A stretch of DNA of 30,113 bases from a virus. The stretch lies in IMG/VR virus record IMGVR_UViG_3300032516_000124, positions 1 to 30,113 of that record, one strand, 5' to 3'. The position numbers were made by a program, and so were the translations under genes. The notes beneath the pieces were generated by a model, which was given only the letters and a program-made list of their open reading frames with translations, made no database searches and was not told the origin of the DNA. Positions 1 to 30,113 of this stretch are shown here, piece after piece. The stretch's first letter is position 1. Each line of letters opens with the position of its first letter.

Positions 1-1003
1 CAGCTTGCGTATGTTCCTCACCGAACAATTCGATCTTTGCCGACTTTTCCTTAGCCTTCTTATCACCTTGTTCGTGGAACATCAAGAAGTATAGGTTCGA
101 CGCGATATCATCGATCCCGTAGTCGAATATGATTTTGAACCTTCCCTCCCGAAATGGTGAAGCTACTTTATTCTTGACGATTTTGAACTTAACCCAGATT
201 CCTATACATACACCCTTGGTATTGATAATGTTACTGTCGTGTTTCAGATGAATTTGTACGGACGAATAGAATTCTAAGGCTCGTCCGCCAGAGGTAACTT
301 CTTTGCTGCCGAACATGACACCGATTGCATCACGGGTCTGGTCGATACAAAATAAGGTCGTGCCAGTAGTTGCGAGCGGGAACAGATACTTGCGGAAACC
401 TTTACTCATCTGCTTCGCCCGCGATAGATCGTATGAACCCTCATTCATGGCCTTATCGAGTTCAGACTCCGATGGTAGGGCTGTAACCGAGTCAATACCA
501 ATCAGTCTTGGTGTCATGTCAAGCGGAATCTTGGCCTTCTCCTCACCCTTTTCCTTCTTTTTCTTGGTACCTTTGTAAAGAATACCAGCGAGAGTCTCAT
601 CGAACATCTGTTCAAGGGTCTCTGGGTAGTGTATATGAAGATGTTCTGAGTTGCAATCCAGACCATATAAAGCAGCGAAGTGTGGATCGAGGGTATGCTC
701 AACATCCGCCATGTGTGCCTCTTTGCCGGAACGAATTGCATATCCAAGAATGGTAGTTAGTAACACGGTCTTGGCAGTGCTTCCACCGCCAAAGGCATGA
801 ATAACCCGCCCCATTGGAACGCCACCGTCTGGTCTATTAGAAATTGCAAGGTCGAGCGTGAAAATACCGGTAGAACACCAATCGGTAATCTCTGGTAGCT
901 TCATAATGCTGGCGGACGCGTCGGACGCTTCCTTGATGTCGTTGATTCCATCACCTTCTACTTCGATTGAATCCGAGTTATCGTCTAAAACGACCGAACT
1001 CAT
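1..1003 (-). CDS. recA: RecA/UvsX-type recombinase, 3' end cut by the window edge
   Basis: ATP-dependent strand-exchange protein for phage recombination and repair. The frame runs from ATG at 1003 off the left edge (334 codons seen). RecA hallmarks appear in order: a P-loop region at residues 72-79 (GGGSTAKT), the catalytic-Glu segment DVEHTLDP (Glu at about 102), Walker B LIGIDSVTAL, and a loop region IGVMFGSKEVTSGGRALEFYSS that closely matches bacterial RecA. The P-loop is odd because it has Ala where GxxxxGK[ST] has the second Gly. The start has a GGAGGAACAAGA ribosome site and overlaps the previous stop as ATGA, so it is translationally coupled to the 184-residue gene before it. The family is secure. 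The C-terminus is not visible. Confidence 0.93.
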   Translation of the reverse strand, partial: MSSVVLDDNSDSIEVEGDGINDIKEASDASASIMKLPEITDWCSTGIFTLDLAISNRPDGGVPMGRVIHAFGGGSTAKTVLLTTILGYAIRSGKEAHMADVEHTLDPHFAALYGLDCNSEHLHIHYPETLEQMFDETLAGILYKGTKKKKEKGEEKAKIPLDMTPRLIGIDSVTALPSESELDKAMNEGSYDLSRAKQMSKGFRKYLFPLATTGTTLFCIDQTRDAIGVMFGSKEVTSGGRALEFYSSVQIHLKHDSNIINTKGVCIGIWVKFKIVKNKVASPFREGRFKIIFDYGIDDIASNLYFLMFHEQGDKKAKEKSAKIELFGEEHTQA

Positions 1004-1554
1004 TCTTGTTCCTCCTTCACTTCATCGGAACGACCACGATGTTCGGCGAGTTCCGCACGCTTTTTCAAAATTTCTTCCTTGGTTACTTCCCCACTGACTT
1101 CACCCACCTGGTGTTTATCTTGACCCATCTCGTGTTGTGTCGAGTAGTACTTGAACACAAACAGTGTGACCAAATCCCTAATCATTGACTTTCTCTGCCC
1201 AACTGACTCCTGCAGAATGCCAAATGAATCAGCGATCCGCTGGGCTTCGATTACTGCCGTGGACACAGTTTGATACTCCGGCTGGAGAGTGACAGCAGCC
1301 TCAACGCTCGCCTCAGTGATCTTCTCGACGCCGTACTTGCCAGGCTCCTTACGGATCTTGAAGGATAGGTCAGCCTTCGTATATTCGAGTTTATCCTTTG
1401 CCAATTTAGCGGTACTCCTGGCTTCTGTAGCCAGCTCGCCAACTTCAGCGTACATCACCGGTTGATTGACGCACTCGGTCTCCAAGTCGAACGGGTCGAT
1501 TGGTAGTCGCTTACGTAAGTCATTCAGTTGATTTTTGGTTTCTTCGTTCACCAA
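1000..1554 (-). CDS. Hypothetical helical protein upstream of recA
   Basis: 184 residues of unknown function. The sequence is mostly charged and helix-prone (AELATEARSTAKLAKDKLEYTKADLSFKIRKEPGKYG is typical in style; an ITEASVEAAV segment follows), with a very acidic and basic C-terminal tail. It overlaps recA by four bases (ATGA) and the 109-residue gene by seven bases, so all three are probably one transcript. Position between the SSB and recA genes is where some phages carry a recombination mediator that loads recombinase on SSB-coated DNA, like T4 UvsY. That role is inferred from neighbourhood only, as I see no diagnostic motif. Confidence 0.8.
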   Translation of the reverse strand: MVNEETKNQLNDLRKRLPIDPFDLETECVNQPVMYAEVGELATEARSTAKLAKDKLEYTKADLSFKIRKEPGKYGVEKITEASVEAAVTLQPEYQTVSTAVIEAQRIADSFGILQESVGQRKSMIRDLVTLFVFKYYSTQHEMGQDKHQVGEVSGEVTKEEILKKRAELAEHRGRSDEVKEEQE

Positions 1555-1877
1555 TCCACCTCGAATGAGAATGAGACCTTGACAGTACCACTTTCGATTC
1601 TTGCATTGACGGTAAGACGGTCGGTGGTAAGGTCATTAGTATCAACTAGGAGGACACCAATGACCATCTCTCCGTTGCCTGCCATTTCCTCATTGTTATT
1701 TCGATCGTTGCACTGTACAACTGCCAGCATGCCAGTGTCACAAATAACGGTGTTAATCTTCTCAGTTAGAAGATCCTCAACGCACGCCAGGCATACTTTA
1801 GGATCGGAATCCACACAATCCCAGTCCATATGTTGCAACGAGAATTCAACGATATCTTTCACAATCTTATTTTTCAT
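1548..1877 (-). CDS. Hypothetical 109-residue protein
   Basis: I do not recognise this protein. It starts at an ATG preceded by TAGGAGTCACGAT, a good ribosome site. It has four cysteines in the first half (CVDSD, CLACVED, VICDTG, VVQCND), including a CxxC pair at LACVED/CLAC, so metal binding is possible but not shown. The second half looks like beta strands (TVNARIESGTVKVSFSFEVDW). It lies between the SSB and the recA-linked gene in a run of overlapping genes, which suggests a recombination-module accessory protein. Confidence 0.75.
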   Translation of the reverse strand: MKNKIVKDIVEFSLQHMDWDCVDSDPKVCLACVEDLLTEKINTVICDTGMLAVVQCNDRNNNEEMAGNGEMVIGVLLVDTNDLTTDRLTVNARIESGTVKVSFSFEVDW

Positions 1878-1916
1878 ATCGTGACTCCTACTATTAGTAT
1901 TCTCGTTTGATCAATA

Positions 1917-2921
1917 TCAAGGCTGTCCTTGTGCCCGACGACGCTTGATTTCCTCGATCTTGGACCGGACATCGCCAGTTGCAGCGGATGGTGCGGCAGT
2001 TTGGTTCGGCTGCCCACACTGTGTACGGGCTGTCGTAGTGCCACGTGGTGTCGGACCGCCAGTATTCTGTACGGTTCCCGATCTTGGAGATGGCGTCGGG
2101 GTTTGGGCAGGTGCCGGGGTTTGGGTCGGTGCTTGGTTAGTTACCGGACTGGGGACGACTTCGGTGTCGCCCGGAACTTCACGATCGTCGACTTCCGTTT
2201 CTACTTGTTCCTCAACTGGCGATTCATTCGCTGGCCGATTTTCGGCGGCAACACCACCGGTCAATTCACGTTGGACCTGCTCATACGTGGGGATGATAAG
2301 CACTTCATCGAACGTCGGTACGTTCTCGTACCAGTCAGCAGGAACGTCTGCGGTAATCTTAAGGTCGATACCGGCATAGTCGGTCTTGAGACCCTGACCC
2401 TTGCGGACGAATTCAATATCTCGACCCTCTACCGGATCGCACACGTCCACTACAGCCTTTGTTCTCTTATCCTTCGACTTGAGAATGATCTCGCTGACCA
2501 ACTTCCCGGGTGCGTCGTACCATCGCAAACCCTTGGCAATGGTTGAATCGTCCCGCACGTCGTATACGAACATTAGAAATCGCTTCCTGGCATACAGTGG
2601 CTTGATGGCTTCGGGGTTCAAGTTCTGGGTCTTCAACTGCTCAACGTACTCGCAGACCGGACAAGGCTTGCCAAACATCTTGTTCATACATAGGAACGTT
2701 GCTCGATTGGCACCGATTTCCGAGTGAATGTAAACCTCACGGGCCCAAAACATCTTGGGGTCCTTAGGTGGCATAATACGTATGAAGTTGTCGTTCATCT
2801 GCGACTTGAAAGCCGTGATGCCCAACCGTTCAAGCACCTGAGTTTGGACGTAGAAGAAACTCGTACGACCACTCTGACTCTTATCATAAGCATTGTTGAT
2901 TGCCTCTGTTCTCTCAGACAT
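1917..2921 (-). CDS. gp32-like single-stranded DNA-binding protein
   Basis: 334 residues. Coats single-stranded DNA at the fork and during recombination. The zinc ligands of T4 gp32 (His64, Cys77, Cys87, Cys90) have direct counterparts in position and spacing: His66 (YIHSE), Cys78 (FLCMN), Cys87 and Cys90 (KPCPVCEY). An OB-type core follows to about residue 215. After it come an acidic stretch (EEQVETEVDDREVPGD) and a long Pro/Thr/Gln/Ala-rich linker. The extreme C-terminus is basic (KIEEIKRRRAQGQP), unlike the acidic tail usual in SSBs. The start has a strong AAGGGG site. It is the natural partner of the polymerase, clamp and RecA encoded nearby. Confidence 0.88.
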   Translation of the reverse strand: MSERTEAINNAYDKSQSGRTSFFYVQTQVLERLGITAFKSQMNDNFIRIMPPKDPKMFWAREVYIHSEIGANRATFLCMNKMFGKPCPVCEYVEQLKTQNLNPEAIKPLYARKRFLMFVYDVRDDSTIAKGLRWYDAPGKLVSEIILKSKDKRTKAVVDVCDPVEGRDIEFVRKGQGLKTDYAGIDLKITADVPADWYENVPTFDEVLIIPTYEQVQRELTGGVAAENRPANESPVEEQVETEVDDREVPGDTEVVPSPVTNQAPTQTPAPAQTPTPSPRSGTVQNTGGPTPRGTTTARTQCGQPNQTAAPSAATGDVRSKIEEIKRRRAQGQP

Positions 2922-2972
2922 TATTTACCCCTTAATTGAAATAAAGTGGATTGAATCGGACCGATTGGCACT

Positions 2973-3278
2973 TCAAACTGGGTGAACCTTCGGTTTGTAG
3001 TCCAGAACTGACACTGGTCCATTCTCTTCGATTTTTATATCTTCATATGGTGCAATGACTCTGCGATAAAGTTCCATCTTTGCACATTCCATTATACCGA
3101 TTGCAGCGTTGCAGTTGATATACGACAGCCCCACCCGATCAACCCATCGATGTATTAGGCTCGTGATCAAGTAGTTCATTTCACCAACCGTCGGCGTACC
3201 ACTGGTCAGTATCGTAGCTATAAACTTATCGAGTACGTACTCGAACTTCATTCTGTCTTCTTGCGTTATGTATGGCAT
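2973..3278 (-). CDS. DUF6899-like protein
   Basis: 101 residues. The N-terminus MPYITQEDR, the central NYLI, and the C-terminal segment LNAAIG-like NCNAAIGIMECAKMELYRRV followed by APYEDIKIEENG match, from memory, a small family common in phages and bacteria (DUF6899) with no known function. The start uses GGAG located in the last codons of the clamp-loader gene, so translation is coupled. No catalytic motif is visible. The family name is recalled rather than searched. Confidence 0.82.
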   Translation of the reverse strand: MPYITQEDRMKFEYVLDKFIATILTSGTPTVGEMNYLITSLIHRWVDRVGLSYINCNAAIGIMECAKMELYRRVIAPYEDIKIEENGPVSVLDYKPKVHPV

Positions 3279-3282
3279 TTGG

Positions 3283-4224
3283 TTACTCCAATAGACACGC
3301 TTTCGCGATCATTGCACCCATCTGAGCACGACCACCATAGAACGTGGATGTATTTAGCATATCCAATAATTTCGCCATATCCTTTGCGTCTTCTATCTTG
3401 TCGCACTGGTCTATTCTGTTAAAGATGAAGGTCATGATTGACCTTCGCACAATTTCACTATCCTCAGTGATCCCCTTGTACGCTGCAATGATCTCTTTCC
3501 ATCTCTTCTCTCGGATCTGCGGTGCCATCATCAGAAGCTTGCACAGATCAAGTACCTTCGGATCCTGTGGGGTGCCGCTTACCAGAATATCAAGTGCCTG
3601 ATCGATGGGTAGGTTCATCACCTGTTCAAGGGAGACCAAAGCGGCACGTGGTGAACCTTCACACGTGTAGGAGATGGCCTCGATAAGGTCATCATCAAAC
3701 GTCAGTTTCTCCGATTTTAGGACCGACCGGATAAGTCGCATAATTTCATCCCGCGATAACAGGTCGACCTCATACTGGGCACATCGATTACGAACTGTTT
3801 TAATGAGCTTTTCGGGTTCAGTAGTGCAGAATATGAAGTACGCATGCGGTGGGTTATCTTCAATCACCTTGAGCAGTGCTTCTTGTGCTTGTGGCGTCAG
3901 TTGATGGGACTCGTCGAAGATATAAGTCTTTGCCTTACCACCGAACCCTACGAAGTTTGCTTGTGTCTGAACTTCTCTGACCGTATCGATACCCCTGGTA
4001 TTCGCAGCGTTGTATACCATCGTACTCTGATCGTCGGAACCGAATTCAGACGCAAGTATTAGGGCGAGCGTCGTTTTGCCACAACCCGACGGCCCCTTAA
4101 ACAAAACTGCGTGGTTACGTTTATCCGATGGCTCGCGTAACATAAGCCCTAGCGCCATCTTCAATGAATCGTTTCCGATCACTCCTGTAAGGCTCTTAGG
4201 TCGTACTTTTTGGTACAGACTCAT
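3283..4224 (-). CDS. Clamp-loader AAA+ ATPase (DnaX/gp44-like)
   Basis: 313 residues. Loads the sliding clamp onto primed DNA. Seen: Walker A GPSGCGKT at 44-51, Walker B YIFDESHQ at 101-108 (DESH in place of DEAH/DExx), sensor 1 FCTTEP, and the RNRC arginine-finger motif shared with DnaX, HolB and gp44 (SRC). No zinc module or tau-type extension is present, and no separate small clamp-loader subunit was found in the window. I chose ATG at 4224 because AAGGAAG lies just upstream. A GTG nine codons earlier (4251) is possible but has no site and would lengthen the overlap with the upstream gene. Confidence 0.92.
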   Translation of the reverse strand: MSLYQKVRPKSLTGVIGNDSLKMALGLMLREPSDKRNHAVLFKGPSGCGKTTLALILASEFGSDDQSTMVYNAANTRGIDTVREVQTQANFVGFGGKAKTYIFDESHQLTPQAQEALLKVIEDNPPHAYFIFCTTEPEKLIKTVRNRCAQYEVDLLSRDEIMRLIRSVLKSEKLTFDDDLIEAISYTCEGSPRAALVSLEQVMNLPIDQALDILVSGTPQDPKVLDLCKLLMMAPQIREKRWKEIIAAYKGITEDSEIVRRSIMTFIFNRIDQCDKIEDAKDMAKLLDMLNTSTFYGGRAQMGAMIAKACLLE

Positions 4225-4396
4225 CTTTCTTCCTTTTGTACTCAAGTGCACTGGTTAGTAAATTTATTGCTTCCTGGACTTGATACCAATCTATTTGTAA
4301 ACTTTCATGACCAAGATCGGTGTACAAATCAAGACCCCACTCAGTATGAACCTCGCAATGAATTCCGAGGTTTTTGTCGTCAAGAATCATTCCCAT
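4196..4396 (-). CDS. Small hypothetical protein, 66 residues
   Basis: Unknown acidic protein (GIHCEVHTEWGLDLYTDLG...). ATG at 4396 has AGAAGGAAACG upstream and is the best start. Its end overlaps the clamp-loader start by 29 bases. The frame remains open upstream and encodes a strongly hydrophobic stretch (LLVFIALAYYII), so a longer membrane-anchored form from a TTG near 4465-4468 cannot be excluded. It lies between polymerase and clamp-loader genes. Confidence 0.65.
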   Translation of the reverse strand: MGMILDDKNLGIHCEVHTEWGLDLYTDLGHESLQIDWYQVQEAINLLTSALEYKRKKDESVPKSTT

Positions 4397-4496
4397 AAAC
4401 GTTTCCTTCTTTTGCACGGTGGTCTCTTTGATAATGTAATAGGCTAATGCAATGAACACCAACAAAAAGAGTATTCCGCATATGACGTCGTTTATA

Positions 4497-7028
4497 TTAC
4501 ACTTCCTTCATGTCATACCAATTTTCACCAATTTCCACCGATACATCGAGGGAGACCGTCTGCCAATCGAATCTTACCGACTTCATTGTACTTGTGGCAA
4601 GTTCAATTACATCATCAACCTCAATTGGCTCTACACTGAACAGAATGCTATCATGAATCTCATTAATTATACTTGATTTGAAATGATGCTCGATCATGTA
4701 ATCGTCGATTCGGTTAATGGCATCCTGTAACAAGTGATATCCGGGCCCAGAAATCGGGAAATTGTAAACCTGATAAATGGTAAGTGGTCCGTGTACCCGG
4801 AACCCAGACACCCCTTCGACGTACCCATTTTCACAATAGAACCGAACATTGTCCTTCTGCCACTGTCTGACACCGGTAAACTCTTCCCAGAAACTAACCT
4901 GCAGACGCTCGAAATGTTCGAGTGTGAACTTGTGACCAAAGTAATTCCACAATGCTTTTGGTGCAGCACCATAGATCGATGGGAACACGAATTGGTTTTT
5001 GCCGGAGTACTTCTCGTCGGCGGTCACTTTATCAATTGGCTTGTCGAAAATCTTACCAGCCCATTTCTTGTGAATATCGATCTTCTCGACTGTCTGCCGA
5101 ATGAGCTCCTTATCGCCGGATGCCATACCAATGACTCGTGCTTCATGGGCCTTGTAATCAAACTCTACCAGGATCTGACCGGGTTCTGGTATGATGATTC
5201 TGCGGAACTTCTTCTTCTCTGGGTCGTGTTTATATGCATTTTGTGAATTTGGTCCGGTCGCCGATGATCGGAAGGTATCGGCGGTATTAAGCCAGAACGT
5301 TGGATGAATTTTACCATCCGAGTGAATAAGCCCGCGGTATTCTTTGATCTTCTTGAGTACATCTTCACAACCGCGATACTTGAACAAAGTATCGAGGATT
5401 TTCTTGACCTCTGGGTTGTCGGTGGCATTACGGACTTCTTCAAGGACTTCCCCATCGGTGGACCCAAGACCCGTCGGAGTCTGTCTTGCTTTAGTTTTCT
5501 CGACTCCGTATACACCATACAGTAACTTCTCCCACTGTGGTGGTGAATTGGGGTTGAACGTGATATCATTTTTGGATTCGAATGCCTGTACTTTTGGGTG
5601 CTGCCTGATTTCCTCGGTGCAGACCTTCATGGTCTCGGTGTACTCGTTAAACACTTGATCCATTCGTGCGATATCGATACGAATTCCACGTTCCTTGATG
5701 TTTGCTAGCGTACGAAGGCTCCTGGTGAACAGGTCGTTAAATGCCTTCATCTTGGGGTTCACTTCAAGGTTGCGTCTTTGAAGATGACAAGCAGCAATGG
5801 TGTGACGAGAATCAAAACAGGTGTAATCGCAAACATCACGAAGCGGGGTTTGTATTAAGTTACTACGGTCAATCGCAATCTTGTATTCGTGGCCGGTTCG
5901 CTCGAATGCTTGAAATTCAAGACCAGTACAGCCCTTATTAGAGCAGTTGACAACGTGGTAGGAGACCATTGTGTCGTGAACGAAGTTAACCATCCCTGAT
6001 CTAACGAACTTCCTACTCCACATTTCCTCCATGTAATAGTTTTGTACGGTCTTAGGTGCCGGACTCCTGATGAACCGACCAAGTGCAGCTAAGACCATGC
6101 CCTGCTCTACCAGGTTGAAGACCTTTTTACCCATAATACCATCGGTGGCAGCGATGGGGATAAAATAGCAATAATCTTCGGAGTCCGTGATTGATACCGA
6201 CAAGATATCGGCGTCCTTTTCATGTGGATGTAGGGTTGTAGTTTCGTAATCGAATGCGACAATCTTCTCCGACTTACAATATCCATCAAGGACCTTAATA
6301 GCCTCATCAACGTTCGTGATGCAACGGTTCGCGTCCTTTGATGGAATCTGTGGTAACGGTAAGTCGAGGACACCAACGATGTTTGCCAGGTCGTACGCTA
6401 ATATCAACTTGTCGTCGATCCCGTTTTCGTCGTTCTTACGGTGCAGAAAATACGATGGACTAAGTAAACACCCGACCCAACAGTTCAGTTTGTGGTACGG
6501 AATAACCTTACCGTGCAAGGTCATCGCGTTTGGTCCACTGATGGCGGGGCTCTTAAGAACAGCCTGAATTGCCTCTGTGCCAAGGCAGATGATGAGCTTC
6601 GGCTTGACTTCTACGATATCCTTTTCAAGATTAGCCTGACAGCATTTGATCTGAATGCCGGTTGGCTTAATGTCTTTCCAACCGTCTTTACCTGGAAAGC
6701 ACCTTACGACGTTCGTCCGGACACAATCGTTATCCATGTCGATGCCGACCAGTTGCAGCATCTCTCGCAGCAAAATACCGGATGCTCCAACCAGTGGAAC
6801 GCCAGTCTTATCCTCGGTCTTACCTGGACACTGACCGACAATCAAAATATCCTTATGACCTCTACCAAATCGACCAATGTTTGGGTTCTGGCATAATTTG
6901 GCTAGACCACAGGTACTACAATCAAGTACCTTTGGCTCGTCCGACTTCTTGGCTTTATGAACCCTCGGAGACCTATTAGCTCCCATGATCTCATCGGGGT
7001 CTTTGATGAAAGTCAGTTGTTTGCTCAT
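4497..7028 (-). CDS. DNA polymerase, family A, with N-terminal UDG-like domain
   Basis: 843 residues; replicative polymerase. Residues about 35-220 form a family 4 uracil-DNA-glycosylase-like domain. Putative iron-sulfur cysteines are C37, C40, C110 and C129/C130; GQCPGKTED is at 65-73; and SPSY at 190-193 stands where the family has HPSY. A 3'-5' exonuclease follows: Exo I FDYETT (D260, E262), Exo II NYYMEE, Exo III YTCFD. Polymerase motif A is FDYKAHEAR (D624), motif B GKNQFVFPSIYG, motif C IHDS (D793), so the catalytic aspartates are intact. This order is known from SPO1-type phage polymerases. The start overlaps the upstream stop as ATGA. Confidence 0.95.
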   Translation of the reverse strand: MSKQLTFIKDPDEIMGANRSPRVHKAKKSDEPKVLDCSTCGLAKLCQNPNIGRFGRGHKDILIVGQCPGKTEDKTGVPLVGASGILLREMLQLVGIDMDNDCVRTNVVRCFPGKDGWKDIKPTGIQIKCCQANLEKDIVEVKPKLIICLGTEAIQAVLKSPAISGPNAMTLHGKVIPYHKLNCWVGCLLSPSYFLHRKNDENGIDDKLILAYDLANIVGVLDLPLPQIPSKDANRCITNVDEAIKVLDGYCKSEKIVAFDYETTTLHPHEKDADILSVSITDSEDYCYFIPIAATDGIMGKKVFNLVEQGMVLAALGRFIRSPAPKTVQNYYMEEMWSRKFVRSGMVNFVHDTMVSYHVVNCSNKGCTGLEFQAFERTGHEYKIAIDRSNLIQTPLRDVCDYTCFDSRHTIAACHLQRRNLEVNPKMKAFNDLFTRSLRTLANIKERGIRIDIARMDQVFNEYTETMKVCTEEIRQHPKVQAFESKNDITFNPNSPPQWEKLLYGVYGVEKTKARQTPTGLGSTDGEVLEEVRNATDNPEVKKILDTLFKYRGCEDVLKKIKEYRGLIHSDGKIHPTFWLNTADTFRSSATGPNSQNAYKHDPEKKKFRRIIIPEPGQILVEFDYKAHEARVIGMASGDKELIRQTVEKIDIHKKWAGKIFDKPIDKVTADEKYSGKNQFVFPSIYGAAPKALWNYFGHKFTLEHFERLQVSFWEEFTGVRQWQKDNVRFYCENGYVEGVSGFRVHGPLTIYQVYNFPISGPGYHLLQDAINRIDDYMIEHHFKSSIINEIHDSILFSVEPIEVDDVIELATSTMKSVRFDWQTVSLDVSVEIGENWYDMKEV

Positions 7029-7234
7029 GATTTACCGATCAGTCTGTATTCAAATGAGCAAGTCGAATCAGAGAAAAATCCACCCATCCGTTCAATTACC
7101 TCCAACCAGACCCATTGACCGTTCCTTCCATCCGGGTCAAATGGTTGATACAGTCTAACCGGATGCCACGCAAACCAACGTTTCCAAGTCGTGTATTCTG
7201 TATTACGCTGTTTATTAGTCTTTCCAAATATCAT
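7025..7234 (-). CDS. Small hypothetical protein, 69 residues
   Basis: Unknown, rich in Trp, Phe and Arg (TTWKRWFAWHPVRLYQPFD, GQWVWLEVIERMGGFF). It is very likely real: its ATG at 7234 follows GAGGGAATAAC, it begins two bases after the clamp gene ends, and its TGA overlaps the polymerase ATG as ATGA. It is therefore sandwiched and coupled between sliding clamp and polymerase. A role at the clamp-polymerase interface is possible but only positional. Confidence 0.72.
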   Translation of the reverse strand: MIFGKTNKQRNTEYTTWKRWFAWHPVRLYQPFDPDGRNGQWVWLEVIERMGGFFSDSTCSFEYRLIGKS

Positions 7235-7235
7235 G

Positions 7236-8282
7236 TTATTCCCTCGTCTGAACCAGGTGCTTTACCCCGTCCAGCTCAAACAGCACTAACTTGCTGTCCC
7301 CAAAATACGAAAAGTGGTTACACCTACTCAGGAATTCCTTGAGTAGAATCGGGTTGATTAAGAACGTGATTTCCTTATCAACCGGATCCTTCAGTTTCAT
7401 TACTTCCACGATTTCACCAACCGATGGGTTCCTGGTAATGAATTCACATACGTCACCGGCGAACTTGATCAAAACTTCCTTATCAGCCTTGTCGACCCCG
7501 CTGAGGAATTCAATGTGTCTGCCGAGCGATTCACCAATGTTGTCCAAGTAAGTAATTACCTTGACGTTGGTGGAATTCTCGTCCGGGAAGTACGAGTCAA
7601 GGTCAGGGTACTTTCCGTCGATCAGCTTGGTTTGGATCTTGGTGTCGCCAGACGACACACCGAACGCTTCGTCCACCATGTAATAAACGGCGTCGATTTT
7701 ATCGATGTGTACTGCAGCAACATCAATGAATCCAGTTTGCACGGTGCACTGGTAACCGACATCGAACGTCAGAGCAAACCGGAAGATTCGGCTTCGGTTG
7801 GTCGAGAGGATCTTATTGCCGTCGATTCTAACACCACACAAAGCCCCAGCGTTCTCATCCTTCGAAACGTTGTGGCGGCAGGCAGCCAAACCAGCAATGA
7901 TATCCTCACACTGCTTGGCGTCGGTTATCGCCTTGTACATCGTGAAATCGATTGGTTCTATCTTCTCAACTTTGGTGGCGTTGAACTTGCCCTGTACCTT
8001 ATCGGTCATCACGCTTAGGTACTTACCATCCTTGCCCAGCTTCAAGTCAACCTCGTCGGTCTTGAGACTCTTGAGTAGGGCAATAAACGCAGCACCGGGC
8101 ACGGCAACTCTGAATTCAAGATTAACAGGTAAGCTAGTCTGAATGCGGACGAGACCATTCGATACCTGAACCAGATCGTCCCACAACTTAATGTTCTGAG
8201 TATCAATGGGGGCACCAGCAGGTCCAAATACTGGTGCCACAATTTCAAGTCGCCCAATCAGTGCTCTTCTGTTGACGTTCAT
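7236..8282 (-). CDS. dnaN: Sliding clamp, DnaN-like beta subunit
   Basis: 348 residues, close to the usual 366 for bacterial beta clamps. Forms a ring that tethers the polymerase. Seen: three-domain length, the DGKYPDLDSYFP segment typical of the DnaN domain 2-3 boundary, and a C-terminal segment INPILLKEFL...DSKLVLFELDG matching the end of DnaN, where the peptide-binding cleft lies. The start has CTGGAGAAGCAC. It is upstream of the polymerase and in the same operon as the clamp loader. Sequence similarity to bacterial DnaN is low, so the call rests on overall pattern and context. Confidence 0.82.
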   Translation of the reverse strand: MNVNRRALIGRLEIVAPVFGPAGAPIDTQNIKLWDDLVQVSNGLVRIQTSLPVNLEFRVAVPGAAFIALLKSLKTDEVDLKLGKDGKYLSVMTDKVQGKFNATKVEKIEPIDFTMYKAITDAKQCEDIIAGLAACRHNVSKDENAGALCGVRIDGNKILSTNRSRIFRFALTFDVGYQCTVQTGFIDVAAVHIDKIDAVYYMVDEAFGVSSGDTKIQTKLIDGKYPDLDSYFPDENSTNVKVITYLDNIGESLGRHIEFLSGVDKADKEVLIKFAGDVCEFITRNPSVGEIVEVMKLKDPVDKEITFLINPILLKEFLSRCNHFSYFGDSKLVLFELDGVKHLVQTRE

Positions 8283-8307
8283 GTGCTTCTCCAGTAAATC
8301 GGATCAA

Positions 8308-9030
8308 TTAACCCATATCATTGATCAAGTCACCACTCTCATCCGTGTAACCGTCTTCGTCCTGCTGCTCGGTTTCCTCCGTAACTTCGTCTTCTTCCAT
8401 GTTGACTTCCGGAGCGATGTCATCCTTGACCAGATTTTCAAATTCATTGACCACTGGTAGTGGTATTCCCATGAATGTAACGGGTTCACCTACGTTCGTC
8501 TGCTGAACAGTCCCCGACGTTGGACCGGGAGTGACAGCGGTTTCATTCTTAAGCTTCTTGCGGGCATTGAACAGGCACGACTGTGCGTTGTGCTTTGCTT
8601 GCTTTGCAGTCTTACCAGCCCTCTGGTATTCTGTGATCAGCGCCGACATGATCTGCTCGATGGGCTTACCATCGACGAGCATACTCTTGGCAATTGCCAG
8701 GACTCCGCTGGTGCTTTTGATCTTTGGGGTCGTCGATTGAATGGGTTGAATGGGTGTTTCGTTTGTCATTTTACTCTCCTGAACACGTTTGACACGCCGA
8801 GTCGGCGGGCCTTCTTCGGTTTTTGTGACCAGCCTACACATTTTTGTCATGGCCACATCTTTTTTATCAATTGATTCAATATACTCAGACAACTCCCTGT
8901 ACGACGTGACACATTCAAAGTGCATATCTGGATTGTTGGCTTTACACCAAGTACACCTTTGTCTGCTTCCTTTCTTTTCCTCGGTCATGGTGCCGAAGAA
9001 TTTGCAGTCCTGATTACTGAATTTCAACAT
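8308..9030 (-). CDS. Hypothetical protein with Cys cluster and acidic tail; possible internal start
   Basis: 240 residues from ATG 9030. The first 87 residues carry cysteines (QDCKFFG, RCTWCKANNP, HFECVT, KMCRLV), probably metal binding. A helical basic region follows (QRAGKTAKQAKHNAQSCLFNARKKLK), then a Pro/Thr linker, a short hydrophobic patch and a very acidic C-terminus (NMEEDEVTEETEQQDEDGY). A strong ribosome site CAGGAGAGTAAA lies inside the gene before ATG 8769 (MTNETPIQ), so a 153-residue product without the Cys domain may also be made. The frame stays open further upstream but that part overlaps the next gene. Function unknown. Confidence 0.72.
   Translation of the reverse strand: MLKFSNQDCKFFGTMTEEKKGSRQRCTWCKANNPDMHFECVTSYRELSEYIESIDKKDVAMTKMCRLVTKTEEGPPTRRVKRVQESKMTNETPIQPIQSTTPKIKSTSGVLAIAKSMLVDGKPIEQIMSALITEYQRAGKTAKQAKHNAQSCLFNARKKLKNETAVTPGPTSGTVQQTNVGEPVTFMGIPLPVVNEFENLVKDDIAPEVNMEEDEVTEETEQQDEDGYTDESGDLINDMG
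8769..8780 (-). promoter_or_regulatory. Internal ribosome binding site in the 8308-9030 gene
   Basis: On the minus strand, CAGGAGAG lies four bases before an in-frame ATG at 8769. It is a better Shine-Dalgarno match than anything before the first ATG at 9030, so this may be the main start or a second start. Confidence 0.5.
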
Positions 9031-9031
9031 A

Positions 9032-9415
9032 CTATCGCTCAGGAAACTTAATGACCCTTGAACCAGCATTATCATTTGAATCAGCATTATCCTTGGGAAT
9101 CTTTGACTCTTCATCCTCAGCCCAAACAGCGTCCTTGGCTGTGACATCGATATGGGCATCATCTTTGATTCGTGCGATAATTTTCTTTGGTACGCCCTCA
9201 ACGATTACCCCGGCACCACCACTGCTAATGATTCTTGATGCGAGAGTGCCAACTGGTTGACCACCAGGACCAGCTAACGTACTTGGGATCATTGCAGGCA
9301 CGACCATGAATATGTGGTCTACGTTGATCGGAACGTCCTCGATCCTCTGAACACTGACCTGATGAGTCTGTTCATCACCATGAATTTCAACAATTGTAAA
9401 GTTTATCCACTTCAT
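9032..9415 (-). CDS. Hypothetical 127-residue protein
   Basis: I do not recognise it. The start is well supported by TAAAGGAGAACGAA. The N-terminal part is beta-rich (INFTIVEIHGDEQTHQVSVQ), the middle is Gly/Pro-rich (GPGGQPVG, SSGGAGVIVEG), and the tail is charged. An AAAGTATAAT element lies about 45 bases upstream (9458-9467), so this gene may begin a transcript that continues into clamp and polymerase genes. Confidence 0.75.
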   Translation of the reverse strand: MKWINFTIVEIHGDEQTHQVSVQRIEDVPINVDHIFMVVPAMIPSTLAGPGGQPVGTLASRIISSGGAGVIVEGVPKKIIARIKDDAHIDVTAKDAVWAEDEESKIPKDNADSNDNAGSRVIKFPER

Positions 9416-9457
9416 TTCGTTCTCCTTTAGTTGTAAGACAGACTCGTTTCAAAACCC

Positions 9458-9467
9458 ATTATACTTT
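9458..9467 (-). promoter_or_regulatory. AAAGTATAAT element, candidate -10 promoter
   Basis: Minus strand reads AAAGTATAAT, a perfect TATAAT -10 box with the AAAG prefix seen at other sites here. It lies about 42 bases before the 9415 start. No convincing TTGACA-like -35 box is present at 16-18 bases. Confidence 0.55.
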
Positions 9468-9471
9468 GGGT

Positions 9472-9675
9472 TCAGTGCCACACACCACACGAGCACGGTC
9501 CTTTCGTGACATCACACTTTTGTCCACCGTTGTAGCCCAACGCCGGATGGGCGTCCATGATTTGACTATCGATGACGCCATCGACTATACAACACATCAT
9601 CAATCCATCGAAATCGTGGTGGTGAATTTCTGGGCATTTCAAGATGTTTGCCAGTTTTTCTTCTTTGGTCGTCAT
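9472..9675 (-). CDS. Small Cys/His-rich protein, 67 residues
   Basis: Cys and His are dense (KCPEIHHHDFDG, MMCCIVDG, QKCDV, GPCSCGVWH), which suggests a small metal-binding protein. Function unknown. It follows the primase directly. Two starts are possible: ATG 9684, which overlaps the primase stop, or ATG 9675. I prefer 9675 because it is six bases after a GAAGTATAAT element that overlaps the primase stop codon, suggesting a leaderless transcript. Confidence 0.62.
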   Translation of the reverse strand: MTTKEEKLANILKCPEIHHHDFDGLMMCCIVDGVIDSQIMDAHPALGYNGGQKCDVTKGPCSCGVWH

Positions 9676-9682
9676 TCTTCCC

Positions 9683-9692
9683 ATTATACTTC
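9683..9692 (-). promoter_or_regulatory. GAAGTATAAT element overlapping the primase stop
   Basis: Nine of ten bases match the recurrent AAAGTATAAT element. TATAAT ends six bases before ATG 9675, the spacing expected for transcription starting at or next to the start codon. Confidence 0.45.
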
Positions 9693-10625
9693 AAGATCAT
9701 CAATCAGTTGAAATACTGCTTCTTTACCGAGACTGTCCGGGTCCTCGTCTTTCGGCAGCAAGACCCCTCTAACACTATCAATGAACGGCTCGAAGAAACC
9801 GGCATCTGAATTGTAACGCGAAATCTTGTCCCAGGCGTCTTCGTCCCACAGAAAGATCAGTTCACTTGGTTGCTTATCAAGAATCAGCCGCTTCTGTCTG
9901 TTTGTTAAATGCGTACCAAACGATGCAACGCAACTATCCTCCACCCTCCACATATCAAGAATGCCCTCGACCAAAATTATTCGCCCGCCGTGCCCAATAG
10001 CATCGTAATTGTACAGGTAGTTGTTGATCTCACCAGGAGAACCCCTGTACTTAAGTTCTGCAGTTCCAGTCAAGTCCGCGGCTTGGAAGTCGACTACTTC
10101 TCCACCAAAGATAACTGGTATAACCATTCGGTTCATGTACTTACCAACACGACAGATACCACAACCGTACTGAATCAGAGTCTTTAGCTTGATATCCCTT
10201 CGTTTCATGTAGGCATCAAGCAGCGGGAACTTCGTCGAGGTTGTGATCTTCTCGAAGTACTGCGGTACGCCGGCGAATTCCTCGTGCTTCCTAACGTCTG
10301 CTATTTCTATCTCACCGTCGATGATCCTTCGAATCTCGTCTGCTGGGTCTCTCTTGAAAGAGGTCTGACCGTCGGTCACCATTTCATCGCATTTATCACG
10401 AGGGAGGCCGGTAAGTTCCTGAATCAAATAAGCCAACGGACCCTTCTTACGGCATCGCCAGCACGAAAATAGACCAGACCCTTCAAAGATACCAAGGTGA
10501 TTGGACTGGTCATCACAAAATGGGCACTTGATGTTGACCGTATCCGGTGAGACGTTCTTGCCTTCTGTAAAATACGGAACGTCTATGTTTCGTAGGATCT
10601 CAACGATTTTCTGTTTAGTGATCAT
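9684..10625 (-). CDS. dnaG: DnaG-type DNA primase
   Basis: 313 residues. Makes RNA primers for lagging-strand synthesis. The N-terminal zinc ribbon has C34 and C37 (KCPFCDD) and C55 and C58 (SCWRC), with His43 between. A TOPRIM domain follows: ILVEGILDMW holds the catalytic Glu, LIFLWDEDAWDK and PKDEDPDSL hold the metal-binding aspartates. The protein is shorter than bacterial DnaG (about 580) and lacks the C-terminal helicase-binding domain, as in many phage primases. The helicase partner is encoded at 17370-18752. No clear ribosome site precedes the ATG. Confidence 0.92.
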   Translation of the reverse strand: MITKQKIVEILRNIDVPYFTEGKNVSPDTVNIKCPFCDDQSNHLGIFEGSGLFSCWRCRKKGPLAYLIQELTGLPRDKCDEMVTDGQTSFKRDPADEIRRIIDGEIEIADVRKHEEFAGVPQYFEKITTSTKFPLLDAYMKRRDIKLKTLIQYGCGICRVGKYMNRMVIPVIFGGEVVDFQAADLTGTAELKYRGSPGEINNYLYNYDAIGHGGRIILVEGILDMWRVEDSCVASFGTHLTNRQKRLILDKQPSELIFLWDEDAWDKISRYNSDAGFFEPFIDSVRGVLLPKDEDPDSLGKEAVFQLIDDLEV

Positions 10626-10651
10626 AGACAGTGAGTCGATTAGACTTCACT

Positions 10652-11176
10652 TTAATCCCACCATTTGAACAAATGTTTTTGTAGGATTTTACACAGGAGA
10701 TCAAGGTCCTGCTGCTTCATCTCATCTTCTCGCTTAGCAGCCCATTGCGAGGCATCGCGTAACTGCTTCGGTACTTCATAACCTCTGCTGGTGTGGGCTA
10801 CTAAACCTTTGTTTCCGAACACTTCTGTGTGGACTTCCATGTACTCCCACAGACTATTAGCACCTTCCATTCTCTCCTTATCCCAAGGCGTAATGTATTC
10901 CTGTTCGTATAATCTCTTACACACGGCTGCGGCAGTGAACATGTTATGGGCGTCTCTCTCAGCACCTACGTGCATCCCATCCTTCTTGTATTTCTTAGCA
11001 TCATAGAGAAGCTTGGCCTCCATAATCTGCAGTAGAAAAGTGCTGTCCCACCATCTATCCTTCCAGATGATCGGGAGCCAGTACAGAACACGTGCCAAAG
11101 TGATAAGTAACTCTCTGACCTTTCGATAAGGCCAGGTCAACTTGTGAATCAAGTCCATCTTGGCTATCTTGTCCAT
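10652..11176 (-). CDS. Hypothetical phage protein, 174 residues
   Basis: Function unknown. The N-terminus has a hydrophobic amphipathic segment (RELLITLARVLYWLPIIW) followed by WWDSTFLLQIMEAKLLYDAKKYKKDG, which resembles a phage protein of unknown function I have seen in other genomes. The rest is helical and charged. It begins seven bases after the DUF4326 gene ends and precedes the primase. Confidence 0.78.
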   Translation of the reverse strand: MDKIAKMDLIHKLTWPYRKVRELLITLARVLYWLPIIWKDRWWDSTFLLQIMEAKLLYDAKKYKKDGMHVGAERDAHNMFTAAAVCKRLYEQEYITPWDKERMEGANSLWEYMEVHTEVFGNKGLVAHTSRGYEVPKQLRDASQWAAKREDEMKQQDLDLLCKILQKHLFKWWD

Positions 11177-11182
11177 ATTCTG

Positions 11183-11467
11183 TTATAACCCTCTCATGTT
11201 CATCTCAAGGTAAAGCCAGTTAACTAACTCAGCAAGAATATCTCCATGACATTCCGCCGGTTTGCACCAACAACCGAGCCTCTTTCCCCTGAGTTCGGGA
11301 ATTGCACCCAACAACGCAGGTTGGGTTTGGGGCCAGTTAAGGTACTTTGTGATCACCTCGTGTCTGGTGCCGTCCTTACCTATGGTGAATGGGTTACCCC
11401 ACTTCGATGGTCGACCAACGTACACGTCGAAAGCCTCGAATCGCTTATTGACTACAGTGGTCTTCAC
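11183..11467 (-). CDS. DUF4326 protein
   Basis: 94 residues. The segments VYVGRPSKWGNPF, the central helix, and LRGKRLGCWCKPAECHGDILAEL are the signature of DUF4326, a small phage and bacterial family with an invariant CWC...CHGD pattern that may bind metal or a nucleotide. Biochemical function is not established as far as I know. The start is GTG at 11467, overlapping the stop of the 25-residue gene as GTGA. Confidence 0.9.
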   Translation of the reverse strand: MKTTVVNKRFEAFDVYVGRPSKWGNPFTIGKDGTRHEVITKYLNWPQTQPALLGAIPELRGKRLGCWCKPAECHGDILAELVNWLYLEMNMRGL

Positions 11468-11541
11468 TCTGGTCTACCTATTTTGAAGTGAATTACCAAA
11501 CAGGCCAGTATCAACACTAGTATGATTAAAGCAGTCTTCAT
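11464..11541 (-). CDS. 25-residue membrane peptide
   Basis: Sequence is M-K-T followed by a single hydrophobic helix (ALIILVLILACLVI) and a short basic tail (HFKIGRPE). It is credible despite its size because both ends interlock with neighbours: its ATG overlaps the upstream stop as ATGA, and its TGA overlaps the DUF4326 start as GTGA. The Cys at position 14 in LILAC is only a weak lipobox. Likely inner-membrane; function unknown. Confidence 0.6.
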   Translation of the reverse strand: MKTALIILVLILACLVIHFKIGRPE

Positions 11542-11744
11542 TGTTTCATTGGTTTGGTGCACAAACACACGATCAAAATTATGATGCCAACTGGGACAAA
11601 AATTACAGCCGGACCGAGGAATGGATCCGGATTTGGCCACCACTTACGTAGTAACAAGATGTCAATTGGAATCGAGAAATACACGAATAAACATATTATC
11701 ACCATTACCACCCGGTGTCGTACATTATTGTTTGGGTCAAACAT
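11538..11744 (-). CDS. Small two-helix membrane protein, 68 residues
   Basis: Two hydrophobic stretches (VVMVIICLFVYFSIPIDILLL and FLGPAVIFVPVGIIILIVCLC) are separated by a polar turn RKWWPNPDP. Holin-like in shape, but small phage membrane proteins of this kind also include superinfection-exclusion factors. The context is replication and methylation, not lysis. TAAGGAAAG, overlapping the methyltransferase stop, provides the ribosome site. Confidence 0.72.
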   Translation of the reverse strand: MFDPNNNVRHRVVMVIICLFVYFSIPIDILLLRKWWPNPDPFLGPAVIFVPVGIIILIVCLCTKPMKQ

Positions 11745-11754
11745 TACACTTTCC

Positions 11755-12564
11755 TTAAAAGATGTATCCTGCTTGAATTTTCATTTCTCGCTTGATTCGT
11801 CGGGTTGCGAGAGCACAATATTTCTCGTCAATGTCGAAACCAATACACTTTCGGTCGACTCTAAACGCTGATACCATTGTTGATCCGCTGCCCAGAAATG
11901 GATCGAGTACGGTGTCTCCAACGAACGATAGCAGTTTGATACATCGCCTTGGTAGTTCGAGCGGGAACGGCGCTGGATGGCCAAGTCTGACCCGGTCTTC
12001 ACAGTGCATTTTCCAGACACAATCAGACCACTGGACAAATTCATCCTTCGTGATGTCCATCCGCTTGCCGTCGGTATCTTCACGTTTCCAGTCACCTTTA
12101 CTTGCAATGATTATACTTTCCGCTGGCGGAATAATTAATGGTGCCTTTGCAGACATCCATGTACCCCACGATACACGTGGTACGTTGCCCTTGGTCCATA
12201 CGGCAGTAGTATAGTGATTGTACCCAATTTTCTTCATCAAACCGACAAGATCGGCATAAACAGTGTGTTTGCCACCTTTTGCTGTTTCAAACGGCACGTT
12301 CACGCAAATTCGACCATGGTTCTTGAGCCAATCGTAACAGTTTGACAACCACAACCAACTGAATTCCATGTACCCGTCGTAGTTGATCGCATCGTCGTGA
12401 TCACCGTATTCGATACCAACGTTATACGGTGGGCTGGTAACCACAAGGTCAACGGTGCTATCTAATCCATGAGCATCCGCTTCGGTTTCAGTACAGCTAC
12501 CGTGAACGATTCTTACCCTATCGGTCTTGAAGAAATCAGCATTAGTTGATTCTTGCATTGTCAT
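11755..12564 (-). CDS. DNA methyltransferase, beta-class N6-adenine/N4-cytosine type
   Basis: 269 residues. Transfers methyl groups from S-adenosylmethionine to an exocyclic amino group in DNA. The catalytic motif TSPPYNVG (residues 43-50) comes before the SAM-binding motif DPFLGSGST near the C-terminus, the order of the beta class. SPPY fits N4-cytosine enzymes but also some adenine enzymes, so the base is uncertain. No restriction nuclease is next to it, so self-protection or regulation is more likely than a restriction system. The start overlaps the upstream stop as ATGA. Confidence 0.9.
   Translation of the reverse strand: MTMQESTNADFFKTDRVRIVHGSCTETEADAHGLDSTVDLVVTSPPYNVGIEYGDHDDAINYDGYMEFSWLWLSNCYDWLKNHGRICVNVPFETAKGGKHTVYADLVGLMKKIGYNHYTTAVWTKGNVPRVSWGTWMSAKAPLIIPPAESIIIASKGDWKREDTDGKRMDITKDEFVQWSDCVWKMHCEDRVRLGHPAPFPLELPRRCIKLLSFVGDTVLDPFLGSGSTMVSAFRVDRKCIGFDIDEKYCALATRRIKREMKIQAGYIF
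12110..12119 (-). promoter_or_regulatory. AAAGTATAAT element inside the methyltransferase gene
   Basis: A perfect ten-base copy in coding sequence (codons for E-S-I-I). The next three bases (CAT) also match the copy before dnaB. It could drive the distal part of the operon, or be chance. Confidence 0.3.
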
Positions 12565-12854
12565 TCCGTTAGGTCCACGTAACCGAGGAACACAATCTCA
12601 CAGACGATATTCCAGAATTCTTTAGTGATTTGCAGTTTACCAGCACCACCCTGAATGTACCCCTCGGACCTCCAATTACTGAGCACATCACGATCTTCTT
12701 GATTACATTTTCGTATGTCAATCTTTTGATCATTTACCATAACGTATTGAATATACGGCATCATTCTTAGTTCTACCGTGTCTATTTCATAACCAAGCAG
12801 TTCTTTAGACTTCTGCTTAATTCGATCGGTTAACTGTCCGCGTGTTTGAATCAT
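12561..12854 (-). CDS. Hypothetical 97-residue phage protein
   Basis: Function unknown. It resembles, from memory, a recurring phage protein with the segments KELLGYEIDTVELRMMPYIQY, NQEDRDVLSNWR, GYIQGGAGKLQITKEFW. The frame stays open upstream into the tRNA-Pro gene, but ATG 12854 has AAAGGAAGG before it and starts just after the tRNA, so I chose it. Its TGA overlaps the methyltransferase ATG as ATGA. Confidence 0.8.
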   Translation of the reverse strand: MIQTRGQLTDRIKQKSKELLGYEIDTVELRMMPYIQYVMVNDQKIDIRKCNQEDRDVLSNWRSEGYIQGGAGKLQITKEFWNIVCEIVFLGYVDLTE

Positions 12855-12880
12855 ACCACACAACCTTCCTTTATTGATTA

Positions 12881-12953
12881 TCTGGGTGGCGGGACTTGAA
12901 CCCACGACCTATGGACCCAAGACCATTGCTCCGCCAAACTGAGCCACACCCAG
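12881..12953 (-). tRNA. tRNA-Pro (UGG), unusual anticodon arm
   Basis: 73 bases. Acceptor stem CTGGGTG/CACCCAG, D arm GCTC/GAGC, T arm GTGGG-TTCAAGT-CCCGC and discriminator A are all canonical. The anticodon arm ATGG-TCTTGGGT-CCAT has four pairs around an 8-base loop; the alternative is a T-T mismatch closing a 6-base loop. The anticodon within CTTGGG is most likely UGG. CCA is not encoded. First of three clustered tRNAs. Confidence 0.8.
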
Positions 12954-12963
12954 TTTTAATATA

Positions 12964-13043
12964 TGGCCAAGGTGGGATTCGAACCCACGTGCTTTCGCGT
13001 CGGCTTTTAAGGCCGGTGTGTATGCCAGTTCCACCACTTGGCC
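12964..13043 (-). tRNA. tRNA-Leu (UAA)
   Basis: 80 bases, class II. Acceptor GGCCAAG/CTTGGCC, anticodon arm CCGGC-CTTAAAA-GCCGA (one C-A mismatch at the base), a variable arm with a GAAA loop, and T arm GTGGG-TTCGAAT-CCCAC. Anticodon UAA. CCA is not encoded. Confidence 0.92.
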
Positions 13044-13048
13044 CATAA

Positions 13049-13121
13049 TTGACCCGGTTGGACTCGAAACAACAGTCTTGCGATTATAAGTCGCATGCTC
13101 TACCTATTGAGCTACAGGTCA
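13049..13121 (-). tRNA. tRNA-Ile (UAU)
   Basis: 73 bases. Acceptor TGACCTG/CGGGTCA, D arm GCTC-AATAGGTA-GAGC, anticodon arm TGCGA-CTTATAA-TCGCA. Anticodon UAU reads AUA, a codon often rare in hosts. The T arm GTTGT-TTCGAGT-CCAAC has T at position 53, which breaks the normally invariant G53-C61 pair. The recurrent AAAGTATAAT element ends about ten bases upstream. Confidence 0.85.
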
Positions 13122-13131
13122 GTGCCAACTT

Positions 13132-13141
13132 ATTATACTTT
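13132..13141 (-). promoter_or_regulatory. AAAGTATAAT element before the tRNA cluster
   Basis: A perfect copy that overlaps the last two codons and TAA of the SLOG-domain gene. Its TATAAT ends ten bases before the 5' end of tRNA-Ile, well placed to transcribe the three tRNAs and the genes beyond. Confidence 0.6.
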
Positions 13142-13483
13142 GAGAGGTAGGTAGAAGATAATCTCAACTGGCACGCCGAGTTTTCTGCAGAGGGCAATTG
13201 TGGACTTGGTGCCGTTTGATATGCCATCCCAGAAAGCTAGAACTAAATCGCTGTCCTCAACGATACTTTTGTTGCGAATAAATCCAGCTGATTTGCCATG
13301 AGTATGCCAGTCCGGCAAGTGGATGATTTTGCCGTATTGATGGAGGTTCGCGTACTCCTCTGCAAGACTGTCAGCCCCAACAGCACCCCCGGAAATTAGC
13401 ACGAACGGTTCGATCACGTCAAGGATCTCGAACATTAGCTCTCGGTCATTGAATCCACGTGAACCAACTACTCCTAGATTCAT
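13133..13483 (-). CDS. SLOG-superfamily protein (DUF2493/YAcAr-like)
   Basis: 116 residues. Rossmann-like nucleotide-binding fold: VVGSRGFND at the N-terminus, LISGGAVGADSLAEEYA in the middle, PDWHTHGKSAGFIRNKSIV, and FWDGISNGTKSTI near the end all match the small SLOG proteins common in phages. Proposed roles in the family are nucleotide-derivative binding or processing; no activity is proven for this subgroup that I can cite. It overlaps the D12 methylase by ATGA, so the two are co-translated. Confidence 0.88.
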   Translation of the reverse strand: MNLGVVGSRGFNDRELMFEILDVIEPFVLISGGAVGADSLAEEYANLHQYGKIIHLPDWHTHGKSAGFIRNKSIVEDSDLVLAFWDGISNGTKSTIALCRKLGVPVEIIFYLPLKV

Positions 13484-14310
13484 ACAAATCTCCTATCGTG
13501 GGTTTTCGTACTGGTGTATGGCTTAACCCAAACACTCTCGATTCTCTTACTTCTTGCTTTGGCGATGGTCTTTGACGGACTACACGATACATCAAAGTCG
13601 TGCCGAGTCCAGCCGGATTTCTCCAGCTTCTCGTAGATCGGATGAACGTAACCACTGACTACAACCATGCCATTAACCGACAGCATTCGATCAATAAATC
13701 GCCGGTGATCATCTGCAGACATCTCATGTTCGTATACCTTCTCATCAACTCTGGTATCATGGACGTATGGGGGGTCACAGTAAAACAAGGTGTCGGACCC
13801 GTCGTAAGTGTCGATGATCTTACTCCAGTCATCGCTTTGTACTTGGACTCTACGAAGCCGATTGTGTACTTTGGGAAGCCCATCAATCGTGTTCATCCAT
13901 GCCATTACGTTCTTGTTGATAGTCCTGACTTCGTAACCCCAACCGCTACCTATTACACCACTGAATGCCTGTCTGGCTGATACAAAGAACTTAACAGCCT
14001 TTAATATTGGGTCGGGCTCGATCTTCCAGGTATCGCGGCATTCAATGTAGAATTTGCGGGAAAACAGCAGCGGTTGAACCCGGCGGTAAAACAGATCAAA
14101 CTGCTCCGGATCAGACAGAACAGTAAAGAATGCATAAACACCTTCGTTTAGGTCGTTGTACACCTCAAGGTCAACCGGATTGCGGGCCAATAGGACGCTA
14201 CCACCCCCACCGAATGGCTCTACGTAGACCTTGCATTGTGGCATCAATGGAATTATCAACTTCTGCATTGTGCCTTTCCCACCGTACCATCGTATTGGGG
14301 ATCGTATCAT
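13480..14310 (-). CDS. dam: D12-class (Dam-like) DNA adenine methyltransferase
   Basis: 276 residues, typical for Dam and T4 Dam. Motif order is alpha class: IRWYGGKG (residues 6-13), SAM-binding YVEPFGGGGSV (29-39), catalytic CDPPYV with D179. Methylates adenine N6 in a short target that cannot be told from sequence. The start has AAAGGAGG and overlaps the SNF2 stop by ATGA. Together with the second methyltransferase it may shield phage DNA from host restriction. Confidence 0.94.
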   Translation of the reverse strand: MIRSPIRWYGGKGTMQKLIIPLMPQCKVYVEPFGGGGSVLLARNPVDLEVYNDLNEGVYAFFTVLSDPEQFDLFYRRVQPLLFSRKFYIECRDTWKIEPDPILKAVKFFVSARQAFSGVIGSGWGYEVRTINKNVMAWMNTIDGLPKVHNRLRRVQVQSDDWSKIIDTYDGSDTLFYCDPPYVHDTRVDEKVYEHEMSADDHRRFIDRMLSVNGMVVVSGYVHPIYEKLEKSGWTRHDFDVSCSPSKTIAKARSKRIESVWVKPYTSTKTHDRRFV

Positions 14311-15785
14311 CGCTGAGCCTCCTTTCCACTATGATATTCCTTGATGAATTGCATTACCATTTCAACCATTGAGAACCTGGTTGATCTGTTTTTGGCAATC
14401 GTTTTGTCCAGTGACTTATCGAGCATTAGGTCAATTACCAGGGTCTTTTTAGTCTGACCCTTACGGTGAATTCTGCCAATGCACTGTTTACGGACTTTAG
14501 GGCTAGCTATTGCATCGAAGAATATCACAGTGTCAGCAACAGACCCATCAAACCCTTCACTAGCGCAGGTGGGATGTGCAAGCATGACCGTAACGTTCGG
14601 GTTTTTGGTGAAAGCATCAAAGTACTTCTTTTTATCTACTTGACTTTGACCACCGCGGACTGCTGCGAATTTGATTTTCGCTTTGTCAAGGGCCTCCTCG
14701 ATGATACAAGCGCCAGCAATGAACTGGTGAAACACAATCAACTTAGCCTTGTTGTCTTGTATGATATCAATTAAGGCATTAAGCTTCGGATTTTCTTTAA
14801 GGCCATACGTCTGTCTGTCTTCACCATAATAGAAGAATCCGCTTGCCAGTTCACGTAAAACAGCGGCCTTGGACTCAGGCTTTACCGTTTCTACTTGGTT
14901 ATCACCAACCCGTAGGGGGTCGCCATCAATAACACACTTCTGTAGACTAAGGAATTCTTCTGACGGTGGCAGTAGCAACTCGATTTCTTGAATTTCTGGC
15001 AGATCGAAACACTCCTGCCTGCTATATCGAATCGTGCAATTGGTTAACCTTTCAAGTATCTTTTCTTGAGCACCAGGCTTTAGTTTCCATTCATAACCCC
15101 ACTTCGGTGGGTCAAAATACATGGTACGATACGCGAAGAAGTTGTTGCCAAGACTCCTGCCAAGGTCCACCAACATGTAGATGTTGAACAGTTCAAGCAT
15201 CGACTTATCAACCGGGGTGCCGGACAGACCAATGACGTGCCGTGTCTTTTTTGCCAGTTCTAAACAGATTTGTGACTGAAGTGACTTGTAGTTGCTTGTT
15301 CGATGAATTTCGTCAAAGATAATACAGTCGAATACGGCATCGACCTTTGCATCGTGCATGATCCACTGACCACTTCCATCCCCGTCTACGTTCTGGTAAA
15401 GACGAGCGTATAGGCTCTTGAGTCCTTCATAATTGATCACCGAAACGTTGCGTTCATCGGCTAGTTTCTTTTCTCGGTCTTTACGAGCACCTATCAACAG
15501 GGTGAAGGAGAAATCAGTGTACTTAGTTGTATCGCCATCCCAGGCACTGAACGCAGACTGCGGACATACCACGAGGATTCGTTTACACCCCCATTGTTCT
15601 GCTGTCAGTAATGCTGTTAGAGTCTTGCAAGTACCAACGTCGTGAGGGAACATCACCCGATCACGATCAGCAGCGAACGCCATCGAAACCAACTGGTGAT
15701 GTAACATTGGAATCTTGAAAGTCTTGCCTGCAAAAATGTAGGCGAGCTCTTGGTCGGTCAACGTTTTGTAATCGAAGTCATTCAT
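14307..15785 (-). CDS. SNF2-family DEAD-like helicase/ATPase
   Basis: 492 residues. Superfamily 2 DNA translocase. Motif I HDVGTCKTL (about 48-56), motif II DEIH (158-161), motif III GLSGTP, motif V region HPTCASEGFDGS, motif VI QCIGRIHRKGQ. Motif I has Cys where GxGKT has Gly. I chose ATG 15785 because it begins one base after the stop of the DUF5678-like gene. Earlier in-frame starts at 15863 (ATG with GGAG) and 15896 (TTG) would run through that gene. Phage SNF2 proteins are thought to remodel or repair DNA; this one has no extra domains. Confidence 0.9.
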   Translation of the reverse strand: MNDFDYKTLTDQELAYIFAGKTFKIPMLHHQLVSMAFAADRDRVMFPHDVGTCKTLTALLTAEQWGCKRILVVCPQSAFSAWDGDTTKYTDFSFTLLIGARKDREKKLADERNVSVINYEGLKSLYARLYQNVDGDGSGQWIMHDAKVDAVFDCIIFDEIHRTSNYKSLQSQICLELAKKTRHVIGLSGTPVDKSMLELFNIYMLVDLGRSLGNNFFAYRTMYFDPPKWGYEWKLKPGAQEKILERLTNCTIRYSRQECFDLPEIQEIELLLPPSEEFLSLQKCVIDGDPLRVGDNQVETVKPESKAAVLRELASGFFYYGEDRQTYGLKENPKLNALIDIIQDNKAKLIVFHQFIAGACIIEEALDKAKIKFAAVRGGQSQVDKKKYFDAFTKNPNVTVMLAHPTCASEGFDGSVADTVIFFDAIASPKVRKQCIGRIHRKGQTKKTLVIDLMLDKSLDKTIAKNRSTRFSMVEMVMQFIKEYHSGKEAQR

Positions 15786-15786
15786 G

Positions 15787-15966
15787 TCAATATATGTACG
15801 TGATACCTTTTCGCGGAATAAAGACGACAGTAGGAATGGTTTCTCCCAGTTTGACTGCGGCATTAAAAACGTCTCCAAATTTTCGACCAGACGCAATCAC
15901 CTTACTATCTCCGGACGAACTTAGAGCAACATACTTCCCTTCATAGTTTGGTTCTTTCTTTTTCAT
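15787..15966 (-). CDS. DUF5678-like small protein, 59 residues
   Basis: Segments YEGKYVALSSSGDSKVIASG, then a helix (FNAAVKLG) and PTVVFIPRKG match the DUF5678 pattern of a short beta-alpha-beta protein with unknown function. GGAAG lies upstream of ATG 15966, inside the end of the OB-fold gene (26-base overlap). Its TGA is directly followed by C and the ATG of the helicase, implying coupled translation. This conserved frame argues that the longer helicase start is wrong. Confidence 0.72.
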   Translation of the reverse strand: MKKKEPNYEGKYVALSSSGDSKVIASGRKFGDVFNAAVKLGETIPTVVFIPRKGITYIY

Positions 15967-16261
15967 CAGATTGAATCTTCCACATCCCCAACCCGACCAC
16001 TGCTACCAAAGTAACCCCTTTTGTTGGGTCTTTGTTGGGGTCTTTGTTCGAGTAAAGGTTGTTGGCTCTCATGTATTCGGGAGATAAACATAGGTTGGAG
16101 TCAAAGTATGCAACCAAATCGCCGTCCTTTGCATCGAGACCGACAATTACAGTAGTGCCAAACACAGTAGCCAACTTAAGCCGATCGGCATTCGGATGTT
16201 TACGAACGCTCTGCAAACGGGTGATCACCGCATTGTTGGTTTCGCTTTTGGTTAGAATCAT
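15941..16261 (-). CDS. OB-fold protein, N-terminal part of an RNA ligase-like gene, probably truncated
   Basis: 106 residues. HPNADRLKLATVFG, GDLVAYFDSNLCLSPEYM and NNLYSNKDPNKDPTK resemble the N-terminal OB-like domain of the DRB0094-type RNA ligases. No ligase motif KxDG follows. After PTKG the sequence stops resembling the family, but the -1 frame continues with GYFGSSGRV, which fits it. The break lies in tandem copies of AACAAAGACCCC, the second lacking one C. So this is probably a decaying ligase remnant or a reduced stand-alone OB protein. TAGGAAAAG precedes the ATG, and the start overlaps the previous stop by ATGA. Confidence 0.68.
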   Translation of the reverse strand: MILTKSETNNAVITRLQSVRKHPNADRLKLATVFGTTVIVGLDAKDGDLVAYFDSNLCLSPEYMRANNLYSNKDPNKDPTKGVTLVAVVGLGMWKIQSDEKERTKL

Positions 16262-16383
16262 ACTTTTCCTACAGTAATAAGCCAGTATACGAAGTAGGCC
16301 GCACACAGCAACCAACTTATAATACACACTGCTGTCCAACGTTTAAGTCGTTTTAAATAAGCCGACGTGTACACTACACGCAT
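16258..16383 (-). CDS. 41-residue membrane protein
   Basis: Short basic N-terminus (LKRLKRW) followed by one long hydrophobic segment (TAVCIISWLLCAAYFVYWLI). CCGGAGGTATTCTA gives an excellent ribosome site, and the stop overlaps the next ATG as ATGA. Predicted single-pass inner-membrane protein, N-terminus inside by charge. Function unknown. Confidence 0.72.
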   Translation of the reverse strand: MRVVYTSAYLKRLKRWTAVCIISWLLCAAYFVYWLITVGKV

Positions 16384-16405
16384 TAGAATACCTCCGGTTT
16401 ATTTC

Positions 16406-16546
16406 CTATAGAATGTTGTATTGGCGAAGTATTATCAGTCCGAGTACTACAACAATCCAGAAAAGAATATTTGTTACTCGCTTCCAAATAAATCCACCCA
16501 CGATCAATGGCACCGCGAACCACTTAGGCATGTTTACACCGCTCAT
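16406..16546 (-). CDS. 46-residue membrane protein
   Basis: Two hydrophobic segments (WFAVPLIVGGFIW and ILFWIVVVLGLIIL) are joined by KRVTN. The ribosome site AAGGAGACAGT is excellent and overlaps the stop of the SprT-like gene. Like its neighbour, a predicted small membrane protein with no recognised family. Confidence 0.72.
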   Translation of the reverse strand: MSGVNMPKWFAVPLIVGGFIWKRVTNILFWIVVVLGLIILRQYNIL

Positions 16547-16555
16547 ACTGTCTCC

Positions 16556-17137
16556 TTATTCGTCCACCACAAACAGAACGTCATGAACAGGACACTTGGG
16601 AACACCCTTTTCCGTAATTAACTTTGTCTTTACCATGATGACGTAGTCGCATTCGTCCTTTGGACAACACATCTTGGTAAGGGTCTTAACACCAGTCTTT
16701 TGAAGCTTTGGCTTCAAATTCAGAGTTTTATGTGGATACTCACCAAGAACACCGGCAATTATATCCAAATCAGCAATAAGGTCGTCACCGGCATGTGAAG
16801 CACTTGGCTTTCCTTCAAGTCCTATGCTTTTCATTGCTTTCTTGAATGGGATCTTATGTCCATGTTCAATGCCAACGAACACGTGAAGTAACTCGTGAGT
16901 AAGTGTAGCCAGAACACCGTCAGCACCAGAAACAACGGAAAGACGGGGACTGACAAATATCTCGAATACTCCACCATCGGAAAGATCGTTGGACCAACAC
17001 TCACCGACGACCTTACCAACTGACTGGCTTGGCCAGCCACACGACACAACAGTATTCTGAGGTAACTCAAGACCCTTCTTTGTGAACATACCACGTAGCT
17101 CTGAAACCGCTTTTGTCAAGTATTCTTCACGATTCAT
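16556..17137 (-). CDS. SprT-like zinc metalloprotein
   Basis: 193 residues. The zinc-protease motif HELLH is at 81-85, with nearby H92 and H94 as possible third ligand (VFVGIEHGHKIPF). A C-terminal Cys set (CCPKDECDY, KCPVHD) could form a zinc ribbon as in SprT/Spartan proteins. Spartan cleaves proteins crosslinked to DNA in eukaryotes; the role of phage versions is unproven. The gene sits beside the helicase gene, consistent with DNA maintenance. Confidence 0.85.
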   Translation of the reverse strand: MNREEYLTKAVSELRGMFTKKGLELPQNTVVSCGWPSQSVGKVVGECWSNDLSDGGVFEIFVSPRLSVVSGADGVLATLTHELLHVFVGIEHGHKIPFKKAMKSIGLEGKPSASHAGDDLIADLDIIAGVLGEYPHKTLNLKPKLQKTGVKTLTKMCCPKDECDYVIMVKTKLITEKGVPKCPVHDVLFVVDE

Positions 17138-17173
17138 TCTTCACCCACACCTTTCGTTGATCTATCGTTACAA

Positions 17174-17377
17174 TTAGCGTCTTAGACAAGCCAACCTTCT
17201 CTCCGTTATGTCCTTCCAAGCAAATAAGTCTTCCAAATTCGGGTCGATATCAATGAGTTGCTGTCGAATAGTGCATCTGGCACAGTACGAACATTTATCT
17301 GACCTGAGACTTTTCCAGCAATCGCGGATTAACCTTCTTTGCTCGTATAAACTCAAGTTCTTGATTACATTATTCAT
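17174..17377 (-). CDS. Small CxxC protein, 67 residues
   Basis: Basic helical protein with KCSYCARC, three cysteines in a CxxCxxC arrangement plus two others (RDCWK, LACLRR). Possibly a small zinc-binding protein; no family recognised. ATG 17377 has GGATG eight bases upstream; ATG 17386 in frame is also possible. Both lie in or at the end of the dnaB gene. Confidence 0.6.
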   Translation of the reverse strand: MNNVIKNLSLYEQRRLIRDCWKSLRSDKCSYCARCTIRQQLIDIDPNLEDLFAWKDITERRLACLRR

Positions 17378-18752
17378 TGTTTTCATCCGTTTTAGTTGCT
17401 TTCAAACTCCAGTCAGCACAACAAAACTGTCCTATGTCGAAATTAGTTGCCATCTTACAACCAAAGTCCATTGGTCCGTGTCGGTTGGCAATGACGTAAA
17501 ACTGCATACGCTTCTGTTCTGCTTGTGCCCGGGTTCTTGAGATACCAAATGCCAAATCAACGTCACCGAGTTTTCTGATATCCTCTGCGAAGTCCTTCTG
17601 ACGGAGGAACTCCTTTTCCAAGGCGTCTCTTGTCGTCTGACTGACGGTAATCATTAGGAGCTTACGATCATCAGCAATACCCTTGCTCTGCATGTAAACG
17701 TCGTTGATCCCGTCTCGTCGCCATTCGCCGGTGGGTAATTTCATCTTCTCAACGTAATCATTGATGATGATATCTGGATTGAAGTTCTCATAGGTCTCCA
17801 GGTAATCAAGGTATCTACGGATTTCATTGATATCGCACTGACCCATTGAGTACTTCTTGATGATTAGTTCGCCACCGAAGCGGGCAACTCTCTTTCGGAT
17901 CTGCATGACCCTCGATGCGTCAAACACGCTTTGGGTGCTAACTCGATCGGTCTTTACTACGTTACCATCGAAGTCTATTTCCTCAATGCTTACGTACGGG
18001 TCATCGCCGAAGCTGCGTAAGGCACCGAAGGACATATCGTATCGCATTTCGACTTCTTTGGCGGAGTTTTCGTGTGAAATGTGCAGAACCTTGAGACCGC
18101 GAAGCATACCCTCCTTACCCATGTGGTTGCACGACCACGACTTGCCAGCCTTATAACCGCCGAGGATGACCACGAAGTCTGTGCGTCTCATGCCACGCGG
18201 CATTCGTTCGTCTATGGTTGGAATTCCTACCGGGATCAAATAATCTTCTTCGGCTTCCGTCTCAAGGTACGTTGGCGTGCCGGATAAATATTTGATACCG
18301 ACGTCCTCTTCCTGAATACCCACCCTGAGTGCCTGCGTCATTAGATTGCGGGCGTCCTCGAACTTCTCTTCCTTAGTCAACTGTACGAATTTGATTGCTG
18401 CTTCTTCAAACTCACGAGCCCGCACAAACGTATTGATTCGAGAGATGACGTACGCACGGTTTGGTGGGTCGATAGACTGGAGTTTAGTCAGGTAGTCAAT
18501 ATATAGACGCTTGGTGTCATTGGGTTTACCACTGAGGAACCTAACGAGCTCGTCGTGTAAGTGGTCACCAGGAGCCACGTTGAATTGATCGAAGTAGGTA
18601 TAACACAGTTCAATGATATCTTCGGTAACCTGTGAGGAAAACCACTTCGATTTGACCGACCGGCGAGCAATCAGAAGAAACTTCTGATCGGTAATCGACA
18701 ACCAGACGAAGGCATCCTGCACACGCTGAGATACGGCTGAGTTTTTATTCAT
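17370..18752 (-). CDS. dnaB: Replicative DnaB-type helicase
   Basis: 460 residues, near the family length. Hexameric 5'-3' helicase of the fork. N-terminal helical domain, then the RecA-like motor: linker GIPTIDERMPRGMRRTDFV, Walker A GGYKAGKS (198-205), catalytic Glu in HISHENSA, Walker B IIINDYVEKM, sensor TVSQTT, and a C-terminal R-finger region (VIANRHGP). No Shine-Dalgarno is present; instead TATAAT of an AAAGTATAAT element ends seven bases before the ATG, so the mRNA may be leaderless. Works with the primase at 9684-10625. Confidence 0.92.
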   Translation of the reverse strand: MNKNSAVSQRVQDAFVWLSITDQKFLLIARRSVKSKWFSSQVTEDIIELCYTYFDQFNVAPGDHLHDELVRFLSGKPNDTKRLYIDYLTKLQSIDPPNRAYVISRINTFVRAREFEEAAIKFVQLTKEEKFEDARNLMTQALRVGIQEEDVGIKYLSGTPTYLETEAEEDYLIPVGIPTIDERMPRGMRRTDFVVILGGYKAGKSWSCNHMGKEGMLRGLKVLHISHENSAKEVEMRYDMSFGALRSFGDDPYVSIEEIDFDGNVVKTDRVSTQSVFDASRVMQIRKRVARFGGELIIKKYSMGQCDINEIRRYLDYLETYENFNPDIIINDYVEKMKLPTGEWRRDGINDVYMQSKGIADDRKLLMITVSQTTRDALEKEFLRQKDFAEDIRKLGDVDLAFGISRTRAQAEQKRMQFYVIANRHGPMDFGCKMATNFDIGQFCCADWSLKATKTDENNE

Positions 18753-18759
18753 CAGTATG

Positions 18760-18769
18760 ATTATACTTT
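18760..18769 (-). promoter_or_regulatory. AAAGTATAAT element directly before dnaB
   Basis: A perfect copy in the 24-base gap between initiator and helicase genes. TATAAT is followed by CATACTG and the ATG. Transcription would start on or beside the start codon. Confidence 0.6.
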
Positions 18770-18776
18770 GGTGGTG

Positions 18777-19808
18777 TTATTCGATGTAACCCAACTCTCG
18801 CATCGATTGCGGTAAGAGAGTGTCCCAAGTGTACTTACTACATAGATTGCCAACATTGAGGATCTCACCCCTCTCGATGTACGCCTTTTCAAGTGCACCA
18901 CGCAGCATCTTGAAATTTTCTGGATCAATAACTGTCGGGTAAGCACTAAAGAAGGTCACCATTTTCGCTGCAGCACCAATGAACTGAACCGTCTGCTTGG
19001 GGCTGGGCTCAAACCGTTGGCTGTTCGTCATGTTGCAATACATTTTGATCAGACGTTTGGTTACTTCCAGGTTCTTATCTTCCGGAATCGTCAGTGGTTC
19101 GTCTGTGGTCTTGACTTTTGGTTTGGCTCCGTGGTACTCTGCTTCATCAAAGTTCTCTGGTAAGAACTGCCACCACTTCTTATCACCACCAGACCTTTCC
19201 GAGGTTAGAAACGACGAAAGGTTCCACGTATAGTCCCAGAAATGGTCTGGACTAAGAAGCACCAACGCATAGTTTTCTATCGCCTGACAAATTTGTTCAA
19301 CAGACCATAGATCAAAGTTCTGCACAACTGCCGACCTGATTGCGTACGAAACTTTGGTATGTTCGTGCCACTTTCCACTGGGGTGACCCTTGAACGAGTT
19401 CCAGAAATCATAAACGACCTGAACCGATTCCTCTTGTTCAGCGGTCAGCCTAATATCGGCACCGGGTGGAACCTCAACTTCGCCGTTATCTTGTGTCTCG
19501 ATGTGATTGCCCGGTCCGTCATTGTGCTGGCTGGGATCCTGGTTAAGTTTGATGAACCTTTGTCCATCGTGTTCGGTGACGGTAACTACTCCTGCTTCTT
19601 TCAGTTCACCAATAAGACGTTTCACCCATTCGTGTGACACCCCGATAAAATCAGCAAGGTGAGCATTGGACGCGAAACACCCATTACCATTATCAAGACT
19701 ATCGATCTCGATCAACAGTAATTTAGCGGTCCACGTGATGCTTCGATCAAGGTACAGATTCTTAGGAATCCAAATACCCTTGAAGTCTCTGTTTTCTGGT
19801 TTGCACAC
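18777..19808 (-). CDS. Winged-helix replication initiator-like protein
   Basis: 343 residues. The N-terminal winged helix-turn-helix (IWIPKNLYLDRSITWTAKLLL, then ASNAHLADFIGVSHEWVKRLIGELKEAGVV) matches phage replication proteins of the replisome-organiser type. A linker and a C-terminal helical region follow, with WNLSSFL and an acidic middle. It lies immediately before dnaB, as initiators or helicase loaders usually do. The start is GTG 19808, the earliest after a stop in this frame, without a clear ribosome site. Whether it binds the repeats at 22197-22306 is a testable inference. Confidence 0.78.
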   Translation of the reverse strand: MCKPENRDFKGIWIPKNLYLDRSITWTAKLLLIEIDSLDNGNGCFASNAHLADFIGVSHEWVKRLIGELKEAGVVTVTEHDGQRFIKLNQDPSQHNDGPGNHIETQDNGEVEVPPGADIRLTAEQEESVQVVYDFWNSFKGHPSGKWHEHTKVSYAIRSAVVQNFDLWSVEQICQAIENYALVLLSPDHFWDYTWNLSSFLTSERSGGDKKWWQFLPENFDEAEYHGAKPKVKTTDEPLTIPEDKNLEVTKRLIKMYCNMTNSQRFEPSPKQTVQFIGAAAKMVTFFSAYPTVIDPENFKMLRGALEKAYIERGEILNVGNLCSKYTWDTLLPQSMRELGYIE

Positions 19809-19839
19809 CGTTGTTTACGCCAAATAACTGTATTCTTAA

Positions 19840-19932
19840 TTACGAACGTCTGCTCCGTTTTACTTGACAACCGGCTAGTACAAACGTCGCCCAGATTACT
19901 ACCAGCAGTGTCATGCCCAAACCCCAACCCAT
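19840..19932 (-). CDS. 30-residue lipoprotein-like or membrane peptide
   Basis: A hydrophobic segment (MTLLVVIWATFVLAGC) ends in a good lipobox LAGC, followed by a basic tail QVKRSRRS. The ribosome site ATAGGAGAAGGATA is strong. With so little after Cys22 it is either a tiny lipopeptide, like entericidin-type or lysis peptides, or a plain membrane anchor. It lies upstream of the replication initiator. Confidence 0.62.
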   Translation of the reverse strand: MGWGLGMTLLVVIWATFVLAGCQVKRSRRS

Positions 19933-20019
19933 TATCCTTCTCCTATCTTGATACTTACAGGTTTATATCAACAGCCACAAAAACAAACGCTGTGCTTGTA
20001 ACTGTCACAAGGTCCCCGG

Positions 20020-20358
20020 CTATTGTACTTTCTCAAATGACGCTTGGATCACTGGTATTCCAGACATTTCAACACCATCGATGATTGGTGTGTCCACAAG
20101 CTGGGGTACGTCTTGTTCCATACACTTCTTGAACGCTACGTACTCTGGAATGCTGTCAGACGACACGCACAAGACAAAGCTACCGGTCCTTTTATCGACA
20201 CCAATGCTTATCGGTGTAATGTCCTTAATTCCATGTGTGGGCTTTACGTGCATGCCGTTTGATAGGACTTCTGCCAACCATTGTGGGGAAATGAGAAACA
20301 CGGCTATCTTATCCCTGTTTAACGTGTTCGTCGAATTTTCCTTTGAAGATGTTTCCAT
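20020..20358 (-). CDS. Hypothetical 112-residue protein
   Basis: Unknown. Contains FLISPQWLAEVLSNG, ISIGVDKRTGSFVLCVSSDS and VDTPIIDGVEMSGIPVIQ, a mixed alpha-beta pattern with no diagnostic motif. TTAAGGTGGAAGT precedes the ATG. It begins nine bases after the 50-residue zinc-type gene. Confidence 0.72.
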   Translation of the reverse strand: METSSKENSTNTLNRDKIAVFLISPQWLAEVLSNGMHVKPTHGIKDITPISIGVDKRTGSFVLCVSSDSIPEYVAFKKCMEQDVPQLVDTPIIDGVEMSGIPVIQASFEKVQ

Positions 20359-20367
20359 ACTTCCACC

Positions 20368-20520
20368 TTAATTTTCTATACGTTTGGACTTGTGGTGAAC
20401 GCCAACCTCGTGATTTGGACCACGAACTTTCAAGCCACACTTCAAACATCGCTTACTAGATGTCTTACCCTTGCTCATGTTCTTTCTTACTTGACCCTTC
20501 TTTGCTTCGTGAAAGCTCAT
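20368..20520 (-). CDS. Small basic zinc-binding-type protein, 50 residues
   Basis: KRCLKCGLKVRG then NHEVGVHHKSKR gives a C-x2-C and a cluster of three His, likely one zinc site. The N-terminal half is rich in Lys (AKKGQVRKNMSKGK). AAAGGGGTGAACA is a good ribosome site. Such short C-x2-C/His phage proteins recur in other genomes, function unknown. Its start lies inside the end of the next zinc-type gene (56-base overlap). Confidence 0.68.
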   Translation of the reverse strand: MSFHEAKKGQVRKNMSKGKTSSKRCLKCGLKVRGPNHEVGVHHKSKRIEN

Positions 20521-20710
20521 TGTTCACCCCTTTCAACCTCAGAAAATTCTTGATAGTTAGTGGTTTTGGGCAAACGGACGTTGGAACTAGCACGTAAAGT
20601 CCGGTGGCTTCTACTTTGTACTTGGTTGAGTACCCAAGGTCGCACCAATAACAGCCGCCAGACGAATCCAGCGCTCTACATCTACCACACTGCTTCCTCA
20701 TCTTCCTCAT
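20465..20710 (-). CDS. Small zinc-ribbon-like protein, 81 residues
   Basis: Two C-x2-C pairs (KQCGRCRA and GCYWCDLG) form a probable zinc ribbon in the first third; the rest is Lys/Glu/Ser-rich. It begins inside the end of the previous gene. ATG 20710 or 20701 could be used, the second having GAGGAAG next to it. The long 3' overlap with the 50-residue gene is unusual, and both frames look coding. Confidence 0.58.
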   Translation of the reverse strand: MRKMRKQCGRCRALDSSGGCYWCDLGYSTKYKVEATGLYVLVPTSVCPKPLTIKNFLRLKGVNNELSRSKEGSSKKEHEQG

Positions 20711-21431
20711 CGTATAAGTCCTCGTCCTCACCCTCCGGCTCAGTATCGATCTCAATGATGATATCACCATCCACAGTGACGTAGAAGATGCCGTCCTCCA
20801 CATCGAAGTCAACATTATCGTTGACATTGATGATTAGGCCACGGCCAAGAGGCTCGCGGGGGTCGTCTAAGGCGGTTCTCCATAGACATTCCGGCACCAG
20901 ACCGATACTACCAGACGTGACTGCGTATGGTCGACCCATATTATCGTAGTACGTGCCGTTACCCGATGCTGTCGCACACACAGCGAACTTACAATCCGGT
21001 CTACCCGGGACTCTAATTTCACCCTCCCGGCTGTCAAGATGGGCCCAAAAGTCCTCTGCGTCGTTTGTCAGTGCCAGCACGACATCACCGAGAAAGTATC
21101 GACCTGGACCAAACGTCACTTTTACATCGCTCATAACTTGACTCCAATATTGTCGTTGACTGTACGTGGATATCAACCGGTTACTCACCGATGATAAGAG
21201 CCAGATCAACATTGCCACCCCGGTCACCCCGGTCACAACGATACCATCAAATATCAAAAGACTAGGGATCGCAAGCAGAACACCATCAATAAAACCAGAT
21301 CGATTGCCTGTAAGCATCCGGTGAACCGTCGACCCTTCTACCAGACCAATTGCCAATAACAGAATACCATAGACGAGCAAATTAGCATCAAAACGGTAGT
21401 TGGTTATCGGGATCAATTTTGATAATTTCAT
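20682..21431 (-). CDS. Membrane-anchored protein with soluble domain; internal start likely
   Basis: 249 residues. The first 100 hold hydrophobic segments (LLVYGILLLAIGLV; DGVLLAIPSLLIFDGIVVTGVTGVAMLIWLL). From residue 100 an in-frame ATG at 21134 with TTGGAGTCAAGTT begins a soluble domain, MSDVKVTFGPGRYFLGD..., resembling a free-standing phage protein (GPGRYFLGDVVLAL, SGNGTYYDNMGRPYAVTSGSIG) and ending in a very acidic tail. So the locus may make a membrane-bound and a soluble 150-residue form, or be a fusion. AAAGGA precedes ATG 21431. A TTGGTATAAT promoter-like element is upstream. Confidence 0.68.
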   Translation of the reverse strand: MKLSKLIPITNYRFDANLLVYGILLLAIGLVEGSTVHRMLTGNRSGFIDGVLLAIPSLLIFDGIVVTGVTGVAMLIWLLSSVSNRLISTYSQRQYWSQVMSDVKVTFGPGRYFLGDVVLALTNDAEDFWAHLDSREGEIRVPGRPDCKFAVCATASGNGTYYDNMGRPYAVTSGSIGLVPECLWRTALDDPREPLGRGLIINVNDNVDFDVEDGIFYVTVDGDIIIEIDTEPEGEDEDLYDEEDEEAVW

Positions 21432-21452
21432 GTATATTCCTTTCAACGTATC

Positions 21453-21674
21453 TTAACTAATTATACCAAGTAAACGATCCAGTCGTGCCTGTGGGTATTT
21501 TCCAACCGGACACCGTTTCAGGTACATATCGAACAGGGTTCTGCTGGCTAATATGCTTATAGCTCGGCTGATAATAAGCAACCCCTTGGTAGTGGCCTCG
21601 GTTTTGATCCTCGTCAGGGACATACGACATTCCCGAATCTCTTTTCTCTCTGTAGCGTTGAACAAGCAGATCAT
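21453..21674 (-). CDS. Hypothetical 73-residue protein
   Basis: Basic helical protein (NATERKEIRECRMSLTRIKTEATTKGLLIISRAISIL). ATAGGAGAAATGAATCA lies before ATG 21674. The frame stays open upstream but overlaps the next gene, so the shorter form is chosen. No family recognised. Confidence 0.6.
   Translation of the reverse strand: MICLFNATERKEIRECRMSLTRIKTEATTKGLLIISRAISILASRTLFDMYLKRCPVGKYPQARLDRLLGIIS
21460..21465 (-). promoter_or_regulatory. TTGGTATAAT, candidate extended -10 promoter
   Basis: Minus strand TATAAT with TGG just before it, an extended -10 pattern, about 28 bases before ATG 21431 and overlapping the last codons of the 73-residue gene. Confidence 0.4.
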
Positions 21675-21690
21675 TGATTCATTTCTCCTA

Positions 21691-21912
21691 TCAGTCCCAT
21701 TCTTCGTCAAATGCCTGTTGCCACGCCATGATGTAAACAATGATTCTTTCACGAAGGCTTAGTATCTTCCAAATCTCTTGAACCTTAGTCGGTACGTAGT
21801 TCCGCCAGTCGTGAACTTTACCAGCTTTCTCGAACTGGGGGTTATAAAGCTCGGCAACAAGGTCATCTAGACTATTACAATGAATGCTTTCAAGTAGATC
21901 AATGGATCTCAC
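21691..21912 (-). CDS. Hypothetical 73-residue protein
   Basis: Acidic helical protein (IDLLESIHCNSLDDLVAELYN; PTKVQEIWKILSLRERIIVYIMAWQQAFDEEWD). Starts at GTG 21912, supported by GGGAGGT and by a GTGA overlap with the upstream stop. No family recognised. Confidence 0.68.
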   Translation of the reverse strand: MRSIDLLESIHCNSLDDLVAELYNPQFEKAGKVHDWRNYVPTKVQEIWKILSLRERIIVYIMAWQQAFDEEWD

Positions 21913-22019
21913 AGAGACCTCCCGAATGCAACCAATGCCTGTATCGCCAAGACTACTGGCCCGGGACCGATGTACGACAGCATGATTCCCATTATCACAC
22001 CCACGATGAATCGCATCAT
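21909..22019 (-). CDS. 36-residue membrane peptide
   Basis: Nearly all hydrophobic: MMRFIVGVIMGIMLSYIG, then PGPVVLAIQALVAFGRSL. Gly-rich helices resemble small phage membrane peptides. AGAGGGAGTAAACT is a strong ribosome site; both ends overlap neighbours (ATGA at the start, GTGA at the stop). Function unknown. Confidence 0.66.
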   Translation of the reverse strand: MMRFIVGVIMGIMLSYIGPGPVVLAIQALVAFGRSL

Positions 22020-22162
22020 AGTTTACTCCCTCTGATCTTTATTCGATGATTTTTCTGGTATCTTTTTCGTCTGGTTGCACGAACCTTCCTTCTGCAGCCA
22101 TCACAAAGTATTCTGTTGCCATAAACCGAGTTATTGCAGTCTCTACATTTCTTTTGTTTCAT
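22016..22162 (-). CDS. Small zinc-ribbon-type protein, 48 residues; first gene of the left arm
   Basis: Two C-x2-C pairs (KCRDCNNS and LCDGCRRK) form a classic single zinc ribbon, followed by a strongly basic tail (ATRRKRYQKNHRIKIRGSK) suited to nucleic-acid binding. As the first gene after the control region it could be an early regulator, an inference only. There is no Shine-Dalgarno; TATAAT ends seven bases before the ATG. Confidence 0.65.
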   Translation of the reverse strand: MKQKKCRDCNNSVYGNRILCDGCRRKVRATRRKRYQKNHRIKIRGSKL

Positions 22163-22169
22163 ATAAGTA

Positions 22170-22179
22170 ATTATACTCA
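22170..22179 (-). promoter_or_regulatory. Promoter-like TGAGTATAAT before the first left-arm gene
   Basis: Minus strand TGAGTATAAT then TACTTAT and ATG 22162: same spacing as at dnaB. Eight of ten bases match the recurrent element. Confidence 0.5.
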
Positions 22180-22196
22180 AAGGTGGTCCACAGCAC

Positions 22197-22306
22197 ACCC
22201 GGACTACCTAGTATAAGGGGACATACCCGGACCATAGGAGGGGACATACCCGGACTACCTAGTATGAGGGGACATACCCGGACCATAGGAGGGGACATAC
22301 CCGGAC
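22197..22306 (+). repeat. Iterated direct repeats (iteron-like)
   Basis: ACCCGGAC occurs five times at 22197, 22225, 22248, 22276 and 22299, so spacings alternate 28, 23, 28, 23. Four of these are within GGGGACATACCCGGAC. The full period is 51 bases, with alternating spacers TACCTAGTATRAG and CATAGGA. Such phased repeats are usual for initiator binding at origins, or for regulator binding. Confidence 0.9.
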
Positions 22307-22499
22307 TACCTGCTTGTAAGAAAAGAAAGCGTTCTCTCTCCTCCCTCTCCCCTTAAAAACCCCTTTCCTTCCTTTTTTTCGAAAGAAAAGAAAAATAGTA
22401 TTTTGTAACACACCGCTCGTATTTAGACAGGCAGCAAGTAATGGTAACACCGAAAAGACTTTTGTCATACAGCTACTCAATGATATCTTCATAAATTGT

Positions 22500-22534
22500 G
22501 TGGGGCGGAAGATTCGAAAGTTCTTCCGCCCCAC
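22500..22534. repeat. 13-bp perfect hairpin
   Basis: GTGGGGCGGAAGA and its exact complement TCTTCCGCCCCAC flank a 9-base loop. Very stable. Neither side is followed by a T run, so it is not a standard intrinsic terminator, but it could end or protect the minus-strand RNA proposed here. Confidence 0.85.
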
Positions 22535-22576
22535 GTGCACTGAACGGGGTGGGCCCAGAATGACTGTCTGTGGTAT

Positions 22577-22728
22577 GTGAAGATCCGTAGTACAACTCGC
22601 GATTATCGCCGTCGGCTTAAGATTACAACACTGCGTTTACCCGTCACAACAGGTCGGTGGCACGGTAGTGCTATGTGAATGCCAAAAGGCTAGCACGTTC
22701 TACCCTGGGCGGCACTACGGATCTTCAC
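22577..22728 (-). ncRNA. Candidate structured RNA or DNA element, 152 bases
   Basis: Closed by a perfect 15-bp inverted repeat (GTGAAGATCCGTAGT at 22577-22591; complement at 22714-22728). Inside are a hairpin (GGTA and GTGCTA paired with TAGCAC and TACC, tip GCC-AAAA-GGC) and a small GCGA-TTA-TCGC stem, so a multibranched fold is possible. No ORF explains it. The strand is assigned from the upstream minus-strand element at 22841-22850 and the wobble pairs of the neighbouring stem. I know no family that matches. Confidence 0.45.
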
Positions 22729-22768
22729 TTATCAAAGAAAACAGGTTTTGATTTCAATACTAAGAGCT

Positions 22769-22834
22769 GATGGGTTGAATTCCCCTGTGTCCGGGTTTCG
22801 TTTACCCCGGTGTCGGGCTGGAATCCAACCCACC
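22769..22834 (-). repeat. Long stem-loop with G-U pairs on the minus strand
   Basis: Minus strand GGTGGGTTGGATTCC pairs with GGAATTCAACCCATC over 15 positions, two being G-U. On the plus strand those two are A-C mismatches. An inner CCGGG/CCCGG stem caps it. It begins about six bases after a TATAAT element. Confidence 0.7.
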
Positions 22835-22840
22835 GATAAT

Positions 22841-22850
22841 ATTATACTTC
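22841..22850 (-). promoter_or_regulatory. GAAGTATAAT element before the stem-loops
   Basis: Nine of ten matches to the recurrent element; it would start minus-strand RNA at about 22834, the first base of the stem-loop. Confidence 0.45.
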
Positions 22851-22922
22851 AGTGAGATGCTAGACGTTGTTTTGTGGGTTAAACATTAACACCCCCGATA
22901 CTTTTGTTTTCGTTCTGCAGGC

Positions 22923-22932
22923 ATTATACTTT
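22923..22932 (-). promoter_or_regulatory. AAAGTATAAT element in the control region
   Basis: Perfect copy for minus-strand transcription, about 80 bases upstream of the second copy. An ATG overlaps its last base but opens a frame of only 12 codons, so it more likely serves leftward transcription in general. Confidence 0.45.
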
Positions 22933-23036
22933 GTTGACCCACCAAGAATACCCACCGGTTGGTAATTCTGTTTTTACGTCTTTTTGTGTGGATAACAGTG
23001 TTATGAACCGATAAGACTTGTTTGGACGGAAATCTT

Positions 23037-25277
23037 ATGGCACTAGGCAACCCCTTCAAGCTCCTACAAAAACTCGAACGTAAGCCCCCGATGGTCAGTG
23101 CAAACGTCATCAAGGGGCACCTCACAGACGAAGATAAGAAGCTCCTGCAGTCTATAGGCATCTCCGCGGGTCAACTATTCGAAAGAATGCATGCGGACGT
23201 TGCCGTAAACTACGACCGAGCCCGATTTTACAACGAGATTACCCGGGCTGTGGATCACTGGATGATCGGCCCTGCTGTCGAGCTCTACGCTGACTATTCC
23301 ACCAACTTTTCTGCTTTACACAATGCGAGCGTCTGGGTCACGTCTGAAAACCCCACCTACCAACGAGTCCTCACGAAGATGCTTGACGACATTGGGATCG
23401 AGGAGAAGATATTTGACTGGGCTTGGAACACGGGTGCATTTGGCGATTTGTTCGTAAGGATTAACGGGATGCCCGGGATTGGTATCGTAAGTATCAATGA
23501 CGACGAGCACCCCATCAACATGAGTCGTGTAGACCATAACGGTTGTCTTATTGGGTTCTTTGAAACACCCCAGGGCGAGGCACAGGGGTCTCCGTCCAAC
23601 CTCATCCCGCCCTGGGACGTTGTTCACTTCCGGACCTTGGGTGCTAAGCGTAAGCGCCCCCAGTTCGGTGATCCAACTTACTGTCTTCGGGGGAACACCA
23701 AAGTTCATCTCCTTGACGGAACTGAACCAACCATCGCGGAAATGGCTGAAAAGCCTGAATGGTACGTTGGTAAAAGTGTTTGGAGTGTTAACCCGGGAAC
23801 GTTGAAATTAGAACCGGATAAAATCGTAGACGTTAAGAAAACCCGTATTGGTGCTGAATTGGTTCGGGTTCACCTAGATAATGACCAATGGGTGGACACC
23901 ACCCCGGACCATCGGTTTATGCTCCGTGGTGGGTCATATAAGGCTGCGGGAATGCTTCAACCCGGCGATAGTTTAATGCCACTGAAAGAAGTGCTTCTGT
24001 TGAATCATAAGGTAATACAAGTGGAAATACTTGAGGAAAGAGATGACACCTACGACTTGATGACGGAGAAGAACCATAACTTTCCTCTCTCCTGTGGTGT
24101 GTTTGTTCATAATAGCGAATTCCGTGCCTCGTATCTGATGACCGGTGCAGATAGTAAGCAGGTTACGTCCCGGTACGGCACCAGCATTATTATCAACAGC
24201 CTTGCGGCGTATAAACGTCTGCGGCTGGCTGAGGATAGTCTTTTGATGGCCCGGTTGACTCGCGGGGTCATTCGATACGTTTGGAAGCTTAAGGTCGACA
24301 GCAATAACCAAGAAAGCGTCAACGAGCTGATGTCGCAGCTTGTGGGTATGCTTAAGAAGGCCCGGGCGCTGGATACCAGTCCGGGGTCTCCGAATTTCGA
24401 TAGTAAGTTCGGTCCCCTGTCTGCCGTAGAAGATCTTTTGATTCCGGTGTGGGGCGATACCGGCGATCTCACTTACGACAAAATCGGTGGAGAGGTTGAC
24501 ATTCGGTGGATCGTTGACATTGAAGAACTCCGGAATCAGCTCGCGTGTACACTGCGGGTTCCTCTGTCGGTATTGGGTGGGTACATTCAAGAAGCGTCTG
24601 GTTCGTTGGGTGCCCAAGCCATCGAGAAACTGAGTATAGAGTTTGCCCATACTGCAAGGCGTCTGCAGAGGGCGATAAAAACAGGCATCAAGCGTATGTG
24701 TCAAGTTCATTTGGCTTACTTGAACATGGACCCAGATCCACGGTTGTTTGACGTGTGTATGACCGAAACCAGTACCGCCGAGGAAGAGACCATTAAAGAG
24801 ACCCTTGATACGGGTGTTGATGTGATTCAGAAGATGATGGACGCAGCGGAGGCCGCTGATGAGAACGTTGATAAGGTGAAGATCTTCAATTATCTGAACA
24901 AGAAGATTCTAAAGCTCGACGACTTCGATTTGAACGACTTCATGAAGACCACCCCTAAGCTGGAGGCTGGAATGGCTGGGGTAGAGCCCGGTGCAGAAGG
25001 TATGGAACCCTCTATCGATCAGATGAAGTCGGATCTTGAGAACGCAGAGGAACTTAAAGGTGAGGCTGGTCCGCCGGAAAAGGTGCCAGAATCGCGACGT
25101 AAGTTGGTTGAGGTTAAGGGAAACGATGGGGAGTACGTTAAAGTAGGCAACCCTGATTTGGTTAGTTATCTTCCGATCACTGAGAACTGCGGTGGTATTG
25201 GTAGGGCCTTCAATGGTCGGTGGCGGCAGGACTGGATAGACACTTGGCAGGACGTGAAGATAAAGGTAGAGAAATGA
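23037..25277 (+). CDS. Portal protein (T4 gp20-like) containing an intein
   Basis: 746 residues before splicing, about 602 after. Forms the dodecameric ring at the head vertex through which DNA is packaged. Matches to gp20-type portals: FGDPTY...SEFRASYLM, LAAYKRLRLAEDSLLMARLTRGVIRYVWKL, DIRWIVDIEELRNQLACTLRVPLSVLGG. Residues 216-359 are an intein. The C-terminal region is acidic and flexible. I chose ATG 23037; a TTG five codons earlier is possible. Its TGA overlaps the next ATG as ATGA. First gene of the rightward arm. Confidence 0.92.
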   Translation: MALGNPFKLLQKLERKPPMVSANVIKGHLTDEDKKLLQSIGISAGQLFERMHADVAVNYDRARFYNEITRAVDHWMIGPAVELYADYSTNFSALHNASVWVTSENPTYQRVLTKMLDDIGIEEKIFDWAWNTGAFGDLFVRINGMPGIGIVSINDDEHPINMSRVDHNGCLIGFFETPQGEAQGSPSNLIPPWDVVHFRTLGAKRKRPQFGDPTYCLRGNTKVHLLDGTEPTIAEMAEKPEWYVGKSVWSVNPGTLKLEPDKIVDVKKTRIGAELVRVHLDNDQWVDTTPDHRFMLRGGSYKAAGMLQPGDSLMPLKEVLLLNHKVIQVEILEERDDTYDLMTEKNHNFPLSCGVFVHNSEFRASYLMTGADSKQVTSRYGTSIIINSLAAYKRLRLAEDSLLMARLTRGVIRYVWKLKVDSNNQESVNELMSQLVGMLKKARALDTSPGSPNFDSKFGPLSAVEDLLIPVWGDTGDLTYDKIGGEVDIRWIVDIEELRNQLACTLRVPLSVLGGYIQEASGSLGAQAIEKLSIEFAHTARRLQRAIKTGIKRMCQVHLAYLNMDPDPRLFDVCMTETSTAEEETIKETLDTGVDVIQKMMDAAEAADENVDKVKIFNYLNKKILKLDDFDLNDFMKTTPKLEAGMAGVEPGAEGMEPSIDQMKSDLENAEELKGEAGPPEKVPESRRKLVEVKGNDGEYVKVGNPDLVSYLPITENCGGIGRAFNGRWRQDWIDTWQDVKIKVEK
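23682..24113 (+). other. Mini-intein of 144 residues in the portal gene
   Basis: Splices itself out of the portal. Block A CLRGNTKVHLLDGT begins with Cys1; block B TPDHRFML has the TxxH histidine; block F is DDTYDLMTEKNHNF; block G ends GVFVHN, followed by Ser as first residue of the C-extein. The penultimate His and terminal Asn are intact, so it should be active. There is no room for a homing endonuclease domain between blocks B and F. Insertion is between DPTY and SEFR, in a conserved part of the portal. Confidence 0.95.
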
Positions 25278-25759
25278 TCGAAGTCTACAGCAAAGACGAA
25301 CTGATTGCCTGGTTTGTTCAGAACATGCCAGACGATGCTCAGATAAAGATCGACTGTCTATACGATACCAGCACCGGTTACACGGATCCGCCGTTGACTC
25401 TTGATAATTTTGCTGAACACATCAGTGGTGGAAACGCAGTTACCATGAATATGGCTATGGCAAATAGGGATATGAAATCTCTAATCCATTGCCGTTGGTT
25501 TACATCATCCGTGGGTAGGGATAAATGGGTCGACCTGATAGGTAAGTTCTTTCCGGATCGTTTTCGTATGGACATTCAACTAATGAATGCTTTTCATGGA
25601 ACCAATATTGGGGTTGACCAGATAAAAAGTGTGTACTCGATACCGGGTAATTCTGTTGCTATCGGTTCTTCTATTGGACCACCGAAAACCCACGAGTGTG
25701 CGGATTTCACGTTTGATATTCTACTTAATGAGGTAAGGAAGATTAAACTAGAGAAATGA
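25274..25759 (+). CDS. Hypothetical 161-residue protein
   Basis: Begins MIEVYSKDELIAWFVQNMPDDAQI and has no family I recognise. Beta-rich middle, one Cys-His (LIHCRWF). It overlaps the portal stop (ATGA) and the next start (ATGA), so it is fully embedded in the operon. It does not carry the leader shared by the genes that follow. Confidence 0.78.
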   Translation: MIEVYSKDELIAWFVQNMPDDAQIKIDCLYDTSTGYTDPPLTLDNFAEHISGGNAVTMNMAMANRDMKSLIHCRWFTSSVGRDKWVDLIGKFFPDRFRMDIQLMNAFHGTNIGVDQIKSVYSIPGNSVAIGSSIGPPKTHECADFTFDILLNEVRKIKLEK

Positions 25760-26187
25760 TCGACCTAATAGAAAGATTGATTTCAATAAACGATAGTCGT
25801 CCGCTGAGTCCACAGAAGAAACTTCTCAACAAATTCGGATCTATAAAGGTCGACGACATACAAGAGATTCCGAGCGGTTACGAGGATGACCCGTTCGTGG
25901 GTATGTGGGTGCTTTCCAATGGTAATTTGGTGAAAGTTGAATACACGCACTACAAGGATGCTGAATCGGTTGGCACTACTGAGGATGATCTTTTACAATC
26001 CGGTATAATGGCGCTGGAACTGAATATGTGTTTCATTTCAATTAGGGGTTCCGGGCCTTTCACGACAGAACAAAAGCAGACTCTTTTTGATTTATACCGG
26101 AAGTTTCATCCAAAAGAGTTCGTCACCGATGTAGAGTCAACAGAGATTAAATCAGAGGAACACGCAAGGGAATGGATTGGGTTGTGA
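25756..26187 (+). CDS. Hypothetical protein with leader motif, 143 residues
   Basis: Starts with the leader MIDLIERLISIND. Residues 51-57 (WVLSNGN) and 103-127 (TTEQKQTLFDLY...FVTDV) resemble the ADP-ribosyltransferase gene at 27744 and the last gene of the window, defining a shared small domain. Function unknown; the leader suggests the same destination as the other leader-bearing proteins, which I infer to be the phage head. Overlaps both neighbours (ATGA, GTGA). Confidence 0.75.
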   Translation: MIDLIERLISINDSRPLSPQKKLLNKFGSIKVDDIQEIPSGYEDDPFVGMWVLSNGNLVKVEYTHYKDAESVGTTEDDLLQSGIMALELNMCFISIRGSGPFTTEQKQTLFDLYRKFHPKEFVTDVESTEIKSEEHAREWIGL

Positions 26188-26570
26188 ACGACTTGCTCGA
26201 TAGATTGATTCAACTGAGAGAAGCCGAGGTCAATACGGCAAACAAAGGTTGGACCGGGGTGGACCTTGATGGAACCCTTGCGTATTACGATGGGTGGAAG
26301 GGTTCATCCTATATCGGTGAGCCCGTTACCAAGATGGTCGACCGAGTTATCAAGTGGGTTAAGAAAGGTCGAAATGTAAAGATATTTACCGCTCGGGTGT
26401 CGGAGCCGGACTATGATGAGGCTGTGATCCAAGCTTGGCTTGAAAAAGTCGGTATTGGGCGATTGCCTGTCACTAACGTCAAAGACATGCACATGATCGA
26501 GCTGTGGGATGATCGATGCGTACAGGTGATCAAGAACACGGGCGAACGATTGGTGGGTGGAGATGTTTGA
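26184..26570 (+). CDS. HAD-like phosphatase with leader motif
   Basis: 128 residues from GTG 26184, which overlaps the previous stop as GTGA and places the leader MNDLLDRLIQLRE at the very N-terminus. Then HAD motif I GVDLDGTL (D27, D29), motif II FTAR (T69), Lys100 in NVKDMHM and motif IV WDDR (D109, D110). Phage members of this type are thought to be small-molecule or nucleotide phosphatases. LRE followed by Ala is a possible prohead-protease site, which would release the intact enzyme. Confidence 0.82.
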   Translation: MNDLLDRLIQLREAEVNTANKGWTGVDLDGTLAYYDGWKGSSYIGEPVTKMVDRVIKWVKKGRNVKIFTARVSEPDYDEAVIQAWLEKVGIGRLPVTNVKDMHMIELWDDRCVQVIKNTGERLVGGDV

Positions 26571-27198
26571 AGAACTGATTGAAAGCATGCTTCACGAGAG
26601 TGGTAAGATTGGCCGGTTTTATCATATATCTCCTATAGACTTTGGTGCTACGGTTGAATTTTCCCCGCGGCCTCCTATCAACGCTGGTTACACTGAACCC
26701 CCGTGGCCAAGAATCTGCGTGTCTGATACTGTAGAGGGTTGTCTTGTAGCCATTGGAAACGTACTGGGTAACGATGAAGTATGGGTCGTGTACGTCTATA
26801 AAACGGCTGAGCCAGTTGAAGTTACGAGGCCGGTAAAGGTTGTAGACGCCGATGTCACCGGCGAAATGTGGATAGATAAAAATACAACGTTTGAGAGGGT
26901 TCGTAAAATAGACTTACATATGCTACCAAGAGACTTGGTTAACGATTTATTTGCTTTGCAGTCTGGGCGTGAAGATGCCCTTGACTCCCAAAAGAGAGTG
27001 AGAAACCGGTTGGAACGACATTTAGGTGGCAAAACGATCAGTCAGAATAGCCCAACACTTGTGGGTTCAGCAGTGGGTGAGTCTAACATTAAGGTGGTTC
27101 CTGCACCTATGAACTTTGACGTAAGAAACAAGTTTCGTGGAAAGACTAAACGGGCTGTCAAGGATCCTAATGAGACGCAAGAAGAAAAATCGAGCTAA
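26563..27198 (+). CDS. Hypothetical protein with YHISP motif and leader-like N-terminus
   Basis: 211 residues. N-terminus MFEELIESMLHESGK resembles the leader. Then RFYHISPIDFGATVEFSPRPP, RICVSDTVEGCLVAIGN and WVVYVYKT, VTGEMWID: a pattern recalling phage proteins of unknown function that start YH[IV]SP and have PRxP. This arrangement is reminiscent of some NAD-using folds, but no catalytic residue can be assigned. The C-terminal 60 residues are basic and Gln/Asn-rich. ATG 26563 has GGTGGAG; overlaps neighbours at both ends. Confidence 0.68.
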   Translation: MFEELIESMLHESGKIGRFYHISPIDFGATVEFSPRPPINAGYTEPPWPRICVSDTVEGCLVAIGNVLGNDEVWVVYVYKTAEPVEVTRPVKVVDADVTGEMWIDKNTTFERVRKIDLHMLPRDLVNDLFALQSGREDALDSQKRVRNRLERHLGGKTISQNSPTLVGSAVGESNIKVVPAPMNFDVRNKFRGKTKRAVKDPNETQEEKSS

Positions 27199-27448
27199 GG
27201 ATAAAGCTCGCAACATAGCCAAGAAGTTCAAGGCTAATGTTAGGGATGAGACGAAATTGATATGGGTTCATTGCAAATTTCAGGACGAGACTTGTAAGAG
27301 TGTTAATGGAACCCCATGTCCACACACTTTTCCCCATGAAATATACGACTCTCCAGATTTGGGGCCGACAGACATCTGTTCTGGTGAGTGTATGAAGGAT
27401 ATCGTGACCTGGTGTGTAAAATGTTCACAACTGACGTACAATGGGTGA
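27170..27448 (+). CDS. Cys-rich hypothetical protein, 92 residues
   Basis: A very basic start (MRRKKKNRAKDKARNIAKKFK) is followed by a Cys/His-rich domain (VHCKFQDETCKSV, GTPCPHTFPHE, DICSGECMKD, TWCVKCSQL) with seven Cys, likely binding one or two zinc ions. AAGGATCCTA precedes ATG 27170. It overlaps the previous gene by 29 bases. No leader. Function unknown. Confidence 0.68.
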   Translation: MRRKKKNRAKDKARNIAKKFKANVRDETKLIWVHCKFQDETCKSVNGTPCPHTFPHEIYDSPDLGPTDICSGECMKDIVTWCVKCSQLTYNG

Positions 27449-27451
27449 AAT

Positions 27452-27739
27452 ATGGAAGACAATCACGAAAATGTAGTATTCGATCGAATGGTTGAACAAC
27501 AGGTACAAAAGATTTCGAAGTTTATTGCTGCTCTCCCAGAGGATCGCAGACAGGGGGCGGCTTGGAACATTGTTTATGCCGCTGTGTGTTTTGGGACCTC
27601 CAGTGAAGTTGAGGCCATAGGTCTTTTGGAAGACGTAAATTTTCACGTTCACGAGGATATTCACGAATTTCACGAGGCCAAGGATGCTAATGATACTGAG
27701 GATCCTGATGACGTTACGGATTCTGAGGATCAGGAGTAA
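27452..27739 (+). CDS. Acidic hypothetical protein, 95 residues
   Basis: Helical N-terminal half (VVFDRMVEQQVQKISKFIAAL, then RQGAAWNIVYAAVCFG) and a very acidic C-terminus (DANDTEDPDDVTDSEDQE) with a His-rich patch (FHVHEDIHEFHEA). No family recognised. Starts four bases after the previous stop; its end supplies AGGAG for the next gene. Confidence 0.68.
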   Translation: MEDNHENVVFDRMVEQQVQKISKFIAALPEDRRQGAAWNIVYAAVCFGTSSEVEAIGLLEDVNFHVHEDIHEFHEAKDANDTEDPDDVTDSEDQE

Positions 27740-27743
27740 GACC

Positions 27744-28841
27744 GTGAATGACCTGCTCGATAGATTGTTTGAGGTAACTAAACGTAAAAAGGGTGAGTCT
27801 CTGCCGGAACCGCAGCGGATTTTCTATAATTACGTATCAAAGCTGGGTAAAGAGTACACAAGCCCTGATTCGATCGTGGAACACGAATCGTTTTTCTGGG
27901 TTTTATCCGATGGTACGACGGTCTTTTCTGGCTCTGGTGGTGGGTTGCATCACGCGGACGGTGCTCGAATTGCGGGCACTAAGATGCACGAAATGATGCA
28001 CACTGGTGCTCTTCGTGGAACATTTTTTGATGATCTTGGTATCGAGGTTAACAAAGGTACCAAAATCAGCATGGAACAGGTTACCGCGGTTCAGTATCTA
28101 ATCGAAAAGTCCGGTAAGGATTTGATCATCGACGTTTTCGAAGGAGGATTGGAAGCTAAAGAGGCATTCGTTGCATGGTACTACATTGATAGACCGGTAA
28201 GCAACGATCTGTTGTACGAGATTCTAAATGGTAGTGGAAAAGTGAAGGACTTTCAGAAAACCATGCAAGAAATTATGGATATCGATCGAGAAGTGATCGA
28301 GGGTCGGATTCTGGAAACTACGAAATCACAGCAAACGAACTTTACCCAGGCTGAATGGGAAAAATCTATAACCCCAGAAGAAAAGGCGGCTATTGAGTAT
28401 TACTCTGAGACGATGGAAACCAGCGATGCGGTTCGGAGCGGTAAGTCTCCCCATTCAAAGCCTTTCTTTGCTGCCATTAATCGAGCACCAAAATATCGGG
28501 GCGTAGTGTACAGGGGCCAGTATCTTCATGATTCATCCGCAATAAATATGATGACGAAGGTTGGTAGTGAGTTTACGTTTAGCCACGATGGAAAGCCTTC
28601 CGCTGGTTCTAAATCTCATGCAATAGCGGAGGAGTTTATCGATGATTTTGAGGGGCAGACTGCTGCTGTTTTTACAATAGAGATTCGAACTGGCGTCGAT
28701 ATTTCCAATTTGGTACTTGACGAGTACAAACGTCAAGAAGAAGTCATAATTAGATCAAACACAAAGTTCAAAGTTGTGAGTGCAAAGTGGAAGCGGACAC
28801 CATCAATGAGATGGTGGGTTGTGTCCGTCAAAGAAATATGA
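27744..28841 (+). CDS. ADP-ribosyltransferase with leader motif
   Basis: 365 residues from GTG 27744 (AGGAG eight bases upstream). Leader MNDLLDRLFEVTKRKKGE, then the shared domain (WVLSDGT at 52-58; SMEQ at 109-112; LIIDV). The C-terminal 130 residues have the mono-ADP-ribosyltransferase signature: VYRG with Arg257, the S-containing strand AGSKSHAIAEEF (Ser289/291), and RQEEVII with Glu333 and Gln331, a QxE version of the ExE turn. It would transfer ADP-ribose from NAD to a host protein. T4 Alt is a packaged and injected enzyme of this kind, so injection is a reasonable inference. Confidence 0.85.
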   Translation: MNDLLDRLFEVTKRKKGESLPEPQRIFYNYVSKLGKEYTSPDSIVEHESFFWVLSDGTTVFSGSGGGLHHADGARIAGTKMHEMMHTGALRGTFFDDLGIEVNKGTKISMEQVTAVQYLIEKSGKDLIIDVFEGGLEAKEAFVAWYYIDRPVSNDLLYEILNGSGKVKDFQKTMQEIMDIDREVIEGRILETTKSQQTNFTQAEWEKSITPEEKAAIEYYSETMETSDAVRSGKSPHSKPFFAAINRAPKYRGVVYRGQYLHDSSAINMMTKVGSEFTFSHDGKPSAGSKSHAIAEEFIDDFEGQTAAVFTIEIRTGVDISNLVLDEYKRQEEVIIRSNTKFKVVSAKWKRTPSMRWWVVSVKEI

Positions 28842-28921
28842 AAGATCTTCTTGAAAGACTGCTGGAAATCCGCAGTTGGGCCACCAAGGTAAACGCCATT
28901 CAAAGGGGAGAAAATGGTTGA
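28838..28921 (+). CDS. 27-residue stand-alone leader peptide
   Basis: ATG at 28838 overlaps the ADP-ribosyltransferase stop as ATGA. The peptide starts MKDLLERLLEIRS, the same motif as the larger neighbours, then WATKVNAIQRGENG and stops. Codons differ from those of the other copies while the residues match, which argues for selection on the peptide. The end overlaps the next gene by eight bases and contains its AAAGGGGAG ribosome site. Confidence 0.65.
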   Translation: MKDLLERLLEIRSWATKVNAIQRGENG

Positions 28922-29354
28922 TATAACGCAGCAGTCCAAAGCAAGTTTGTTTCCGTGTGATTGTGGGCTTGAGGGGATTGTTGTCGTAGTTCAAGATGAA
29001 GACGATGATACGAATGTGGTTGGTGCCCCACTCATTAAAATGGCGTTCTTTGGTGTTGGTTCGTATGCTGATGGGAGACTGTCATGGCGGAATAGGCTGC
29101 GGTGGATCTGGAGAATTATTCATACTGGCAACCCATTCGAGGATATGGTGACGCTCCGGTCTAACGTGGCAAGGAACATGGCGAACCACATTCTTTACTT
29201 GCTATCCCGCAATAAAATCAAGCAGCCAGAACAGGATTATTTAGTGAAGTTGCCGGGTGAAGTAAAGACCCCGGATGAATTACCAGAAAGTTTTGGTACT
29301 ATAAATCAACAAAAGCATTGGTTTAATGATGACAATGTTGACGCGGGAATGTAA
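28914..29354 (+). CDS. Hypothetical phage protein with CDCGLEG motif, 146 residues
   Basis: N-terminal FPCDCGLEGIVVVVQDE, then KMAFFGVG, and SWRNRLRWIWRIIHTGNPFEDMVTL. This pattern (CDC...EG, WRxRLR, G-x-P-x-x-D) is familiar from phage proteins of unknown role. The Cys-Asp-Cys may bind metal. Very good ribosome site AAAGGGGAGAAA. No leader of its own, but the stand-alone leader is directly upstream. Confidence 0.75.
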   Translation: MVDITQQSKASLFPCDCGLEGIVVVVQDEDDDTNVVGAPLIKMAFFGVGSYADGRLSWRNRLRWIWRIIHTGNPFEDMVTLRSNVARNMANHILYLLSRNKIKQPEQDYLVKLPGEVKTPDELPESFGTINQQKHWFNDDNVDAGM

Positions 29355-29356
29355 TT

Positions 29357-30113
29357 ATGTTTGAATTATTTGATAGACTGGTTCGTAGAATCCGCGAGAG
29401 TGAGCTTCCTGATGTCCAAGCTCAGATCAAGGCGGCTAATGGTGGCAATACCAAGCTGACCCACAGCACCTGGGCTGGGGAGGAGAGGTGGCTCAAGTTT
29501 TTAATACTTAACGATGGTACTCTGATTCCTGTCCCGGACAGTCATGGGGACGCCATACGAAGTCTATCTGCTGGTTCATCCGATTATTCCATTGGTGACT
29601 TCGATAATTCTGATGGTGTCCAAGGTAAAATTGATCTAAATATCAAAGAAATAGACTTGTACTATAGTGAAAAACTTACTTCTGATCAGATAAATACCAT
29701 CATGGATTTGTGGTCTGAGTACGGTTGTAGGTGGCTGGTTGTTGACAGTGACATGAATTCCTTCTCGACCCCCGTCAAGTCGGTTGAGCAGCTAAAAGGT
29801 GTTCTGGTATACGGTAAAGAAATGGCTGTCGCTGTTTCCGATCGTCTGCACTTCGATCTTTTTGACCACCTAATGAAGATCCGTGAAGGTTTGTCGGTGG
29901 TGCAAAGAGAACTAAAGCTGGATCTCGAACAGGGGGAACTTGAGAATAGTAGGGGGGGTTGGACGGACGAAGAAGGGTGGAAGAAGATTCTAATCCTTAC
30001 CGATGGGACGGTGTTGAAGGTGCCCGGAGATCATGGGAAATCTTTGGTAACCAGTGATGGGACACAGATTAGTAAACAGTTTAACGAAGAGGGTGGTATT
30101 CAGGGCAAGATAG
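29357..30113 (+). CDS. Leader-motif protein with tandem duplicated units, cut by window edge
   Basis: 252 codons seen, open at the right edge. Leader MFELFDRLVRRIRE, then the shared domain (WLKFLILNDGT, about 45-55; LTSDQINTIMDLW...LVVD, 107-130). From residue about 165 the whole arrangement starts again: HFDLFDHLMKIREG, then WKKILILTDGTVLKVPGDHG, and a QGKI that also ends the first unit's segment. The internal repeat offset is about 163 residues. IRE in both copies fits a prohead-protease site. Function unknown. Confidence 0.75.
   Translation, partial: MFELFDRLVRRIRESELPDVQAQIKAANGGNTKLTHSTWAGEERWLKFLILNDGTLIPVPDSHGDAIRSLSAGSSDYSIGDFDNSDGVQGKIDLNIKEIDLYYSEKLTSDQINTIMDLWSEYGCRWLVVDSDMNSFSTPVKSVEQLKGVLVYGKEMAVAVSDRLHFDLFDHLMKIREGLSVVQRELKLDLEQGELENSRGGWTDEEGWKKILILTDGTVLKVPGDHGKSLVTSDGTQISKQFNEEGGIQGKI

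Follow-up and report, generated by a model that had tools for sequence, protein, structure and literature searches.

A candidate structured RNA at the early/late gene boundary of an uncultured phage with a T4-type portal

Bacteriophage T4 encodes stable small RNAs, RNA C and RNA D, together with its tRNA clusters. The T4 origins are situated where the direction of transcription and the base bias switch, and they combine a promoter with an unwinding element (PMC3016281). The minimal origins span approximately 100 bp and their unwinding element is A+T-rich (PMC3016281). A hairpin-rich, non-coding stretch at the early/late boundary of an uncultured phage shares features with both kinds of system, and is considered here as a possible structured RNA.

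The window, by which we mean the whole stretch of DNA analysed, is the 30,113-base IMG/VR virus record IMGVR_UViG_3300032516_000124. Its leftward genes run from approximately 22198 down to 1000 and encode a family-A DNA polymerase, a clamp-loader-like ATPase, a DnaB-type helicase, a Snf2-type helicase and an initiator-like protein with a helix-turn-helix domain, along with three tRNAs, for one of which (12881–12953, minus strand) ARAGORN reports an anticodon of two bases only. The rightward genes begin with the portal gene (ATG at 23037), whose product matches Portal_T4 and holds an intein at ca. 23690–24110; in the relatives L003–L006 the portal matches are broken at several points, and the intein stretch of the window matches more than once in L006. 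Farther on, the minus strand shows a strong local fold at 28721–28880 (z −5.8, 30 shuffles), opposite a late gene. The candidate stretch lies in the spacer before the rightward genes, where the GC skew switches sign and its cumulative minimum falls (22–23 kb), and no open reading frame of at least 50 amino acids is present between 22541 and 22885. Tandem direct repeats (22197–22311; a 51-nt unit in 2.3 copies, with four 21-nt GGGGACATACCCGGAC cores) separate the stretch from the first early gene and form a possible protein-binding array; the repeat pair at 22212–22306 has no match in sequenced genomes.

The spacer stands out by its folding. The two strongest perfect inverted repeats in the 30 kb, of 13 and 15 bp, both fall within this non-coding stretch of 350 bases, and the 340-base segment at 22496 has the lowest z among all 136 such segments, ranking first on both strands. 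Folding of the whole 351 bases yields z −6.5 (minus) and −5.0 (plus). When the window was shuffled 300 times with dinucleotides preserved, a 13-bp hairpin of equal span appeared in 3 shuffles and a 15-bp repeat of equal span in 2. Caution on this rarity comes from a relative, L036, in which a perfect 15-bp repeat lies inside a protein gene that we take, by eye, to be queE; given that coding location, the L036 repeat was discarded as a homologue.

The initial annotation had placed a TATAAT element at 22841–22850, heading a leftward transcript. The minus strand indeed carries AAGTATAAT at 22841–22849, the −10 element of a putative promoter, and the distribution of the motif adds weight: all eight exact copies in the window are on the minus strand and, with one mismatch allowed, 19 copies are found against 6.6 expected, 18 of which are again on the minus. 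Exact copies ending at 22849, 22931, 18768, 13140, 9691 and 9466 are at or adjoin gene junctions, the one at 13140 directly preceding the tRNA array, and those at 12118 and 4674 are within genes. The second, upstream copy of the spacer (22923–22931, minus) is an exact match to the motif. Between these two leftward promoters lies the palindrome GTTAAACATTAAC (22878–22890), the sole instance of its pattern in the window and a possible operator. No −35 element is evident. In three window genes (9689, 18766 and 22176, all minus) an ATG stands exactly 7 bases past TATAAT, which suggests that these are leaderless mRNAs in this phage; GTATAAT is found upstream of genes in relatives too, where the excess of ATG at offset 7 is not clear. 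From this spacing the start of the candidate RNA is put at 22833–22834, the first bases of stem 1.

Stem 1 (22769–22834, minus; arms 22820–22834 and 22769–22783) is a 15-bp helix that holds an inner CCGGG/CCCGG stem. Both G-U pairs described for it on the minus strand are confirmed, and its folding favours that strand, with z −5.35 as minus-strand RNA versus −2.70 as plus. The same spot admits a coding explanation, in which stem 1 is part of a tiny leaderless gene of 33 codons (22833–22732, minus). Its frame is open throughout, and its GTG start falls exactly 7 nt past TATAAT, the distance seen for the ATG of three other window genes; against this, the frame has no PHROG and no phage match and does not resemble the small frame of the relative G020, and a strong stem sits at its start codon. 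We regard such a gene as exceedingly improbable.

Stem 2 is a perfect 15-bp helix with arms at 22577–22591 and 22714–22728, closing a 152-base unit (22577–22728, minus). Inner hairpins had also been proposed for this unit, but the folding of its 122-base interior (22592–22713) does not exceed that of shuffles (z +0.35 on the minus strand, +0.92 on the plus), so that the closing helix stands and the hairpins within it are unsupported. Wobble pairs, offered as an indicator of strand, serve for stem 1; the outer extension of stem 2, however, gains G-U on the plus strand, and wobble pairs thus leave the overall strand unfixed. The arm pair has no further copy in the window or in IMG/VR. The arms were also considered as terminal repeats of a small inverted-repeat transposable element and rejected, the flanks (GGTAT and TTATC) showing no target-site duplication.

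Stem 3 (22500–22534, minus) is a perfect 13-bp GC-rich hairpin with a 9-nt loop, folding about equally on either strand (z −7.35 minus, −7.62 plus), and putatively the 3′ end or a stabilising hairpin of the RNA. The hairpin itself is as first described; the 3′-end function is unsupported. No U-tract or T-run follows it (the adjoining sequence is CACAAUUUAUG on the minus strand and GTGCACTG on the plus), it is absent from the terminator scan list, and it does not qualify as an intrinsic terminator, which would pair a GC-rich hairpin with a U-tract. Its arms recur between genes in phage L044, which has no proteins in common with the window and gave the sole hairpin match in the homology searches. 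A weak likeness to tRNA-Met in G015 rested on TTCGAAT and was rejected.

The recurrence of the stem 3 arms in L044, the 15-bp repeat inside a protein gene of L036 and the unstructured interior of stem 2 would all fit hairpins that are unrelated to one another, for instance chance repeats or barriers separating leftward from rightward transcription, with no single functional unit. Such a reading is very unlikely in our view, as each perfect repeat has a chance of about 1% in the whole window, the two are at most 230 bases apart, and a cluster of helices occupies the matching spot in G020.

No known RNA family was recognised at the outset, and searches with family models agree. At the gathering threshold Rfam 15 finds only three tRNAs in the whole window (12881–13121), and at permissive thresholds the best matches across 22150–23050 are at chance level. 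Neither ARAGORN nor Rfam detects a tRNA-like domain in the candidate, and its identification as a tRNA or tmRNA was rejected. Searches of IMG/VR, of phages (cultured ones included) and of plasmids gave no alignable homologue. A search for antisense targets gave a best z of −3.5 among 117 tests, which is not convincing.

Relatives were sought through the portal, whose alignment scan of IMG/VR gave 39 loci. Only one near relative, L045/G020, spans the site (portal 73–80% identical); a scan of IMG/VR for the portal N-terminus found no near relative besides G020, and no portal relative was confirmed in genome contigs. G020 has the same divergent gene layout as the window. It carries AAGTATAAT twice in 68 kb, once at the matching spot and orientation, followed by approximately 320 bases with four helices; the G020 element is placed at contig positions 67483–67830. 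From the promoter onwards the helices have z −1.0, −5.1, −2.9 and −3.2 as the RNA strand, against −2.4, −4.4, −4.5 and −3.7 as its complement, three of the four folding slightly better on the non-RNA strand. Among the top-ranked G020 segments listed, none has a lower folding energy than this spot, and by z it ranks lowest on one strand and eighth on the other. Beyond short words and the promoter itself, no sequence can be aligned between the two spacers, and selection on the candidate at the RNA level is unsupported. One such word, TAGTCCGGG, occurs three times in the control region of the window, also within the tandem repeats at 22197–22311, and twice in that of G020, and nowhere else in either record; the evidence from it is weak, since it was chosen post hoc.

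A more distant relative, G010 (portal 55%, helicase 61%), has a tRNA-like RNA in the same portal-early spacer (L035:12326–12462, or 12338–12456 on a narrower delimitation), beginning 7 bases after GTATAAT. Its closing helix is of 17 bases and 88% complementary, and it has D- and T-arms, with a single long arm replacing the anticodon and variable arms. Rfam scores it as tRNA-Sec at 29.7 bits (E 5e-4), below the gathering score of 47, and ARAGORN misses it. In L058 the promoter motif is present without strong structure, and in most of the remaining portal relatives the upstream genes run rightward.

Taken together, an early leftward structured RNA, either free or a leader, is the tentative reading that we prefer, with a confidence slightly short of even. 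Its basis is a promoter of the phage's own class, a stem that begins at the predicted +1 and favours the minus strand, the lack of a long open reading frame, the helix cluster in G020 and the fact that the stretch is the most foldable of the record; the tRNA-like RNA that follows a promoter in this spacer of G010 also counts in its favour. The promoter-led non-coding RNA of about 330 bases first proposed is partly upheld and persists as the best-supported reading. Counted against it are the lack of sequence homology with the G020 spacer beyond promoter and short words, the strand preference of the G020 helices, the unfolded interior of stem 2, the missing −35 element and U-tract, and L058.

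The main alternative is a role at the DNA level, conceivable given the origin-like context and the near-equal folding of most stems on the two strands. Under such an explanation the stretch is a replication origin or control region, its inverted repeats acting as cruciforms or protein sites; the polypurine tract downstream and the iteron-like repeats would complete the origin and, in one variant, the leftward transcript would merely prime replication as at T4 oriF. The cumulative GC-skew minimum at 22–23 kb, the tandem repeats at 22197–22311, the near-equal foldability of most stems in both the window and G020, and an initiator-like gene ca. 2.4 kb away that holds no iterons of its own are consistent with this, as is the fact that T4 origins, with their promoter and unwinding element, lie where the direction of transcription changes together with base bias (PMC3016281). 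However, a change of gene direction alone would also yield the skew flip, stem 1 folds better as RNA of the minus strand, and the G020 spacer shows no apparent polypurine or A+T-rich tract. We consider an origin or control region somewhat unlikely; if the stretch does act as DNA, it marks the probable replication origin of this group.

The transcript may alternatively run on into the leftward genes and serve the early operon as a structured 5′ leader, with hairpins that control read-through, stability or translation. The shared direction of transcription with the early genes and the lack of a U-tract after stem 3 to stop transcription point this way, as does G020, where the last helix ends in TTTTC and adjoins the AGGAG and ATG of the first gene. 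In the window, on the other hand, the next gene is 340 bases further on and has its own TATAAT-7-ATG start, with the tandem repeats intervening, and a leader of this kind appears unlikely.

For the preferred leftward RNA, we infer transcription, both ends, stability and any partner as follows. A GTATAAT-type promoter of the phage itself, at the divergence of leftward early and rightward late transcription, would give rise to a transcript of approximately 335 nt. RNA polymerase would start about 7 nt past the −10 element, placing stem 1 at the 5′ end or one base from it, with the GC hairpin at or near the 3′ end, so that both ends may be shielded from exonucleases. Stem 2 would then display its largely unpaired, flexible interior of 122 nt as the active part, to which a protein or a further RNA could bind. 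The transcript could accumulate free or constitute the front portion of the leader of the early operon. More speculatively, and with a probability that we place low, the locus may represent a new class of phage early RNA, defined by a promoter-led slot reserved for it where early and late genes diverge. Sequence and fold would here turn over fast while the slot, the promoter and long closing helices persist, each phage having its own fold: the window with three helices, G020 with four and G010 with a tRNA-like structure. If transcribed, the candidate would be an unclassified phage RNA at the early/late switch in uncultured phages with T4-gp20-type portals, and the tRNA-like RNA that a relative carries in this slot would open the function of such RNAs to testing.

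Compared with the described systems, the candidate resembles T4 RNA C and RNA D in being phage-encoded, non-coding and structured, and it shares its promoter class with the tRNA array of the window; it differs from them in place and size, and the Rfam scan gave no homology to them. Its combination of a promoter with a location at the switch of transcription and skew is that of an oriF-type, transcription-primed origin. Like T4 oriF and oriG, it has a plain −10 in its putative promoter, a switch of transcription and base bias and a non-coding leader (PMC3016281), whereas its downstream stretch is GC-rich and hairpin-rich, unlike theirs. The tRNA-like RNA of G010 differs in its tRNA D- and T-arms, the window element being without a tRNA match, but the two have in common the spacer between portal and early genes, the 7-nt promoter spacing and a long closing helix.

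Follow-up and report, generated by a model that had tools for sequence, protein, structure and literature searches.

A shared N-terminal leader on late phage genes behind a gp20-like portal: a probable T4-type capsid-targeting propeptide

In T4, the protease cleaves its substrates after (L/I)xE, and these substrates resemble the leaders described here, as seen in gp24 (MAKINELLRE), IPII and IPIII (MKTYQEFIAE), and gp22 (MLKEQLIAE). The capsid-targeting sequence (CTS) of IPI, IPII, IPIII, and Alt is a short hydrophobic and acidic N-terminal propeptide that precedes diverse bodies and ends in (L/I)xE around residue 10, with Glu 10 in both IPIII and gp24. In phages of the phiKZ/SPN3US type (gp175/gp245 proteases, ejection proteins), many head proteins are cut after Glu by an S77-related protease, at a motif that ends in Glu but is not (L/I)xE, and their propeptides are longer. 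The 'prohead core scaffolding protein and protease' of Maribacter phage Molly consists of an S77 domain followed by a long coiled-coil-like C-terminus and is encoded directly before the capsid gene. In the T4 IPIII leader, residues 4 and 7 function in targeting and residues 8 and 10 in processing, several cuts per protein have been reported for phiKZ/SPN3US-type maturation, and a review has proposed the CTS as a general loading route of T4-like phages (PMC9026906).

The window analyzed here, positions 1-30113 of IMG/VR record IMGVR_UViG_3300032516_000124 (30,113 nucleotides), is the entire public record and ends at 30113. A gp20-like portal gene is followed there by a series of late genes, five of which have the same kind of N-terminal leader. 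The features are as follows, with a slash marking a putative cut.

23037..25277, + strand: gp20-like portal (PF07230 Portal_T4, E=4e-23; phrog_1497 portal)
Roughly 23690-24116, + strand: mini-intein inside the portal gene (PF14890 Intein_splicing, E=1e-16)
25274..25759, + strand: leaderless gene that follows the portal and precedes leader gene 1, its start overlapping the portal stop as ATGA
25756..26187, + strand: leader gene 1, MIDLIERLIS and a DUF5983-like domain, 143 aa (phmmer: G006_7624, 5e-9; G001_46181, 2e-8)
26184..26570, + strand: leader gene 2, GTG start, VNDLLDRLIQLRE and a HAD-like phosphatase domain (phrog_1238, 1e-6; phrog_415 PNK, 1e-5)
26214..26222, + strand: putative cleavage site LRE/A of leader gene 2, from sequence
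26563..27198, + strand: leader gene 3, MFEELIESMLHE and a 'YHIS' domain of uncharacterized phage families (phrog_5043, 3e-5; phrog_10766, 6e-5)
26590..26598, + strand: putative cleavage site LHE/S of leader gene 3, from sequence
27744..28841, + strand: leader gene 4, GTG start, VNDLLDRLFEV, a DUF5983-like domain, and a probable ADP-ribosyltransferase
28838..28921, + strand: candidate leader mini-ORF, MKDLLERLLEIRSWATKVNAIQRGENG-stop, 27 aa, from sequence
29357..30113, + strand: leader gene 5, MFELFDRLVRRIRE and tandem DUF5983-like domains, polyprotein-like, cut by the window end
29390..29398, + strand: putative cleavage site IRE/S of leader gene 5, from sequence
29846..29887, + strand: leader copy LHFDLFDHLMKIRE/G within the last gene, where repeats 1 and 2 meet

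That the leaders are real, as first proposed from the letters of the window, is borne out by the amphipathic pattern M-x-[DE]-L-[LIF]-[DE]-[RS]-[LM] common to the five genes. The same reading placed LRE, LHE, or IRE just past the helix, and four copies do have (L/I)xE there, as LRE, LHE, IRE, and, in the internal copy, a second IRE; the 27744 leader has LFE within the helix or at its end, and the 25756 leader has LIE inside the helix only, without a clear post-helix (L/I)xE. Most leader copies differ in codons, an indication that selection acts on the peptide, while the 26184 and 27744 leaders, identical at 22 of 24 bases, look like a recent copy. Other parts of the sequence-only reading needed amendment. 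MKDLLERLLEIRS, counted there among five products, opens the 27-residue mini-ORF and not a full protein; this ORF overlaps both the gene 4 stop and the start codon region of the gene that follows. The genes were called consecutive or near-consecutive, yet genes without a leader stand among them (25274-25759, a pair between 27137 and 27739, and 28914-29354, which comes next after the mini-ORF); the product of 25274..25759 belongs to no family, with 0 matches in Pfam or PHROG. The leader given as MNDLLDRLFEV is present at 27744 but begins with V from its GTG start, the start codon also used at 26184.

Searching with the portal yielded 11 related contigs, and the closest relative, G001, has a portal 85% identical to that of the window; the INPHARED phages searched included no cultured relative. 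Comparison with these relatives bears on the earlier claim that the bodies behind the leaders are unrelated: the HAD protein and the 26563 product do differ, but a ~140-aa DUF5983-like domain is common to three of the five window bodies (25756, 27744, and 29357) and to G001 and G006 proteins, so unrelatedness of all bodies was rejected. The domain occurs as three tandem repeats in G001_60914 and G006_7624 and as a single copy in G001_46181, G001_47413, and L038_14291, and the G001 homolog of the 29357 product has 3 repeats in 656 aa. Its model has a confident fold (pLDDT 93), with no solved structural relative (best E 0.06) and only two viral matches, both uncharacterized. The C-terminal part of the 27744 product has a weak likeness to ADP-ribosyltransferases (Pfam ART/ADPrib_exo_Tox E 0.02, below the cut-off; PDB Vis ART E 0.022), and the product also matches phrog_16619, a minor head protein, at 5e-7. 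Its single-sequence AlphaFold model was unusable (pLDDT 35), and as a query it had no matches in viral contigs and none by tblastn in phages. Judged by these sequence matches, it is probably an ADP-ribosyltransferase with an Alt-like role. Leader-bearing proteins of the relatives include a GNAT acetyltransferase in G001, a nucleotidyltransferase in G005, and, in G004, a transglycosylase joined to a 2H-type domain.

The domain shared by three window bodies, together with the near-identity of the 26184 and 27744 leaders at the DNA level, would suit an origin by common descent, in which the leader is the N-terminal helix of one duplicated DUF5983-like family and not a portable tag. This origin is very unlikely, as the same leader precedes bodies of the HAD, GNAT, nucleotidyltransferase, and transglycosylase types and largely persists on unrelated bodies outside the DUF5983-like family. 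The likeness of leaders within a phage also stays high once homologous bodies are removed: leaders with non-homologous bodies had a similarity of 10.5 within a contig versus 7.5 between contigs (0/5000 permutations), with contig-specific forms such as MNKMLKRLQE on consecutive L051 genes and MRELLxRLxE in G005. Orthologous HAD genes differ in whether they have the leader at all; the G001 ortholog of the 26184 protein (5e-27) is leaderless with in-frame stops just upstream, and leaders are therefore gained and lost irrespective of the body.

Searches of the 30-kb window detected neither a protease nor a capsid gene, but their positive controls gave no signal either. In G001, the portal and leader cassette are followed downstream by a gene (52138-54171) for an S77 protease with a long scaffold-like C-terminal fusion (PF03420, 29.2 bits by hmmscan, against a cut-off of 27) and by a gene for a gp23 capsid protein (E=1e-35). 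The family search had missed this S77 gene, and its negatives were therefore not trusted. The same pair of an S77 protease (above the Pfam cut-off) and a gp23-type capsid gene is present in G004 and G005, and the capsid proteins of the relatives match PF07068 at 1e-35 to 1e-38. The gp21-like protease anticipated by the sequence-only reading is thus encoded in relatives of the same genome type, beside gp23-type capsid genes. His85 and Ser140 of T4 gp21, whose catalytic role is established, are aligned and invariant in the S77 proteases of the relatives. Their capsid proteins have an invariant FE ([LM]FE) just before the gp23 domain, the position at which T4 gp23 loses its propeptide.

The motif [ILV]xE also recurs between the domains of tandem-domain proteins, at ITE/AA, LKE/KS, ICE/SL, and IRE/AV in G001, at VGE/AA, VDE/AA, VHE/AV, and IDE/GV in G006, and at IRE/SE and IRE/GL in the window. 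Wherever enough sequence followed, the end of a domain was succeeded by [LIV]xE (9/9; shuffle product 2e-4, a count weakened by the relatedness of the repeats), and at two G001 junctions the helix is lost and the site is kept. As read from sequence, these junction motifs fit a polyprotein that would be cut in the head. Some leader genes are placed where head genes give way to tail genes, for example near the G001 sheath gene, so the tag may not be head-only, and membrane binding by an amphipathic helix is conceivable. It is nevertheless very unlikely that the leader is a docking helix for something other than the head, be it an assembling tail or baseplate or the inner membrane, and that its E-rich motif is a coincidence. 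Proteolysis is indicated by the S77 protease and by the sharp peak of the N-terminal [LI]xE, whose Glu falls at residue 10 in 40 genes versus ~8 per position further in, and likewise by [LM]FE in the capsid protein (MCP) and [ILV]xE at the polyprotein junctions.

To measure enrichment, occurrences of [LI]xE at residues 2-18 of late gene products were compared with those in internal stretches taken from these proteins, and across 18 related contigs the N-terminal motif was strongly enriched in late genes. Among the first contigs, the counts were 23/59 versus 8.4 expected in G004, 32/99 versus 18.7 in G005, and 5/9 versus 1.2 in the window; G001 was marginal for [LI]xE, and the portal-linked G006 was not significant alone. 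A weight matrix built from the window and G001 leaders was too clade-specific for G004 and G005, and the simpler rule was used for this reason. The residue after the motif (P1') had a slight bias to A/S/G/N (0.36 vs 0.30), too slight for a P1' preference to be included. A combined pattern, consisting of a hydrophobic pair, a hydrophobic residue one turn later, and then [LIV]xE, with its expectation also taken from internal stretches, occurred in 3/9 late N-termini of the window (~0.1 expected, p = 3e-5) and in 1/32 of its early genes (1.0 expected), but it was devised after the window leaders were known, and the fair test is that on held-out loci. Because the combined rule had been shaped on the first contigs, both rules were frozen and then applied to 13 further loci, which came from searches for capsid or protease genes.

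The leader search across related genomes that had been suggested from the window held on these loci, with N-terminal [LI]xE in 105/251 late genes versus 52 expected (p = 3e-14) and helix plus [LIV]xE in 36/251 versus 9.5 expected (p = 9e-12). There was no enrichment of [LI]xE in early genes (48/229 vs 42 expected) or in T7/lambda/Mu (17/158 vs 23 expected). With one gene per family (517 late genes, 270 families), [LI]xE remained at 85.6 versus 50.4 (p = 3e-7) and helix plus [LIV]xE at 29.6 versus 8.1 (p = 4e-9). In the held-out loci alone with homologs counted once, enrichment drops to 33.9 versus 21.3 for [LI]xE (p = 3e-3) and to p = 6e-3 for helix plus [LIV]xE. The uncultured 484-kb phage LR756508 has a different leader of its own and an S77 gene, and it is enriched as well (23/45 vs 10.3). 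Helical N-termini rich in L and E are common, and G006 taken alone would accord with ordinary amphipathic helices that are alike by chance or composition, but this is hardly credible given an enrichment over both internal stretches and each N-terminus's own shuffles (105 vs 57, p = 2e-11) that is absent from early genes and control phages.

The leader is therefore most likely a T4-type capsid-targeting propeptide cut by a gp21-type (S77) protease and used on many genes and on polyprotein cargo; the head-packaging role first proposed for it gains its support from the S77 and gp23 genes of the relatives and from the held-out leader enrichment. We infer that the amphipathic N-terminal helix, through hydrophobic residues 4, 5, and 8, would dock cargo to the scaffold core while the prohead is being assembled, and that the scaffold-fused S77 prohead protease would then cut after [L/I/V]-x-E near residue 10. 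The cargo, which would include the probable ADP-ribosyltransferase, the HAD-like enzyme, and the tandem-domain polyproteins with their junction [ILV]xE sites, would be freed inside the head and, by analogy with Alt and the internal proteins only, probably ejected into the host with the DNA. A further proposal, plausible yet somewhat short of an even chance, is that polyprotein cargo, with a leader ahead of two or three domains in tandem and in some cases an effector-like end, enters the prohead as one chain that the prohead protease cuts at [ILV]xE at every junction into separate injected proteins, and that the leader of each lineage is a 'password' that has evolved to match the scaffold of that lineage.

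This arrangement shares with T4 the short hydrophobic and acidic propeptide on diverse bodies, its (L/I)xE ending around residue 10, and a phage type with gp20, gp21, and gp23 homologs, the latter two seen in the relatives and not in the window. It differs in the leader itself, [DE]LL[DE]RL in place of KTYQEF and often a few residues longer, in the larger number of genes per genome, and in the repeats inside tandem-domain proteins. Cleavage after Glu by an S77-type enzyme is common to the phiKZ/SPN3US type, whereas here a short shared leader is combined with a T4-type gp20/gp23 head. The protease-scaffold fusion is of the Molly type, but the cultured phages Molly_1, SP-15, and LIS04, which have related portals, had no significant leader enrichment around the portal. 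None of the open-access papers searched reports a CTS for this lineage, leaders specific to individual lineages, or sites at the junctions of tandem cargo.

The proposal of the CTS as a general loading route is turned here into a testable rule that can be read from genomes. In uncultured phages, a leader with (L/I)xE near residue 10 would single out candidates for injected proteins, few of which have a known function, and processing of polyprotein cargo inside the head is suggested. The new sets of leader, scaffold, and protease may also be of use for packaging foreign proteins.

Short direct repeats at window:22140-22360, reading LPSIRGHTRTIGGDIPG in one frame, separate the leftward early genes of the window from its rightward late genes. 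The portal gene is split by a mini-intein at approximately 23690-24116, and inteins also occur at related loci, in the L010 portal and in the L038:14291 protein, which has one DUF5983-like domain. At window:28838-28921 the leader stands as an ORF on its own, 27 residues long and overlapping both neighboring genes, and could be a free targeting peptide or else the remnant of a lost gene.

The structure of the DUF5983-like domain in the fifth leader gene (window:29399-29827) was predicted with high confidence (pLDDT 93), and comparison of this domain with solved structures gave no match; the modeled domain is possibly a new fold.

In the related contig G004, the gene at L022:8217-10667 (G004 48217) encodes a leader followed by a 2H-phosphodiesterase-like region, which weakly matches anti-CBASS Acb1, and by an SLT transglycosylase; its product is a possible packaged counter-defense protein. 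LR756508, a 484-kb uncultured phage, has a different leader, approximately MKxxExKLRxIIREEIxxxL, common to about 12 genes around its portal (L134:13034-35605). The S77 prohead protease match in that record falls in two pieces ∼1 kb apart, perhaps a gene split by an insert. The S77 protease of contig G001 (L026:12138-14171) is fused to a C-terminal extension that is long, acidic and coiled-coil-like and that ends near ..AFTGM, and thus protease and scaffold seem to be a single protein in this lineage.
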